Assembly: GCA_018385425.1 (NCBI GenBank)
Contig: JAHBAA010000039.1
Span: forward strand, 1-64,000
Source of the DNA: Acetatifactor sp.
GTDB lineage: Bacteria > Bacillota > Clostridia > Lachnospirales > Lachnospiraceae
Direction: 5' to 3'
Length of the DNA stretch: 64,000 bases
Shown here: positions 1 to 64,000 of the stretch, in pieces
Layout: every line of letters begins with the position of its first letter
Position numbering within the stretch: position 1 is the stretch's first letter
Made by a program: the position numbers and the translations under genes
Notes under the pieces: model-generated
What the model was told of the DNA's origin: nothing
Databases searched by the model: none
The model's input: the letters and a program-made list of their open reading frames with translations, nothing else

Positions 1-588
1 GGCAGAGCGGAAAGCTATGCCTATCACAATCCTGTGATTCCCTCTCTGTTTGACGGTCTGGGAATGGGACTCGGTTTTACGATAGCATTGACCTGTATCG
101 GCGCGCTGAGAGAACTGCTTGGGGCAGGCAAGCTCTTTGACTATGCCGTATTGCCCGAAAGCTTTGAACCGATTCGCATTTTCGGTCAGGCCCCCGGCGC
201 TTTCTTTGTGCTGGCTATGCTGGTGGCACTGCAGAACTTTGTGAAGGAAAAACGAAAGGCCGCAGGCAAACCCTATGAAAAGATCGGTTCCGGCTGCAGT
301 GAGGATTGCCTGAATTGCAGTGAGAAGGGCTGCGAGAAGCGCTTTTACGACACGAAGGCGTCCTCTGTATCCGATAAAGCAAAAGAGGCTGCAGCTTCCG
401 GCACTGCTGAAAAGACTGAGATAGTGTCAAAGGCGGAAGAGGATTCTTTTGAGAGAAACGATCAGTCCAAAGATCAGAAATCGATCTATGCGGAATTTGT
501 GGAGGAAGAACGAAAGAAAGCAATGGAAGAACAGAAGCAGGATCCTTCCGAATTTGAATATGTTAAACTGGAAGAGGAGGAAGAATGA
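1..588 (+). CDS. rnfE: Electron transport complex subunit RnfE/RsxE (5' truncated by window edge)
   Basis: Frame open from base 1 (GRAESYAYHNPVIPSLFDGLGMGLGFTIAL...GALRELLGAGKLF), typical RnfE; followed directly by rnfA and rnfB; has a long Cys-rich/acidic C-terminal tail. Confidence 0.9.
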   Translation, partial: GRAESYAYHNPVIPSLFDGLGMGLGFTIALTCIGALRELLGAGKLFDYAVLPESFEPIRIFGQAPGAFFVLAMLVALQNFVKEKRKAAGKPYEKIGSGCSEDCLNCSEKGCEKRFYDTKASSVSDKAKEAAASGTAEKTEIVSKAEEDSFERNDQSKDQKSIYAEFVEEERKKAMEEQKQDPSEFEYVKLEEEEE

Positions 589-1172
589 TGGATGAAGTAA
601 AAAGCTTGCTGGTTATTATGATCAGTTCCTCACTCGTGAGCAATGTGGTGCTAAGCCAGTTTTTGGGACTTTGTCCTTTTCTGGGTGTCTCCAAGAAGGT
701 GAAGACTGCGGCCGGAATGGGCGGAGCTGTCATCTTTGTCATCACCCTGGCCAGTGCGGTTGCGGGTGTGATCAATCGTTTCGTGCTGATCCGGTTCGAG
801 ATCCAGTATCTGGACACCATCGTATTTATCCTTGTGATTGCCGCATTGGTACAGTTTGTAGAGATGTTTCTGCGCAAGGTGATGCCTTCTCTCTATGAGG
901 CATTGGGTGTGTATCTTCCCTTGATCACAACAAACTGCGCAGTCTTGGGCGTTGCAATCAATAATGAGCAGGCCGAATACGGTATTGTCACCGGAATCGT
1001 CAATGGTTTTGCCACGGCAGTGGGCTTTACCATTGCGATCGTCATCCTGGCAGGAATCAGAGAGAAGATGCAGTACAATGATGTGCCGGCACCATTTCGC
1101 GGAATGCCCATCGTACTTCTGACAGCCGGACTGATGGCAATTGCCTTTGTGGGTTTCTCAGGACTGCTGTAG
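585..1172 (+). CDS. rnfA: Electron transport complex subunit RnfA/RsxA
   Basis: Hydrophobic protein with SSLVSNVVLSQFLGLCPFLGVSKK and NCAVLGVAI motifs; overlaps rnfE stop. Confidence 0.93.
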   Translation: MMDEVKSLLVIMISSSLVSNVVLSQFLGLCPFLGVSKKVKTAAGMGGAVIFVITLASAVAGVINRFVLIRFEIQYLDTIVFILVIAALVQFVEMFLRKVMPSLYEALGVYLPLITTNCAVLGVAINNEQAEYGIVTGIVNGFATAVGFTIAIVILAGIREKMQYNDVPAPFRGMPIVLLTAGLMAIAFVGFSGLL

Positions 1173-1182
1173 GAGGAGAGCG

Positions 1183-1980
1183 ATGAGTATGGTTGGAGTT
1201 TTGACTGCTGCGGCAGTGGTTGGAATCGTTGGTATTTTCGTAGGTCTTTTTCTCGGCGTGGCCCAGATCAAACTGCATGTTGAGACGGATGAGAGGGAGG
1301 AGGCTATTCTGGCAGCTCTGCCCGGCAATAACTGCGGCGGCTGCGGCTTTGCAGGCTGTGCAGGACTGGCCGGTGCGATCTCGAAGGGAGATGCGCCTGT
1401 CAATGCGTGCCCTGTGGGCGGAGAGCCGGTTGCGAAGAAAATTGCTTCCATCTGCGGCGTGGAAGCAGGAGAGAGCAGGCATATGGTTGCCTTTGTTGCC
1501 TGTCAGGGCGACTGCGAAAAAGCCCACGTGGACTAGGCGTATCCCGGCGCCGAGGACTGCAGGATGATGAGCTTTGTTCCGGGCGGCGGCCCCAAGTCCT
1601 GCAATAGCGGATGCCTTGGCTATGGAACCTGTGCGAAGATCTGTCCCTTTGGAGCGATCTCTGTGGTCAACGGTGTCGCAAAGGTTGATCCGGATCTGTG
1701 TAAGGCTTGCGGCAAGTGTCTTGAGGTCTGTCCGAAAAAGCTGATCTCACTGATCCCTTATGAGTCAAAGTACGGGGTTGCCTGCAGTTCTGTGGATAAA
1801 GGACCTGTCACGATGAAATTCTGCGGTGTAGGCTGTATCGGATGTGGACTTTGCGTGAAAAATTGTCCTGAGGGAGCTGTTGCAGTGAAGGATTTCAACG
1901 CCACAATCGATCAGGACAAGTGCAGCGGATGCGGTATCTGTGCGGAAAAGTGTCCGAAGAAGTCCATCGTAAAACTGTGA
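1183..1980 (+). pseudogene. rnfB: RnfB electron transport subunit, interrupted by an in-frame TAG at 1534-1536 (halves 1183-1536 and ~1564-1980)
   Basis: N-terminal TM helix plus NNCGGCGFAGC cluster motif, then ...CQGDCEKAHVD-TAG-AYPGAEDCRMMSFVPGGGPKSCNSGCLGYGTCAKICPFGAI... with two 4Fe-4S ferredoxin motifs; both halves are in the same frame. Confidence 0.85.
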
Positions 1981-1993
1981 ATTGGAGTATGGA

Positions 1994-3400
1994 ATGGAAG
2001 TTTTTTCCTTGCTATTGGCCAGATATTTCATTATTATCCGTCTGGTGGGGGCGCTGATCGGCGGTATTTTTGGCTGTCCTTCTGCGCAGCAGATCGATTT
2101 GAAAATCTTCGACAAGGGTGACTACGACTGTGCGTTCGTATCCATGTATACGACGGAAGGATTTTTGGAATCAGAGTATGAGACGTTCCGGGGATTTCAT
2201 ATCTATAAGAATCAGTTCGAGATAAAGGACGAGACTGTGTTTAGAAACTATCTGGATCACATTCTGAGCTCTGAAAAAGAGCTGAAATGCCTGTATTTGG
2301 GTGTATTGCCGGAGCGTCTGGGGGCTGATCTGATAGAGGACTATGCGGTCAGCTATCCGGAGATCGTATTTGAGGTGCTTCCCGCCTACTATGATATCTC
2401 TGATTGGCAAGGACTCAATCAAAAAAACAGAGAGAAGCGCATGAAGGCATATCGTGAGCTGTGCAGGAAGTCTCTATGTTACGACAATGTAAGAGTATAT
2501 AATTATTTTGGAACTGAGTGGCTCATCACGAATCCCATGAATTATCAGAAGGGTCTGCTTCTGGATCCGGGCGTGGCAAGTACCGTCATGCTGACCGCAG
2601 ATTATCTGCAGGACTATGTGATCACTCAGGATAATCTGGACACTACCTTTCAGGAGCTGCAGAGGCTGATCAACGAATGGGATCCGGATTCCTTTCCGGA
2701 CCTGTCTGATTGGAACCTTGTTTTTCTGGGAGACAGTATCTTCGGAAATTACAGGGATGGAACTTCCGTCCCTCACGTTATCGAAGGATTGACCGGGGCA
2801 GATACCTACAATCTGGGAATCGGTGCAACGGTTGCCGTTCCGGTCGATTTCTGCGAGTTTCACCTGGGAAAGATGATCGATCTTCTGGAAAAAAGGGAGT
2901 ATTGCAGAGTGGAGGAAGGTATATCCTATCCCCTGAGAAAGACATTGGACGCGGTCAATCGGGACCTGCAGCGCTTTTATGAGGAAAAGAAGGATGGTCC
3001 CACAGTCTTTTTCCTTCACTACGGTTTCAACGAGTATATGACCAATGTGCCGGTGGACGGACCGGTTGGATTTTACAGTGCCCTGAAAGATCAGATCGCC
3101 CGTCTGAAGAAGCTGTTCCCGGATGCAGAGGTGATTGTTCTGGTTCCAAACCGTATGACTGTCTTTGAAGAAGGAACGCGGATCACAGGGGAGAATCCCT
3201 GTACCTTTGCCGATTATGCTGCGGCGATTGTTAAGCTTGACGAGATAAACGGAGTATCCGTGATCAATAATTATGATGTTTTCCTGAATGATCGGGGAGA
3301 GATCATGACAGACTGTCTGGATGACGGCCTGCATCCCGGCGTGAAGGGGAGATACCTGTTGGGGAGGAACATCGCACGACATCTTTCAGAATTGCAATAG
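1994..3400 (+). CDS. SGNH/GDSL-type hydrolase-like protein
   Basis: VFLGDSIFGN (GDS block), GFNEY and DDGLHPG motifs typical of SGNH hydrolases; exact start uncertain (1982, 1991 or 1994 region). Confidence 0.65.
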   Translation: MEVFSLLLARYFIIIRLVGALIGGIFGCPSAQQIDLKIFDKGDYDCAFVSMYTTEGFLESEYETFRGFHIYKNQFEIKDETVFRNYLDHILSSEKELKCLYLGVLPERLGADLIEDYAVSYPEIVFEVLPAYYDISDWQGLNQKNREKRMKAYRELCRKSLCYDNVRVYNYFGTEWLITNPMNYQKGLLLDPGVASTVMLTADYLQDYVITQDNLDTTFQELQRLINEWDPDSFPDLSDWNLVFLGDSIFGNYRDGTSVPHVIEGLTGADTYNLGIGATVAVPVDFCEFHLGKMIDLLEKREYCRVEEGISYPLRKTLDAVNRDLQRFYEEKKDGPTVFFLHYGFNEYMTNVPVDGPVGFYSALKDQIARLKKLFPDAEVIVLVPNRMTVFEEGTRITGENPCTFADYAAAIVKLDEINGVSVINNYDVFLNDRGEIMTDCLDDGLHPGVKGRYLLGRNIARHLSELQ

Positions 3401-3414
3401 ATACCGAAACTATG

Positions 3415-3443
3415 AAAACCGATGGTGATGCCATCGGTTTTTT
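3415..3443 (+). terminator. Rho-independent terminator after the SGNH gene
   Basis: aaaaccgatggtgatgccatcggtttttt hairpin plus T-run. Confidence 0.8.
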
Positions 3444-3500
3444 GCATGAACGGACAGCATGTTTCATATATTGAACAAACTCTCCAAGGAGTGTGGAATT

Positions 3501-4184
3501 ATGAAACAATGTTTTTATTCTCTTGGAATCGGAATGGCGGGTTTACTCTGTTATGGTCTGTTGTTTCTGCTGAGCGGCAATCTGACTGAGGCGAAACAAG
3601 AGACTGTCAGAGTCTTATCCATGGATGTGCTGTATTGCGGAATCAGGGACACCTGTCTGCTGACTATGGATGACGTCAAAAAGTGTGTCGACAACCGGAC
3701 AGAAGGGACAGGTTTTCATGCTTCTACCGAAAGGGCGAAGGTGTTTGAGGACATCGATCTGCCCGTAATAAATCTTCCGCAGGAACGTTATCTGTGGGAC
3801 GTGGAGGAGAAGGAACTGGATATTCTTCGACGGATCGTGGAGGCAGAGGCAGGCGGGGAGGATCTGGAGGGGAAAATGCTGGTGGCCAATGTTGTGCTGA
3901 ATCGGGTAAAAGAAGAGGACTTTCCCGACACCATTGCAGAGGTAGTCTATCAAAATCGAAACGGAACCTATCAGTTTTCGCCTGCAGGAAGCGGAAGGAT
4001 CGACCGGGTAAAGGTGAGCGAGGAGACCGTAGAGGCGGTAGAAAATGTTTTGCGGGGAGAAGACAGTTCAGAAGGCGCCTTATATTTTGTGGCAAGAAAA
4101 CATGCAAAAAAATCCAGTATAAAATGGTTCGAAGAGGAACTGGAATTTTTGTTTTGCCATGGTGGACATGAGTTCTACAAATAA
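3501..4184 (+). CDS. Cell wall hydrolase (SleB/Hydrolase_2-like), N-terminal signal/TM
   Basis: IVEAEAGGEDLEGKMLVANVVLNRV...TIAEVVYQNRNGTYQFSPAGSGRID motif of SleB/CwlJ-type hydrolases. Confidence 0.8.
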   Translation: MKQCFYSLGIGMAGLLCYGLLFLLSGNLTEAKQETVRVLSMDVLYCGIRDTCLLTMDDVKKCVDNRTEGTGFHASTERAKVFEDIDLPVINLPQERYLWDVEEKELDILRRIVEAEAGGEDLEGKMLVANVVLNRVKEEDFPDTIAEVVYQNRNGTYQFSPAGSGRIDRVKVSEETVEAVENVLRGEDSSEGALYFVARKHAKKSSIKWFEEELEFLFCHGGHEFYK

Positions 4185-4293
4185 TTCAGACTTTATGATT
4201 CTTTCAAAAATGTTGCGGAATTTATATTGCAAGAAAGGGGATTTTGTGGGATAATAGATAGACGATTATTCTTTTGCAAGTTAAGGTGGTACG

Positions 4294-5520
4294 ATGAACG
4301 ATAATGAATCATGGAAAGGAATAGGCGAAGAAATCCGCAAATCTGTTCTGGAAGCACTGGACTCAGGCAATTTCGAGAATCTTGGGAATGCAGTGTTCGA
4401 TACGGTAGCTGATACGATGAGAACCGTTTCGGAACAGGTCGGTAAGACTGTGTCCGTGAATCAGACGCGGGTGATGTCTGAGGTGACAAAGGCTCGTCAG
4501 GAAGCCAGACGTCAGGCCGAAGCGATGAAAAAGAAGAAGCCTTCCGTCGCCGCACGGGTGCTGGCACCATTTCGATCCATTGGCTCTGTATCCAATGTTC
4601 TGCTGAAGGTGTTCGGCGGGATCGCAACCGGACTGACGGGTGCTTTTGCCCTGATCATGATGCTGGCCAGCATCGTGGATGCCACACTCTTTCCGCTGCT
4701 TCTGTTCAGCCTGGGTCTGTTGGCAGGCTCTATCGGGATGATTCTCGTTGGGGTGATGCAGAAGAAGAGATTGGATAAGGCAGAGTATTATCTGAAGCTT
4801 GCCGGCAACAACCACTATATTAATGTCAGTGATATCGCACAGTTTACCAACGAATCTAAGAAAAAGGTTCTGGCCGAGTTGAGGCAGTTTATCCGTCAGG
4901 GCTTTTATCCGGAAGGTCATCTGGATTCAAAGGGGACATGCCTGATGCTGGACAACAAAATCTATTCCGAATATCTGGAGATCGAAAAACAGCGACGTAT
5001 TCAGGCCAAGGAAGCGCGTGAAGCCAAGAGATCCGAGCAAGAGAGTATACCGGAGCAGTCTGCTGTGGTGAAAACGGAATTGGAGCAGTTAATTGCAGAA
5101 GGACAGGTGTATATCGATCAGCTCCGAATCATGAATGACCACATTCAGGGCGAAGAAATATCTGCCAAGCTATTTCGGCTTGAGAGCCTGTTGAAACAGA
5201 TCTATGCCAGGTTGGAGGAACATCCGGAGCAGCTGCCGCAGTTAAAGAAGTTTTTGGAATATTATCTTCCCACCACATTGAAGCTGGTTGCGGCATATGA
5301 AGAGTTTGATGCAATGAGTGAACAGGGTCCCAATATCGTCGAGGCAAAGGCTGAGATCGAGAAGACCATGGACACCATCAATGATGCCTTTGCCGAATTG
5401 CTGAACCGTCTGTATCGTGACACTGCATTTGACGTGACCACAGACGCACAGGTTCTCCAGACGATGTTGGCCCAGGAGGGTCTCACGGGCGGAAATGATT
5501 TTCAGAAGGCAACTCAATAA
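4294..5520 (+). CDS. XpaC-like 5-bromo-4-chloroindolyl phosphate hydrolysis family protein
   Basis: Two TM helices followed by YYLKLAGNNHYINVSDIA region and coiled-coil; immediately upstream of telA as is usual for this pair. Confidence 0.75.
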   Translation: MNDNESWKGIGEEIRKSVLEALDSGNFENLGNAVFDTVADTMRTVSEQVGKTVSVNQTRVMSEVTKARQEARRQAEAMKKKKPSVAARVLAPFRSIGSVSNVLLKVFGGIATGLTGAFALIMMLASIVDATLFPLLLFSLGLLAGSIGMILVGVMQKKRLDKAEYYLKLAGNNHYINVSDIAQFTNESKKKVLAELRQFIRQGFYPEGHLDSKGTCLMLDNKIYSEYLEIEKQRRIQAKEAREAKRSEQESIPEQSAVVKTELEQLIAEGQVYIDQLRIMNDHIQGEEISAKLFRLESLLKQIYARLEEHPEQLPQLKKFLEYYLPTTLKLVAAYEEFDAMSEQGPNIVEAKAEIEKTMDTINDAFAELLNRLYRDTAFDVTTDAQVLQTMLAQEGLTGGNDFQKATQ

Positions 5521-5568
5521 GTATCGTATTGATTTCGAATAATAGATGAATCCAAAGGAGGAACTACA

Positions 5569-6726
5569 ATGACAGACATTGATGAATTGTTGAAAGAGAC
5601 CCCCACTCTTACCTTTGACGCAGGACTCGGCACAAAGGCAGAGGAACCCGCACCGCAGGCTGCTGCTGAGGAAGCTCCCAAGATGGAGGAGGTCGAGCTG
5701 ACAGAGGAAGAGAAGAAGATGGTAGCTGACTTTGCTTCTCAGATCGATATTACCAATACCCAGATGGTACTTCAGTACGGAGCAAGCTGTCAGAAGAAGA
5801 TTGCAGATTTCTCCGAATCAGCTTTGGGAAGTGTTCGCACCAAGGATCTCGGAGAGGTTGGAGATATGCTGACCTCCGTGCTCGGTGAGCTGCGGGCGAT
5901 CGGTGATGAGGAGGAGAGCAAAGGACTCTTCGGATTCTTCAAGAAGAGCGGGGACAAGCTCTCTGCCATGAAGGCAAAATATGACAAGGCTGAGGCAAAT
6001 GTCGACAGAATCGCCGAGGAACTGGAGAAGCATCAGATCACGCTGCTGAAGGATGCTGCCATGCTGGATAAGATGTATCAGCTGAATCTGATCTACTTTA
6101 AGGAACTGTCCATGTATATTCTTGCAGGCAAGCAGAAGCTGAAGGAGGCTCTGGAAGTGGAGCTCCCCAGACTGCGCGAGAAGGCAGAGCGCTCCGGACT
6201 TCCGGAGGACACTCAGGCAGTCAGAGATTTCGCTGAGATGTGCAATCGTTTTGAGAAGAAGATCTATGATCTGGAGCTGACCAGAACAGTGGCATTGCAG
6301 ATGGCGCCTCAGATCCGTCTGATCCAGAACAATGATACCGTGATGAGTGACAAGATCCAGTCTACTCTTGTGAATACCATTCCCCTTTGGAAGAGTCAGA
6401 TGGTCATCGCCATCGGTCTGTCTCATGCCACCGATGCTGCCAAGGCACAGCATCAGGTCAGCGATATGACCAATGAGCTTCTGAAGAAGAATGCGGAGGC
6501 ACTGAAGGTCGCAACCATTGAGACTGCAAGAGAAAGTGAGCGCGGTATTGTGGATATTGAGACTTTGCAGACGACCAACCAGACGCTGATCTCCACCCTG
6601 GACGAGGTATTGAAGATCCAGCAGGAGGGTCGCGCGAAGAGAGCAAGCGCCGAGGTAGAGCTTGCAAAGCTGGAGAGCGATATGCGTAAGAAACTGCTGG
6701 AGCTTTCCAGCAGAGATGCACAGTAA
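5569..6726 (+). CDS. telA: Toxic anion resistance protein (TelA family)
   Basis: YGASCQKKIADFSESALGSVRTKDLGEVGDML... and ATDAAKAQHQVSDMTNELLKKNAEALK TelA signature. Confidence 0.9.
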   Translation: MTDIDELLKETPTLTFDAGLGTKAEEPAPQAAAEEAPKMEEVELTEEEKKMVADFASQIDITNTQMVLQYGASCQKKIADFSESALGSVRTKDLGEVGDMLTSVLGELRAIGDEEESKGLFGFFKKSGDKLSAMKAKYDKAEANVDRIAEELEKHQITLLKDAAMLDKMYQLNLIYFKELSMYILAGKQKLKEALEVELPRLREKAERSGLPEDTQAVRDFAEMCNRFEKKIYDLELTRTVALQMAPQIRLIQNNDTVMSDKIQSTLVNTIPLWKSQMVIAIGLSHATDAAKAQHQVSDMTNELLKKNAEALKVATIETARESERGIVDIETLQTTNQTLISTLDEVLKIQQEGRAKRASAEVELAKLESDMRKKLLELSSRDAQ

Positions 6727-6750
6727 ATTTTGAGAAAGGTATTTGATACT

Positions 6751-8241
6751 ATGGCTGAAGTTTTGTACAACAGCACCAGAAGTACAGGTGCTCCCGTGAA
6801 GGCCTCTGAGGCTATTTTGAAAGGATTGTCTGATGACGGCGGATTGTTCGTGCCGGATCATATTCCTGCACTGGACAAGAGCCTGAAGGAATTGTCCGAG
6901 ATGGATTACAAACAGGTTGCCTATGAGGTGATGAAGCTGTATCTGTCTGATTTTACCGAGGAGGAGCTGAAGACCTGTATCGAGAGAGCCTATGATTCCA
7001 AGTTCGATACGGAAGTGATCGCACCTCTTGTGGAGGCGGAAGGAGCATATTATCTGGAATTGTTCCACGGCTCTACGATTGCTTTTAAGGATATGGCATT
7101 GTCTATCCTGCCTCATCTGATGATCACCTCTGCCAGAAAGAATCAGATCAAGAATGAGATCGTTATTCTGACTGCTACTTCCGGTGACACCGGCAAGGCG
7201 GCATTGGCAGGATTTGCGGGGGTAGAGGGTACCAGAATCATCGTTTTCTACCCGAAGAACGGTGTAAGCCCCATTCAGGAGAAGCAGATGGTGACCCAGA
7301 AGGGTGCCAATACCTTCGTGGTAGGTATCCATGGCAACTTTGATGATGCTCAGACCGGAGTGAAGAAGATCTTCTCCGACAAGGAACTGGCTAAGGAGAT
7401 GGATGAGAAGGGATTCCAGTTCTCCTCTGCAAACTCCATCAACATCGGTCGTCTGGTTCCGCAGATCTGCTATTATGTGTATGCTTATGCGACCCTTCTG
7501 AGAGAAGGCAAGATCGCAGAGGGAGAGAAGATCAATGTAGTAGTTCCCACCGGAAATTTCGGAAATATTCTGGCAGCCTTCTATGCGAAGAATATGGGTC
7601 TCCCAATCAATAAGCTGATCTGTGCTTCCAATGACAACAAGGTGTTGTATGATTTCTTCACCACCGGTACCTATGATAAAAATCGTGAATTTGTTTTGAC
7701 CACATCACCGTCCATGGATATTCTGATCTCCAGCAATCTGGAGCGTCTGATCTATCGTATTGCAGGGAATGATGCAGCAAAGAACAAAGAGCTGATGAGT
7801 GCTTTGTCCGGCAAGGGTGTCTATGAGATCACCGATGAGATGAGGGCACAGCTTGTTGACTTCTACGGCGGCTATGCTTCAGAGAATGAGACCGCTGCTG
7901 AGATCCGCAGAGTGTATGAGGATTGCGGCTATGTACTGGATACTCACACCGCAGTTGCTTCCGCAGTATACGGCAAATATCTTGCAGATACCAAGGATAC
8001 CTGCAAGACCGTGATTGCCTCCACAGCCAGTCCCTTCAAGTTCACCAGAAGCGTTATGAATGCCATCGACGTAAAGTATGATGCTTATTCAGACTTTGAA
8101 CTGGTGGATGAGTTGTCCAAGATCGCCAATGTGGCTGTTCCTCAGGCCATCGAGGAGATTCGTACTGCACCTGTAGTACACGATAACCAGTGTGATGTTG
8201 ACAAGATGAAGGATACCGTGAAGGGCTTTCTTGGAATCTGA
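6751..8241 (+). CDS. thrC: Threonine synthase
   Basis: FHGSTIAFKDMALSILPHLM and LTATSGDTGKAALAGF PLP-binding motifs. Confidence 0.93.
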   Translation: MAEVLYNSTRSTGAPVKASEAILKGLSDDGGLFVPDHIPALDKSLKELSEMDYKQVAYEVMKLYLSDFTEEELKTCIERAYDSKFDTEVIAPLVEAEGAYYLELFHGSTIAFKDMALSILPHLMITSARKNQIKNEIVILTATSGDTGKAALAGFAGVEGTRIIVFYPKNGVSPIQEKQMVTQKGANTFVVGIHGNFDDAQTGVKKIFSDKELAKEMDEKGFQFSSANSINIGRLVPQICYYVYAYATLLREGKIAEGEKINVVVPTGNFGNILAAFYAKNMGLPINKLICASNDNKVLYDFFTTGTYDKNREFVLTTSPSMDILISSNLERLIYRIAGNDAAKNKELMSALSGKGVYEITDEMRAQLVDFYGGYASENETAAEIRRVYEDCGYVLDTHTAVASAVYGKYLADTKDTCKTVIASTASPFKFTRSVMNAIDVKYDAYSDFELVDELSKIANVAVPQAIEEIRTAPVVHDNQCDVDKMKDTVKGFLGI

Positions 8242-8256
8242 GATAGAGGGTGAGAC

Positions 8257-8925
8257 ATGATGACAACACAGGAAATGCTGAGGCACGTAGATCATACCCA
8301 ATTGAAGGCATATGCCACCTGGGAGGATATTCAAAGACTCTGTGACGAAGCGATTCAGTTTCAAACAGCCAGTGTCTGCGTTCCTCCTTCCTATATCAGG
8401 CGAATTGCAGATACCTACGGCGACAGGATCAATATCTGTACCGTAGTAGGTTTTCCGCTTGGCTACAGTGTGACCGAGGCGAAGGTGGCAGAGGTGAAAC
8501 AGGCTCTTGCGGATGGGTGCAATGAGATCGATATGGTGGTCAATATCAGTGACGTGAAGAACGGATTGTACGATAAGGTGGAAGAGGAGATCAAAACTCT
8601 GAAGAAAGCCTGCGGGAGTCATATCCTGAAGGTGATCATCGAGACCTGTTATCTCACCGAGGAAGAAAAGATTGCGATGTGTCATGCAGTCACCAATGCG
8701 GGGGCAGACTATATCAAGACTTCTACCGGATTTGGAACCGACGGCGCAACACCCGAGGACGTGAAGCTATTTGCAAAGCACATTGGCCCCAATGTGAAGA
8801 TCAAAGCGGCAGGCGGGGTGTCCAGTCTGGAGGATCTGGAACTGTTTTTGGAGCTTGGCTGTGACCGTATCGGAACGTCCAGAGCAGTCGGACTTTGCAA
8901 GGGTATTGCCGGAAACGGTTATTGA
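8257..8925 (+). CDS. deoC: Deoxyribose-phosphate aldolase
   Basis: VGFPLGYS...EIDMVVNI...KVIIETCYLT...DYIKTSTGF...VKAAGGV-type class I aldolase motifs. Confidence 0.93.
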   Translation: MMTTQEMLRHVDHTQLKAYATWEDIQRLCDEAIQFQTASVCVPPSYIRRIADTYGDRINICTVVGFPLGYSVTEAKVAEVKQALADGCNEIDMVVNISDVKNGLYDKVEEEIKTLKKACGSHILKVIIETCYLTEEEKIAMCHAVTNAGADYIKTSTGFGTDGATPEDVKLFAKHIGPNVKIKAAGGVSSLEDLELFLELGCDRIGTSRAVGLCKGIAGNGY

Positions 8926-8943
8926 TTCTTGACAAATGAGTAT

Positions 8944-8985
8944 AAAACGGAGCAGAGAAACTTTCCCTTCTGCTCCGTTTTTTTT
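8944..8985 (+). terminator. Rho-independent terminator after deoC
   Basis: aaaacggagcagagaaactttcccttctgctccgttttttttac hairpin. Confidence 0.8.
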
Positions 8986-9002
8986 ACACCTGGGGATATT
9001 GC

Positions 9003-9046
9003 AAAAATAAAACCGATACAGCAAACTCTGTATCGGTCTTATTTTT
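9003..9046 (-). terminator. Rho-independent terminator of the minus-strand dynamin-like gene
   Basis: accgatacagcaaactctgtatcggt inverted repeat with A/T tracts on both sides. Confidence 0.7.
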
Positions 9047-9066
9047 GTGATTATGGTGTTAAGTAC

Positions 9067-11583
9067 TTACTTCAATTCACCCCAGATTCTCTGATTCAGC
9101 TCCTGATCTCTTGCCTCCACAAGATCCAGAACTGCCTTAGCCTTGCGCTGCATCTCTACGGCCTGCTTCTCGTCGTTTACCAGGAATTCCAGATTGCTGG
9201 AAATGATCTCGATATTGTTCTTGAACTCAGAGATCAGCTCTGCGGTCTTTACCTTTGCCACCTCAATAATCTCTGCAATGTAGGCCTCGTACATCTGTCT
9301 GGTGGTGGAAGCAAACATCGCCTCGATATCATTCTTGTAGGACTTCTTGTCATTGGTAGAGAAGATGAAGATCGCCTTCTGCTTGTTGATATATTCATCC
9401 ATACGAAGGGCCTTCAGGGAAGAAGGGGGCACCTGAGTATCGGATACATTGGCGATACGTCTTACCAGATCTTCCTCAATTCCCTTGTAGCCGGTGATTG
9501 TTCTCACCACTCTGGCACGGAGCTCTTCGATCTGTCTCTTCAAGATCGCTTCGCGTGTGGATTTATAGTACTCATCGATCTCCATCAGATAACGGTTCAG
9601 TTCCTGACGGATGATATTATTCTTTTCCTCAAATACTTCCGGACGAATAGCGATCCATTTCATCTTGTCTGCGATCTTGGAAGCCTGTGCCTTCCGGTTC
9701 TCTATGATCTGGGCAAGAGAAGCAACCTCCTCATGGTTTGTCACCAGACTCTCGGGAGTAAGCGTGATGAAGTAGCTCTCAAAGGTTCTGTCGATATCGT
9801 TTACCATGGTAGTCTTCATGGTCTGAATATTGCGGGAAATCTCTTCCTTGGAGAGTCTGGCCTGTGTTTCAATGGCCTGATAGTCATCGCGGATAAAGGC
9901 AACAACGCTTGAGATACTGTCGTACAGTCCCTTTGCTTTAACCGCCAGAGCATATTTCTGACCGTACTTGATGATCTCTCTCTCAATAGCGTACATACCG
10001 GAGTTGACATAGACTCTGTGAAGGATCGGCCAGAGACTGCCGTCCTGTGCACTGTCGCACTTGGCCAGCTCCTCCATACATGCAGCGAGAAGCTGTTTGG
10101 TATCGTTGTCTGCGTTTGCCATCTTATTCAGCTTAAAGTACATTCCGGTCTCAATATCGGCAGCCTCACCCTTTGTCAGGAGAGGATCGGTGACAGGAGT
10201 GTTGTTGATCTCGTTTCGATGATTTGCCAGCCAGAGACGCTCATCCTCGGTATCCACATTGTTCTGGATCGCCTTTGCAATATAGGCGGCCTTAGAGGAG
10301 ACGAAGAACAGACGCTCCGTAGCCAGATCAATGTATTCTGCCTCTTCATTGTAGATCTTATCTGTCTCCTTCAGAGAGATACCGACCTTCTTATCCTTCA
10401 GATTTGCAAGGTCGACCAGACATCTGGTATCTGCCTGATTAATAATGTGAAGGGATCTGGTCAGATCAATGTGTACCTTATCCTTCGTCTCACTGTCCTC
10501 TCTGGAAGATTTGATGATCTTGTACAGAGTAGAGTTGCCGGTACCTTCCATCTTGGTAGGCTCATAGATGACAACAAGGATGGAGTTGGTCTGCTGCTGG
10601 AGAGCCTTCTGCAGTACCAGAAGATGCTCGTTGGAGTTACTGTCTGTACCGGGAGTATCGTAGAAGGTGAAATTGATGTTGGGATCCAATTCGATCGGGA
10701 AGTTCACCTCGATAATTCCTTCTACGTATTCCACCGTATTGTCTGTAGCTGCATTGGGCAGCTCGTTGATCGCTTTTAAAATATTATACAACTGCTCATG
10801 CTGAGGCAGATGGAATACCAGAGAGTTATTGATCTCATTTTGGAGGATCTTCTTGGTAGCTTCGCAGGGACCACTGGAATTGAAGATAAATTTCTTCTTG
10901 CCCTCATCCCAGGAGATGGTGACATGAACCGGCTCCAGGGAACCCTTTCTGCCGATCAGAAAACTGACAGAGGGCATAGAGTTATTCTGAATGCGGAACA
11001 TTTTCGCGGTCTCTGAGTTAATGCTCTCAGGCAGTATGCGTTTTCCGATCAGGGTATTGATGAAGGTAGACTTACCGGAACTGTAGGTACCTACCAGACA
11101 GAGATTGACATCATTTTTGTTTAACAGTTCCCGCTTGATCTCAAATTCCTGACGACGCTCCAGGAAGGAAGTGCGAATATCCGAATTCTGAAGTTCGGAA
11201 TCAAACAGGCGGAGTGTCTCCTCACAGAAACCGTTGATGCGATCGAATATCTCGATGACGGAGGGTAATTCGATGAAGCGGGAGACGATAATTCGTTCCT
11301 CACCTGCATACTTATTGTATTCCACTACCTTTTCACAGAAGTCTTCGTAGTCGATCTTGGTACCTTTGAAGACAAGGCTGATCTTGTCTCTGGAAAACTG
11401 TTCCCAGATATCGTTGAAGAACTGATTGCCCTGATTCTGAAGCAGGAACTCGCCGTGGTCAGGGGCATAGGCCAGAAGGTTTGTGCACATAGAATAGGGC
11501 ACATCGATAAAATCGCCTTTTACTTTTGCCAAAAAACGGATTTCTTTTTTGACAGGATGGTACATGATCATTAATTCTTTCAA
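9067..11583 (-). CDS. Dynamin family GTPase
   Basis: 838 aa; P-loop GTYSSGKSTFINTLIG, NFTFYDTPGTDSNS G3 motif, long helical C-terminal region. Confidence 0.85.
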   Translation of the reverse strand: MKELMIMYHPVKKEIRFLAKVKGDFIDVPYSMCTNLLAYAPDHGEFLLQNQGNQFFNDIWEQFSRDKISLVFKGTKIDYEDFCEKVVEYNKYAGEERIIVSRFIELPSVIEIFDRINGFCEETLRLFDSELQNSDIRTSFLERRQEFEIKRELLNKNDVNLCLVGTYSSGKSTFINTLIGKRILPESINSETAKMFRIQNNSMPSVSFLIGRKGSLEPVHVTISWDEGKKKFIFNSSGPCEATKKILQNEINNSLVFHLPQHEQLYNILKAINELPNAATDNTVEYVEGIIEVNFPIELDPNINFTFYDTPGTDSNSNEHLLVLQKALQQQTNSILVVIYEPTKMEGTGNSTLYKIIKSSREDSETKDKVHIDLTRSLHIINQADTRCLVDLANLKDKKVGISLKETDKIYNEEAEYIDLATERLFFVSSKAAYIAKAIQNNVDTEDERLWLANHRNEINNTPVTDPLLTKGEAADIETGMYFKLNKMANADNDTKQLLAACMEELAKCDSAQDGSLWPILHRVYVNSGMYAIEREIIKYGQKYALAVKAKGLYDSISSVVAFIRDDYQAIETQARLSKEEISRNIQTMKTTMVNDIDRTFESYFITLTPESLVTNHEEVASLAQIIENRKAQASKIADKMKWIAIRPEVFEEKNNIIRQELNRYLMEIDEYYKSTREAILKRQIEELRARVVRTITGYKGIEEDLVRRIANVSDTQVPPSSLKALRMDEYINKQKAIFIFSTNDKKSYKNDIEAMFASTTRQMYEAYIAEIIEVAKVKTAELISEFKNNIEIISSNLEFLVNDEKQAVEMQRKAKAVLDLVEARDQELNQRIWGELK

Positions 11584-11819
11584 GGTATAACCCTCCCTAT
11601 ATTATGTAATCGATTCTTTTTGCATTGATACAATATATTGTATTTGCTCAGATTCATTTCTTGAATTTTCCCCATATATATTATAATAGGTAAAGCGGAA
11701 ATTGTCAAAAAATACTTGCAGAAAACGAAGAATTTTCCAGTTATTTGTTAGGATTGATTTTTTTGAAAAAAAACATTAAAATATAGCCTGAATCAAAAGG
11801 AACCGGAGATAGACACAGT

Positions 11820-12668
11820 ATGGACAATAAATGGTTGGAAACACTACAGGCTGCATTGGATGAGGCGGAGATGATCCTGGTTGGTCTCGGCGAGGAATGG
11901 GAAGAAAAGCGTCTGTTCAAGGACGATGCTGCCTTTCAGGCAGGACGGCAGTACCTGGATGAGAATGATTTGACCTGGCTCATTCCGGCCTGGAACGATT
12001 ACTGCCTTACACGGGTTGACAGCAAGGCTGCAGAGGCTTTGGACAATCTGCGGCGTTTTCTGGGAGAAAAGAATTACTTTGTGATCTCTACCTCTGCCAG
12101 CAGACTCATTGCGGCAACTCCATGGCATGAGGGAAGACTGGTGATGCCCTGCGGGACGTCAGACAAAAAACAATGCGGCAGTGACTACGAAAAGAAAGTA
12201 ATGCCTTTGACCGATGAGGAGCAGAAGAAGCTTTTCTGCCTGATGGAGGAACTCTGGAAGCTTAGTGAGGAAGGGACGGATCCCGATCAGCAGGCACAGG
12301 CCGGCGGGATCGATCTTCGCGATCAGGCAAACAAAATATTGGGCACATGTGATGTCTGCGGACGGGACTATCGATTGAACACGGTCTATACAGACGATTA
12401 CAGGGAAGAGGGGTATCTGACGCAATGGAACCTCTACACAAAATGGCTGCAGGGTACACTCAATCGAAAACTATTGATTCTGGAACTTGGTGTGGGGCTG
12501 CAGTTTTCCACGATCATTCGTTTTCCTTTTGAGAAGATTGCTTTCTACAATCAAAAGTGCAGGTTTTACCGTATCAATGAAAAATTGTATCAATTGACGC
12601 CGGAACTGAGGGAAAAAGGCATATCTGTCAGCAAAAATGTTGTTGATTGTTTTGCGGCGCTGTGTTAA
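11820..12668 (+). CDS. Divergent Sir2-like (SIR2/SirTM-type) protein, probably catalytically degenerate
   Basis: Zn-ribbon-like Cys residues (MPCGTSDKKQC...CDVCG), Y-x-x-W-L-x(n)-LLILELGVGLQFSTIIRFPFEKIAF...YRIN C-terminal Rossmann segment; catalytic TTNVD-like segment reads ISTSAS. Confidence 0.55.
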   Translation: MDNKWLETLQAALDEAEMILVGLGEEWEEKRLFKDDAAFQAGRQYLDENDLTWLIPAWNDYCLTRVDSKAAEALDNLRRFLGEKNYFVISTSASRLIAATPWHEGRLVMPCGTSDKKQCGSDYEKKVMPLTDEEQKKLFCLMEELWKLSEEGTDPDQQAQAGGIDLRDQANKILGTCDVCGRDYRLNTVYTDDYREEGYLTQWNLYTKWLQGTLNRKLLILELGVGLQFSTIIRFPFEKIAFYNQKCRFYRINEKLYQLTPELREKGISVSKNVVDCFAALC

Positions 12669-12707
12669 ACTAAAGCGATAAAGAAGAGAAGCGGCGAGGA
12701 TGATGAA

Positions 12708-13340
12708 ATGATAGCGATAATTGACTATGATGCCGGCAATATTAAAAGTGTGGAAAAAGCACTGAAATTTCTGGGAGAAGAAGTGGAGATCACCAGAGAT
12801 CCCGAGACCATACTGCATGCTGACGGTGTGATCCTCCCCGGGGTAGGATCCTTCGGCGATGCCATGGAAAAGCTTCACCGGTACGGATTAGTGGATGTGA
12901 TTCATTCCTGTGTGGAGAAGAAACTGCCGTTTCTGGGAATCTGCCTGGGTCTTCAGCTGATGTTTGAGAGCAGTGAGGAGAGCCCGGGAGTTGAGGGCCT
13001 GGGACTGTTGAAAGGACGTATCGTCAAGATCCCGGCGGAGCATGGACTGAAGGTGCCTCATATGGGGTGGAACAACCTGTCTTTTCCCGGAAAGAGGGGC
13101 AGGCTGTTTGAGTCGTTACCCGACCACCCGTATGTATACTTTGTACATTCCTATTATCTGCAGGCCGAGGAGGAGGGGATTGTGACCGCTACCACAGAGT
13201 ATGGGGTGAAGATCCACGCCTCTGTGGAGAAGGATAACCTGTTTGCCTGTCAGTTCCATCCGGAGAAAAGCTCCGATGTGGGTCTTTCCATGCTGAAGGC
13301 ATTTGTCGCTGTGACAAAAGAGCATCGTTTCAACTCCTGA
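12708..13340 (+). CDS. hisH: Imidazole glycerol phosphate synthase subunit HisH
   Basis: MIAIIDYDAGNIKSVEKAL, PFLGICLGLQLMFE, CQFHPEKSS glutaminase motifs. Confidence 0.95.
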   Translation: MIAIIDYDAGNIKSVEKALKFLGEEVEITRDPETILHADGVILPGVGSFGDAMEKLHRYGLVDVIHSCVEKKLPFLGICLGLQLMFESSEESPGVEGLGLLKGRIVKIPAEHGLKVPHMGWNNLSFPGKRGRLFESLPDHPYVYFVHSYYLQAEEEGIVTATTEYGVKIHASVEKDNLFACQFHPEKSSDVGLSMLKAFVAVTKEHRFNS

Positions 13341-13360
13341 TGATAGAAAGGTGATCGTAT

Positions 13361-14122
13361 ATGCACACTAAGAGAGTCATTCCTTGTCTGGATGTCAAGG
13401 ACGGAAGAGTAGTCAAGGGAATCAACTTCTTGAATTTAAAGGACGCCGGCGACCCGGCAGAGGTTGCAGCGGCATATGACAGGGAAGGCGCCGATGAGGT
13501 AGTTTTTCTGGATATCAATGCATCAGCGGATAATAGAGCCACCCAGCTGGAGTGGGTTCGCCAGGTGGCGAGCAAGGTGTTCATACCGTTTACGGTGGGC
13601 GGCGGAATTCGGACTGTGGATGATTTTAAGGCCATTCTTCGGGAGGGAGCCGACAAGATTGCAGTAAATTCGGCAGCCATCATGGACCCTGAGCTGATCA
13701 GCCGTGCGGCAGATAAATTCGGCAGCCAGTGTGTGGTGGTTGCCATTGATGCCAAGCGCAAAACGGATGGCCTGGGATGGAACATCTTCAAGAACGGCGG
13801 CCGGATCGATATGGGAATCGATGCGGTGGAATGGGCGAAGAAGGCGGCCAAGCTGGGTGCAGGAGAGATCCTGCTGACCAGTATGGACGGTGACGGGACC
13901 AAGTCCGGGTATGATCTGGAACTGACCCGGGCTGTTGCGGAGGCTGTTGAGATCCCGGTGATTGCCTCCGGCGGAGCAGGTACACTGGAGCATTTCTACG
14001 AGGCTCTTGCCGATGCCAAGGCAGAGGCTGTGCTGGCGGCTTCCCTATTCCACTATAAGGAACTGGAGATCAGACAGGTGAAGCAGTATCTGGCACAGAA
14101 GGGGATCAGTGTGAGACTGTAG
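13361..14122 (+). CDS. hisF: Imidazole glycerol phosphate synthase subunit HisF
   Basis: [47 protein letters not shown]. Confidence 0.96.
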
Positions 14123-14123
14123 G

Positions 14124-14807
14124 ATGACAGAGATGAGTATGATAACCAATGACTGGCTTCCGGCTCTGGAACCGGAGTTTGGAAAGCCCTATTATAAAGA
14201 TCTATACAGATTTGTGCTGCAGGAATATCGTACCGCACAGGTATTTCCTCCTGCGGAGGATGTGTTCAATGCCTTTCATCTGACCCCACTGGGGCAGGTA
14301 AAGGTCGTCATCATCGGACAGGACCCCTATCATAATGTGGGACAGGCCCATGGTCTGTGTTTCTCCGTGAAGCCGGAGGTGGAGATTCCGCCGTCTCTGG
14401 TGAATATTTACAAGGAGCTGGAGGATGATCTGGGGTGCACGATTCCAAATAATGGCTATCTGGTGAAGTGGGCAAAACAAGGAGTGCTGATGTTGAACAC
14501 GGTATTGACTGTCCGGGCCCATCAGGCAAATTCACACAGGGGGAAAGGCTGGGAGCAGTTTACGGATGCGGCGATTCGCGCCTTAAATGAACAGGATCGT
14601 CCTATCGTGTTTCTTCTGTGGGGAGGACCGGCTGGACAAAAGGCTTCCATGTTGAACAATCCGAAGCACTTAGTATTGAAAGCACCCCATCCCAGCCCTT
14701 TATCGGCTTACAGAGGGTTCTTCGGATGCAGACACTTCAGCAAGACCAATGCCTTCCTGGAGGCCAATGGAATACAGCCGATCGACTGGCAGATTGAAAA
14801 TGTGTAG
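14124..14807 (+). CDS. ung: Uracil-DNA glycosylase
   Basis: VVIIGQDPYHNVGQAHGLCFSV, GVLMLNTVLTVRAHQANSH, APHPSPLSAYRGFFGCRHFSKTN. Confidence 0.96.
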   Translation: MTEMSMITNDWLPALEPEFGKPYYKDLYRFVLQEYRTAQVFPPAEDVFNAFHLTPLGQVKVVIIGQDPYHNVGQAHGLCFSVKPEVEIPPSLVNIYKELEDDLGCTIPNNGYLVKWAKQGVLMLNTVLTVRAHQANSHRGKGWEQFTDAAIRALNEQDRPIVFLLWGGPAGQKASMLNNPKHLVLKAPHPSPLSAYRGFFGCRHFSKTNAFLEANGIQPIDWQIENV

Positions 14808-14842
14808 TATGAGATTGAATAGAGACAGAGAGGAGAATCGTT

Positions 14843-15826
14843 ATGAAGATCAGAGTGGCAATTTTTGGTTACGGTAATCTGGGAAAAGGAATTGAGTGTG
14901 CCATCAGGCAGAATGAGGATATGGAGCTGGTGGGAGTCTTCACCAGAAGAGCACCTGAGACTGTGAAGACACTGACAGGAGTACCGGTGTATGCAGAGTC
15001 TGAGCTGGTGGGCAAGAAGGATGAGATCGATGTTTTGATGCTTTGCGGAGGCTCTGCAACCGATCTTCCCAAGCAGACTGCAGAGTATGCCAAGTACTTT
15101 AATGTAGTGGACAGCTTTGATACCCACGCGAAGATCCCGGAGCATTTTGAGAAGGTCAATGCTTCCGCTGCGGAGGCGGGCAAGATCGCTATGATCTCCG
15201 TGGGCTGGGATCCCGGGATGTTTTCCCTGAACAGACTGTATGCCAACTGCATTTTGAGAGATGGAGCCGACTATACCTTCTGGGGAAAGGGTGTCAGCCA
15301 GGGACATTCCGATGCCATCCGCAGAATTCCGGGTGTTAAGAACGCAAAACAGTATACCGTTCCTGTGGAGTCTGCCGTTGCTGCAGTCAGAAACTGTGCA
15401 AATCCTGTGCTTTCCACCAGGCAGAAACATACAAGAGAGTGTTTCGTCGTTCCGGAGACCGGTGCTGATCTGGCTGCCATTGAGACCGCCATCAAGACCA
15501 TGCCCAACTACTTTGCAGATTATGATACGACCGTGCACTTTATCACAGAGGAGGAGCTGGAGAGAGACCATGCCGGAATCCCTCATGGCGGCATGGTGAT
15601 TCGAACCGGTAAGACCGGAATAAACGGCGAGAACAATCATGTGATCGAGTACAAGCTGACCCTGGACTCCAATCCGGAGTTTACGGCCTGTGTGCTCACT
15701 GCATATGCAAGAGCAGCCTATCGAATGAACCGGGAAGGACAGAAGGGCTGCAAAACGGTATTCGATGTGGCACCCGCATACCTTAGTCCCTTAAGCGGTG
15801 AGGAACTCCGTGCTCATCTGCTGTAA
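14843..15826 (+). CDS. ddh: meso-Diaminopimelate dehydrogenase
   Basis: RVAIFGYGNLGKGIECAI; CGGSATDLPKQTAEYAKYFNVVDSFDTHAKIPEHFEKVN; GWDPGMFS...GKGVSQGHSDAIRRI. Confidence 0.92.
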   Translation: MKIRVAIFGYGNLGKGIECAIRQNEDMELVGVFTRRAPETVKTLTGVPVYAESELVGKKDEIDVLMLCGGSATDLPKQTAEYAKYFNVVDSFDTHAKIPEHFEKVNASAAEAGKIAMISVGWDPGMFSLNRLYANCILRDGADYTFWGKGVSQGHSDAIRRIPGVKNAKQYTVPVESAVAAVRNCANPVLSTRQKHTRECFVVPETGADLAAIETAIKTMPNYFADYDTTVHFITEEELERDHAGIPHGGMVIRTGKTGINGENNHVIEYKLTLDSNPEFTACVLTAYARAAYRMNREGQKGCKTVFDVAPAYLSPLSGEELRAHLL

Positions 15827-15831
15827 GAAAA

Positions 15832-16017
15832 ACTTCTTTTCGGAATGGGGCTCCCGACAAGACCTTGTGTGTCTGTTGCAGACTGTAGCGAGACGTCGGT
15901 ACTTAGGCTGCGTACTCTGCAGCCTTATGTACCGTTACGTTGAGGTCCAAGCGGAAGCGTGTCTGCAATCAGACATACAGGTCTGAAGTCGAAGGAGCCC
16001 CATTCCGAAAAAGAAGT
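15832..16017. repeat. ~186-nt intergenic near-complete palindrome (MITE-like element or structured RNA)
   Basis: Arm acttctttt-cggaatggggctcc (15832-15854) pairs with ggagccccattccg-aaaaagaagt (15994-16017); inner arms gacaagaccttgtgtgtctgttgcagac / gtctgcaatcagacatacaggtctgaagtc and ggtacttaggctgc / gcagccttatgtacc also pair. Confidence 0.85.
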
Positions 16018-16052
16018 AAGAACTTGAATAAATTGCTTGAATGGAGAAACTT

Positions 16053-17330
16053 ATGAAAAAAACATTTGTGACAAAAGAATTGGTGGAGAGGATCGTGAAA
16101 GAGTATCCCACCCCCTTTCATATTTATGATGAGAAGGGAATCCGTGAGAATGCAAAAGCCCTGAAGGAGGCCTTTGCCTGGAATAAAGGCTATAAGGAGT
16201 TTTTCGCCGTGAAGGCGACTCCCAATCCCTTCCTCATCAATATCTTGAGAGACTACGGCTGCGGCTGCGATTGTTCTTCTATGACGGAGCTGATGCTGTC
16301 CCATGCCATGGGAGTGGACGGATCTGACATTATGTTCTCATCCAACGAGACACCTGCCAGCGAATATGCCTATGCGGCCGAGATCGGTGCCATTATCAAT
16401 TTGGATGACATCACCCACATTGATTTTCTGGAGAAGACATTGGGATATCTGCCGAAGACCTTAAGCTGCAGATTTAATCCCGGCGGATATTTTGCCCTTG
16501 GAACGGATATTATGGATAACCCCGGGGATGCTAAGTACGGCTTTACAACCGAGCAGATGTTTGAAGGGTTCCGCATTTTAAAGGAGCGGGGCGTGGAAAA
16601 TTTCGGAATTCATTCCTTCCTGGCCAGCAATACGGTGACCAATGAGTATTATCCTACCCTGGCCCGTCAGCTTTTCGAACTGGCTGTACAGCTGAAGGAG
16701 CAGACCGGGGCGCATATCACCTTTATTAACCTCTCCGGCGGCGTAGGAGTTGCCTACAAGCCTGATCAGACACCGAACGATATCAAAGTCATCGGTGAAG
16801 GCGTGCGCAAGGCTTACGAGGAGATACTTGTTCCTGCAGGTATGGGTGACGTAGCTATCTACACGGAGCTTGGCAGATTCATGATGGCTCCCTATGGAAA
16901 TCTGGTAGTACAGGCGATCCATGCAAAGCACACCTACAAGGAGTATATCGGTGTAGATGCCTGTGCGGTAAACCTGATGCGTCCTGCGATGTACGGTGCA
17001 TATCATCACATCACTGTGCTTGGCAAGGAGGAGGCTCCCTGTGATCATAAATATGATGTGGTAGGCTCTCTGTGTGAGAACAATGATAAGTTTGCCATCG
17101 ACAGAATGCTTCCTGAGATCGAAACCGGGGATTATCTGGCTATTCACGATACCGGAGCCCACGGCTTTGCCATGGGATATAATTATAACGGCAAACTGAA
17201 ATCCGCGGAGCTGCTGCTCCATGAGGATGGAAGCGTGGAGATGATCAGACGGGCTGAGACTCCTCAGGACTATTTCCGCACCTTTGACTGCTTTGCTATC
17301 TACGATAAGCTGTTTCCTGAGAAGAAATAA
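16053..17330 (+). CDS. lysA: Diaminopimelate decarboxylase (LysA-like, PLP fold III)
   Basis: PTPFHIYDEKGIRENA...EFFAVKATPNPFLINILRDYGCGCDCSS...; SGGVGVAYKPDQ; follows ddh; alternative upstream ATG at 16041. Confidence 0.85.
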   Translation: MKKTFVTKELVERIVKEYPTPFHIYDEKGIRENAKALKEAFAWNKGYKEFFAVKATPNPFLINILRDYGCGCDCSSMTELMLSHAMGVDGSDIMFSSNETPASEYAYAAEIGAIINLDDITHIDFLEKTLGYLPKTLSCRFNPGGYFALGTDIMDNPGDAKYGFTTEQMFEGFRILKERGVENFGIHSFLASNTVTNEYYPTLARQLFELAVQLKEQTGAHITFINLSGGVGVAYKPDQTPNDIKVIGEGVRKAYEEILVPAGMGDVAIYTELGRFMMAPYGNLVVQAIHAKHTYKEYIGVDACAVNLMRPAMYGAYHHITVLGKEEAPCDHKYDVVGSLCENNDKFAIDRMLPEIETGDYLAIHDTGAHGFAMGYNYNGKLKSAELLLHEDGSVEMIRRAETPQDYFRTFDCFAIYDKLFPEKK

Positions 17331-17385
17331 GTCTTTTTCGACAGAGTGCGTCAGTAAGAATGGTTTTGTATGATGAGATGAACTT

Positions 17386-17415
17386 AAGGCATCTGCCTGT
17401 GGGCAGGTGCCTTTC
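17386..17415 (+). terminator. Terminator-like hairpin after lysA
   Basis: aaggcatctgcctgtgggcaggtgccttt. Confidence 0.55.
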
Positions 17416-17487
17416 TTACAATACCGGACAGCAACGAAAACTTTTGGAAAGGAGTGGGAGAACAATTGCTGTCTCCCGCAGCAGAAC

Positions 17488-18522
17488 ATGAGATATCCGA
17501 TGGATTTGCCCGAAAACGGAACAATTGGCTTCCTGGCCCCCTCATTCGGCTGTGCCACAGAGCCTTACTATTCCTGCTTTATGAATGCTTTGAAAAAACT
17601 GTGTCAGATGGGTTACCATACTGTGCTGGGACCCAATGTCACCAGGGCGGAGGGTATCGGTATCAGCAATACCCCTGAAGCCTGCGCAAAAGAAGTGATG
17701 GAAATGTTCGCAGGTCAAAGCGATGTGCTGATCTCCTGCGGAGGCGGAGAATTGATGTGCGAGATTCTGCCCTATGTGGACTTTGCGAAACTGGCTGCAC
17801 TGCCGCCCAAGTGGTTTATGGGTTACTCGGACAATACCAACCTGACCTTCCTTTTGGCAACGCTTGCGGATACGGCAGCTGTCTATGGTCCTTGCGCGAA
17901 GACCTTGGGGATGGAGCCCTGGCATCCCTCCATTCAGGATGCCCTTGATCTGCTGAAGGGAACCAATCGAACCGCTCACAGCTATGACCTCTGGGAGAGA
18001 GTAGACCCCGCGGAGGAACTGGGACCTTTGGCTCCTTATCATGTGACAGAACCGGTGGAGATTCGCTCCTTTGTCGGCGGGAAAGAAGTGACGGGAGAGA
18101 AGCTTCTGTTCTTCGGAAGACTGCTGGGAGGTTGTCTGGACTGCCTGGCAAATCTGGTCGGCACGAAGTATGACAAGGTGCAGGAATTTGGCGACAAGTA
18201 TAAAGGGGATGGTATCATTTGGTTTTTAGAAGCCTGCGACCTGAATGTGTTTTCCATTCGACGGGCCATTTGGCAGCTTCGAGAGGCGGGCTGGTTCAGG
18301 TATGCGAAGGGCTTTCTGATCGGAAGACCTGCGAACGGTGAGACCATGATGAATCTGGATCATTTTCAGGCGGTGCTGGGCATGGTCGGCTCCCTGAATG
18401 TGCCGGTTATTATGGACGTGGATCTTGGACATCTGCCTCCTATGATGCCTTTGGTGGAGGGCAGTCTGGCTGCTGTGACGGTGGAAGGAAATGAATTATC
18501 CATTGAGATGAAGTATTTGTAG
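17488..18522 (+). CDS. Peptidase S66 / LD-carboxypeptidase family protein
   Basis: GTIGFLAPSFGCA, LISCGGGELMCEILPYVDFAKLA, WFMGYSDNTNLTFLL, GRLLGGCLDCL motifs. Confidence 0.88.
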   Translation: MRYPMDLPENGTIGFLAPSFGCATEPYYSCFMNALKKLCQMGYHTVLGPNVTRAEGIGISNTPEACAKEVMEMFAGQSDVLISCGGGELMCEILPYVDFAKLAALPPKWFMGYSDNTNLTFLLATLADTAAVYGPCAKTLGMEPWHPSIQDALDLLKGTNRTAHSYDLWERVDPAEELGPLAPYHVTEPVEIRSFVGGKEVTGEKLLFFGRLLGGCLDCLANLVGTKYDKVQEFGDKYKGDGIIWFLEACDLNVFSIRRAIWQLREAGWFRYAKGFLIGRPANGETMMNLDHFQAVLGMVGSLNVPVIMDVDLGHLPPMMPLVEGSLAAVTVEGNELSIEMKYL

Positions 18523-18627
18523 TGTAAGTAAATCTTAAACTTTCTTAAAACTCTGTTTGGCTGGTTGGTGCTATACTGTTTTCAGAAGCACTGATGAGAA
18601 AATAGAGTTTTTTGTTTGGGAGGTTTT

Positions 18628-20943
18628 ATGAAGAGACTGGCTGCACGATTTGCTGTATTATGTTTGCTTTGCCTGACTGCCTGCGGAAAGGAAGCTGCTG
18701 CTTCAGAGCCGGACGATCAACCGACTGCGGCAGTTGATTGGCGTACGAATGGTTTCACGGTGTCGGGGGATATGGAAGAGGAACAGCAGCTTTGGGTGGA
18801 TCACTACGAAAAATGGGAGCACGAGATTCCGCTGGGGGAGAAGGAAGAGGTCTTTCATACTCATGAAATGGGTACTTTAAATGGAAAGATCTATCGACTT
18901 TTGTCAATTATTGAGCCTCCGATAGGGGTTGCCCGCAGAATGTATCTGGAGATCTATGATCCCTTTACAAGGGATCTGCAGACAAAAGAATTTCAGCCAT
19001 TGGGATTGATCGACAACCTGATCGATGTGGATGCCGACTTGATTTCGGAGACAGAATTTGCATACCAGATGCAGACCTTTGAAACCGGTGGGGAAGAAGA
19101 ATTTCCTCTGATTTGGGACGGAATGATTTATACGACGATGGAGGGCGAACAGTCTGAAGCGGATATGCTCCATGCATTCATAGAGAACGAGGTTGTCCAA
19201 CCCAGTTATCCGGGCATTATACTGATGCCGAATTGTACGATGGATGGAGCGGGAAACAATTATGTCCGGAAGCAGAGCGACGGCAGGGATTACCCTTCTG
19301 TTGTTGTTTTTGCAAGGGATGGATCCGTCATAATGGAATATGTTGTCCCAAACTATGCAAACATCCTTGAACCGTTTAAGCTGGAAGGGGAGATCGTATT
19401 TCCGGTTCAAAATATGGATAAATCCATGGATTATCTTTGGTTTGATGTATCGAAGCAAGAAGTGAAGAGTCTTGCACATTTGGAGGAGTCTGAGCTTATC
19501 AGGCGAATCTATGGCTATCATAAGAACTGTCTCTACTTTGAGACGTTAGATGGCATTGTGAAATGGAATGCAGACAATGGCCAGCGAAAACTGATTTTTG
19601 ATTTCGAAGAAAATGGTGTGAGCATCCAATATGAAAAAATGCTTGTATTCCCTGAGGATGGTGCCCCGATATTACGAATGTACGGCTATGTAAATGAGGA
19701 ATACCGGGATTTGATCGCAGTTTTGTCGCCGGAGGAGGTAGAAACGGAGGATGCAATTCGAATTGTAAATCTTGTCGGAACGGACAAACGCCTGGCGACC
19801 GCAGTCGGTGTGGCAAACAGGGATAATCTGAATCATCGCTATCAATTGGAGGTTGCGGACAAGGATACCTATGAGGCCAGGCGAACGAAGCTGCTGGCCG
19901 ATTTGACAGCCGGAAACGGACCGGATATGATGTATCTTTCCTGTGAAGATTTTGAACTTCTTCGGGACAAAGGTTTGTTTGCCGATTTGGAGAGCCTGAT
20001 CAGTGAAGAGGACAAAAAACGGATTTTGCCCGGTGTGCTGGAGTTGGGAAGAGCAGACGGTATCCTTCAGGGCTTTCCCCTGAAAATCAGTACAGAGACC
20101 ATTCTTATTTCAGAATCGGTTGGAGCAGGAGACTCCTGGACTCTGGATGAGATGATCTCTTTGATGGATCAGGGGAAACTGAGCGGACGTATGACTTATG
20201 CTGGGAAAATGACAGGACCGGCCTTCTCGTTGGGCAGGATGCTTCAATATTGTCTTGCGGATAGTTTTCTGATTGACTGGGAGAAACGAGAGAGCCATTT
20301 CGATGACGATCGCTTTGTAAGGTGGTTGGATTATTCCGTAACACCGGTGGATATGGATCAGGATTACACGGAAATGCCGTTGGGAGAACATGGGGAATTA
20401 CTGCATTGTATTACGAATGATAGTTTTATGGGTATTGGTTATATGGAAGGCAGTTATTTTGCGAAGGATGGATATTATATCGGATATCCTGCGAAGGAAC
20501 ACAGCGGTACTTATTTGATGACTCCGGGGGTACTGGTTGTGAATCGTGCGTCGACTAATCTGGAGGCAATTGAAGCTTTTTTTCATTGTTGTCTATCCAA
20601 CGAGGTGCAATTCACAGAGGATGATATGAATGTCTTAGCAATTGATTACGATGATTATTTTTACGATGAGGAAATTGACAGCTTGTTTTGGGTGGTAGGA
20701 AGAAAAGCATATGGTCTGAATGTTTTTCCGGATGGCACGACTTCCATAGATCAGGCGAAACGGATGTATGAACATTGCTCAAAGGCTCCCCGCATGTACC
20801 AGTCAATCATGAATATCTTTGATGAGGAAATCTGGGCATTTATCGATGGGGACAAGAGCGCTAAGGAGGTGGCGGAGACCATTGATAAGAGGGTGCAGGT
20901 CTATCTGGATGAGGAGAATGAAACGCATGTTGTAAATCCATAA
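18628..20943 (+). CDS. Large lipoprotein with C-terminal extracellular solute-binding (sugar-type) domain
   Basis: Lipobox LCLTAC; C-terminal half YEARRTKLLADLTAGNGPDMMYLSCEDFELLRDKGLFADLESLI and later SBP-like segments. Confidence 0.7.
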   Translation: MKRLAARFAVLCLLCLTACGKEAAASEPDDQPTAAVDWRTNGFTVSGDMEEEQQLWVDHYEKWEHEIPLGEKEEVFHTHEMGTLNGKIYRLLSIIEPPIGVARRMYLEIYDPFTRDLQTKEFQPLGLIDNLIDVDADLISETEFAYQMQTFETGGEEEFPLIWDGMIYTTMEGEQSEADMLHAFIENEVVQPSYPGIILMPNCTMDGAGNNYVRKQSDGRDYPSVVVFARDGSVIMEYVVPNYANILEPFKLEGEIVFPVQNMDKSMDYLWFDVSKQEVKSLAHLEESELIRRIYGYHKNCLYFETLDGIVKWNADNGQRKLIFDFEENGVSIQYEKMLVFPEDGAPILRMYGYVNEEYRDLIAVLSPEEVETEDAIRIVNLVGTDKRLATAVGVANRDNLNHRYQLEVADKDTYEARRTKLLADLTAGNGPDMMYLSCEDFELLRDKGLFADLESLISEEDKKRILPGVLELGRADGILQGFPLKISTETILISESVGAGDSWTLDEMISLMDQGKLSGRMTYAGKMTGPAFSLGRMLQYCLADSFLIDWEKRESHFDDDRFVRWLDYSVTPVDMDQDYTEMPLGEHGELLHCITNDSFMGIGYMEGSYFAKDGYYIGYPAKEHSGTYLMTPGVLVVNRASTNLEAIEAFFHCCLSNEVQFTEDDMNVLAIDYDDYFYDEEIDSLFWVVGRKAYGLNVFPDGTTSIDQAKRMYEHCSKAPRMYQSIMNIFDEEIWAFIDGDKSAKEVAETIDKRVQVYLDEENETHVVNP

Positions 20944-21035
20944 ATTGCCAATATTTTTCAACAAATAGAAAAAATCCCTTGCCAAAAACAGAAAGCTGTG
21001 ATACTATAATCACTGTTGTGAGGAAGTTCACATAT

Positions 21036-21118
21036 GCCGGCGTGTCGGAATGGCAGACGAGGCAGACTCAAAATCTGTTGTTGGCAACAACGTGCGGGTT
21101 CAAGTCCCGCTGCCGGCA
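21036..21118 (+). tRNA. tRNA-Leu (anticodon CAA)
   Basis: Acceptor stem gccggcg/tgccggc, anticodon loop ctCAAaa in stem gcaga/tctgt, long variable arm, T-arm gcgggttcaagtcccgc. Confidence 0.93.
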
Positions 21119-21120
21119 GG

Positions 21121-21156
21121 AAACCTTGATGGCTCAGGCCTTCAAGGTTTTTTTTG
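21121..21156 (+). terminator. Rho-independent terminator downstream of tRNA-Leu
   Basis: aaaccttgatggctcaggccttcaaggtttttttt. Confidence 0.8.
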
Positions 21157-21255
21157 AAAAAACTGTAAAAAAGTGGAAAAATCGTGAATAAGTACTGGAC
21201 TTTTTTCTGAAAGTGTAGTATATTTTATGTGTAATAAATAAAGGGGGATTTGCAT

Positions 21256-21615
21256 ATGGGCAAATATGATGTTTCCAACACCGAGAGACAGATCATGGAG
21301 TATCTCTGGGACCGCAACACTACCGTTCAGACAGGTGAACTGCTGTCAGAGTTTAATTCCAGAGGAAAGAACTGGAAAGCACAGACACTGAATACTTTGC
21401 TGATCCGTCTTGCAGAGATGGGTTTGATTCAGCGTCAGAGAGGCAAGGTAACACCGGCTTATTCCCGCCAGGAGTATAATCGTCGTGTGGCTACCGATAT
21501 TTTGGAGAGATCCTATCAGGGTAAGCTGAAGAATTTTATCGCAGCTTTGACCGGAGGTTCTCAGATCGATGATGCGCTGTATGCCGAGCTGAAGGAAATG
21601 ATTGAAGGAAAATAG
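21256..21615 (+). CDS. BlaI/MecI/CopY family transcriptional regulator
   Basis: NTERQIMEYLWDRNTTVQTGELLSEFNSRGKNWKAQTLNTLLIRLAEMGLI winged helix. Confidence 0.9.
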   Translation: MGKYDVSNTERQIMEYLWDRNTTVQTGELLSEFNSRGKNWKAQTLNTLLIRLAEMGLIQRQRGKVTPAYSRQEYNRRVATDILERSYQGKLKNFIAALTGGSQIDDALYAELKEMIEGK

Positions 21616-21638
21616 AGACCGAGAGAGGATAGTTCTGT

Positions 21639-22976
21639 ATGAGATACATCATTGTGATGTCTCTTGCCGGCAGTATCCTTTTTCTGGCGTTTCTTTTTGT
21701 TGAAATGCTGGGAGACAGGTACTTTTGCATGAGAGACAGGACTGTTTTCCTGAGACTGATCGTCGCGTTTTTTCTGATTCCATCCGTTCCGATTGCTGCA
21801 TTCTATCGCTATATCTGGTCTTTTCTGAAAGAACAGATCGATTTGATGGCGCTGCTTGACGAGGAAAGCGCATATCGGCTGGACTATATTGTGTACCATG
21901 CAGGGAAGCAGATGGACTTATCAAACAGTCTGAATGTGCTGCTGTTCGGCGGAGTTGTCTGGATCTTAGGCGGTTGTATTGCCTTTGCACTTGACAAAAC
22001 CGGAGCGATTCTTCAATTGCGCCGGATTCGTGTCTGCAGTCAATTGTCTCATCGAAAGGAATTGCTGGCCTTATTGGATAAGCTGCGGTCGGAATATAGG
22101 ATAAGGAGAGGCATCTCTCTGTATGAATATCCGGTTCCCATATCCTCGTTTACCGTTGGCACGATTCACCCGAAGATTTTCATCTATCCCGGAGACAGTG
22201 ACGAAACATTGGAACTGATTCTCAGGCATGAGATGATACATATCAGACGATTTGATGTCCTGCTGAAACAGCTGACAGCCATTGCCACTTATCTGCACTG
22301 GTTTAATCCGCTGGTTTATTTTCTGAAGTATAAGGTATCTCTGATAACAGAATTGACCTGTGACGAGTGCCTGACGCAGAGAGCAGTGGACCATACCAGA
22401 AGGCAATATGCGAATTTGCTGGTGGAGACTGCAAAGCTTGAGACGACAGTCTGTTTTTCCAATCACTTCAGTGAACAAAGAAGCTTAAAGAAAAGGATAG
22501 AGTATATAATGAAAGACCATTCATGTAATTCGTGGAAGCGATATGTTGTGGGATCGATCATGGCCTTATTGGTATTGGGGACATCCTTTGTCTCTCTGGC
22601 CAATCCCAGTATTTCACAGGTGGAGTTCTGTGAGAATGAGCTGTGCGAGGTAGACATGTTAGCCGATGGGGACGCAATGTTTCTGGCGGATGGTTTTGCT
22701 GCGGATTGGACTTCAGATGCGGAGCCGCAGGAAATACTTGCTGCAGAGCAGTTCGTTGCGGAAGACGGTACCATCTATGTGATTGACCCGATGGCTTCTT
22801 CTTCCTACTTCTCCTGTACCCACTCCTTTGTAAGCGGAGTCTATCAGTCACACGTGAAAAATGCTGACCGAAGCTGTGTTGTCAGAAGCTTCAGAGCCGA
22901 GAGATGCAGTAAATGTGGTCTGGTAAGGGTCTATGAACAGATTTCAAAAGTTACCTACGAACCATGCCCTCATTGA
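21639..22976 (+). CDS. M56 family metallopeptidase (BlaR1-like) with Cys-rich C-terminal domain
   Basis: LILRHEMIHIRRFDVLLKQLTAIATYLHWFNPLVYFLKYKVSLITELTCDE (HExxH-like and ELxCDE motifs); follows blaI-like gene. Confidence 0.88.
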   Translation: MRYIIVMSLAGSILFLAFLFVEMLGDRYFCMRDRTVFLRLIVAFFLIPSVPIAAFYRYIWSFLKEQIDLMALLDEESAYRLDYIVYHAGKQMDLSNSLNVLLFGGVVWILGGCIAFALDKTGAILQLRRIRVCSQLSHRKELLALLDKLRSEYRIRRGISLYEYPVPISSFTVGTIHPKIFIYPGDSDETLELILRHEMIHIRRFDVLLKQLTAIATYLHWFNPLVYFLKYKVSLITELTCDECLTQRAVDHTRRQYANLLVETAKLETTVCFSNHFSEQRSLKKRIEYIMKDHSCNSWKRYVVGSIMALLVLGTSFVSLANPSISQVEFCENELCEVDMLADGDAMFLADGFAADWTSDAEPQEILAAEQFVAEDGTIYVIDPMASSSYFSCTHSFVSGVYQSHVKNADRSCVVRSFRAERCSKCGLVRVYEQISKVTYEPCPH

Positions 22977-22984
22977 GAAACAGC

Positions 22985-23023
22985 TGCCTGACTCATGATT
23001 TTCGTCGTGAGTCAGGCTTTTTT
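22985..23023 (+). terminator. Rho-independent terminator
   Basis: gcctgactcatgattttcgtcgtgagtcaggctttttt. Confidence 0.85.
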
Positions 23024-23150
23024 GATACACTCCGGATAAAACGTGAAACTTCTTGGGGATTTTTTGCGGAATTTTTTGAAAAAATGTAGAAAATTCCGAA
23101 GCTGTCTGCTATAATGAAGTCACTATATTTAAAAGGGGGAGGTATCAGTA

Positions 23151-24032
23151 ATGTTTGACACGATCAAATATTCACTTACCAATGGAGCAGCATCTGTTGC
23201 AAAAGCAGTTCTGTTCCTCGTACTGGCTATCGTGGTAGCCAATTTAGTTAAAGGGCTTGTTTTGAAACTCATCGACTCTACGAAGATCAAAGAGTGGCTG
23301 GGCAAGCTGGATCCTGAGGACAAGAAAGGGGAGATTCGTACCTTTATCTCCAAGCTGGTATATCTGCTTGTGTTCCTTCTCTTTGTTCCCGCTATTTTTT
23401 CAGCGCTTGGCATGAGCGGCATTATGTCCCCGATCACAAGTATTCTGAATACCATCTGGGGCTATGTACCGAATGTGTTGGCTGCTGCAATTATTGTTGC
23501 AATCGGTTCTCTGGTAGCAAAGCTTGTGGGACAGATCGTAACCAAGGTGATCGCGGCTGCCGGTCTGGATGCCAAGCTGGCGAACCTGATGGACGAGAAG
23601 TACAGCAAGTTCGTGCTCTCCAACGTAGTCGGCAAGACAGTTCACGTTGTATTGGTGATCTTCTTTGCGGTACAGGCTCTGTATGCATTGAATCTTAATG
23701 TTCTCATCAACATCGGCAACCTGATCATCGGTTATATGCCTGAGGTTCTTACCGCAGTGATCATTTTCGTTGTTGCTCTTCTTGTAAGCGCTATGGCTGA
23801 GAAGGCTCTGACCAAGAGCGGTTTCAAGAGCTATGCAGTGATCGCTAAGGTTGCTATCCTGGTTGTAGCAGGTTTCATGATCCTGAACGAGCTTCATATC
23901 GCAACTTCTATTGTGAATGCTGCATTTGTGATCGTTCTGGCTGCTATCGGTGTTGCATTTGCACTTTCCTTCGGTCTTGGCGGAAGAGAGTTTGCTGCTA
24001 AGGTTCTGGAGAAATTTCACGAGAAGAAATAA
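23151..24032 (+). CDS. Mechanosensitive ion channel family / conserved TM-helix repeat protein
   Basis: Repeated amphipathic TM segments (IWGYVPNVLAAAIIVAIGSLVAKLVGQIV; IGYMPEVLTAVIIFVVALLVSAMAEK; FALSFGLGGREFAAKV). Confidence 0.8.
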   Translation: MFDTIKYSLTNGAASVAKAVLFLVLAIVVANLVKGLVLKLIDSTKIKEWLGKLDPEDKKGEIRTFISKLVYLLVFLLFVPAIFSALGMSGIMSPITSILNTIWGYVPNVLAAAIIVAIGSLVAKLVGQIVTKVIAAAGLDAKLANLMDEKYSKFVLSNVVGKTVHVVLVIFFAVQALYALNLNVLINIGNLIIGYMPEVLTAVIIFVVALLVSAMAEKALTKSGFKSYAVIAKVAILVVAGFMILNELHIATSIVNAAFVIVLAAIGVAFALSFGLGGREFAAKVLEKFHEKK

Positions 24033-24060
24033 GACTTTTCATATGCAGTAAGGATGACTG

Positions 24061-24096
24061 GCACCTTTTGCTTACCGGCAAAAGGTGCTTTTTTTA
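24061..24096 (+). terminator. Rho-independent terminator
   Basis: gcaccttttgcttaccggcaaaaggtgcttttttt. Confidence 0.85.
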
Positions 24097-24171
24097 ACGG
24101 GGACTTTCTTTTTTGTATGCAAAATGCTATACTATTACCGGGAATGCATTTCAAAAAAAGGGGATGTTGTG

Positions 24172-24372
24172 ATGAATTTTAAGGAACGCTATTTGGCAGG
24201 AGAGATTGCCTTTGAGGAAATCGACGAGTATTGTTTTGAATGGGGAAACAGTGATGATGAGAGAACGCTGGCTCAGTATCTGGGACTGAATGCGGAGGAA
24301 GAGGATGCATGGGTCAGCGTCAGTGAAGAGGCACTGAAAGAATTGCTGGACCGGCAAAAGAAAAATGCATAA
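24172..24372 (+). CDS. Small acidic hypothetical protein (66 aa)
   Basis: MNFKERYLAGEIAFEEIDEYCFEWGNSDDERTLAQYLGL..., preceded by aaaaggggatgttg Shine-Dalgarno. Confidence 0.6.
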   Translation: MNFKERYLAGEIAFEEIDEYCFEWGNSDDERTLAQYLGLNAEEEDAWVSVSEEALKELLDRQKKNA

Positions 24373-24379
24373 AAAAACC

Positions 24380-24412
24380 TTGACTTTGTCACATTAAAGT
24401 GTTACACTTTAA
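24380..24412 (+). promoter_or_regulatory. Promoter with operator-like palindrome over the -10
   Basis: TTGACT (24380-24385), 17-nt spacer, TACACT (24403-24408); perfect dyad ttaaagtgt-t-acactttaa at 24394-24412. Confidence 0.55.
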
Positions 24413-24485
24413 CGCAGAAAAGAAAACCTGTTTCGAGACAGAAGAAATTCCTGTCCGATACCGGTAAAAAGGAAGGATGAATGTA

Positions 24486-25457
24486 ATGAAAGAGATTGCC
24501 AGTTTAATGTCATATCGCCCCAGCATCAAAGTCATTGATGCTACGCTTCGCGACGGAGGGCTTGTAAACGATTTTTATTTTACCGATGAGTTTGTCAAGG
24601 CTTTGTATCTTGCCAATCTTCGAGCAGGCGTGGACTATATGGAGTTCGGTTATAAGGCTTCCACGGAAATGTTTGATGTGAATAAGTTCGGCAAGTGGAA
24701 ATTCTGTAATGATGAAGATATTCGTGCCGTTGTGGGGGAGAATGCCACAGATCTGAAGATTGCCGTTATGGCTGATGTGGGAAGGTGTGAAAAGAAGGAT
24801 TTCCTGAAACGTTCTGAGAGTCCCATTGATCTGGTTCGTGTTGCAACCTACCTGAATACGATTCCTGCGGCAGTTGATATGATCGAGGATGCAGCAAATA
24901 AGGGCTATGAGGTCAGCTGTAACATCATGGCGATCTCCAATGCTCAGGAGGGAGATCTGAGGACGGCACTGGATATTCTGGGTCAGACACCGGTGGACGT
25001 GTTCTATATCGTGGACAGCTTTGGCGCATTGTACCCGGAGCAGGTGGCCCGTCTCACCGATATCTATGTAAATGCTGCTGAAAAGTACGGGAAAAAGGTC
25101 GGGATCCATGCCCACAACAATCAACAGCTTGCTTTTGCAAATACCATAGAGGCAGTCGGAGACGGTGTGGACTGGCTGGATGCGACCTATGCTTCCATGG
25201 GAAGAGGCGCGGGAAACTGTGCCATGGAGCTGCTGCTTGGATTCCTTCGCAACCCGAAGTATAATTTTTATCCTGCGGTTCAATTTGTGGACAAGTATAT
25301 GAATCAGCTGAAGAAGGATGGTGTGGTATGGGGCTATGATCTGCAGTATCTGATGACCGGACTGTTGAATCAGCATCCCAGAACCGCTATCCAGTTTACA
25401 AAAGATGGAAGAGATGACTACACTGAGTTCTACCGTGAGGTCGTTGCTCTGGATTGA
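24486..25457 (+). CDS. Aldolase catalytic domain protein (DRE-TIM / HMGL-like, 4-hydroxy-2-oxovalerate aldolase-like)
   Basis: IKVIDATLRDGGLVNDFYF (DATLRDG), VDSFGALYPEQV, GIHAHNNQQLAFANTIEAV. Confidence 0.85.
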   Translation: MKEIASLMSYRPSIKVIDATLRDGGLVNDFYFTDEFVKALYLANLRAGVDYMEFGYKASTEMFDVNKFGKWKFCNDEDIRAVVGENATDLKIAVMADVGRCEKKDFLKRSESPIDLVRVATYLNTIPAAVDMIEDAANKGYEVSCNIMAISNAQEGDLRTALDILGQTPVDVFYIVDSFGALYPEQVARLTDIYVNAAEKYGKKVGIHAHNNQQLAFANTIEAVGDGVDWLDATYASMGRGAGNCAMELLLGFLRNPKYNFYPAVQFVDKYMNQLKKDGVVWGYDLQYLMTGLLNQHPRTAIQFTKDGRDDYTEFYREVVALD

Positions 25458-25469
25458 AGGGAAGACGGT

Positions 25470-25509
25470 AACCTGCCACCAAGGAAAGAAACCTGATGGC
25501 AGGTTTTTA
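25470..25509 (+). terminator. Rho-independent terminator
   Basis: aacctgccaccaaggaaagaaacctgatggcaggttttta. Confidence 0.7.
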
Positions 25510-25588
25510 TTTTGCCTCTTTACGTCACTGTGCTAATGTGATAAAATACCTTGAAAATCATACTTGACTTTTATAGGAGGAGAAGATT

Positions 25589-26368
25589 ATGAAAAGTAAA
25601 ATTGTGAAACTGATCAGTGCTGTGTGTATTTGCACCATGGTTCTTGCAGGATGCGGAGGTTCCGCACAAAAGGAGATGGTGTATGCTGTTGAGGCGGGAA
25701 GTGCCGGAGAGGAAGCTGCAAAGGAGAAAAACTTCAAGATCAATTCCGTAGGATCTCAGGCAGATGCTTTGATGGAGGTCGCTTCCGGAACCTCTGATGC
25801 AGCAATTATCGATCTGCTGATGGCCGGTGCGATGATCGGTGAGGGAACCAGCTATCCCGGACTGAAGTATACCGACAAGCTTACTACTGAGGAGTACGGT
25901 GTGGGCTGCAGAAAAGACTCCGATCTGGCTGCCTATATCAATGGGGTATTCGCTGAGACCTATGCGGACGGCACTATGAAGACGATTGCGACAAAGTACG
26001 GCGTACAGGAATCTCTGGTAGAGCAGAACGCAGAGGCTGCTGCTCCTGCCGCAGACGGCGATGTCGCATATATTCAGAAAAAGGGTACGCTGATTGTTGG
26101 TATTACTGATTTTGCACCCATGGACTACGAGGATGAAAATGGCGAGTGGATCGGTTTTGATGCTGATATGGCGAGAGTTGTAGCGGATAAGCTGGGTGTG
26201 AAGATACAGTTTGTGGAGATTGACTGGGATAATAAGATCATGGAACTGAATTCCAAGAATATCGATGTAGTCTGGAACGGTATGACACTGACATCCGAGG
26301 TGAAGGCAGCGATGGAGTGCAGCAATCCTTACTGCAACAATGCGCAGGTGGTAGTGGTCAAGAAATAG
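25589..26368 (+). CDS. Amino-acid ABC transporter substrate-binding lipoprotein (SBP_bac_3-like) with apparently circularly permuted lobe order
   Basis: Lipobox VLAGC; C-lobe motifs (SQADALMEVASGTSDAAIID...TTEEYGVGCRKDSDLAAYINGVFAETYADGTMKTIATKYG) precede N-lobe motifs (IQKKGTLIVGITDFAPMDYEDENGEWIGFDADMARVVADKLGVKIQFVEIDWDNKI...NIDVVWNGMTLTSEV...QVVVVKK-stop). Confidence 0.85.
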   Translation: MKSKIVKLISAVCICTMVLAGCGGSAQKEMVYAVEAGSAGEEAAKEKNFKINSVGSQADALMEVASGTSDAAIIDLLMAGAMIGEGTSYPGLKYTDKLTTEEYGVGCRKDSDLAAYINGVFAETYADGTMKTIATKYGVQESLVEQNAEAAAPAADGDVAYIQKKGTLIVGITDFAPMDYEDENGEWIGFDADMARVVADKLGVKIQFVEIDWDNKIMELNSKNIDVVWNGMTLTSEVKAAMECSNPYCNNAQVVVVKK

Positions 26369-26387
26369 TTTACATAGGAGTCCTGAT

Positions 26388-27044
26388 ATGTTTTGGTCTG
26401 TCACACAGTCCCTTTTGAGTGGTCTTTGGACCACCTTTGAACTCTTTATATTTACCCTGGCATTTTCTCTGCCTATCGGGCTTTTGATCGCACTTGCGAC
26501 GCTGAGTAAGTTCAAACCCTTGAGCAGTCTGATGCAGGTCCTTGTATGGATCATCCGAGGCACACCTCTGATGCTGCAGCTGATCGTGATTTTCTATGGC
26601 CCCGGTCTGTGGCTGGAACAGAATATCTGGTCCGGCGACGAGAAGGGCCGCATCACTGCTGCGGTAGTGGCGTTTACCATCAATTATGCCTGCTATTTTT
26701 CTGTGATCTTCAGGGGCGGTATAGAGGGGGTTCCTGCCGGACAGCGAGAGGCAGGACAGGTGCTCGGCATGACCAAGACACAGATCTTCTTTCGCATTAC
26801 CCTTCTGCAAATGGTGAAGCGAGTGGTCCCGCCTATGTCCAATGAAATCATCACACTGGTAAAGGATACCGCTTTGGCAAGGGTGATCGCTGCCCAGGAG
26901 CTGACCTTTGCCGGCTATTCCTTTATGAAGTCGGACGGTATTACATGGCCCCTGTTCTATACCGGTGTGTTTTACCTTGCCTTTGTGGGGCTCTTGACCC
27001 TGCTTTTCAACCGGTTGGAACGTAAATTGTCATATTTCAGGTAG
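26388..27044 (+). CDS. Amino-acid ABC transporter permease
   Basis: GLWTTFELFIFTLAFSLPIGLLIALA, IIRGTPLMLQLIVIFY, EVPAGQREAGQVLGMTKTQIF-like EAA loop. Confidence 0.93.
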   Translation: MFWSVTQSLLSGLWTTFELFIFTLAFSLPIGLLIALATLSKFKPLSSLMQVLVWIIRGTPLMLQLIVIFYGPGLWLEQNIWSGDEKGRITAAVVAFTINYACYFSVIFRGGIEGVPAGQREAGQVLGMTKTQIFFRITLLQMVKRVVPPMSNEIITLVKDTALARVIAAQELTFAGYSFMKSDGITWPLFYTGVFYLAFVGLLTLLFNRLERKLSYFR

Positions 27045-27055
27045 AGGGTAGAAGA

Positions 27056-27841
27056 ATGGCTATCTTGGAAGTACAAAATATCGAAAAAAAATTTGATCAC
27101 ACGTCGGTTCTGAAAGATGTCAGCTTCTCCCTGGAGGAAGGAAGTGCACTTGCCATCATCGGTTCTTCCGGGTCCGGAAAGACTACACTGCTGAGATGCC
27201 TGAATTTCCTGGAGAGACCGGACGGGGGTAAAATCATCGTAAAGGGTGAGACCTTATTTGACAGCGAGGTAAAAGGGAAAGAGCGGGAGAGCGAGCAAAG
27301 ACGCAAGAGGCTTCATTTTGGAATGGTGTTTCAGTCCTTCAATCTGTTTCCCCAGTATACGGCACTGGAAAATGTGATGCTGGCTGAAAAAATGCTGGCT
27401 GCCGAGCAAAGTGATTACAAGGCGAACAAGAAGGAGATCCTCGCCGGGATCGAAAAACATGGGATGGAACTTCTGGATCAGATGGGACTGGCGGAACGGA
27501 TGTATCATTATCCGCATCAGTTGTCCGGAGGACAGCAGCAGCGTGTTGCAATTGCCAGGGCTTTGGCTTTACATCCTGATATCCTGTGCTTTGACGAGCC
27601 CACCTCCGCATTGGATCCGGAGCTGACCGGAGAGGTGTTGAAAGTGATTCGCAGTCTGGCTGATCAGAAGACCACGATGATCATCGTTACCCACGAGATG
27701 GCTTTTGCAAGAGACGTGGCAGACAATATTATTTTTATGGACGGAGGAGTGATCGTGGAACAGGGTCCGGCCAGGGATGTGATCGAGCATCCTAAGGAAG
27801 AGAGGACGAAACAATTTCTCTCCAGATATACTAATGGTTGA
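27056..27841 (+). CDS. Amino-acid ABC transporter ATP-binding protein
   Basis: Walker A GSSGSGKTT, signature LSGGQQQRVAIARAL, Walker B ILCFDEPTSALDPEL. Confidence 0.95.
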   Translation: MAILEVQNIEKKFDHTSVLKDVSFSLEEGSALAIIGSSGSGKTTLLRCLNFLERPDGGKIIVKGETLFDSEVKGKERESEQRRKRLHFGMVFQSFNLFPQYTALENVMLAEKMLAAEQSDYKANKKEILAGIEKHGMELLDQMGLAERMYHYPHQLSGGQQQRVAIARALALHPDILCFDEPTSALDPELTGEVLKVIRSLADQKTTMIIVTHEMAFARDVADNIIFMDGGVIVEQGPARDVIEHPKEERTKQFLSRYTNG

Positions 27842-27937
27842 TTTATTCTGAGAAACTGGTATACTGGATGTAGATTTCAGGATGGGTGTCTGCTTGTATA
27901 AGCAAGGCACCATCTTTACAGAAAGGAAAAGTAATCT

Positions 27938-29212
27938 ATGAACTTGAACAGTATTTGTGTCCAGGGAGGATATACCCCCGGCAACGGCGAACCCAGACAG
28001 ATTCCGATCATCCAGAGTACTACTTTTAAGTATAATACCAGCGAGGATATGGGAAAGCTCTTTGATCTGGAGGCAAGCGGTTACTTCTATACCAGACTGC
28101 AGAATCCTACCAACGATTATGTGGCAGCGAAGATTGCACAGCTGGAGGGGGGTACTGCAGCGATGCTTACCAGCAGCGGACAGGCTGCCAATTTCTATGC
28201 TCTATTCAACATCTGCAGCTGCGGAGATCATATTGTGGCTTCCAGTACGATTTACGGCGGTACTTATAATCTGATTGCCGTGACCATGAAGAGAATGGGT
28301 ATCGATGTGACCTTTGTCAGCCCGGATGCCACAGAGGAAGAATTGTCAGCGGCATTTCGTGACAATACTAAGGCTATGTTTGGTGAGACCATTGCAAACC
28401 CTGCACTGACTGTATTGGATATCGAGAAGTTTGCCAGGGTTGCCCATGCACACGGAGTTCCCCTGATCGTGGATAATACCTTTGCTACCCCAATCAACTG
28501 CAGACCTTTTGAGTGGGGGGCGGATATTGTGACCCATTCCACCACCAAGTATATGGATGGCCACGGTGCTGCAGTAGGCGGTGCGATTGTGGACAGCGGT
28601 AAATTTGACTGGATGAAGTATGCGGACAAATTTCCCGGACTGTGCACCCCTGATGACAGCTATCATGGGGTAACCTATGTGGAACGATTCGGCAATGAAG
28701 GCGCTTTCATTACAAAATGTACGGTTCAGCTGATGAGAGATTTCGGCTCCATTCAGAGCCCTCAAAATGCATTTATCCTGAACCTTGGACTGGAGAGTCT
28801 GCACGTTCGCGTGAAGAGGCATTGTGAGAATGCATTGGCAGTTGCCCAATTCCTTTCCGGGCACGAGAAGGTTGCCTATGTGAATTACTGTAGCCTGCCC
28901 GGTGACAAGTATTATCCTCTGGCACAAAAGTATCTTCCAAACGGAAGCTGTGGTGTTGTGTCCTTTGGACTCAAGGGCGGAAGAGATGCGGCCAGTGTCT
29001 TTATGAAGAACCTGAAGCTTGCTGCCATTGAGACGCATGTTGCGGATGCCCGCACCTGTTGTCTGAACCCTGCATCCAGCACCCATCGCCAGATGACGGA
29101 TGAACAGCTTCGTGATGCCGGAGTACCCGCAGAGCTGGTGCGTATGAGCTGTGGTATTGAGGATAAGGATGATCTGATCGCTGACCTGAAGCAGGCACTG
29201 GATCAGATTTAA
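27938..29212 (+). CDS. metY: O-acetylhomoserine aminocarboxypropyltransferase/cysteine synthase family (Cys/Met metabolism PLP enzyme)
   Basis: PIIQSTTFKYNTSEDMGKLFDLEASGYFYTRLQNPTNDYVAAKIAQLEGG, THSTTKYMDGHGAAVGGAIVDSG. Confidence 0.9.
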   Translation: MNLNSICVQGGYTPGNGEPRQIPIIQSTTFKYNTSEDMGKLFDLEASGYFYTRLQNPTNDYVAAKIAQLEGGTAAMLTSSGQAANFYALFNICSCGDHIVASSTIYGGTYNLIAVTMKRMGIDVTFVSPDATEEELSAAFRDNTKAMFGETIANPALTVLDIEKFARVAHAHGVPLIVDNTFATPINCRPFEWGADIVTHSTTKYMDGHGAAVGGAIVDSGKFDWMKYADKFPGLCTPDDSYHGVTYVERFGNEGAFITKCTVQLMRDFGSIQSPQNAFILNLGLESLHVRVKRHCENALAVAQFLSGHEKVAYVNYCSLPGDKYYPLAQKYLPNGSCGVVSFGLKGGRDAASVFMKNLKLAAIETHVADARTCCLNPASSTHRQMTDEQLRDAGVPAELVRMSCGIEDKDDLIADLKQALDQI

Positions 29213-29219
29213 ACAAATA

Positions 29220-29250
29220 GGTGCTGCTGAGGCTTTCGGCAGCACCCCTT
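29220..29250 (+). terminator. Terminator-like hairpin
   Basis: ggtgctgctgaggctttcggcagcacccctt. Confidence 0.5.
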
Positions 29251-29308
29251 GTCGTATTACGGAACATTTTGTGTCGGGCAATTTCCGACATACACCATGG
29301 GGGACACT

Positions 29309-29629
29309 ATGGATTGTAAGGAGTTTGAGAAGCTAATCCCTTCTTTTTTGGAACAAAAGATGGACTATCAGACATTGAAAAGCTTCGTCGACCATGTCAA
29401 CAAGTGCGCCGAGTGCAAGGAGGAGCTGACGATACAGTTTCTTGTGACCGAGGGCATCGTAAGACTGGAGGACGGAAGCAGTTTCGATCTGCAGAAGGAG
29501 CTGATGTCCAGGATGAATGCGGCAAATGCAAAACTTCGCAGAAATGAGTTCTTTTTATCCTCCGGAGTAATGCTGGAATTGCTTGCAGTGATGGGAATCA
29601 TCGGTTTTGTCATTTGGATTTTGTTGTAG
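29309..29629 (+). CDS. Zinc-finger (zf-HC2-like) membrane-anchored protein
   Basis: MDCKEFEKLIPSFLEQKM...FVDHVNKCAECKEEL (HxxxCxxC) plus single C-terminal TM helix. Confidence 0.7.
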   Translation: MDCKEFEKLIPSFLEQKMDYQTLKSFVDHVNKCAECKEELTIQFLVTEGIVRLEDGSSFDLQKELMSRMNAANAKLRRNEFFLSSGVMLELLAVMGIIGFVIWILL

Positions 29630-29642
29630 AGGGAGGTCTCAT

Positions 29643-32327
29643 TTGAAGAAATTAGTATTGATCGATGGCCACAGTATTCTGAACAGAGCGTTTTACGGAT
29701 TGCCTGATCTGACCAATGTACATGGATTGCATACAAATGCGATCTATGGTTTTTTGAATATTCTGTTTAAGATCCTGGATGAGGAGAAGCCGGATTATCT
29801 GGCCGTAGCCTTTGATATGCATGCCCCCACCTTCCGTCACAAGATGTATGAGGCGTATAAGGGGACCAGAAAAGCGATGCCGGACGAACTTCGGGAACAG
29901 GTCCCTGTGATGAAGGATGTCCTTCGTGCGATGAAAGTCGAGATCATGGAGTGTGAGGGTCTGGAGGCAGACGATATTCTGGGAACGCTTGCCAAGAAAG
30001 CCCAGGCTGCCGGCCTGGAGGTTTCTCTGGTATCCGGTGACAGAGATCTGCTTCAGATCGCAGACACGCATATCAAGATTCGAATTCCCAAGACGAAGAT
30101 GGGCAGAACTGAAATTGAGGATTATTACCCTCGGGATGTGGAAGCGGCCTTTGGCGTGAATCCCACACAGTTTATTGATCTGAAGGCTCTGATGGGTGAC
30201 ACCTCAGATAATATTCCGGGTGTGCCCAAGATCGGCCAGAAGACTGCTTCGGAACTGATGGCGAGCTACGGCTCTTTGGAAAACATCTATGCCCATGTGG
30301 AGGAGATCTCCAAAAAAAGCGTCAGGGAATCCCTACAGAATCACAGAGATCTTGCAGACCTGTCCAAGGTGCTGGCAACCATCAAGACGGACTGCGACAT
30401 TGAACTGGATTATGAAAAAGCTGCGGCGGAGGGCTATTTTACGGATGAGGCCTACGCTTTGTTTAAGCAGCTGGAATTTAAGAATATGCTGTCGAAATTT
30501 GAGGCGGCAGGGCAAAGCGATACGATGGAGCATGTGAGTGAACAGTTTCAGATTCTTTCCGACAGCGAAGAACTGCTTCGACTGGTTAAGAACTGCCGAA
30601 GGGATTCCTCTGCTGGCGTTTTCCTTGCGAAGGAAGGACGCAAACTGCTGGGAATTGCGATCTGTTTTCAGGAAGACCGGACCGTATTCCTGCCGGTGAA
30701 AGAACCTGAGAATGAACAGCTGTCACTGTTTGAATCCTTTCCCGAAGAGACTGCCGATCGTGATACGATCCGGGCAGCGATTCGCTGCCTGTCTGATGTT
30801 TGCATGATCTCTACCTTCGAAGTGAAGAAGCTGTATCAGGAGTTTCAGCCTGAGAACACGGAGCATTTCTTTGATATTCTGATCGGAGCTTACCTGCTGA
30901 ATCCTCTGAAGAATGATTATTCCGTGGATACCATTGCCTCCGAGCATCTTGGCATGCTGATCCCGGGATGGAGCGAGACCTTTGGAAAACTGAAGGCTTC
31001 GGAGGCTGCCGCTCAGAAACCGGAGCAGTTTGGAGTCTATTGCTGCTTTCAGGCATATGTGTGTCATCGTGTCCTATCTGTCCTTTCGGGGAAGCTTCAG
31101 GAGACCGGAATGGATGGCCTGATGCGGAATCTGGAGATGCCCTTATCTCTTGTGCTGTTTTCTATGGAACAGGAAGGGGTTAAGGTGCGCAGAGAGGAGT
31201 TAAAGGCTTACGGTGATGCACTGTCCGTGCGGATTCAGGAACTGGAGCAATCCATTCATCGTCATGCCGGTGTTCCCTTCAATATCAATTCCCCGAAACA
31301 ATTGGGAGAGATTCTGTTTGAGAAGATGAAGCTGCCCGGCGGGAAGAAGACAAAGACAGGTTATTCAACTGCAGCAGATGTGTTGGAAAAATTAGCGGAC
31401 AAACATCCGATCATCGGAGAAATTCTGGAGTATCGGGGACTCAGCAAGCTGAAGTCCACCTATGCCGACGGACTGGCTGTCTACATCGGGGAAGATGATC
31501 GGATTCACACCAACTTTAACCAGACCATAACGGCCACGGGACGAATCAGTTCTACGGAGCCAAATCTGCAGAATATTCCCATGCGCATGGAACTGGGACG
31601 AAGGATCCGCAAGGTATTTGTGCCGAAGGAGAACTGTGTGCTGATGGATGCGGACTACTCCCAGATCGAGCTGCGGATCCTGGCGCATCTGTCCGGGGAT
31701 GAGCAGCTGATCGAGGCGTATCGATCGGCTCAGGACATTCATCGGATGACAGCCTCCAAGGTGTTCCACACCCCCTTTGATCAGGTCACGGATCTGCAGA
31801 GAAGGAATGCCAAGGCAGTCAATTTCGGTATTGTCTACGGCATCAGTTCCTTTGGCTTAAGTCAGGACTTAAGCATCAGCAAGAAAGAAGCTGCAGAGTA
31901 TATTGAACAGTATTTTCAGACCTACCCCAAGGTGAAAGAATATTTGGACCGTCTTGTGGAGGATGCGAAGCGGGATGGTTATGTGACTACCATGTTCGGA
32001 AGAAGACGTCCCATCCCTGAGCTTTCCAGCTCCAATTTTGTGCAGCGATCTTTTGGTGAGAGAGTGGCAATGAATTCTCCGATCCAGGGTACTGCGGCAG
32101 ATATTATGAAGATTGCCATGGTCAACTGCTGGAAGGCACTGAAGGATGCGGGACTTCGCTCCAAAATGATCCTGCAGGTACACGATGAATTGGTGATCGA
32201 AACCTATCGGGATGAACTGTCACAGGTGGAACAGATCCTCTCTGAGAATATGAAACATGCTGCAGATCTGCTTGTTCCCCTGGAGATCGATCTGCACACG
32301 GGAGAAAACTGGTATGAAGCAAAATAG
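29643..32327 (+). CDS. polA: DNA polymerase I
   Basis: 5'-nuclease LVLIDGHSILNRAFYG; polymerase DADYSQIELRILAHLS, RRNAKAVNFGIVYGIS, QVHDELV; TTG start. Confidence 0.96.
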   Translation: MKKLVLIDGHSILNRAFYGLPDLTNVHGLHTNAIYGFLNILFKILDEEKPDYLAVAFDMHAPTFRHKMYEAYKGTRKAMPDELREQVPVMKDVLRAMKVEIMECEGLEADDILGTLAKKAQAAGLEVSLVSGDRDLLQIADTHIKIRIPKTKMGRTEIEDYYPRDVEAAFGVNPTQFIDLKALMGDTSDNIPGVPKIGQKTASELMASYGSLENIYAHVEEISKKSVRESLQNHRDLADLSKVLATIKTDCDIELDYEKAAAEGYFTDEAYALFKQLEFKNMLSKFEAAGQSDTMEHVSEQFQILSDSEELLRLVKNCRRDSSAGVFLAKEGRKLLGIAICFQEDRTVFLPVKEPENEQLSLFESFPEETADRDTIRAAIRCLSDVCMISTFEVKKLYQEFQPENTEHFFDILIGAYLLNPLKNDYSVDTIASEHLGMLIPGWSETFGKLKASEAAAQKPEQFGVYCCFQAYVCHRVLSVLSGKLQETGMDGLMRNLEMPLSLVLFSMEQEGVKVRREELKAYGDALSVRIQELEQSIHRHAGVPFNINSPKQLGEILFEKMKLPGGKKTKTGYSTAADVLEKLADKHPIIGEILEYRGLSKLKSTYADGLAVYIGEDDRIHTNFNQTITATGRISSTEPNLQNIPMRMELGRRIRKVFVPKENCVLMDADYSQIELRILAHLSGDEQLIEAYRSAQDIHRMTASKVFHTPFDQVTDLQRRNAKAVNFGIVYGISSFGLSQDLSISKKEAAEYIEQYFQTYPKVKEYLDRLVEDAKRDGYVTTMFGRRRPIPELSSSNFVQRSFGERVAMNSPIQGTAADIMKIAMVNCWKALKDAGLRSKMILQVHDELVIETYRDELSQVEQILSENMKHAADLLVPLEIDLHTGENWYEAK

Positions 32328-32934
32328 CCCATTGTTTATCGGCATTACCGGCGGAGTGGGTGCCGGTAAGTCGGAGATTCTCTCCTTCATCAGAAGACAT
32401 TACCGCTGTGAGATCTATCTGGCAGATGATGTGGCCCACGAGGTGAAAAAGCCCGGCACGGATTGCTTTCGCAAACTGGTTTCCCTTCTGGGAAGGGACA
32501 TTTTGAACGCAGACGGTGAGATCGACAAAAAGAAGATGGCGGACATGATCTTTTCGGACCGGGAACGGCTTTTGAAAGTGAACGGGATCATACATCCTGC
32601 TGTAAAACAGTATCTCTTGGACCGACTTGCCCTTGCCAGAGCCGGGCTAAGCTGCGAATTGTTTTTTGTGGAGGCAGCCCTGTTGATCGAGGGTGGTTAC
32701 AGGGAACTGGTAGATGAACTCTGGTATGTCTATGCCCGCAGTGAGGTCCGGGCACGGCGTCTGGCTGATGCCAGAGGGTATTCGCCGGAAAAGATCCGGG
32801 CAATCATGGACAGTCAGCTATCCGAGGAGGACTTCCGAAAAAACTGCGATTTTGTGATCGATAACAGCGGCAGTCTGACTGACAGTACAGAACAGATCAA
32901 GAAGAGACTGGAGAAATATACATGGCTGGAATGA
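32314..32934 (+). CDS. coaE: Dephospho-CoA kinase
   Basis: FIGITGGVGAGKSEILSFI P-loop; ADDVAHEV; overlaps polA end. Confidence 0.92.
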   Translation: MKQNSPLFIGITGGVGAGKSEILSFIRRHYRCEIYLADDVAHEVKKPGTDCFRKLVSLLGRDILNADGEIDKKKMADMIFSDRERLLKVNGIIHPAVKQYLLDRLALARAGLSCELFFVEAALLIEGGYRELVDELWYVYARSEVRARRLADARGYSPEKIRAIMDSQLSEEDFRKNCDFVIDNSGSLTDSTEQIKKRLEKYTWLE

Positions 32935-33728
32935 GGATGTACAGTATTGCCAGCGGAAGTAGCGGCAATTGTATTTATGTGGGATCTACAGCAACCCATC
33001 TGTTGATCGATGTGGGTATTTCCTGCAAGAGAACAGAGGAGGGCCTGAGAGATCTGGAACTGTGCGGAAGAGATATCGACGGAATTCTGGTGACCCATGA
33101 ACATTCCGACCATATTGCCGGACTCAGTGTCCTCAGCAGAAAATATGATATTCCCATCTATGCCTCGAAGGGTACCATCGATTGGATGAAAAAAGACAGC
33201 AAGCTGAAATGTCTGGATGAGGAGCTGTTTCATGTGGTTGCAGCTGACGAAAAGTTTACCATTAAGGATCTGGTAGTGAACCCCATGATTATCTCTCATG
33301 ATGCTGCACAGCCTCTTGCCTATCGTGTCGCCTATGGGACGAGCAAGGTTGCGGTTTGTACAGACCTTGGTTACTTTAATGATTATACGGTGGAGAGCCT
33401 AAAGGGAATGAATGCCCTGCTGCTGGAGTCCAATCATGACGTGAACATGCTGCAGGTGGGACATTACCCCTACTATTTGAAGCAGCGTATTCTCGGAAAT
33501 CAAGGGCACCTGTCCAATGAAAACTCAGGGAGACTGTTGTCAAAAATTGCCCATGACGGACTGGAAACCATTCTTCTGGGACATTTGAGCAAAGATAATA
33601 ACCTTCCGGAGCTTGCCTACGAGGCAGTGCGAATGGAGATCAATCTCAGCGATTGCCCCTATCAGGCATCTGATTTTCGGATCGAGGTCGCGAAGAGAAG
33701 CGAGCCTACCCCTGTGGTAAAAGTGTAA
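32922..33728 (+). CDS. MBL-fold metallohydrolase (WalJ/YycJ-like)
   Basis: IASGSSGNCIYVGS...LVTHEHSDHIAGLSVLSRKY; LLESNHDVNML. Confidence 0.9.
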   Translation: MAGMRMYSIASGSSGNCIYVGSTATHLLIDVGISCKRTEEGLRDLELCGRDIDGILVTHEHSDHIAGLSVLSRKYDIPIYASKGTIDWMKKDSKLKCLDEELFHVVAADEKFTIKDLVVNPMIISHDAAQPLAYRVAYGTSKVAVCTDLGYFNDYTVESLKGMNALLLESNHDVNMLQVGHYPYYLKQRILGNQGHLSNENSGRLLSKIAHDGLETILLGHLSKDNNLPELAYEAVRMEINLSDCPYQASDFRIEVAKRSEPTPVVKV

Positions 33729-33823
33729 ATAGGCTTGCATTTTCTTTGGGTTTGTAGTTTAATTATTTACATATGTGTTTGCGTGGAAATCAAAACAGCA
33801 ATCATGGAAAGGAACGAATTCAC

Positions 33824-34096
33824 ATGAAGAAAACAATTATTACTGTAGTTGGAAAAGATACGGTTGGTATTATTGCGAAGGTCTGTACCTACCTTGCCGA
33901 GAACCAGATCAATATTCTGGATATTTCTCAGACTATCGTTCAGGGCTTCTTTAACATGATGATGATCGTTGACACCTCTTCCTGCCCCAAATCCTTCGGG
34001 GATATGGCAGACGAGATGAAGGCGGTGGGCGAGGAGATCGGCGTTGTGATCAAGTGTCAGAAGGAAGAAATTTTTGACATGATGCATCGTATCTAA
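33824..34096 (+). CDS. ACT domain-containing protein
   Basis: MKKTIITVVGKDTVGIIAKVCTYLAENQINILDISQTIVQGFFNMMMIVD; adjacent to PFL/UPF0210 gene. Confidence 0.9.
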   Translation: MKKTIITVVGKDTVGIIAKVCTYLAENQINILDISQTIVQGFFNMMMIVDTSSCPKSFGDMADEMKAVGEEIGVVIKCQKEEIFDMMHRI

Positions 34097-34134
34097 ACAG
34101 TGCTGCATAGACTTATGTTTTGGAGGATAATTGA

Positions 34135-35499
34135 ATGATCAATCTATATGAAGTGACTGAGACGAACCAGATGGTTGAGAAGGAAAATCTGGACGTCCGC
34201 ACGATTACTTTGGGCATCAGCCTGTTGGACTGTATTGATTCTGATCTGGACCGGTTATGCGGGAAGATCTACAACAAGATCTATGATGCGGCAAAGGATC
34301 TTGTCAGCACCGGTGAAGAGATCTCCAAGGAGATCGGTATTCCCATCGTGAATAAGCGAATCTCTGTGACTCCCATCGCAATGATCGGCGGCGCTGCCTG
34401 CAGGACGGTGGAGGATTTTGCAAAGATCGCGAAGACCCTGGATGAAGTTGCCACCAAGGTCGGCGTGAACTTTATCGGTGGTTATTCTGCACTTGTCTCT
34501 AAGGGAATGACCCCTGCAGATGAATTATTGATTCGTTCTATCCCTTTGGCACTGTCCACGACAGGACGTGTCTGCAGCTCCGTAAACCTGGGATCCACCA
34601 GAACCGGCATCAATATGGATGCTGTGAAGCTGATGGGCGAGATCATCAAAGAAACTGCGGAGTATACGAAGGAAGACGATTCTCTTGGCTGTGCAAAGCT
34701 GGTTGTATTCTGCAATGCTCCGGATGACAATCCCTTTATGGCAGGAGCGTTCCACGGTGTTACGGAAGCGGATAAGATCATCAATGTTGGGGTCAGCGGT
34801 CCCGGCGTTGTGAAGACAGCTCTGGAGCAGGTGAGAGGAGAAAGCTTTGAGGTTCTCTGCGAAACCATCAAGAAGACTGCATTTAAAGTGACCCGTGTCG
34901 GACAGCTGGTGGCAAAGGAGGCCTCTGCAAGACTGAAGGTTCCCTTTGGTATTGTTGACCTGTCCCTGGCACCTACCCCGGCCATCGGTGACAGCGTTGC
35001 GGATATTCTTTGTGAGATCGGACTGGAGTATGCCGGTGCTCCCGGAACCACTGCCGCATTGGCATTGCTGAACGATCAGGTGAAGAAGGGCGGCGTTATG
35101 GCATCCTCCTATGTGGGCGGTTTGAGCGGCGCTTTTATCCCGGTCAGCGAAGACCAGGGCATGATCGACGCGGTACAGGCAGGTGCCCTCACTCTGGAGA
35201 AGCTGGAAGCCATGACCTGCGTGTGCTCTGTGGGTCTGGATATGATCGCGATTCCCGGAGATACGAAGGCAACTACCATTTCCGGTATTATTGCCGATGA
35301 GATGGCGATCGGTATGGTGAACCAGAAGACTACTGCTGTGCGTGTGATCCCTGTGGTCGGAAAAGGCGTTGGCGAGATGGTCGAGTTTGGCGGATTGTTG
35401 GGTTATGCTCCGATCATGCCGGTGAATCCCTTTGGCTGTGATGCGTTTGTAAATCGCGGCGGCAGAATTCCTGCACCGATCCATAGCTTTAAGAATTGA
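34135..35499 (+). CDS. PFL family protein (UPF0210/DUF711-type)
   Basis: [19 protein letters not shown]...[15 protein letters not shown]...[18 protein letters not shown]. Confidence 0.9.
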
Positions 35500-35514
35500 T
35501 TCTGTACATGTTTT

Positions 35515-35546
35515 GAGCCCGTGAGATTTTCACGGGCTCTGTTTTT
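35515..35546 (+). terminator. Rho-independent terminator
   Basis: gagcccgtgagattttcacgggctctgtttttt. Confidence 0.8.
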
Positions 35547-35578
35547 TGCAGGAGAGGCTGTAATACCCGCCTGTTTGC

Positions 35579-36817
35579 TTATTCTATGACGATAGGAATG
35601 GTATACTCATTGAGTGGTCTTTCGCCTCTTACCTGATAAAGCAGACCTAAATAGAACTGACTGATTGCGATATCCTGCCGGAACAGCAGGAGAGCATCAC
35701 CATCCAGTTGTTCGCCTGCATCAGAAGGTTTTGTGATGAACGGGATAGAAGTATGCCTCTTGATCTCGCTCAACAAAGGTTTTGCATCTTTTCTGAAGCC
35801 GAGAACTCTTGCATAAGGTACAGGCTTCGGTGCCTGCATGCCTGGGAGATCCCTTGCTCTGATATTCAACAGGATATGCAGCAGGCTGCGGCGAATCCGG
35901 GTCAGCGTCATCTCTTTGGTCTTCAAGAGTAAAGAGAAGCTGTCAAAATCCTGAAAGTCAACCAATCGGTTGCGAATGCGGTCCGACAGAGCTGCCGAAA
36001 CATCCAGATAGGAAGTAAAACCTTGTTCCTGTTCCCAATACAGCTTCTGATACAGGGCACCGGAGAGCAGTGCATTCAGCTTTGTATATTCTTCACCACC
36101 GGAATAACTCAGCAGAGAGAGCGCTGACTCCGGCATCTGATCCTGCAGCAGAGTGAGATCATTTTCCTGGAGCAGCGTTTTACGGATCGCAGTAGCAGAA
36201 CTGATTGTTTCTCCAAGCGTCTTATCGTGATAACCGCTTTCGATTCGTCGAACCGTGTAGGGGCGCATGGAACTGTGAAGCGTTTTCAACGCCTTGAGAT
36301 ATTCCAGACCAAGGATATTGTTGGGATTGGAGAGGATTTCTGACATTTCTTCCGTGCTTTTCTTGAGAAAAGTGCCTACAGCCAGATCTCTTGCGGCAGG
36401 AAAACTCATGCCTTCGGACAGACACCTTGTCAGAATGCACCGATACTCCTCGGGTTCATCCAGCAAAATCTCAGCAATCTGCGTAAGCTTTTCCAGCTCA
36501 CCGCACTCGCTTCCGAAGGACACCGTGTCTGCAACTCCCAGACTGTTCAAAATTGAAATCCCGCCAAACGCAAACTCCCAGGCACTGGAGACGGCATAAA
36601 CAGCCGGCAGCTCTATGACCAGATCGGCACCGTTTTGCAGTGCCATCCGTGTGCGGACATGCTTCTCGCAGAAAGCGACATCGCCGCGCTGTGTAAAATT
36701 TCCGCTCATCACCACAATTGTGTAGTCTGATCCGGTTGCTTCTTTGGACTGTTTCAGCTGATAGAGATGACCGTTATGAAAAGGATTGTACTCGGCGATA
36801 ATACCATTGACTCTCAT
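35579..36817 (-). CDS. tmcAL: tRNA(Met) cytidine acetate ligase-like nucleotidyltransferase (TmcAL)
   Basis: MRVNGIIAEYNPFHNGHLYQLKQSKEATGSDYTIVVMSGNFTQRGDVAFCEKHVRTRMALQNGADLVIELPAVYAVSSAWEFAFGGI. Confidence 0.9.
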   Translation of the reverse strand: MRVNGIIAEYNPFHNGHLYQLKQSKEATGSDYTIVVMSGNFTQRGDVAFCEKHVRTRMALQNGADLVIELPAVYAVSSAWEFAFGGISILNSLGVADTVSFGSECGELEKLTQIAEILLDEPEEYRCILTRCLSEGMSFPAARDLAVGTFLKKSTEEMSEILSNPNNILGLEYLKALKTLHSSMRPYTVRRIESGYHDKTLGETISSATAIRKTLLQENDLTLLQDQMPESALSLLSYSGGEEYTKLNALLSGALYQKLYWEQEQGFTSYLDVSAALSDRIRNRLVDFQDFDSFSLLLKTKEMTLTRIRRSLLHILLNIRARDLPGMQAPKPVPYARVLGFRKDAKPLLSEIKRHTSIPFITKPSDAGEQLDGDALLLFRQDIAISQFYLGLLYQVRGERPLNEYTIPIVIE

Positions 36818-36988
36818 AAAGCCTCCTTTCGTGGATCGAGAGTATAGCTCGTGTGAAATATTGTGAAAAAATAAACTATTCTTGTACCCTTTTTCTCTTT
36901 CTAGTATAATATGAGTTGCGAATTTTGTTAAGAGGAAGATGACGGCATATTTATCTGAAGCGTGTGCCTTATGAAAGGAGAAAGAGAG

Positions 36989-37990
36989 ATGTCATACATA
37001 GACACAATCAAGACCAGAGCCCGTCTGGACAAGAAGACAATTGTTCTTCCGGAATCAAACGATAAGAGAACACTGATCGCTGCGGCGAAGATCATGGAAG
37101 AGGGAATTGCCAACATTATTATGGTGGGTGATGAGGAGAAGATCACAGACGGTGCCGGCTGGCTGGAGGTGGATCTCACCGGTGTGAAGATCATTAATCC
37201 CGCCACCACAGACAAACTTGACGAGTATGTGAATCTGCTCTATGAAACAAGAAAAGCCAAAGGGATGACATTAGAGAAGGCTCGCGAGATCCTGCTGAAG
37301 GATTACCTTACATTTGGTATTGTGATGGTAAAGGCGAATGATGCAGACGGCATGGTGGCCGGTGCCTGCCACAGCACGGCGGATACCTTAAGACCTGCCC
37401 TTCAGATCTTGAAGACTGCGCCCGGGGTGAAGCTGGTTTCTGCTTTCTTTGTCATGGATACACAGTTCAAGGAGATGGGAGAGAACGGCGCCTTCCTGTT
37501 TGCCGACTGCGGTTTGAATCAGGATCCTACTGCGGAAGAGCTGGCTGCCATCGCAGATTCTTCTTCCAGAAGCTTTAAGGCACTGATCGGTCCCAAGCCT
37601 TGTATTGCGATGCTCAGTCATTCTACCAAGGGCAGCGCAAAGCATGAATTGGTCACGAAGGTTGTAGAGGCAACCAAGATCGCCCACGAGCAATATCCTC
37701 ATCTGATCATTGACGGAGAGCTTCAGACAGATGCCGCTCTGGTGCCCGGAGTTGCCAAGACGAAGGCCCCCGGCAGCCCTGTTGCCGGAAAAGCGAATGT
37801 TTTGATCTTCCCCAATCTGGATGCAGGAAATATCGGTTACAAACTGGTACAGCGTCTGGGAGGTGCCGAGGCGTATGGTCCTATGTTGCAGGGAATTGCA
37901 AAGCCTGTGAATGATCTGTCCAGAGGCTGCTCCTGGGAAGATATCGTTGGTGTAGTTGCCCTGACGGCTGTTCAGGCTCAGCTTGTTTAA
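36989..37990 (+). CDS. pta: Phosphate acetyltransferase
   Basis: KTIVLPESNDKRTLIAAAKIMEEGIANIIMVG...; MLSHSTKGSAKHELV; VLIFPNLDAGNIGYKLVQRLGGAEAYGPMLQG. Confidence 0.95.
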   Translation: MSYIDTIKTRARLDKKTIVLPESNDKRTLIAAAKIMEEGIANIIMVGDEEKITDGAGWLEVDLTGVKIINPATTDKLDEYVNLLYETRKAKGMTLEKAREILLKDYLTFGIVMVKANDADGMVAGACHSTADTLRPALQILKTAPGVKLVSAFFVMDTQFKEMGENGAFLFADCGLNQDPTAEELAAIADSSSRSFKALIGPKPCIAMLSHSTKGSAKHELVTKVVEATKIAHEQYPHLIIDGELQTDAALVPGVAKTKAPGSPVAGKANVLIFPNLDAGNIGYKLVQRLGGAEAYGPMLQGIAKPVNDLSRGCSWEDIVGVVALTAVQAQLV

Positions 37991-38032
37991 TCAGAATAAA
38001 TAATATAGATGAATTTGAAAGGAAACAGTAAC

Positions 38033-39232
38033 ATGAAGGTTTTGGTTATTAACTGTGGCAGTTCTTCTCTGAAGTTTCAGCTGATCGATTCCGAGACAGA
38101 GAAGGTTTTGGCGAAGGGACTCTGTGAGAGAATAGCAATCGACGGAAGTATGATCACCTATACCCCTGCCGGTGGTGAGAAGGAGAAGCGCGAGGTTCCC
38201 ATGAAGGATCACACCGATGCGATCCGTCTCGTGTTGGAGGCACTGACCAACGAGAAGACAGGCGTTGTAAAGGATCTTAGTGAGATCGGAGCCGTAGGAC
38301 ATCGTGTGGTTCACGGCGGAGAGCGTTTCGCACAGTCCGTTATCATTGATGAGGATGTGATCAAGGCAATCGAGGAGGTCAGCGATCTTGCGCCCCTGCA
38401 TAATCCCGCCAATCTGATCGGTATTCGGGCCTGCCAGAAGCTGATGCCAGGTGTACCCATGGTTGTTGTTTTTGACACGGCATTTCACCAGACCATGCCG
38501 GAGGAGGCATATCTCTATGGTCTTCCCTATGAGTACTATAAGAAATATAAGGTGAGAAGATATGGTTTCCACGGAACCAGTCATTCCTATGTATCCAAGA
38601 GGGCGGCCGAGATTCTGGGCGAGAAGTATGAGGATCTGAAGATCATCGTATGTCACCTTGGCAACGGAGCCAGCATTTCCGCCGTAAAGAACGGCAAGTG
38701 TATCGACACCTCCATGGGTCTGACCCCTCTGGAAGGACTGATCATGGGTACCAGATCCGGTGATATCGATCCAGCCATTATCGAGTATGTTGCCGGGAAA
38801 GAGCACAAGTCTATTGCTGAGATGATCACCGTTTTAAATAAGAAATCCGGTGTGCTTGGTCTCTCTGATAATCTTTCCTCTGATTTCAGAGACATTGAAC
38901 AGGGTTATTATTCCGGTGATGAAAATGCGGTTCGTGCGATGAAGACTTATTGTTACAGAGTCCTGAAATATATCGGTTCTTACGTTGCTGCCATGGATGG
39001 TGTAGATGTGATCTGCTTTACTGCCGGTGTAGGTGAGAACGGACCTTTGATCCGCAATCTGATCTGCAGTCACTTAACCTTCCTTGGTATTACGTTGGAT
39101 CAGGAACTGAACAATAAACGCGGCGAGGATCTGGTGATTACGACCCCTGACAGCAGAACCAAGGTTTGTGTCATTCCTACCAACGAAGAACTTGCCATCG
39201 CCAGAGAAACCGTTCGTCTTGTTCAGAAATAG
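38033..39232 (+). CDS. ackA: Acetate kinase
   Basis: MKVLVINCGSSSLKFQLID; GHRVVHGGERF; FDTAFHQTMP; RRYGFHGTSH; LGNGASISAVK. Confidence 0.97.
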   Translation: MKVLVINCGSSSLKFQLIDSETEKVLAKGLCERIAIDGSMITYTPAGGEKEKREVPMKDHTDAIRLVLEALTNEKTGVVKDLSEIGAVGHRVVHGGERFAQSVIIDEDVIKAIEEVSDLAPLHNPANLIGIRACQKLMPGVPMVVVFDTAFHQTMPEEAYLYGLPYEYYKKYKVRRYGFHGTSHSYVSKRAAEILGEKYEDLKIIVCHLGNGASISAVKNGKCIDTSMGLTPLEGLIMGTRSGDIDPAIIEYVAGKEHKSIAEMITVLNKKSGVLGLSDNLSSDFRDIEQGYYSGDENAVRAMKTYCYRVLKYIGSYVAAMDGVDVICFTAGVGENGPLIRNLICSHLTFLGITLDQELNNKRGEDLVITTPDSRTKVCVIPTNEELAIARETVRLVQK

Positions 39233-39279
39233 ATATTACAATATTTGGTAGAAAAGTTTGAAAACATTCAAATATCTTG

Positions 39280-39308
39280 TTGACAAACCGCTATCTCATA
39301 TGTATAAT
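39280..39308 (+). promoter_or_regulatory. Perfect-consensus sigma-70/A promoter for the yceD-rpmF operon
   Basis: TTGACA (39280-39285), 17 nt, TATAAT (39303-39308). Confidence 0.85.
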
Positions 39309-39358
39309 GATTCAATGTGTGAAAATATTACTCACCAATCTTGTGCACAGGAGACGCT

Positions 39359-39883
39359 ATGTTAGTGAATTTATCTGATGTGTTGACCTCCGAAGGCAGA
39401 CAGATGAGTATGGAAGTTCCTCTTGAAATGACTGTATTCAAGAGCGGGATGGGTAGCTTCGAGATCTTAGAGAAGTCCTCCGTTGCTTTTACGTTCACGA
39501 ATCTTGAGCCGAATAAGGCCAAGGTATATGGAGCCATAAAGATTACTTTCCAGACCTACTGTGACAGATGCCTGACAGAAGTTCCCACGATACTTGATCT
39601 TGAATTTGAGAGAATCGTTACTTCACCGGAAGTTGCTGCAGAGGATGATCTGGTTGATGATCTGAGCTTTATGGATGGTTACCAGCTGGACGTAGAAACT
39701 TTTGTGTATAATGAAATCATTGGTAACTGGCCTGCAAAGATTTTGTGTAAGGACGATTGCAAGGGGTTATGCCCTGTCTGTGGACAGAATCGAAACGTGA
39801 TTGATTGCGGATGCGATACTTTCGTACCCGATCCACGGATGGCAGTGTTACAAGATATCTTTAACGCAAATAAGGAGGTGTAA
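39359..39883 (+). CDS. yceD: DUF177 / YceD family protein
   Basis: CDRCLTEV...DDLVDDLSFMDGYQLDVETFVYNEIIGNWPAKILCKDDCKGLCPVCGQN; precedes rpmF. Confidence 0.9.
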   Translation: MLVNLSDVLTSEGRQMSMEVPLEMTVFKSGMGSFEILEKSSVAFTFTNLEPNKAKVYGAIKITFQTYCDRCLTEVPTILDLEFERIVTSPEVAAEDDLVDDLSFMDGYQLDVETFVYNEIIGNWPAKILCKDDCKGLCPVCGQNRNVIDCGCDTFVPDPRMAVLQDIFNANKEV

Positions 39884-39885
39884 CG

Positions 39886-40068
39886 ATGTCTATTTGTCCT
39901 AAGAACAAATCTTCCAAGGGTAGAAGAGATAAGAGAAGAGCGAATTGGAAAATGAGTGCTCCCACTCTCGTAAAGTGCAGCAAGTGCGGCGAACTGATGA
40001 TGCCTCACAGAGTCTGCAAGGCTTGTGGTTCTTACAACAAGAAGCAGGTCGTTGAAGTTGACGAGTAA
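39886..40068 (+). CDS. rpmF: 50S ribosomal protein L32
   Basis: CPKNKSSKGRRDKRRANWKMSAPTLVKCSKCGELMMPHRVCKACGSY. Confidence 0.96.
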   Translation: MSICPKNKSSKGRRDKRRANWKMSAPTLVKCSKCGELMMPHRVCKACGSYNKKQVVEVDE

Positions 40069-40092
40069 TTCATTCCCTGAAGAATAAGCAGC

Positions 40093-40124
40093 AAAAAAAC
40101 CATAGGATATCCTATGGTTTTTTT
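40093..40124 (+). terminator. Rho-independent terminator
   Basis: aaaaaaaccataggatatcctatggttttttt. Confidence 0.8.
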
Positions 40125-40268
40125 GTGCCGTAAAAATCATTTTCCGGTTGTACCGATACCTTCGGACGTGACAAAAAAAGGCTTGATTTTTATGGAGTGC
40201 TTTAGTATATTATCCTATAGATATACGAACAGAGTATATTGGGAATATCTGACAAAGGAATGAATAGA

Positions 40269-41279
40269 ATGGCAGAGATGGTATGCGTGGCGGTAGATGC
40301 CGTCGGAGGCGACAACGCTCCCGTTGAGACCGTGAAGGGGGCAGTCGAAGCCGTAGTTCGGGAGAAGCGAATCAAGGTCTGTCTCCTGGGTCCGGAACCC
40401 GTTATCAGTGAAGAATTGAAGAAGTATCAATATCCTTTGGAGCAGATCGAAATCGTGCATGCTCCTGAGATTATCGAGACAGGAGAACCTCCTGTGTTGT
40501 CGATCCGCAGAAAGAAGGATTCCTCCATTGTGAAGGGTATGTATCTCGTGAAGGAAGGGAAGTGCGATGCCTTTGTATCTGCCGGAAGTACCGGTGCCGT
40601 ATTGGTGGGCGGACAGATCATCGTTGGCAGAATCAGAGGAATCGAGAGACCGCCTTTGGCACCTGTGATCCCTACGCTGAAGGGCGTCAGTCTGCTGCTT
40701 GACTGTGGGGCCAATGTGGACGCAAAGCCTTCTCATCTGGTTCAGTTTGCGAAGATGGGAAGCATCTATATGGAAAGTGTCATGGGGGTGAAGAACCCGA
40801 GAGTCGGACTGGTGAACATCGGCGTGGAGGAAGAGAAGGGAAATGCATTGACAAAGGAGACCTATCAGCTTCTCAAAGGCTGTGAGGAGATCAATTTTGT
40901 GGGCAATGTAGAAGCCAGAGATATTCCCTATGGTTTAGCAGATGTGCTCGTCTGTGAGGCCTTTGCCGGCAATGTGGTATTGAAGATGTATGAAGGCGTC
41001 AGCGGTGCCCTGATGAAGAAGATCAAGGAAGGAATGATGAGCACCCTTCGTTCCAAGATCGGAGCGCTTTTGATCAAGCCTGCACTGAAGAAGACTATGA
41101 AAGGTTTTTCTACGGATGAGTATGGGGGAGCACCCTTGCTTGGGCTGAAAGGTCTGGTCGTGAAGACCCATGGAAGCAGCAAATCTGTTGAGATCTGCAA
41201 TTCCATCCTTCAGTGTCTCACCTTCAAAGAACAAAAGATAAATGAGAAAATTCAGGGACAATTAGGTTCCCGGGAATAA
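40269..41279 (+). CDS. plsX: Phosphate acyltransferase PlsX
   Basis: VAVDAVGGDNAPVETVKGAVEAV; DAFVSAGSTGAVL; VCEAFAGNVVLKMYEGV. Confidence 0.95.
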   Translation: MAEMVCVAVDAVGGDNAPVETVKGAVEAVVREKRIKVCLLGPEPVISEELKKYQYPLEQIEIVHAPEIIETGEPPVLSIRRKKDSSIVKGMYLVKEGKCDAFVSAGSTGAVLVGGQIIVGRIRGIERPPLAPVIPTLKGVSLLLDCGANVDAKPSHLVQFAKMGSIYMESVMGVKNPRVGLVNIGVEEEKGNALTKETYQLLKGCEEINFVGNVEARDIPYGLADVLVCEAFAGNVVLKMYEGVSGALMKKIKEGMMSTLRSKIGALLIKPALKKTMKGFSTDEYGGAPLLGLKGLVVKTHGSSKSVEICNSILQCLTFKEQKINEKIQGQLGSRE

Positions 41280-41300
41280 AATAAAGAGAGGTAAAAAGCT

Positions 41301-41531
41301 ATGGAATTTGAAAAACTGAAAAATATTATCGCAGAAACATTGAATCTGGATCCGGAGGAGATCACATTGGAGGCTACCTTCCAGGATGATCTGGGTGCGG
41401 ATTCTTTGGACGTCTATCAGATCATTATGGGAATTGAAGAGGAATTCGATATCGAGGTTCCCGAAGATGTTGCAGAGAAGATTTCCACAGTAGAGGACGC
41501 TGTTGAAATGATCAAGGCTCAGCTGAACTAA
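41301..41531 (+). CDS. acpP: Acyl carrier protein
   Basis: [35 protein letters not shown] (DSL phosphopantetheine site). Confidence 0.96.
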
Positions 41532-41629
41532 TCAGATGCGTTGCATTTGAGAGACTTTGATGACTTGCGTCAGGTTAGATTTCATTAGGGCAGTTCGTTT
41601 TGAACTGCTCTTTCTTTTGAAAAGAGGAA

Positions 41630-42346
41630 ATGGTTTTGGAAAAGATCGATTATCAGGAATTGGAAGTAAAAATCGGTTATCAATTTGAGAACATCGGACT
41701 GTTGAAGCAGGCCTTGACCCATAGCTCCTTCAATAATGAGCAGCGGATCAATCGGGTCGGTGACTATGAACGACTGGAATTTTTGGGAGATGCTGTCCTG
41801 GAATTGGTATCCAGTGAATTTCTGTTTTCCACCTACCCCACACTCCCGGAGGGAGAACTTACGAAAATGAGAGCATCTATGGTCTGTGAGCCTGCATTGG
41901 CCTTCTGCGCCAGAGATCTGGAACTCGGGAAGTATTTGCGGCTGGGCAAAGGAGAGGATATGACCGGGGGCAGAGAGCGAGACAGTATTATCGCTGATGT
42001 CTGTGAGGCGATCATCGGGGCGATCTATCTGGACGGCGGAATGGAGAGCGCCAAGAAGCATATCTATCGATTTATTCTTTCGGATCTGGAGGACAAACAG
42101 CTGTTTTACGACAGCAAGAGCAATCTTCAGGAACTGGTTCAGGGAAAACTGAAGCAGGATATCACCTATGTTTTGTTGTCTGAAGAGGGTCCGGAACATA
42201 ACAAAGTTTTCAAGGTTTCCGTATTGATCGGTAAGGAAGAATACGGAAGAGGAACCGGAAGAACTAAGAAAGCTGCCGAACAGCAGGCGGCATACAGTGC
42301 ACTTTTGCTTTTGAGGGATAAAGGTTATGTATTTAAAAAGCATTGA
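41630..42346 (+). CDS. rnc: Ribonuclease III
   Basis: LTHSSFNNE...NYERLEFLGDAVLELV-type signature; C-terminal dsRBD; overlaps smc start. Confidence 0.95.
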   Translation: MVLEKIDYQELEVKIGYQFENIGLLKQALTHSSFNNEQRINRVGDYERLEFLGDAVLELVSSEFLFSTYPTLPEGELTKMRASMVCEPALAFCARDLELGKYLRLGKGEDMTGGRERDSIIADVCEAIIGAIYLDGGMESAKKHIYRFILSDLEDKQLFYDSKSNLQELVQGKLKQDITYVLLSEEGPEHNKVFKVSVLIGKEEYGRGTGRTKKAAEQQAAYSALLLLRDKGYVFKKH

Positions 42347-45300
42347 GGTTCAGGGATTTAAGTCCTTTGCGAACAAGATCGATTTTCAGTTTCACAATGG
42401 CATCACAGGGATCGTAGGGCCGAATGGCAGCGGAAAGAGTAATGTTGCGGATGCGGTTCGATGGGTACTCGGTGAACAGCGCATCAAACAGCTTCGCGGT
42501 TCCAGCATGCAGGATGTCATTTTCTCGGGAACAGAGAACAGAAAACCTTTGAGTTATGCGTATGTGGCGATCACTTTGGATAATTCTGACCATCAGTTGG
42601 CCATTGATTTTGATGAAGTGACGGTTGCCAGACGTATATACCGTTCCGGAGAAAGTGAATATCTGATCAACGGCAGTATTTGTCGTCTGAAGGATGTCAA
42701 TGAGCTATTCTATGACACCGGTATCGGTAAGGAAGGCTATTCCATCATCGGACAGGGACAGATCGATAAGATTTTGTCCGGAAAGCCTGAGGATCGAAGA
42801 GAACTGTTTGATGAGGCGGCCGGTATTGTGAAATTCAAACGCCGGAAGGTTGCCGCACAGGCAAAGCTGGAGAATGAACAGCAGAATCTGGTTCGTGTGA
42901 CGGATATTCTGACAGAGCTTGAGAAACAGCTGGCTCCTTTGGAGCGGCAGTCCGAGGTGGCGAAGGTATATCTGCGCAAGAAGGAAGAACTGAAGACACT
43001 GGACATCAATGTTTTCCTTCTGGAGCACAATCGTCTGCAGCAGCAGCTGGAAGCGATTGTTGAGAAGCTGAACAATGCCAGGACAGAATATGATGATACC
43101 AACGAGAAGTATCGAAATATCAAGGAAGAATACGAGCGGATCCAATCACAGATCGAGCAGCTGGAGACGGCCATCGAAGAGGCGAGGAATGCAGTCACCA
43201 CAGCGGACCTGACAAGAGGGAAGCTGGAGGGAGAGATCAATGTCCTGAAGGAACGTATCAATTCCGCGAAGGGCAGCGAGTCCCATCTGATGAACAGAAA
43301 GGCTGCGCTGGAAGAAGAGATCTCGGAGAAAGAAAAGGCGAAAGCAGGCTTCTTAAGCGAGAAGGAAGAAATCGATGCAGAACTTGATTCCTTGCTGCGG
43401 ACTGCAGGTGAAAAGCAGAAAGCACTGGAGGAGATTCAGAATCAGATCGCTGAGCTCAACGCCATGATCGAAGCCGGTAAGAATACGATCATCGCAAATC
43501 TGAATCAGCGGGCGGTGATCAAGTCCAAACTGGGTCGTTTTGACACCATGCTGGAGCAGATCGGATTCCGAAAGGCAGAACTTCAGGCAAGACTTCTGCG
43601 TGCAAAATCCGATGAGGCGGCCAGAGAGGAAGACATCAGAAAGCTGGAGGAGGATTATGAGGCTGCCTGTGAGGCGGTGCGCCTTTTGAACGAGCAGGAG
43701 GCAGAGGGCAATCTGAAATTGGGAGAGATCCGGGAAGATCTGACCAAGAAGGATGCACTGCTTCGAGAGAGACAGGCAGCATACCATCAGGAAAAGTCCA
43801 AGCTGGAAGCTTTGTCCAATCTGACCGAGAGATATGAAGGCTATGGCGGAAGCGTGAAGAGGGTCATGGAGCAGAAGGACTCTCACAAGGGGATCATCGG
43901 TGTCGTTGCTGATATCATTCAGGCGGAGAAGAAGTACGAGACTGCCATTGAGACTGCACTAGGCGGAAATATCCAGAATATTGTCACCGACAACGAAGAG
44001 ACTGCCAAAAAGATGATTCAGTTTCTGAAGGATAACCGGTACGGACGTGCCACCTTCCTTCCGTTGACCAGTATTCAAAAACCCCAGGAATTCAAGAATC
44101 CCGAGAGCCTGAAGGAACCCGGTGTGCTCGGAATGGCGGATGAACTTGTACAGATCGATGAAAAGTACCGCAATGTTGCCCGGGCTATGTTGGGGCGCAT
44201 TTTGGTTGTGGATACGGTGGACCATGCGATCAGGATCGCGAAGAAATATGATTACGGCATCCGTATGGTTACTCTGGAAGGAGAACTGCTTGTTCCCGGC
44301 GGTGCGATCAGCGGAGGTGCTTTCAAGAATAACAGCAACCTTTTGGGCAGACGAAGAGAGATAGAAGAGCTGGAGAAGAAGGTAAAGGAGCTCCTTTCTT
44401 CCATTGATCAGATGAATCGGGAGATCGATAAGACCAAGTCTGAGAGAAATCAGCTGCGTATGGCGCTTGAAAATCTAAAGATGGATCTTCAGCGCAAGTC
44501 CATTGAGCAGAATACTTTGCGGCTGAGTCTGGAGCAGGCGAAGGAACGGATGGAGGAGGAGACGGAGACTTTCTCCTCGCTGAAACAGGAAGAGAAAGAG
44601 ATCGAGGATCAGATCTTTCAGATCAAAAACGAAAAGGAAGCTGTGCAGCGTGATCTGGAAACCAGTGAAGGCTCCGAGCAGAAAATTACAGACTCTATCG
44701 CGGCTGCCCAGAAAGAACTGGAGGGGCTGAGGAGAGCGGAAAGTGAAGCATCTTCCCTTGTCAGCGAGTGGGAACTGAAGGTTCAGAAGATGCGTCAGGT
44801 ATACGGCTTCAAACAGGACAATGTCAATCGTATCGAGGAAGAGATTGCTCGTTCCAACAGCGAACTTGCAGAGATTTTGGAAGCGCTTCAATCGAATTCA
44901 CAGGACATTGAGGACAAACTCCATAATATCACCGAAATTGAGAAGACCATAGAGGCCTCCTTTGTCTGTCAGACGGAGTCTGAGAAGACGCTGAAGGACA
45001 GCCAGGTTCGCAGAGAAGAGCTGGTTTCCAGGCAAAAGAATTTCTTTGACAGACGGGAGGAGCTTGCAGAAAGGATATCAGCCCTGGACAAGGAGGTCTA
45101 TCGTCTGACTGCTCAGAAGGAAAAGGCAGAGGAGAGTATTGACGCTCAGATCAACTATATGTGGAGCGAGTATGAGATCACCCTGTCCGATGCCTCCACC
45201 CTACGCGATGAAAGCATGAATGATCTCGGTTCTATGAAGAAGCAGATCTATACCGTGAAGGATGAGATCAAAAAGTTGGGCCCTGTCAATGTCAATGCAA

Positions 45301-45884
45301 TTGAGGACTATAAGAATCTGATTGAGAGATACACCTTCTTAAAGACCCAGCACGATGATCTGGTAGAGGCGGAGCGTTCTCTGCTTCAGATCATTTCGGA
45401 ATTGGATGCCTCCATGAGAAAACAGTTCACAGAGAAATTCGCTGAGATCAATCGGGAATTTGATAAGGTGTTTAAGGAATTGTTCGGCGGAGGTAAAGGT
45501 ACGCTTGAACTGCTGGAGGATGAGGATATTCTGGAGGCAGGCGTGCGTATTATTGCCCAGCCCCCCGGAAAGAAGCTGCAGAATATGATGCAGTTGTCCG
45601 GCGGAGAGAAAGCATTGACGGCAATTTCACTGCTCTTTGCCATCCAGAACCTGAAGCCGTCACCGTTCTGTCTTCTGGATGAGATCGAGGCGGCATTGGA
45701 CGACTCCAATGTGGGCAGGTTTGCAAAATATCTTCACAAGCTGACGAAAAATACTCAGTTTATAGTCATTACCCACAGAAGAGGCACCATGGAGCAGGTG
45801 GACCGTCTGTATGGAATTACCATGCAGGAGAAGGGAGTATCCAAATTGGTAAGTGTCAACCTGATCGATAACGATCTGACCTAA
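42327..45884 (+). CDS. smc: Chromosome segregation protein SMC
   Basis: Walker A GIVGPNGSGKSNVADAVRWVLGEQ; coiled coils and hinge; LSGGEKALTAISLLFAI...FCLLDEIEAALDDSNV. Confidence 0.97.
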   Translation: MYLKSIEVQGFKSFANKIDFQFHNGITGIVGPNGSGKSNVADAVRWVLGEQRIKQLRGSSMQDVIFSGTENRKPLSYAYVAITLDNSDHQLAIDFDEVTVARRIYRSGESEYLINGSICRLKDVNELFYDTGIGKEGYSIIGQGQIDKILSGKPEDRRELFDEAAGIVKFKRRKVAAQAKLENEQQNLVRVTDILTELEKQLAPLERQSEVAKVYLRKKEELKTLDINVFLLEHNRLQQQLEAIVEKLNNARTEYDDTNEKYRNIKEEYERIQSQIEQLETAIEEARNAVTTADLTRGKLEGEINVLKERINSAKGSESHLMNRKAALEEEISEKEKAKAGFLSEKEEIDAELDSLLRTAGEKQKALEEIQNQIAELNAMIEAGKNTIIANLNQRAVIKSKLGRFDTMLEQIGFRKAELQARLLRAKSDEAAREEDIRKLEEDYEAACEAVRLLNEQEAEGNLKLGEIREDLTKKDALLRERQAAYHQEKSKLEALSNLTERYEGYGGSVKRVMEQKDSHKGIIGVVADIIQAEKKYETAIETALGGNIQNIVTDNEETAKKMIQFLKDNRYGRATFLPLTSIQKPQEFKNPESLKEPGVLGMADELVQIDEKYRNVARAMLGRILVVDTVDHAIRIAKKYDYGIRMVTLEGELLVPGGAISGGAFKNNSNLLGRRREIEELEKKVKELLSSIDQMNREIDKTKSERNQLRMALENLKMDLQRKSIEQNTLRLSLEQAKERMEEETETFSSLKQEEKEIEDQIFQIKNEKEAVQRDLETSEGSEQKITDSIAAAQKELEGLRRAESEASSLVSEWELKVQKMRQVYGFKQDNVNRIEEEIARSNSELAEILEALQSNSQDIEDKLHNITEIEKTIEASFVCQTESEKTLKDSQVRREELVSRQKNFFDRREELAERISALDKEVYRLTAQKEKAEESIDAQINYMWSEYEITLSDASTLRDESMNDLGSMKKQIYTVKDEIKKLGPVNVNAIEDYKNLIERYTFLKTQHDDLVEAERSLLQIISELDASMRKQFTEKFAEINREFDKVFKELFGGGKGTLELLEDEDILEAGVRIIAQPPGKKLQNMMQLSGGEKALTAISLLFAIQNLKPSPFCLLDEIEAALDDSNVGRFAKYLHKLTKNTQFIVITHRRGTMEQVDRLYGITMQEKGVSKLVSVNLIDNDLT

Positions 45885-45905
45885 GGAAAGAAAGAGGACA
45901 GAGGT

Positions 45906-46862
45906 ATGAGTAAGGAAAAGAAAGGCTTTTTTGCCAGACTAAAGGAAGGACTCACGAAGACAAGGGACAATATCGTTCGCGGAATCGACAGGGTGTTCAG
46001 CGGGTTTTCTGCCATTGATGAGGATTTCTTCGAAGAACTGGAAGAGATTCTGATTATGGGCGATATCGGTGTGACTGCCACCGGTCAGATCATTGAACGA
46101 TTAAAGGAACAGATCCGGGAGAAACATATCAAGGAACCTTCCGAATGTAAGCAGCTGCTGATCGACAGCATCAAAGAACAGATGCGTGTGGATGAGACGG
46201 CGTATGAGTTCGAGAACAGGCAGTCTGTCATTATGGTGATCGGAGTTAACGGAGTGGGCAAGACTACCTCTGTTGGAAAGCTGGCAGGAAAGCTGAAGGA
46301 CAACGGCAGAAAGGTATTGATCGCCGCTGCAGATACTTTCCGTGCGGCTGCCGGAGACCAGCTTGCTGAGTGGGCAAAGAGAGCAGAGGTTCCCATGGTG
46401 GGCGGCAATGAAGGGGCAGACCCCGCCAGCGTTGTCTATGACGCAGTCAGCGCGGCTAAGGCGAGGGGAGTGGATGTGCTTCTGATTGACACTGCGGGGA
46501 GACTTCACAACAAGAAAAATCTGATGGAAGAGCTGCGCAAAATGAACCGTATCATTGACAGAGAGTATCCGGATGCACACCGGGAGAATCTGATCGTTTT
46601 GGATGGTACCACCGGACAGAATGCTCTGGTGCAGGCGAGAGAATTCGGCGATGTGGCGAATCTCACCGGTATTATTCTGACCAAGATGGACGGGACTGCA
46701 AAGGGCGGCATTGCCGTGGCCATTCAGTCTGAACTGAAGATTCCGGTAAAATATATCGGTGTGGGTGAGACCATCGAGGATCTGCAGAAGTTTGATTCCG
46801 ATGAATTTGTCAATGCACTGTTTGATTGTAAAAGGGAAGAGGATAGGAACGATGGAGAATAA
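45906..46862 (+). CDS. ftsY: Signal recognition particle receptor FtsY
   Basis: GVNGVGKTTSVGKLAGKL, AADTFRAAAGDQL, LIDTAGRLHNKKNLMEEL, TKMDGTAKGG. Confidence 0.96.
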   Translation: MSKEKKGFFARLKEGLTKTRDNIVRGIDRVFSGFSAIDEDFFEELEEILIMGDIGVTATGQIIERLKEQIREKHIKEPSECKQLLIDSIKEQMRVDETAYEFENRQSVIMVIGVNGVGKTTSVGKLAGKLKDNGRKVLIAAADTFRAAAGDQLAEWAKRAEVPMVGGNEGADPASVVYDAVSAAKARGVDVLLIDTAGRLHNKKNLMEELRKMNRIIDREYPDAHRENLIVLDGTTGQNALVQAREFGDVANLTGIILTKMDGTAKGGIAVAIQSELKIPVKYIGVGETIEDLQKFDSDEFVNALFDCKREEDRNDGE

Positions 46863-48075
46863 GGCGTTAACGTTGGAAAGCTTTGAGAGAGCTTGTGAGA
46901 TCGTAAAAAAGGTGACACTGGAGACAAAACTGGTATACAGTGACTATCTCAGCAGTCAGACCGGAAACAGGGTTTTCCTGAAGCCCGAAAACATGCAGTT
47001 TACCGGAGCTTATAAGGTTCGGGGAGCCTACTATAAAATGAGTACCCTGACCGAGGAGGAACGTGCCAAGGGTCTGATCACCGCATCTGCAGGCAATCAT
47101 GCCCAGGGCGTGGCGTATGCTGCAAAGTGTTATGGGGCGAGAGCTGTCATCGTCATGCCTACTACCACACCTCTGATCAAGGTGAATCGTACCAAGAGCT
47201 ACGGCGCCGAAGTGATCCTTCATGGCAATGTATACGACGAAGCCTGTGCAAAGGCCTATGAGCTTGCCGAAGAGCATGGCTATACCTTTATTCATCCTTT
47301 TGATGATCTGGATGTGGCAACCGGTCAGGGAACGATTGCTATGGAGATCTTCAAGGAATTACCTCTGGTAGATTACATTTTGGTTCCCATCGGGGGCGGC
47401 GGACTGGCAACCGGTGTTTCCACACTGGCAAAACAGTTAAATCCCAAGATCAAAGTGATTGGAGTGGAGCCTGCCGGGGCAAACTGTATGCAGGTATCTC
47501 TGCAGAAGGATCAGGTTACAACGTTGCCTTCTGTCAGCACCATTGCAGACGGCACTGCGGTGAAGACTCCCGGAAGCAAACTATTTCCCTTTATCAAGGA
47601 GAATCTGGACGACATCATCACGGTTGAGGATGAGGACCTGGTAGTTTCCTTCCTGGACATGGTAGAAAACCATAAGATGATCGTGGAAAATTCCGGTTTG
47701 CTTTCTGTTGCAGCTTTGAAGAAGTTAAATGTGAAAGACAAGCGTATCGTCTGCATCCTGAGCGGAGGAAATATGGATGTGATCACAATGTCCTCCGTGG
47801 TTCAGCAGGGGTTGATTTTCCGTGACAGGATCTTCACGGTGTCTGTTCTCCTGCCGGATAAGCCCGGTGAACTCTGCAGGGTATCCGGAATCATCGCAGC
47901 AGAAAACGGTAATGTTATCAAGCTGGAGCACAATCAGTTTGTCTCCATCAATCGAAATGCGGCTGTGGAACTCCGTATCACGCTGGAGGCCTTTGGCACG
48001 GATCACAAGGCACAGATCATGGCAGCTTTGGAAAAGGAAGGCTATAAGCCAAAACTGGTGCGTACCAATATATAG
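46852..48075 (+). CDS. ilvA: Threonine ammonia-lyase
   Basis: FLKPENMQFTGAYKVRGAYYK; ASAGNHAQGVAYAA; PIGGGGLATG; C-terminal ACT-like domain. Confidence 0.92.
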   Translation: MENKALTLESFERACEIVKKVTLETKLVYSDYLSSQTGNRVFLKPENMQFTGAYKVRGAYYKMSTLTEEERAKGLITASAGNHAQGVAYAAKCYGARAVIVMPTTTPLIKVNRTKSYGAEVILHGNVYDEACAKAYELAEEHGYTFIHPFDDLDVATGQGTIAMEIFKELPLVDYILVPIGGGGLATGVSTLAKQLNPKIKVIGVEPAGANCMQVSLQKDQVTTLPSVSTIADGTAVKTPGSKLFPFIKENLDDIITVEDEDLVVSFLDMVENHKMIVENSGLLSVAALKKLNVKDKRIVCILSGGNMDVITMSSVVQQGLIFRDRIFTVSVLLPDKPGELCRVSGIIAAENGNVIKLEHNQFVSINRNAAVELRITLEAFGTDHKAQIMAALEKEGYKPKLVRTNI

Positions 48076-48087
48076 TGGGGGTTGTTC

Positions 48088-48987
48088 ATGACGAACGGTT
48101 TGCAGGAAGAGTTTCGTTTCGAAGAGAAGAAATCCATACGTAGGCGGATGGGGGACTATCTCGTTATCACCATTGGCGCTTTTGTTTATTCGGCAGCGGT
48201 CAGTCTCTTTCTGGATCCCAATCGGCTGGCACCCGGCGGCGTTACCGGTATCGCCATTATGCTGAGCAAGTATACTGGGATGGAGACCGGAACCTGGGTG
48301 CTGCTGATCAATCTGCCGATTCTGGCGATCGGAATGTGGAAGTTTGGGTTGAGATTTCTGCTCTCCACTCTGTATTGTACCGCAATGACATCCTTGTTTA
48401 TCAATGTACTGTCGCCCATCGGTGCGGTGACGGTGGATCCGTTGCTTGCGTCTCTTGCCGGGGGAGCGCTGATGGCAATCGGTATCGGCTTGGTCTTTAA
48501 GGCCGGTGCTACCAGCGGCGGAACCGATATTCTCGTGAAGCTTCTGCGGCTGAAGTTCCCCTACCTGAAGACGGGGGCGTTGTTTTTGCTGACGGATGCC
48601 TGTATCGTGGCTTTGTCAGGTGTGGTATTTCAGGATGTCGATGTGGCGCTCTATGCCGGTCTGGTTGTTGTGGTTAATTCTCTTTTGTTGGATGTTGTCC
48701 TCTATGGCAGAGATGAGGCTAAGCTTCTAGTTATCATCAGTGATTGTCACGAAGCCATTGCACGTCGCTTGCTGGAAGAGATGGACATCGGTGTTACTTT
48801 TTTGGAGGGCAGCGGTGCTTACAGCGGAAAGGATAAGAGGGTGATCCTGTGTGCGATCAAGAAGCAGGTCTCACACAGGGCAGAGGAAATTGTTCGACAG
48901 GAAGATCCTGCCGTGTTTATGATCGTTACCAGTGCCACGGAGATCTACGGAGAGGGATACAAGAGCCTGTTCAGTGAAAAAATATAG
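48088..48987 (+). CDS. YitT family membrane protein
   Basis: FLDPNRLAPGGVTGIAIMLSKYTGMETGTWVLLINLPI; GATSGGTDILVKLL; C-terminal DUF2179-like domain. Confidence 0.9.
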   Translation: MTNGLQEEFRFEEKKSIRRRMGDYLVITIGAFVYSAAVSLFLDPNRLAPGGVTGIAIMLSKYTGMETGTWVLLINLPILAIGMWKFGLRFLLSTLYCTAMTSLFINVLSPIGAVTVDPLLASLAGGALMAIGIGLVFKAGATSGGTDILVKLLRLKFPYLKTGALFLLTDACIVALSGVVFQDVDVALYAGLVVVVNSLLLDVVLYGRDEAKLLVIISDCHEAIARRLLEEMDIGVTFLEGSGAYSGKDKRVILCAIKKQVSHRAEEIVRQEDPAVFMIVTSATEIYGEGYKSLFSEKI

Positions 48988-48996
48988 TGGTTTTGG

Positions 48997-49036
48997 AGGG
49001 GGAGAGGTTTTCTGAAAAAATGTCTCCCTCTTTTTT
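48997..49036 (+). terminator. Terminator-like hairpin
   Basis: gagggggagaggttttctgaaaaaatgtctccctctttttt. Confidence 0.65.
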
Positions 49037-49092
49037 GAAAAAAAGTGATTTTACCAGTTGACGAAACCATATAATTGTGTAAAAATAAGAAA

Positions 49093-49106
49093 TGTAAACG
49101 CTTACA
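49093..49106. promoter_or_regulatory. Catabolite response element (cre) candidate upstream of eda-kdgK
   Basis: TGTAAACGCTTACA matches cre consensus TGWAANCGNTNWCA at every position. Confidence 0.75.
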
Positions 49107-49204
49107 TTTTTGAATTCTCACAGGTGTTTTTTCAGAAATGGAAGGGGTTTCGAAGATCAAGCCAGAATAATTTGATTGTCCTGTGGACAGAAAGAGGGAG
49201 AAGA

Positions 49205-49843
49205 ATGAATCAGGTATTGGAGCAGTTTCAGAAAATCGGAATCATTCCTGTAGTGGTATTGGATGATGCGAAGGATGCAGAACCCTTGGGACGTGCATTG
49301 ATGGAGGGTGGTCTTCCCTGTGCTGAGGTAACTTTTCGTACCGCAGCGGCAGAAGAGGCGATCCGCATTATGAGTGAGAAATTTCCTGATATGCTTGTGG
49401 GAGCAGGTACCGTGCTTACGACAGAACAGGTAGATCGTGCGGTTGCAGCAGGTGCAAAGTTTATTGTCAGCCCCGGAATTAACCCCAAGGTGGTAGAGTA
49501 CTGTGTGAAGAAGAATATTCCCATCACCCCCGGCACCTGTAACCCCAGCAATGTTGAGACTGCATTGGAATTTGGCCTTGAGGTCGTGAAGTTCTTCCCT
49601 GCGGAGCAGGCCGGCGGACTGAACTATATCAAAGCGATCGCGGCACCCTATACCGGGGTGAAATTCATGCCTACAGGCGGAATCAATGCGACCAATGTCA
49701 GAGAATATCTGAAGTATAACAGAATTATTGCCTGCGGCGGCAGCTGGATGGTTAAGGGTGATCTGATCAAGGCCGGTGATTTTGAAAAGATCAAAGAGCT
49801 GACCGCAGAGGCTGCAGCGATCGTAAAAGAAATTCGTGGATAA
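49205..49843 (+). CDS. eda: KHG/KDPG aldolase
   Basis: VVVLDDAKDAEPLGRALMEGGLPCAEVTFRTAAAEEAI; VGAGTVLTTEQVDRAVAAGAKFIVSPGINPKV; KFFPAEQAGGLNYIKAI. Confidence 0.94.
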   Translation: MNQVLEQFQKIGIIPVVVLDDAKDAEPLGRALMEGGLPCAEVTFRTAAAEEAIRIMSEKFPDMLVGAGTVLTTEQVDRAVAAGAKFIVSPGINPKVVEYCVKKNIPITPGTCNPSNVETALEFGLEVVKFFPAEQAGGLNYIKAIAAPYTGVKFMPTGGINATNVREYLKYNRIIACGGSWMVKGDLIKAGDFEKIKELTAEAAAIVKEIRG

Positions 49844-49866
49844 AAGAAACTGGAGGAAATAAGACA

Positions 49867-50964
49867 ATGGATTTGAATTTGAGACCTGCCAATGAGTGTA
49901 CCTTTGATGCTGTATCTTTAGGAGAAGTAATGCTTCGTCTGGATCCCGGTGAGGGCCGTATTCGTACCGCCAGAAGCTTTCGTGCCTGGGAAGGCGGTGG
50001 AGAGTACAATGTAGTCAGAGGACTTCGCAGATGCTTTGGGCTGAAGACTGCCGTGATCACTGCTTTTGCAGACAATGAAGTCGGAAAACTGATGGAGGAT
50101 TTCATCCTTCAGGGCGGAGTTGATACCTCCCTGATCAAGTGGATGCCCACCGATGGTATCGGCCGTGTATGCAGAAACGGTCTGAATTTTACAGAGCGCG
50201 GCTTTGGTATCCGTGGTGCGGTAGGCTGTTCCGACAGAGCAAACACTGCTATTTCCAAGGCTACTCCCGACGATTTTGATTTCGAGTATATTTTTGGCAC
50301 ACTTGGTGTCCGTTGGTTACATACCGGCGGCATTTACGCTGCTCTTTCAGAGCAGTCCTGTGAGACCGTTCTCGCTGCCATCAAGACCGCTAAGAAGTAC
50401 GGCACCATCGTTTCTTACGATCTGAACTATCGTCCTTCCATGTGGAGTGCGATCGGCGGCCTTGCCAAGGCGCAGGAAGTCAATAAGGAAATTGCCAAGT
50501 ATGTCGATGTGATGATCGGCAACGAGGAGGACTTTACAGCTTGCCTTGGTTTTGAGATCGAGGGCAACGACGAGAATTTGAAGGAACTGAATATCGAAGG
50601 CTACAAAAAGATGATCAACAATGCCGTACAGGTATATCCTAACTTCAAGGCTGTTGCAACCACCCTTCGTACCGTCAGAACCGCTACAGTGAATGACTGG
50701 AGTGCTCTCTGCTGGGCAGGCGGGGAGATCTACAAGGCAAAGCAGTATGATGCGCTTGAGATCATGGACCGCGTAGGCGGCGGTGATTCCTTCGCTTCCG
50801 GTTTGATCTATGGTTTGATGACCACCGGTGATGCTGAGATTGCCGTAAATTACGGGGCAGCACATGGTGCATTGGCTATGACCACACCCGGTGATACTAC
50901 TATGGCGAGCAAGAAGGAAGTTGAGGCTATCATGGGCGGAGCCGGAGCTCGCGTACAGAGATAG
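49867..50964 (+). CDS. kdgK: PfkB family sugar kinase (2-dehydro-3-deoxygluconokinase-like)
   Basis: SLGEVMLRLDP...EGGGEYNV; VSYDLNYRPSMW; DRVGGGDSFASGLIYGL; adjacent to eda. Confidence 0.88.
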   Translation: MDLNLRPANECTFDAVSLGEVMLRLDPGEGRIRTARSFRAWEGGGEYNVVRGLRRCFGLKTAVITAFADNEVGKLMEDFILQGGVDTSLIKWMPTDGIGRVCRNGLNFTERGFGIRGAVGCSDRANTAISKATPDDFDFEYIFGTLGVRWLHTGGIYAALSEQSCETVLAAIKTAKKYGTIVSYDLNYRPSMWSAIGGLAKAQEVNKEIAKYVDVMIGNEEDFTACLGFEIEGNDENLKELNIEGYKKMINNAVQVYPNFKAVATTLRTVRTATVNDWSALCWAGGEIYKAKQYDALEIMDRVGGGDSFASGLIYGLMTTGDAEIAVNYGAAHGALAMTTPGDTTMASKKEVEAIMGGAGARVQR

Positions 50965-50985
50965 ACACTTTTGTCGGATCATTCA

Positions 50986-51020
50986 CCTGAAAGCTCTGTG
51001 GAAACACAGGCTTTCAGGTT
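50986..51020 (+). terminator. Rho-independent terminator
   Basis: cctgaaagctctgtggaaacacaggctttcaggttttttt. Confidence 0.85.
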
Positions 51021-51097
51021 TTTTTGTCTTTTTTTTCAGAGTATGCTATAATAGATCCATATGTGGAAAATATGTCGCAGAAAGGCGGAAAATACAG

Positions 51098-51787
51098 ATG
51101 ATTAAGGTTTTCGTTGACCTGGAGTTTTGTGAGGTGAATAAGAAAATTCGAAGAGATTTGAAATATTGCAGGTGCGAGATTATTCAGATCGGTGCAGTAA
51201 AGCTGAATGACGAGAACTGCATCATCGATCGGTATGATCGCTTTGTCAAGCCGGTGTACGGTGAGATCAGCAGTTTTATCACTGACCTGACCCATATCTC
51301 GGAGAAAGATCTCTGCGGAGCCTGTGGCTTTGAGGAAGCCATGGATGATTTTCTGGCCTGGATCGGAGAGGAAGAGACAACGATGTACTCCTGGAGCAAT
51401 TCTGATGCCGGACAGATCCGTCAGGAGAGCCGCTGTAAGGGATATGATGATCCAAGATTGCAGCAGTTGCTGAGCAGTTGGGTAGATTTTCAGAAGGTGT
51501 TCTCCGGAATCCTGCAGGTGAAACAGGCGATCAAGCTGGAGGCTGCTTTGAATGGAGCGGGGATTACCTTCGAGGGCTGTCCTCATGCTGCATTGGCCGA
51601 TGCGGAGAATACTGCCCGCCTGTTTGCACTGACACAGGACGAGGAGGCCTTTGAAGAAAGTGCGAAGTCGATTCTGGAACTGCTTCGGCCGAAGCCCGCA
51701 TTGTCAGTTTCCCTTGGAAGCTTCTTCTCTGAGGAACTGCTCCGGCAGCTGCAGGGAGAGGAACCTGTAGAGGAGAACCCGGATTGA
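51098..51787 (+). CDS. 3'-5' exonuclease (DEDD/DnaQ-like)
   Basis: FVDLEFCEV...IIQIGAVKL...DLTHIS...CPHAALADAENTARLF. Confidence 0.8.
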   Translation: MIKVFVDLEFCEVNKKIRRDLKYCRCEIIQIGAVKLNDENCIIDRYDRFVKPVYGEISSFITDLTHISEKDLCGACGFEEAMDDFLAWIGEEETTMYSWSNSDAGQIRQESRCKGYDDPRLQQLLSSWVDFQKVFSGILQVKQAIKLEAALNGAGITFEGCPHAALADAENTARLFALTQDEEAFEESAKSILELLRPKPALSVSLGSFFSEELLRQLQGEEPVEENPD

Positions 51788-51818
51788 TGAAAAGACTTTT
51801 CAGAATTATAAAAGATGG

Positions 51819-51873
51819 CAAAGCAAGGTGTCAAGAAAAAATACTTGACACCTTGCTTTGCTTGTAGTATAGT
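51819..51873 (+). promoter_or_regulatory. 17-bp perfect inverted repeat overlapping the -35 of a near-consensus promoter for ylxM-ffh
   Basis: caaagcaaggtgtcaag (51819-51835) / cttgacaccttgctttg (51844-51860); TTGACA 51845-51850, 17-nt spacer, TATAGT 51868-51873. Confidence 0.75.
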
Positions 51874-51911
51874 GAACGAGGTTGAGGATGTGGAAGGAAG
51901 GAATCGCTTGC

Positions 51912-52289
51912 ATGGATTCAGTTCGTGATACCGATCAGTTGGAGAAGATTTATAAGCAGACGATGCTTTTCGACTTCTATGGAGAACTATTGACGGAACA
52001 TCAGAAACAGGTGTATGAGGACGCGGTCTATAATGATCTGTCCTTAAGTGAGATCGCTGAGACTTATGGAATCAGCAGGCAGGGTGTGCACGATCTGATC
52101 AAGAGATGCGACAAACTGCTTCAGGGCTATGAGGATAAGCTGCATCTGATCGAGCGTTTTGGCAAGGCCAAGGAGACGGTTCGACTGATTCAGACGATGA
52201 CGGAGATATCCGGAGAGGGAGCGGAGGTTTTGAGGAAGCGACTTGAGGATATCAGGTTACTTGCAGAGAACCTGCTGCAGGAGATTTAA
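51912..52289 (+). CDS. ylxM: YlxM-like DNA-binding protein (UPF0122)
   Basis: LFDFYGELLTEHQKQVYEDAVYNDLSLSEIAETYGISRQGVHDLIKRCDKLLQGYEDKL; precedes ffh. Confidence 0.92.
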   Translation: MDSVRDTDQLEKIYKQTMLFDFYGELLTEHQKQVYEDAVYNDLSLSEIAETYGISRQGVHDLIKRCDKLLQGYEDKLHLIERFGKAKETVRLIQTMTEISGEGAEVLRKRLEDIRLLAENLLQEI

Positions 52290-52313
52290 AAAGTGAGTAA
52301 GGAGTTTTTGTAA

Positions 52314-53678
52314 GTGGCATTTGAGAGTTTAACCGATAAACTGCAGAATGTGTTTAAGAACCTTCGCGGTAAGGGGCGTCTGACTGAGGACGATGTGAAA
52401 GCTGCCCTCAAGGAAGTCAAGATGGCGCTGCTGGAAGCTGACGTGAATTTCAAGGTTGTTAAGCAGTTTGTGAAGGCCATTGAAGAGCGTGCTATCGGAC
52501 AGGATGTGATGAATGGTCTGAATCCTGCGCAGATGGTGATCAAGATCGTCAATGAAGAGATGATCGCCCTGATGGGCAGTGAGACAACGGAGATCGCCAT
52601 GCAGCCCGGCAAGGCAATTACAGTGATCCTGATGGCCGGTCTTCAGGGTGCAGGTAAGACGACAGCTACTGCCAAGATCGCCGGTAAGCTGAAGAAAAAG
52701 GGTAAGAAATGCCTCTTGGTTGCCTGTGATATCTACAGACCTGCAGCCATTGAGCAGTTGAAGATCAACGGAGCAAAGCAGGAGGTCGATGTGTTTTCCC
52801 TCGGAACGGATGTCAGACCTCTGGAGATTGCGCGACAGGCGATCGGCTTTGCGGAAAAGAATGGCCACAATGTAGTAATTCTGGATACTGCCGGACGGCT
52901 TCACATCGACGAAGATATGATGGCTGAGCTGCAGGAGATCAAGTCAAACCTGGACGTGCATCAGACTTTGCTTGTGGTAGATGCCATGACCGGTCAGGAT
53001 GCAGTCAATGTTGCCAAGGAATTCGATGAGAAGGTTGGCATTGACGGTGTGATCCTCTCGAAGATGGATGGAGATACGCGAGGCGGTGCCGCGCTTTCCA
53101 TAAAAGCTGTAACGGGTAAGCCGATTCTTTTTGTCAGCATGGGCGAGAAGCTTTCCGATCTGGAGCAGTTTTACCCGGATCGAATGGCCAATCGAATTCT
53201 CGGTATGGGGGATGTACTCACTCTGATCGAGAAGGCTCAGGAGAACATTGACATTGATGAAGAGACCAGCCGTGAGATGGCCGGACGCATGAAGAAGGGT
53301 AAATTCGATTTTGAAGATTACCTGGAGAGCATGAAGCAGATGCGTAAGATGGGTGGCCTGACAAGCATTCTCGGAATGCTTCCCGGCATGGGCGTGAAGT
53401 CTTCCGATCTGGAGGGAATGATCGATGAGAAGCAGCTGAAGCAAATGGAGGCAATCGTTCTCTCCATGACAAAGGAGGAGCGAAGGAATCCGAAGCTTCT
53501 GAATCCCAGAAGGAAGCATCGTATTGCAAAGGGCGCCGGTGTGGATATTGCTGTGGTGAATCGCTTTATCAAACAGTTTGAACAGAGCCAGAAGCTGATG
53601 AAGCAGTTCGGAGGCGGCAGGAAGAAACACGGAATGTTCGGGGGCTTCCCCGGAAAAAGAGGCGGATTTCCGTTCTAA
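52314..53678 (+). CDS. ffh: Signal recognition particle protein Ffh (GTG start)
   Basis: GLQGAGKTTATAKIAGKL, DIYRPAAIEQL, LDTAGRLHIDEDMM, SKMDGDTRGGAALS; C-terminal M domain. Confidence 0.97.
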   Translation: MAFESLTDKLQNVFKNLRGKGRLTEDDVKAALKEVKMALLEADVNFKVVKQFVKAIEERAIGQDVMNGLNPAQMVIKIVNEEMIALMGSETTEIAMQPGKAITVILMAGLQGAGKTTATAKIAGKLKKKGKKCLLVACDIYRPAAIEQLKINGAKQEVDVFSLGTDVRPLEIARQAIGFAEKNGHNVVILDTAGRLHIDEDMMAELQEIKSNLDVHQTLLVVDAMTGQDAVNVAKEFDEKVGIDGVILSKMDGDTRGGAALSIKAVTGKPILFVSMGEKLSDLEQFYPDRMANRILGMGDVLTLIEKAQENIDIDEETSREMAGRMKKGKFDFEDYLESMKQMRKMGGLTSILGMLPGMGVKSSDLEGMIDEKQLKQMEAIVLSMTKEERRNPKLLNPRRKHRIAKGAGVDIAVVNRFIKQFEQSQKLMKQFGGGRKKHGMFGGFPGKRGGFPF

Positions 53679-53754
53679 ATTCAGGTGAATCAGTCCGAAA
53701 AAGGACGTTCATAAATAAATCACATTATATTTTTATCAGATGGAGGAAAAAACA

Positions 53755-53997
53755 ATGTTAAAGATGAGATTGAGAAGAATGGGACAGAAGAAGGCTCCTT
53801 ATTATAGAATCGTTGTAGCTGATTCTCGTTCCCCCAGAGATGGAAGATTTGTAGAAGAGATCGGTACCTATGATCCCTCTACCGATCCCAGCACCTTCAG
53901 CATCAATGAGGAGCTTGCTAAGAAGTGGCTTGCTAACGGTGCTCAGCCTACCGAGCAGGTTGGAAAACTCTTGAAGGTTGCCGGTATCGTAAAATAA
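53755..53997 (+). CDS. rpsP: 30S ribosomal protein S16
   Basis: [41 protein letters not shown]. Confidence 0.97.
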
Positions 53998-54021
53998 GTT
54001 CAGATTCTTTGGAGGTGGCTT

Positions 54022-54249
54022 ATGAAGGAATTAGTTGAAGTAGTTGCGAAAGCACTTGTAGACAATCCGGATGAGGTTGTTGTGACCGAGAAGACCGAGG
54101 GCAGATATACAGTTATCGAACTTCATGTAGCTGCATCCGATATGGGCAAAGTTATCGGCAAACAGGGAAGAATTGCGAAAGCGATCCGTACTGTTGTGAA
54201 GGCTGCATCATCCAAAGATGACACGAGAGTGGATGTTGAGATTGTGTAA
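54022..54249 (+). CDS. khpA: KH domain RNA-binding protein KhpA
   Basis: MKELVEVVAKALVDNPDEV...GKVIGKQGRIAKAIRTVVKAA. Confidence 0.94.
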   Translation: MKELVEVVAKALVDNPDEVVVTEKTEGRYTVIELHVAASDMGKVIGKQGRIAKAIRTVVKAASSKDDTRVDVEIV

Positions 54250-54336
54250 TGTTGCCAGGCTATCATTTCACTTGATATTCGGGGAGGAACAGGCGATGCG
54301 CCCGGTGCCTCCCTTTGTTTTTCCATAGGAGGTTAA

Positions 54337-54867
54337 ATGGAAGAGTTTTTTCAGATCGGTTTGATCACTTCTACCCATGGAGTGCACGGAGAAGTGAAGG
54401 TGTTCCCTACCACAGACGATCCCCGGCGCTTTAAAAAGCTGCGGGAAGTGTTTGTGGATACCGGTAAGGAACGAGTCACGCTGGAAATAGAAGGTGTGAA
54501 GTTTTTCAAGCAGTTTGTGATCTTGAAATTCAAAGGTATCGACACGTTGAATGATGTGGAAAAATATCGCAAGGCCAGGTTGATCGTCTCCAGAGACAAT
54601 GCAGTGCGTCTTCGCAGGGATGAGTATTTTATTGCTGATCTGTGCGGATTGGAAGTTTTTGACGAATCCGGCGATCCGATCGGTATTCTGAGAGAAGTTC
54701 TGGAGACCGGAGCCAATGATGTATATGTCATTGATCTGAAGGATGGAAGAGAATTACTGCTTCCGGCGATCAAACAGTGTATTCTCGAGGTGAATGTGGA
54801 GGATGGCTTTATGAAGGTCCATGTTTTGGATGGGCTGCTGGACGAGGAATCGTCAAGAGAGGGATGA
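54337..54867 (+). CDS. rimM: Ribosome maturation factor RimM
   Basis: FQIGLITSTHGVHGEVKVFPTTDDPRRF; between rpsP-khpA and trmD. Confidence 0.94.
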   Translation: MEEFFQIGLITSTHGVHGEVKVFPTTDDPRRFKKLREVFVDTGKERVTLEIEGVKFFKQFVILKFKGIDTLNDVEKYRKARLIVSRDNAVRLRRDEYFIADLCGLEVFDESGDPIGILREVLETGANDVYVIDLKDGRELLLPAIKQCILEVNVEDGFMKVHVLDGLLDEESSREG

Positions 54868-54873
54868 TAGAAG

Positions 54874-56277
54874 ATGAAGTTTCATGTATTAACTCTTTTC
54901 CCTGAGATGATTCGGCAGGGACTTGCACCCAGCATCATTGGCAGAGCCTTGGAAAAGGGGATCATAGAGCTGAATGCGGTGGATATCAGGGATTATTCTC
55001 TGGATAAACACCGAAAGGTGGACGATTACCCCTATGGAGGCGGCGCCGGTATGCTGATGCAGGTGCAGCCTGTTTATGATGCCTGGCAGGCAGTCTGCGG
55101 TGGGAAAAAACTTCGCACGGTCTATGTGACGCCCCAGGGAGTACCTTTTACCCAGAAGCTTGCCGGGGACATGGCGAAGGAAGAGGAATTGGTGATTCTT
55201 TGCGGCCATTATGAAGGGATCGATCAGAGGGTTTTGGATGAGGTTGTCACTGATTTTGTTTCCATCGGTGATTATGTGCTTACAGGCGGCGAACTTCCTG
55301 CCATGGTCATGATCGATGCGGTCTCCAGGCTGGTTCCGGGTGTACTCGGAAATGATGCCTCTGCGGAGGAGGAGAGCTTTTTCAACGATCTTTTGGAGTA
55401 TCCACATTATTCCAGACCGGAGGTCTGGCACGGGAAACCAGTGCCGGAGGTGCTGCTTACCGGCAATCACAGAAGGGTGACTGAGTGGAGATTGGAGCAG
55501 TCAGTGGAGAAGACCAGAAGAGTTCGTCCTGATCTGTTCGCAAAATATGAGGAAAAACAAAAGCTGCTGAAGGCTCTCTCCAAGGATAAGCGCAATATGA
55601 TTCCGATCATGGAGAGTTTGTCCAGAGGGCAGGGGGAGATCCTGTATCAAAAGGACGGCGATGTGGTTGTCTACGCACCGTTTTCAGAGGTCTGCATGCT
55701 TGCTCTCTCCAATCCCGCAAACTGTGAACGGGTCTATCAGTCGGCTGTGAAGCATCCTGCCTGGTATCTGGTATTTTCCCGTGAGATGAAGGATTATCTG
55801 CTGCAACAGGGGCATGCTCTCTGGGGAGAGTGTTTCCAGTATCTTTATACCCTTCGCCAGACGATGCCTGTTGCCTATAAACAGATCAGAAGTCTGACCA
55901 TTGAGGATCTGCCCTATGTAAATGCTCATTATGGTCAGGACGGGGAGGAAGAAGAGTATCTTGCAGAGAGGATTCTGTCAGGAGCCATGTATGGTGCTTA
56001 TGATGAGCAGGGACTCATCGGTTTCATCGGATGTCACAACGACGGCAGCATGGGCTTTCTCTTTGTGGAGGAACCGCATCGGGGAAAGGGGATTGCTGTC
56101 AGTCTGGAATCTTTCCTGATCAACAGACAGCTGGAGAGGGGTTATATTCCATATTGTCATGTGAGAAAAGAAAACACTGCGTCCCTACATCTACAGGAGA
56201 AGCTGGGCTTATACCGGGCGGGCAGACCGGTTTGGTGGGTCTTCGGTTCACCTGAGTCGGAGCTTACGAAGGATTGA
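54874..56277 (+). CDS. trmD: TrmD tRNA (guanine-N1)-methyltransferase fused to a C-terminal GNAT-like acetyltransferase domain
   Basis: First ~240 aa: VDDYPYGGGAGMLMQVQPVYDA, LCGHYEGIDQRV, SIGDYVLTGGELPAMVMIDAVSRLVPGVLG; last ~130 aa: MGFLFVEEPHRGKGIAVSLESFLINRQLERGYIPYCHVRKENTASLHLQEKLGLYRA GNAT motif; no stop between. Confidence 0.9.
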   Translation: MKFHVLTLFPEMIRQGLAPSIIGRALEKGIIELNAVDIRDYSLDKHRKVDDYPYGGGAGMLMQVQPVYDAWQAVCGGKKLRTVYVTPQGVPFTQKLAGDMAKEEELVILCGHYEGIDQRVLDEVVTDFVSIGDYVLTGGELPAMVMIDAVSRLVPGVLGNDASAEEESFFNDLLEYPHYSRPEVWHGKPVPEVLLTGNHRRVTEWRLEQSVEKTRRVRPDLFAKYEEKQKLLKALSKDKRNMIPIMESLSRGQGEILYQKDGDVVVYAPFSEVCMLALSNPANCERVYQSAVKHPAWYLVFSREMKDYLLQQGHALWGECFQYLYTLRQTMPVAYKQIRSLTIEDLPYVNAHYGQDGEEEEYLAERILSGAMYGAYDEQGLIGFIGCHNDGSMGFLFVEEPHRGKGIAVSLESFLINRQLERGYIPYCHVRKENTASLHLQEKLGLYRAGRPVWWVFGSPESELTKD

Positions 56278-56428
56278 GAAAACTTAGAATTGCAATGTAT
56301 TTACGAAAACAAGTAAATTGTGCTTGCAATCAGAAAAAACTTGTGATAAAATATTCACGTTGTGTAAATAAGATGGTCCTCTGTTACGATCTGTATTAAG
56401 AACATCCATTATATGAAGGAGGCTCATT

Positions 56429-56776
56429 ATGAGTAATATTATCAAAGAAATCGAAGCTGAACAGCTGAAGGCAACCGTTGACGAGTTTGAAGTTGGTGAT
56501 ACCGTACGTGTATACGGTAAGATCAAAGAGGGTAACCGCGAGAGAATCCAGGTTTTCGAGGGTGTTGTTCTGAAGAGACAGGGTGGAAGCAATCGTGAGA
56601 CCTTCACTGTAAGAAAATCCTCCAACGGTGTCGGCGTTGAGAAGACCTGGCCTGTACATTCTCCCAATGTAGAGAAGATCGAAGTAATCAGAAAGGGTAA
56701 AGTAAGACGTGCTAAGCTGAACTACCTGAGAGACCGCGTTGGTAAGAAGGCAAAGGTGAAAGAGCTCGTCAGATAA
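56429..56776 (+). CDS. rplS: 50S ribosomal protein L19
   Basis: [82 protein letters not shown]. Confidence 0.97.
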
Positions 56777-56895
56777 TTTGCTTTGATTGAATTCACAAGA
56801 AGCTTGCGAAAAGGACAATTACTTTTGTAGTTGTCCTTTTCTATTTACGAAAAATGTGTTATACTGAAATGTATCATGGTTGTGAGGAAGAATTT

Positions 56896-57474
56896 ATGGC
56901 AAAAAGAAAGGGCTTGACCTTTTATCAAAAGAAAAAGAGAATGAATACTTCCCTGGTAAAAGAGATCTTCAGCTGGTCTGCGGGCATATTGATCTCTGTA
57001 TTTGTCGGTGTTGTGGCAACTCTTTTCTTTGGAATGAAAATTCAAGTGGTGGGTGATTCCATGCATCCCGATTTGCTGAACGGACAGTCTGTCTATGTGG
57101 ATCGTTTTCGGTATTTGTTGTCCACTCCAAAAAGAGGAGATGTGATCGTTTTTCTCCCAAACGGCAATGAGAATGCACACTATTATGTGAAGCGTGTGGT
57201 TGCGGTTCCCGGAGATCATCTGATGATTCGCGACGGTGTACTCTATGTGAACGGACTGGAGAGCAAATGGGTCAAAGATTATATTAAGGATCCCGGTATT
57301 GCCGTAAATGATATTACACTCAAGAGCAAAGAGTATTTTTGTATGGGCGATGATCCGCAGAACAGTGAGGACAGTCGTTCTGCCAACCTGGGAGCAGTAG
57401 AAGAAATCGATATTATAGGAAAGGTTTGGTTCCGTGGCGGCTATGAAGAGCTGGACATGGGATTTGTGAAGTAA
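56896..57474 (+). CDS. lepB: Signal peptidase I (first copy)
   Basis: VVGDSMHPDLLNGQSVYVDRF, KRGDVIVF, YYVKRVVAVPGD, FCMGDDPQNSEDSRS. Confidence 0.9.
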   Translation: MAKRKGLTFYQKKKRMNTSLVKEIFSWSAGILISVFVGVVATLFFGMKIQVVGDSMHPDLLNGQSVYVDRFRYLLSTPKRGDVIVFLPNGNENAHYYVKRVVAVPGDHLMIRDGVLYVNGLESKWVKDYIKDPGIAVNDITLKSKEYFCMGDDPQNSEDSRSANLGAVEEIDIIGKVWFRGGYEELDMGFVK

Positions 57475-57476
57475 GT

Positions 57477-58337
57477 ATGGTAATTCAGTGGTACCCCGGT
57501 CATATGACGAAAGCTAAGCGTATGATGCAGGAGGATATGAAGTTAATTGATCTGATCATCGAACTGGTCGATGCGCGTATCCCTCTCTCCAGCCGCAATC
57601 CGGATATTGATGAGCTGGGGAAAAACAAATCGAGGATCGTTCTGCTCAATAAGTCTGATCTGGCTGATCCCGTCAAAAACAAGCAATGGATGAAATATTT
57701 TGAGTCCAAGGGTATTTATGCGCTGGAGATGAATTCCAAGACCGGTTTTGGGGTAAAAAGCGTGAACGGTCTGGTTCAGCAGGCCTGCAGGGAAAAAATC
57801 GAACGTGATAGAAGACGGGGGATTGTTGGTCGGCCTGTACGTGCCATGGTGGTTGGAATTCCGAACGTAGGAAAGTCTACTTTTATCAACTCTTTTGCCG
57901 GCAAGGCATGTACGAAGACGGGCAACAAACCGGGCGTGACAAAGGGCAAGCAGTGGATACGTATGGGAAAAGGATTGGAACTTTTGGATACTCCCGGGAT
58001 ACTTTGGCCGAAATTCGAGGATGAAAAGGTTGGTAAGTATCTGGCGTTCATCGGTTCCGTCAATGATGAGATCATCATTATGGAAGATTTGGCCTGTGAT
58101 CTCATTGGATGTCTGACAGAAATCTATCCCACCGCAATCAATGATCGCTATGGAATCGAATTGCAGGAGACACCCGCTTTGACCCTGAATGCCATTGCTG
58201 TGAGCAGAGGATGTTATAAGAAAGGGGAAGAGCTTGACTGTAAAAAAGCCGCGGACCTTTTGATCGATGATTTCCGAAGCGGACGATTGGGGAGAATCAG
58301 TTTAGAGAGACCGGAGGGCGGTGAGACAAATGAGTGA
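57477..58337 (+). CDS. rbgA: Ribosome biogenesis GTPase (YlqF/RbgA)
   Basis: IQWYPGHMTKAKRMMQEDMKLIDLIIELVDARIPLSSRNP; NKSDL; GIPNVGKSTFINSFAG; circularly permuted GTPase order. Confidence 0.95.
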   Translation: MVIQWYPGHMTKAKRMMQEDMKLIDLIIELVDARIPLSSRNPDIDELGKNKSRIVLLNKSDLADPVKNKQWMKYFESKGIYALEMNSKTGFGVKSVNGLVQQACREKIERDRRRGIVGRPVRAMVVGIPNVGKSTFINSFAGKACTKTGNKPGVTKGKQWIRMGKGLELLDTPGILWPKFEDEKVGKYLAFIGSVNDEIIIMEDLACDLIGCLTEIYPTAINDRYGIELQETPALTLNAIAVSRGCYKKGEELDCKKAADLLIDDFRSGRLGRISLERPEGGETNE

Positions 58338-58878
58338 GAAATTAAAAGAGGCGATCGGTACAATTTTGTATTTTGGACTGGTGATCTGTGTCACCCTGCT
58401 GTTTATCAAATATGTTGCTCAGCGGACAGTGGTAGACGGACAGTCTATGGAGCCTACGCTGCAGAATGCCGACAATCTGATCGTGGACAAGATTTCCTAT
58501 CGTTTCTCTGATCCTGAGAGGTTTGATGTGGTAGTTTTTCCGCCATACGAAAATGCCGATAAGACTTACTATATCAAGAGAATTATCGGATTGCCGGGAG
58601 AGACGGTCCATATAGATACAGAAGGAAATATCTATATCAATGGGGAACTGTTGTCAGAGGGATATGGGAAGGAAGTTATTCAACCCTTTGCTCTGGGGCG
58701 GGCCGCCGGCGAAGTGGTGCTTGGAGAGGACGAGTATTTTGTGATGGGTGATAATCGTAATAACAGCACGGACAGCCGTTCTGACCTTGTGGGCAATGTG
58801 AAGAGAAGCCAGCTGATCGGAAGGGCTTGGGTTCGTGTCTGGCCCTTTTCCAAGTTCGGTTTTGTGAAACATCAGTAG
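58330..58878 (+). CDS. lepB: Signal peptidase I (second copy)
   Basis: VVDGQSMEPTLQNADNLIVDKISYRF, RFDVVVF, YYIKRIIGLPGETV, YFVMGDNRNNSTDSR. Confidence 0.93.
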   Translation: MSEKLKEAIGTILYFGLVICVTLLFIKYVAQRTVVDGQSMEPTLQNADNLIVDKISYRFSDPERFDVVVFPPYENADKTYYIKRIIGLPGETVHIDTEGNIYINGELLSEGYGKEVIQPFALGRAAGEVVLGEDEYFVMGDNRNNSTDSRSDLVGNVKRSQLIGRAWVRVWPFSKFGFVKHQ

Positions 58879-58925
58879 GGTCAGTAAGGCATTTGAGAAT
58901 AGTCTTTGGAAAGAACGGAGTACAT

Positions 58926-59684
58926 ATGAAGGCCATTGGGGAGATTAAGAGAGAACTGGATGAGGCAAATGCGGCATCCCTGGAGGAAGTGTGTTCACTT
59001 TATGCGGAGGACGAACGCGCCGGAGTGAAGAAATTGATCACAGCTGCCAAAAAGAGACAGCAGGCATATTTCCTTGAAAAGCAGCGCATCTATGATCTGC
59101 AGCAATATGAGAGAGCATACAGTGCTTATTCCTATATCTGCGGTATCGATGAAGTGGGGAGAGGACCGTTGGCCGGGCCGGTTGTGGCCGGAGCGGTTAT
59201 TTTGCCGAAAGATTGTGAGATTCTGTATATCAATGATTCTAAGAAGCTCTCCGAAAAAAAACGGGAAGAACTGTATGATGTGATCACTTCGGAGGCTGTC
59301 GCCTGTGCCGTGGGATATGCCACCCCGGAAACCATTGACGAGATCAATATCCTGCAGGCGACCTATCAGGCAATGCGCCAGGCAATTGCCAAACTGAATC
59401 CCGCCCCTGACCTCTTGCTGAATGATGCAGTGACGATTCCGGGCGTATCAGTGAGGCAGGTGCCGATTATCAAGGGGGATGCCTTAAGCATCTCTATCGG
59501 TGCAGCGAGCATTATCGCGAAGGTTACCAGAGACAGGTTGATGTGTGAGTACGACAGTATTTATCCGGAGTTTCATTTTGCGGAAAATAAGGGCTATGGA
59601 AGCCAGGCCCATATTGCCGCTCTGAAAAAATACGGACCGACTCCCATTCATCGCAGAAGCTTTATCAAAAATTTCGGGTTTTAG
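58926..59684 (+). CDS. rnhB: Ribonuclease HII
   Basis: ICGIDEVGRGPLAGPVVAGAVILP; YINDSKKLSEKKREEL; GDALSISIGAASIIAKVTRDRLM. Confidence 0.95.
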   Translation: MKAIGEIKRELDEANAASLEEVCSLYAEDERAGVKKLITAAKKRQQAYFLEKQRIYDLQQYERAYSAYSYICGIDEVGRGPLAGPVVAGAVILPKDCEILYINDSKKLSEKKREELYDVITSEAVACAVGYATPETIDEINILQATYQAMRQAIAKLNPAPDLLLNDAVTIPGVSVRQVPIIKGDALSISIGAASIIAKVTRDRLMCEYDSIYPEFHFAENKGYGSQAHIAALKKYGPTPIHRRSFIKNFGF

Positions 59685-59687
59685 AAA

Positions 59688-60050
59688 ATGAACAAGAGAG
59701 AGACAGGGTCTGCATATGAGAATCGTGCTGCTGAGTATCTGGCGGCAAACGGAATGCGGATCAAAGAGCGCAATTACCGCAATCGCAGCGGTGAGATCGA
59801 TCTGATCGGGGTTCATCAGGGATATCTGGTGTTTGTAGAGGTGAAATACAGGGGCGGTGTTGGGTATGGTTATGCCTCTGCTGCCGTGACTTATTCCAAA
59901 CAGCGCCAGATCTGTAAGGTTGCAGATTATTACAGGTTGACACATGGGGTGAAAGATTCCTGCCCGATTCGGTATGATGTCATCGCCATTCAGGGAGATA
60001 CCGTAGAATGGGTTCAGAATGCTTTCCCGCACATTTATTCCTGCAGATAA
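59688..60050 (+). CDS. yraN: UPF0102/YraN family endonuclease-like protein
   Basis: GSAYENRAAEYLAANGMRIKERNYRNRSGEIDLIGVHQGYLVFVEVKYR. Confidence 0.93.
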   Translation: MNKRETGSAYENRAAEYLAANGMRIKERNYRNRSGEIDLIGVHQGYLVFVEVKYRGGVGYGYASAAVTYSKQRQICKVADYYRLTHGVKDSCPIRYDVIAIQGDTVEWVQNAFPHIYSCR

Positions 60051-60077
60051 GCTTTATTAAGGAAATCTTCACTTTTG

Positions 60078-60115
60078 CTTCAAGTTACCTTAAGTTTTAT
60101 TTGTTTAGATATAGT
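60078..60115 (+). promoter_or_regulatory. Direct-repeat element and -10 upstream of the response regulator gene
   Basis: CTTCAAGTTAC CTTAAGTTTTA (11-bp period, 60078-60099) followed by TATAGT (60110-60115). Confidence 0.4.
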
Positions 60116-60144
60116 TATAGTCATTTTTGGGGGAAAAGGGGTTT

Positions 60145-60837
60145 ATGATAAATATTTTAATTTGTGATGATGACAAGGAAATCGTGGATGCCATCGAGAT
60201 CTATCTGAATAATGACGGCTATCAGATCTTTAAGGCATATGACGGTGAGCAGGCACTAAATATAATGAAGAAGGAAGAAATCCATCTTGTTTTGATGGAT
60301 GTGATGATGCCGAAGCTGGATGGTATCCGTACCACTCTGAAAATCAGAGAGACAAGCTCTGTACCGATCATCATGCTGTCGGCAAAGAGTGAGGATACCG
60401 ATAAGATTCTCGGGTTGAATATTGGTGCGGATGATTACATTACAAAACCTTTCAATCCTCTGGAACTTGTTGCAAGAGTAAAATCCAATCTTCGCAGATA
60501 CACCTCTCTGGGCAGTATGAATACCGACAGCAGATATATTTATCAGGTTGGAGGTCTGACCATCAACGACGAGACGAAGCAGGTAACCGTAGACGATGAG
60601 CCGGTGAAAATGACACCGATCGAGTACCAGATTCTGCTGCTCCTGATGAAAAATCAGGGAAGAGTGTTTTCCATCGACCAGATCTATGAGAATATCTGGA
60701 ATGAAGATGCGGTAGGTGCGGACAATACGGTTGCGGTTCATATCAGACATATTCGTGAGAAGATTGAGATCAATCCGAAAGAACCTAAGTATCTGAAGGT
60801 TGTATGGGGAGTGGGCTATAAGATCGATAAGCAATAG
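60145..60837 (+). CDS. OmpR-family response regulator (VanR-like)
   Basis: ILICDDDKEIVDAIEIYLNNDGY; VLMDVMMPKLDG; IMLSAKSEDTDKILGLNIGADDYITKPFNPLELVARV; C-terminal winged helix VHIRHIREKIE. Confidence 0.93.
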   Translation: MINILICDDDKEIVDAIEIYLNNDGYQIFKAYDGEQALNIMKKEEIHLVLMDVMMPKLDGIRTTLKIRETSSVPIIMLSAKSEDTDKILGLNIGADDYITKPFNPLELVARVKSNLRRYTSLGSMNTDSRYIYQVGGLTINDETKQVTVDDEPVKMTPIEYQILLLLMKNQGRVFSIDQIYENIWNEDAVGADNTVAVHIRHIREKIEINPKEPKYLKVVWGVGYKIDKQ

Positions 60838-60849
60838 TAGTGAGGAAGT

Positions 60850-63714
60850 ATGAAAAAGACCAGACTGGATAGCACGCAACTGAAAAGAATGATTTTCTGT
60901 TTTATTCAGCATTTGATTGCCGCAGGCATTTTGTTGTCTGTGGCCAGTCTTATGCTGAATTCTTATATAGAGGTAAACTCCATCGAGGGCTCACATATTT
61001 ACAAGATTTTTCCTGTAGAAAACGGAATGGAGTTTGAAGAGTCAGAGATTTATCAGGATCTGTTCCGTGCCTCCGTATCAGATATCATGCAGCTGGTTGC
61101 CATCAAGAATCAGATGGAGACGGAAGGGGTCTTTGACGGAGAAAAAACCATAGATATCACTGATTTTGCCAGACAAATCGGAGTAGATGGCGGATGCCGG
61201 TTTACGGTTGGATACGAACTTGACGATCTGATCAAGTGGGGAAAGAGAGGAACCACCTATACCACTTATGTCATGACGATGTCAGAATTTATCAATTATT
61301 TCGGATATGTCATTTATCCTGAAAATTTCACCGTTGATCAGTATGGACAGCTTGCCTTTGATGGGTTTTATCGTGTGGGAGAGGAAACTTTGAATACCGG
61401 AGAGTATCCTTTTGATGACATGGGACAGCCCATCGAATCCGCTCAGCCTGCATATTACGGCAAGGACGCCGGCGATGTTTCGATCGTCTATGAGAAAATG
61501 CAGTACAGCGGTCTCTGGCAGAATGAGTTTGAAGAAATGGTTTTCTCCTATATCATGTCGCAGGGGTTGGAAGGGATTGAATTGCTGAAGGATGATCAGG
61601 ATCGAACTTCAGTGAAGGTTTCTCTTCTGGATTGTATTTATCCTGATATGGACGGAAACACAGATTTCCTGAAAAAAACCGGCAACTGGGTGGACTGTCT
61701 GACACTCCAGAAAAATCTTGCCACGGCAATTCGTCATTTTTCAGACAATTACCAGCAGTATCAGGTGTGGAACAGAGCTTATCAGAAAAATCACTCAAAT
61801 GTAAAATATGTGGTTCGTCTGCAGGAAGACAGCCAGATGAAGACCTTTTCCAATATTGATGATATTACGAACATGGAAGACGAGGATATCACGGAGATTT
61901 TCTCAGAGTACAGAAGATATCTGATCTATTATCCGGACAATCTTGTCTTTATGGGAAATACCATTCTGGGAGAGGACGAATTGTACGGATATCTTCGCGA
62001 CTATAACTATCCGGAGATCACCCATATCTGGCTTGCTGTAGATACCAATTATTCCGTGCCCGGTGATGCATTTTATAATGCAGAGGCACTGTTTACCAGA
62101 ATTGTCCCGAAATCATGGTGGATCTTAATTGCTCTGGCTGTGCTTTCGCTTGCGTGGATCGGAATAGGATTTTATTTGACTGTCACTGCCGGGGTAAGAG
62201 AAAACAAGGATGGGACACGAGAACACTTTCTGAATCATTTTGATAAGATCTGGACTGAGTTTTTGATTCTGTTTTCCGGAATCTGTGTCTATTTTGCTTA
62301 TAATGGTTACCAATATCTGGTTCGACTGGCTGAGATGTCCTGTGTCACAGAAGCTGAGATGAACGGGCTTCGGATGTCACGAATCTATGAATATTTGTAT
62401 TTCATTGCATATGGTTTGTTCCTGAGCATTGCATGCGGGATCATTTGGTATAGTATTGTTCGAAGGGTGAAGAGTCACAATCTGTTGACGGATAGTTTCT
62501 TCTACAGGATCGTGCTTTTATTCAGCAAGGTTTTCTCTTTTGTTTTTCGTCATTCCAATTCTATGGTCAGCATTATGCTTCCATACAACTTGTATTTGTT
62601 TCTCAATTTTATCGGTTTGCTTGGAATCTACCAGTATCGGAACAGGAAGCTGATCTCCATATTGATCTTGGTAGGTCTTGTTGCACTGAACGGTATCGTT
62701 GGAGTGATTTTGTTTAAAAACAATGCGGAAAGGCAGGAAATCATCGCCGGAATCAAGCGGATCCGGGATGGGGAGGTTGATTTCAAGCTGGAAGTGGACA
62801 GTCTGCATGGTGCGAACAGGACATTAGCCGATGCGGTGAATAACATCGGAGAAGGTATCGGGAAAGCGGTGAAGACCAGTATGAAGGATGAACAGATGAA
62901 AACAGATCTGATCACCAATGTTTCCCACGATATAAAGACTCCTCTGACTTCGATCATTAACTATATCGATCTCTTAAAGCGCCTAAAGCTGAAGGAAGAG
63001 CCTGCGAAGGGCTATATAGACATATTGGACAGCAAGGCAAGAAGATTGAAGCAGCTGACGGATGACCTGGTGGAAGCTTCCAAGATTTCCTCCGGAAATA
63101 TTATCCTGAATAATGAAAGACTGAATTTGTACGAACTGATTCAGCAGGGAATTGGGGAGATGGCAGACAAGCTGGAGGACAGCAAGCTTACTGTGATATG
63201 TGATAGGAAGGGTCCTGCAGCATATATTTATGCAGACAGCCGAAGGATGTGGCGTGTGGTAGAAAACCTGCTAAATAATATCTGCAAGTATGCTTTGGAA
63301 GGAACAAGGGTTTATATTGATATCGAGAATGAGGGCGGCAGAGTATCCGCATCCTTCAAGAATATCTCTAAGCAGCAGATGAATATCCAACCGGATGAAT
63401 TGACGGAGCGTTTCATCCGCGGAGACAGCGCCAGAAGTACAGAGGGCAGTGGATTAGGGCTTTCCATCGCAAAAAGCCTGGTTCAGGCACAGAAGGGTGA
63501 GTTTGTGATCTACCTGGATGGAGATTTGTTTAAGGTGACGATTTCCTTCCCTGAGTTTCAAAAACCCGAACAACTGATGCTGAGTGCAGGGCAGGGGAAT
63601 ATCGGAAATTCTATGGATCGATTTGAGGTGACCTTAAGTCCCCGGGACGAAGATTCAAAAGAAACAGACAGAAATGAAAAGGATCCTTCCGAACAAAATG
63701 AGGCGGATTCATAG
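60850..63714 (+). CDS. Sensor histidine kinase with large N-terminal sensory/multi-TM region (954 aa)
   Basis: HAMP-like region, LITNVSHDIKTPLTSIINYIDLLKRL H-box, VENLLNNICKYALEGTRVYIDI N-box, GSGLGLSIAKSLVQ G-box. Confidence 0.92.
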   Translation: MKKTRLDSTQLKRMIFCFIQHLIAAGILLSVASLMLNSYIEVNSIEGSHIYKIFPVENGMEFEESEIYQDLFRASVSDIMQLVAIKNQMETEGVFDGEKTIDITDFARQIGVDGGCRFTVGYELDDLIKWGKRGTTYTTYVMTMSEFINYFGYVIYPENFTVDQYGQLAFDGFYRVGEETLNTGEYPFDDMGQPIESAQPAYYGKDAGDVSIVYEKMQYSGLWQNEFEEMVFSYIMSQGLEGIELLKDDQDRTSVKVSLLDCIYPDMDGNTDFLKKTGNWVDCLTLQKNLATAIRHFSDNYQQYQVWNRAYQKNHSNVKYVVRLQEDSQMKTFSNIDDITNMEDEDITEIFSEYRRYLIYYPDNLVFMGNTILGEDELYGYLRDYNYPEITHIWLAVDTNYSVPGDAFYNAEALFTRIVPKSWWILIALAVLSLAWIGIGFYLTVTAGVRENKDGTREHFLNHFDKIWTEFLILFSGICVYFAYNGYQYLVRLAEMSCVTEAEMNGLRMSRIYEYLYFIAYGLFLSIACGIIWYSIVRRVKSHNLLTDSFFYRIVLLFSKVFSFVFRHSNSMVSIMLPYNLYLFLNFIGLLGIYQYRNRKLISILILVGLVALNGIVGVILFKNNAERQEIIAGIKRIRDGEVDFKLEVDSLHGANRTLADAVNNIGEGIGKAVKTSMKDEQMKTDLITNVSHDIKTPLTSIINYIDLLKRLKLKEEPAKGYIDILDSKARRLKQLTDDLVEASKISSGNIILNNERLNLYELIQQGIGEMADKLEDSKLTVICDRKGPAAYIYADSRRMWRVVENLLNNICKYALEGTRVYIDIENEGGRVSASFKNISKQQMNIQPDELTERFIRGDSARSTEGSGLGLSIAKSLVQAQKGEFVIYLDGDLFKVTISFPEFQKPEQLMLSAGQGNIGNSMDRFEVTLSPRDEDSKETDRNEKDPSEQNEADS

Positions 63715-63738
63715 ATCAGAATGATACGAATGACAAAA

Positions 63739-63774
63739 GAAGGCGATCCTCAGAGGAAGAGGACCGCCTTCTTT
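63739..63774. terminator. Terminator-like hairpin between convergent genes
   Basis: gaaggcgatcctcagaggaagaggaccgccttctttg. Confidence 0.7.
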
Positions 63775-63784
63775 GACAGAAAAC

Positions 63785-64000
63785 TTATTCATTCAAATCA
63801 CTGATTCGGCGATGATTATAGTCATCCAAAACCTGATGAATCTTATCTGTTGTAGCCATGACATTGGAAAGAGAAGCGTCGTGATTCATGAAATCGATGA
63901 GAGAAGCGATGAACTTACTCATATCAGCCTCGACGAAGTATTCTCTGTTGTAGATCTCCGGAGGGAGATAGGTCAGATTGGTGGTGACTACCTTATCAAA
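63785..64000 (-). CDS. prs: Ribose-phosphate pyrophosphokinase, C-terminal fragment (truncated by window edge)
   Basis: Reverse-strand translation FDKVVTTNLTYLPPEIYNREYFVEADMSKFIASLIDFMNHDASLSNVMATTDKIHQVLDDYNHRRISDLNE*. Confidence 0.75.
   Translation of the reverse strand, partial: FDKVVTTNLTYLPPEIYNREYFVEADMSKFIASLIDFMNHDASLSNVMATTDKIHQVLDDYNHRRISDLNE

Follow-up and report, generated by a model that had tools for sequence, protein, structure and literature searches.

In the 64,000-nt stretch of Acetatifactor sp. DNA analysed here (the window; assembly GCA_018385425.1, contig JAHBAA010000039.1, positions 1 to 64,000), a nearly complete palindrome of 186 nt separates ddh from lysA. Does it serve these two genes, or does it belong to something that merely landed between them? 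A first-pass annotation, made from the letters alone, had offered a MITE-like element, a REP-like element or a structured RNA modulating ddh-lysA expression, on the premise that many dispersed copies would speak for a MITE and covariation for an RNA. Both were observed, but the two are not alternatives here, as it is the head of a mobile element that covaries.

The palindrome between ddh and lysA

Direct reading of the arms bears out the near-palindrome (15832-16017), its start a few nucleotides past the ddh stop codon, and the outer arms (ACTTCTTTTCGGAATGGGGCTCC.. from 15832, ..GGAGCCCCATTCCGAAAAAGAAGT to 16017) and apical stem as first described. A search for inverted repeats over the whole window recovered the outer arms as well (pair I2, 18 nt, 100%). 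Folded as RNA, positions 15815-16030 reach a minimum free energy of -112 kcal/mol, compared to -58.3 +/- 4.7 for shuffled sequences (z -11.5), and the hairpin folded as DNA gives z -12.5 on the plus and -11.9 on the minus strand. The element adjoins the ddh stop codon at its start, ends ~24 nt from the lysA start and measures 186 bp, and the open reading frames in and around it are chance frames and those of the neighbouring genes, none being element-specific (Table 1). At this site, an Rfam search returned no lysine riboswitch, in agreement with the initial impression, and no other family reaching its gathering score, and a scan for Rho-independent terminators and sigma-70-like promoters found neither. 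Elsewhere in the window (51818-51861) lies a perfect inverted repeat of 18 nt, its loop 8 nt long, that is unrelated to the element.

The heptamer GTAAGAA, previously read as a possible target-site duplication, does occur on both sides of the palindrome (15823-15829 and 16016-16022), but it does not make a perfect duplication at the element boundary: aligned to the boundary of the family, the flanks TAAGAAAA and TAAGAACT read as a direct repeat of 8 bp that is imperfect, matching at 6/8 positions. Both genes were found in 12 relatives. In nine of them the ddh-lysA gap spans 26-73 nt, and the element was not seen in the longer gaps of the other three, which identifies the copy in the window as an insertion. 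Besides, the genus is not uniform at this locus (window 14124-17330; L225-L249): some of its species have ddh flanked by a uracil-DNA glycosylase-like gene and lysA, others have lysA immediately behind the glycosylase-like gene with no ddh between; ddh thus looks sporadically gained or lost.

Table 1. Parts of the element copy in the window and the genes on either side.
Feature	Position	Strand	Remarks
ddh, meso-diaminopimelate dehydrogenase	14843..15826	+	intact to its stop; name from the initial sequence reading, fits the position before lysA
Left flank TAAGAAAA, putative target-site duplication	15824..15831	+	imperfect, 6/8; includes the ddh stop codon
Whole element, near-palindromic MITE-like insertion with class I ends, no ORF	15832..16017	+	ends fixed by TIRs and class I copies
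Left terminal inverted repeat ACTTCTTTTCGGAATGGGGCTCC	15832..15854	+	degenerate version of the class I end GTCCCTTTTCGGAATTGTGTTCC
Left inner arm, outer stem P1	15855..15876	+	
Conserved head, three-way junction P1 / P2-P3 / P4	15877..15967	+	covariance model 93.1 bits, E 1.1e-23
P2-P3 arm of the head, ACGTCGGTAC ... GTACCGTTACGT around covarying apical stem P3 (~15905-15925)	15893..15940	+	
P4 mini-hairpin AGC-GGAA-GCG, GNRA-type loop	15950..15959	+	
Right inner arm, outer stem P1	15968..15993	+	
Right terminal inverted repeat GGAGCCCCATTCCGAAAAAGAAGT	15994..16017	+	
Right flank TAAGAACT, putative target-site duplication	16017..16024	+	imperfect, 6/8; boundary uncertain by 1 nt
lysA, diaminopimelate decarboxylase, downstream gene	16041..17330	+	

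Copies in the host genome and across the family

The palindrome has many dispersed relatives in the host genome and others beyond it. In the host, BLAST detects dozens of further full or partial copies, and searching with a covariance model of the head yields 40, of which 39 are strong. The copies occupy unrelated intergenic sites, and several coincide with contig ends, so that the repeat may limit the assembly of these genomes. Intergenic placement holds for 135 of the 137 copies with callable neighbours. With respect to the head, 46 flanking genes were co-oriented and 45 opposed (replication-strand bias, too, was assessed through gene orientation alone), and the genes around copies converged in 27 cases and diverged in 17. 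Genes recurring beside copies were just common transporter and signalling genes, and this search by recurrent flanking genes yielded no autonomous partner. Some remnants have lost the head while the ends remain.

Certain arrangements of copies were observed as well. Near-identical units form head-to-tail tandem arrays with a period of 164-187 bp (L261 and L262 in G171; L264 and L265 in G000), and close divergent pairs, minus then plus strand, stand ~250-470 bp apart (L033, L072, L096, L105, L147; C11 and C22 of G167). L140 and L156 have the appearance of copies with exchanged halves, and several host copies directly follow a terminator-like stem-loop with a T-run (L009, L017, L019, L025; G000).

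In a sample of roughly one genome per genus, the head model matched 129 of 299 genomes of the host family, Lachnospiraceae. Across the order (295 genomes), every genome listed with a match belonged to this family, and of five matches among 399 genomes of the phylum, four were Lachnospiraceae and one (G973) came from another class. The latter genome holds five divergent copies (L341-L345) with similar heads, whose arms are mutually unrelated yet well paired. Records with the exact head pattern are mostly named Lachnospiraceae or genera thereof; the few labelled otherwise, e.g. Muribaculum or Gastranaerophilales, we suspect to be misassigned MAGs. The search of viral contigs and plasmids gave no match. 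A head-like stretch occurs at 4075-4144 of an unverified 4.2-kb faecal phage scaffold (MT839589.1, L260), possibly bacterial DNA.

A covarying three-way junction at the hairpin tip

The deeply conserved part of the element is its head, ~91 nt at the tip of the hairpin that fold into a three-way junction, in which the apical stem covaries and a GC-GNRA-GC mini-hairpin stands beside it. Aligning 49 diverse copies resolved four helices: P1, where the outer stem reaches its inner end; P2; the apical P3; and P4, a hairpin of just two pairs that closes a GNRA-type loop and whose stems covary (GC/GC, GT/AC, AC/GT). Many bases of the head, the GNRA loop set among them, vary little or not at all within the family.

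The covariation is strong. In the 49-copy alignment, which was not fitted to the covariance model, both-sided changes occur in 15 of 24 pairs, and the observed covariation score was matched by 0/500 shuffles. An alignment of 117 copies, fitted to the model and hence biased towards it, shows both-sided changes in 20 of 24 pairs (464 cells, compared to 42-84 in slid controls, and again 0/500 shuffles). A few of the conserved P2 columns had entered the search pattern and are thus not independent evidence, whereas P3 and P4 lie mostly outside it; comparisons of head and arm conservation within genomes are confounded wherever the arm window runs past the element, as in G016, and were not used as primary evidence. 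Searching Rfam at gathering and relaxed thresholds returned unrelated matches only.

The kinds of pairs bear on whether the fold is one of RNA or of DNA. In P2-P4, G.T cells amount to ~1% of Watson-Crick cells (a near-invariant G.T at the P3 loop excluded), compared to 50 G.U in 498 pairs (~10%) in tRNAs from the same loci, for which the A.C count is uninformative since the tRNA finder takes standard pairs only. This scarcity in the head is a hint of folding at the level of DNA or of correction by template switching. Outer-arm mismatches comprise 315 G.T and 282 A.C, with no strand bias, and G.U outnumbers A.C in P3 (12 to 3) as well as in inner P1 (18 to 7), an excess that selection on RNA would produce.

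One head, several kinds of ends

Four end classes were defined, with at least three unrelated TIRs. Class I, the class of the host genome, ends in GTCCCTTTTCGGAATTGTGTT and has weak support for an 8-bp duplication (2/9). Class II (TAGGYRATTGCGAAACT) goes with a 10-12 bp duplication (identity at 11 bp 0.47, compared to 0.31 in re-paired controls) and class III (GTAACAGTTCAGCC) with one of 8 bp (0.60 vs 0.29); the ends of class III, with a GTAA start and 8-bp duplication, might be of IS66-like origin. Class IV (GGTTCGGGTGTCAAAAGCCC) shows a 7-bp duplication in 12 of 13 elements (0.93 vs 0.48), and its copies are often inserted at the end of another small palindrome with GGAAAGTC..GACTTTCC (L287-L293, L304, L324; G227). 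Heads remain 67-75% identical between TIR classes whose ends are unrelated. As differing duplication lengths suggest different transposases, one conserved fold is probably carried by MITEs that use different transposases.

Multi-copy insertion sequences are often absent from draft assemblies. A TIR-pattern search of six genomes, mostly drafts (G000, G017, G041-G043, G227), found no autonomous partner, and the IS4-type DDE family was represented in five genomes by two single copies, neither with matching ends. A 1.07-kb TIR pair (L203) was rejected as an autonomous element, since its repeats pair by chance and the gene they enclose has no connection with transposition.

Discussion

The hairpin between ddh and lysA is one member of a real, mobile, family-wide MITE-like kind and not a one-off regulator. 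Among the candidates proposed at the outset it is the MITE-like one that stood, given ~40 dispersed copies, TIRs, target-site duplications in relatives and short ddh-lysA gaps there. The element is short, lacks a transposase ORF and combines TIRs with many dispersed copies; its duplications stand out from controls in classes II-IV, are weak in class I and reach 6/8 at the window copy. Mobility is well supported, and the palindrome is likely an inserted copy of a non-autonomous element that would be mobilised in trans and whose conserved head would be functional.

It is ordinarily the ends that define a MITE, and a conserved interior is lacking; ERIC, Correia elements and the pneumococcal BOX and RUP are comparable bacterial examples. 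The bcr1 repeats of the Bacillus cereus group are likewise MITE-like and dispersed with a conserved secondary structure, but they differ from our element in sequence, lineage and fold, and we know of no three-way head or variety of ends among them. With bacterial MITEs as reviewed (PMC2229807, PMC10969869), e.g. QMITE2 of Coxiella, the element shares its short, non-coding, palindromic make-up with TIRs, target duplications, intergenic placement, tens of copies and a stable stem-loop. Unlike usual MITE families, which are defined by a shared TIR, it presents a ~91-nt head common, family-wide, to unrelated TIRs and differing duplication lengths. Integron attC sites, folded-DNA hairpins recognised by IntI (cf. 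PMC11641012), would resemble it as imperfect palindromes with conserved features in the folded strand; it differs by random orientation and target duplications, and an integrase or cassette array was not seen. In the literature, thinly covered as to subscription papers, we found no earlier description of such an element or of a conserved folded head on elements with different ends.

Could the palindrome nevertheless act as a structured RNA, an attenuator, mRNA-stability element or sRNA whose folded transcript alters the expression of ddh-lysA or other neighbours? The strong covariation, the GNRA-type loops on one strand and the position of the window copy within an apparent ddh-lysA operon would fit, and transcripts of MITEs are known to form stable stem-loops (PMC10969869). 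However, the site is not conserved in relatives, orientation to neighbouring genes is random, which argues against a cis-regulatory RNA, no terminator or promoter was detected by the scan, no Rfam family corresponds and G.U pairs are scarce in P2-P4, so that we consider a regulatory RNA improbable. The head would more likely act as DNA than as an mRNA regulator. A DNA hairpin with a mini-hairpin, in a genome with one RAYT-like Y1 protein, also brings to mind REP/RAYT-type elements moved as single-stranded DNA by a hairpin-recognising Y1 (HUH) transposase. REP/REPIN and CGTC-tagged repeats are 20-40 bp long, carry a GTAG or CGTC foot and were reported from other phyla (PMC3733652). Like our element they are dispersed extragenic palindromes, and CGTC repeats likewise lack a dedicated transposase, but ours measures 180-300 bp, bears TIRs and target duplications, the latter unexpected for Y1 transposition, is randomly oriented to its neighbours and has no GTAG foot; its CGTC lies in a paired helix and alternates with CGCC. 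Membership in the CGTC-tagged superfamily was rejected, and with no 20-40 bp unit tagged by GTAG or CGTC in the head consensus and the sole RAYT-like gene not flanked by the element, the REP-like candidate is not supported; a Y1-driven origin appears highly improbable. That gene (L059, G000:C101:31626-31970) is flanked by its own GGACGGTGTTTTTGG repeat, a separate REP-type family that also occurs near some element copies (e.g. L021, L182).

Two further explanations concern how the palindrome came to look as it does. Arms and strict Watson-Crick covariation might stem mainly from quasi-palindrome correction by replication template switching, with selection only on the invariant single-stranded bases of the head. 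Arms that vary between copies but remain complementary, arm mismatches free of strand bias, and pair changes by Watson-Crick steps with few G.U intermediates all agree with this, yet correction alone is insufficient for the (near-)invariant head bases found family-wide; it deserves serious thought, at less than even chances. Alternatively, the head may be a module that is selfish or recognised by the host, for instance as a nuclease-resistant cap, a signal for replication or recombination, or a ribozyme, and that has passed between transposons, the ends being exchangeable and the head not. The same head on at least three TIR/TSD classes, similar heads with unrelated arms inside one genome, swapped halves and inverted pairs, and the extension to another class of the phylum would suit such traffic. 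On the other hand, its direction cannot be told, and the classes are largely lineage-specific, compatible with slow drift of ends, which leaves this reading rather doubtful.

Returning to a MITE-like element mobilised in trans, we picture the following sequence of events. A transposase supplied in trans, by inference of the DDE type, would act on the terminal inverted repeats and place the unit between genes, in one orientation or the other, while duplicating a short target (class I fits ~8 bp), and the paired arms would let the whole unit fold as one long hairpin capped by the three-way-junction head. The same head on elements with differing ends and duplication lengths across Lachnospiraceae suggests a functional module, which would be needed for the spread or persistence of the element and not be a by-product of one transposase. 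It is probably a folded structure recognised by a protein. More tentatively, and with a good deal of doubt, the head might be a shared adapter, as folded DNA or as RNA in trans, that lets unrelated mini-transposons spread or persist through recognition by a host or mobile protein.

In summary, the interior of this element is kept across a whole bacterial family while its ends change, with a structure backed by covariation, and this combination points to an unknown recognition event. The sparse G.U pairs call for caution in structured-RNA screens, as a repeated palindrome can covary without being a functional RNA. For the gut Lachnospiraceae, the element constitutes a family-wide marker.
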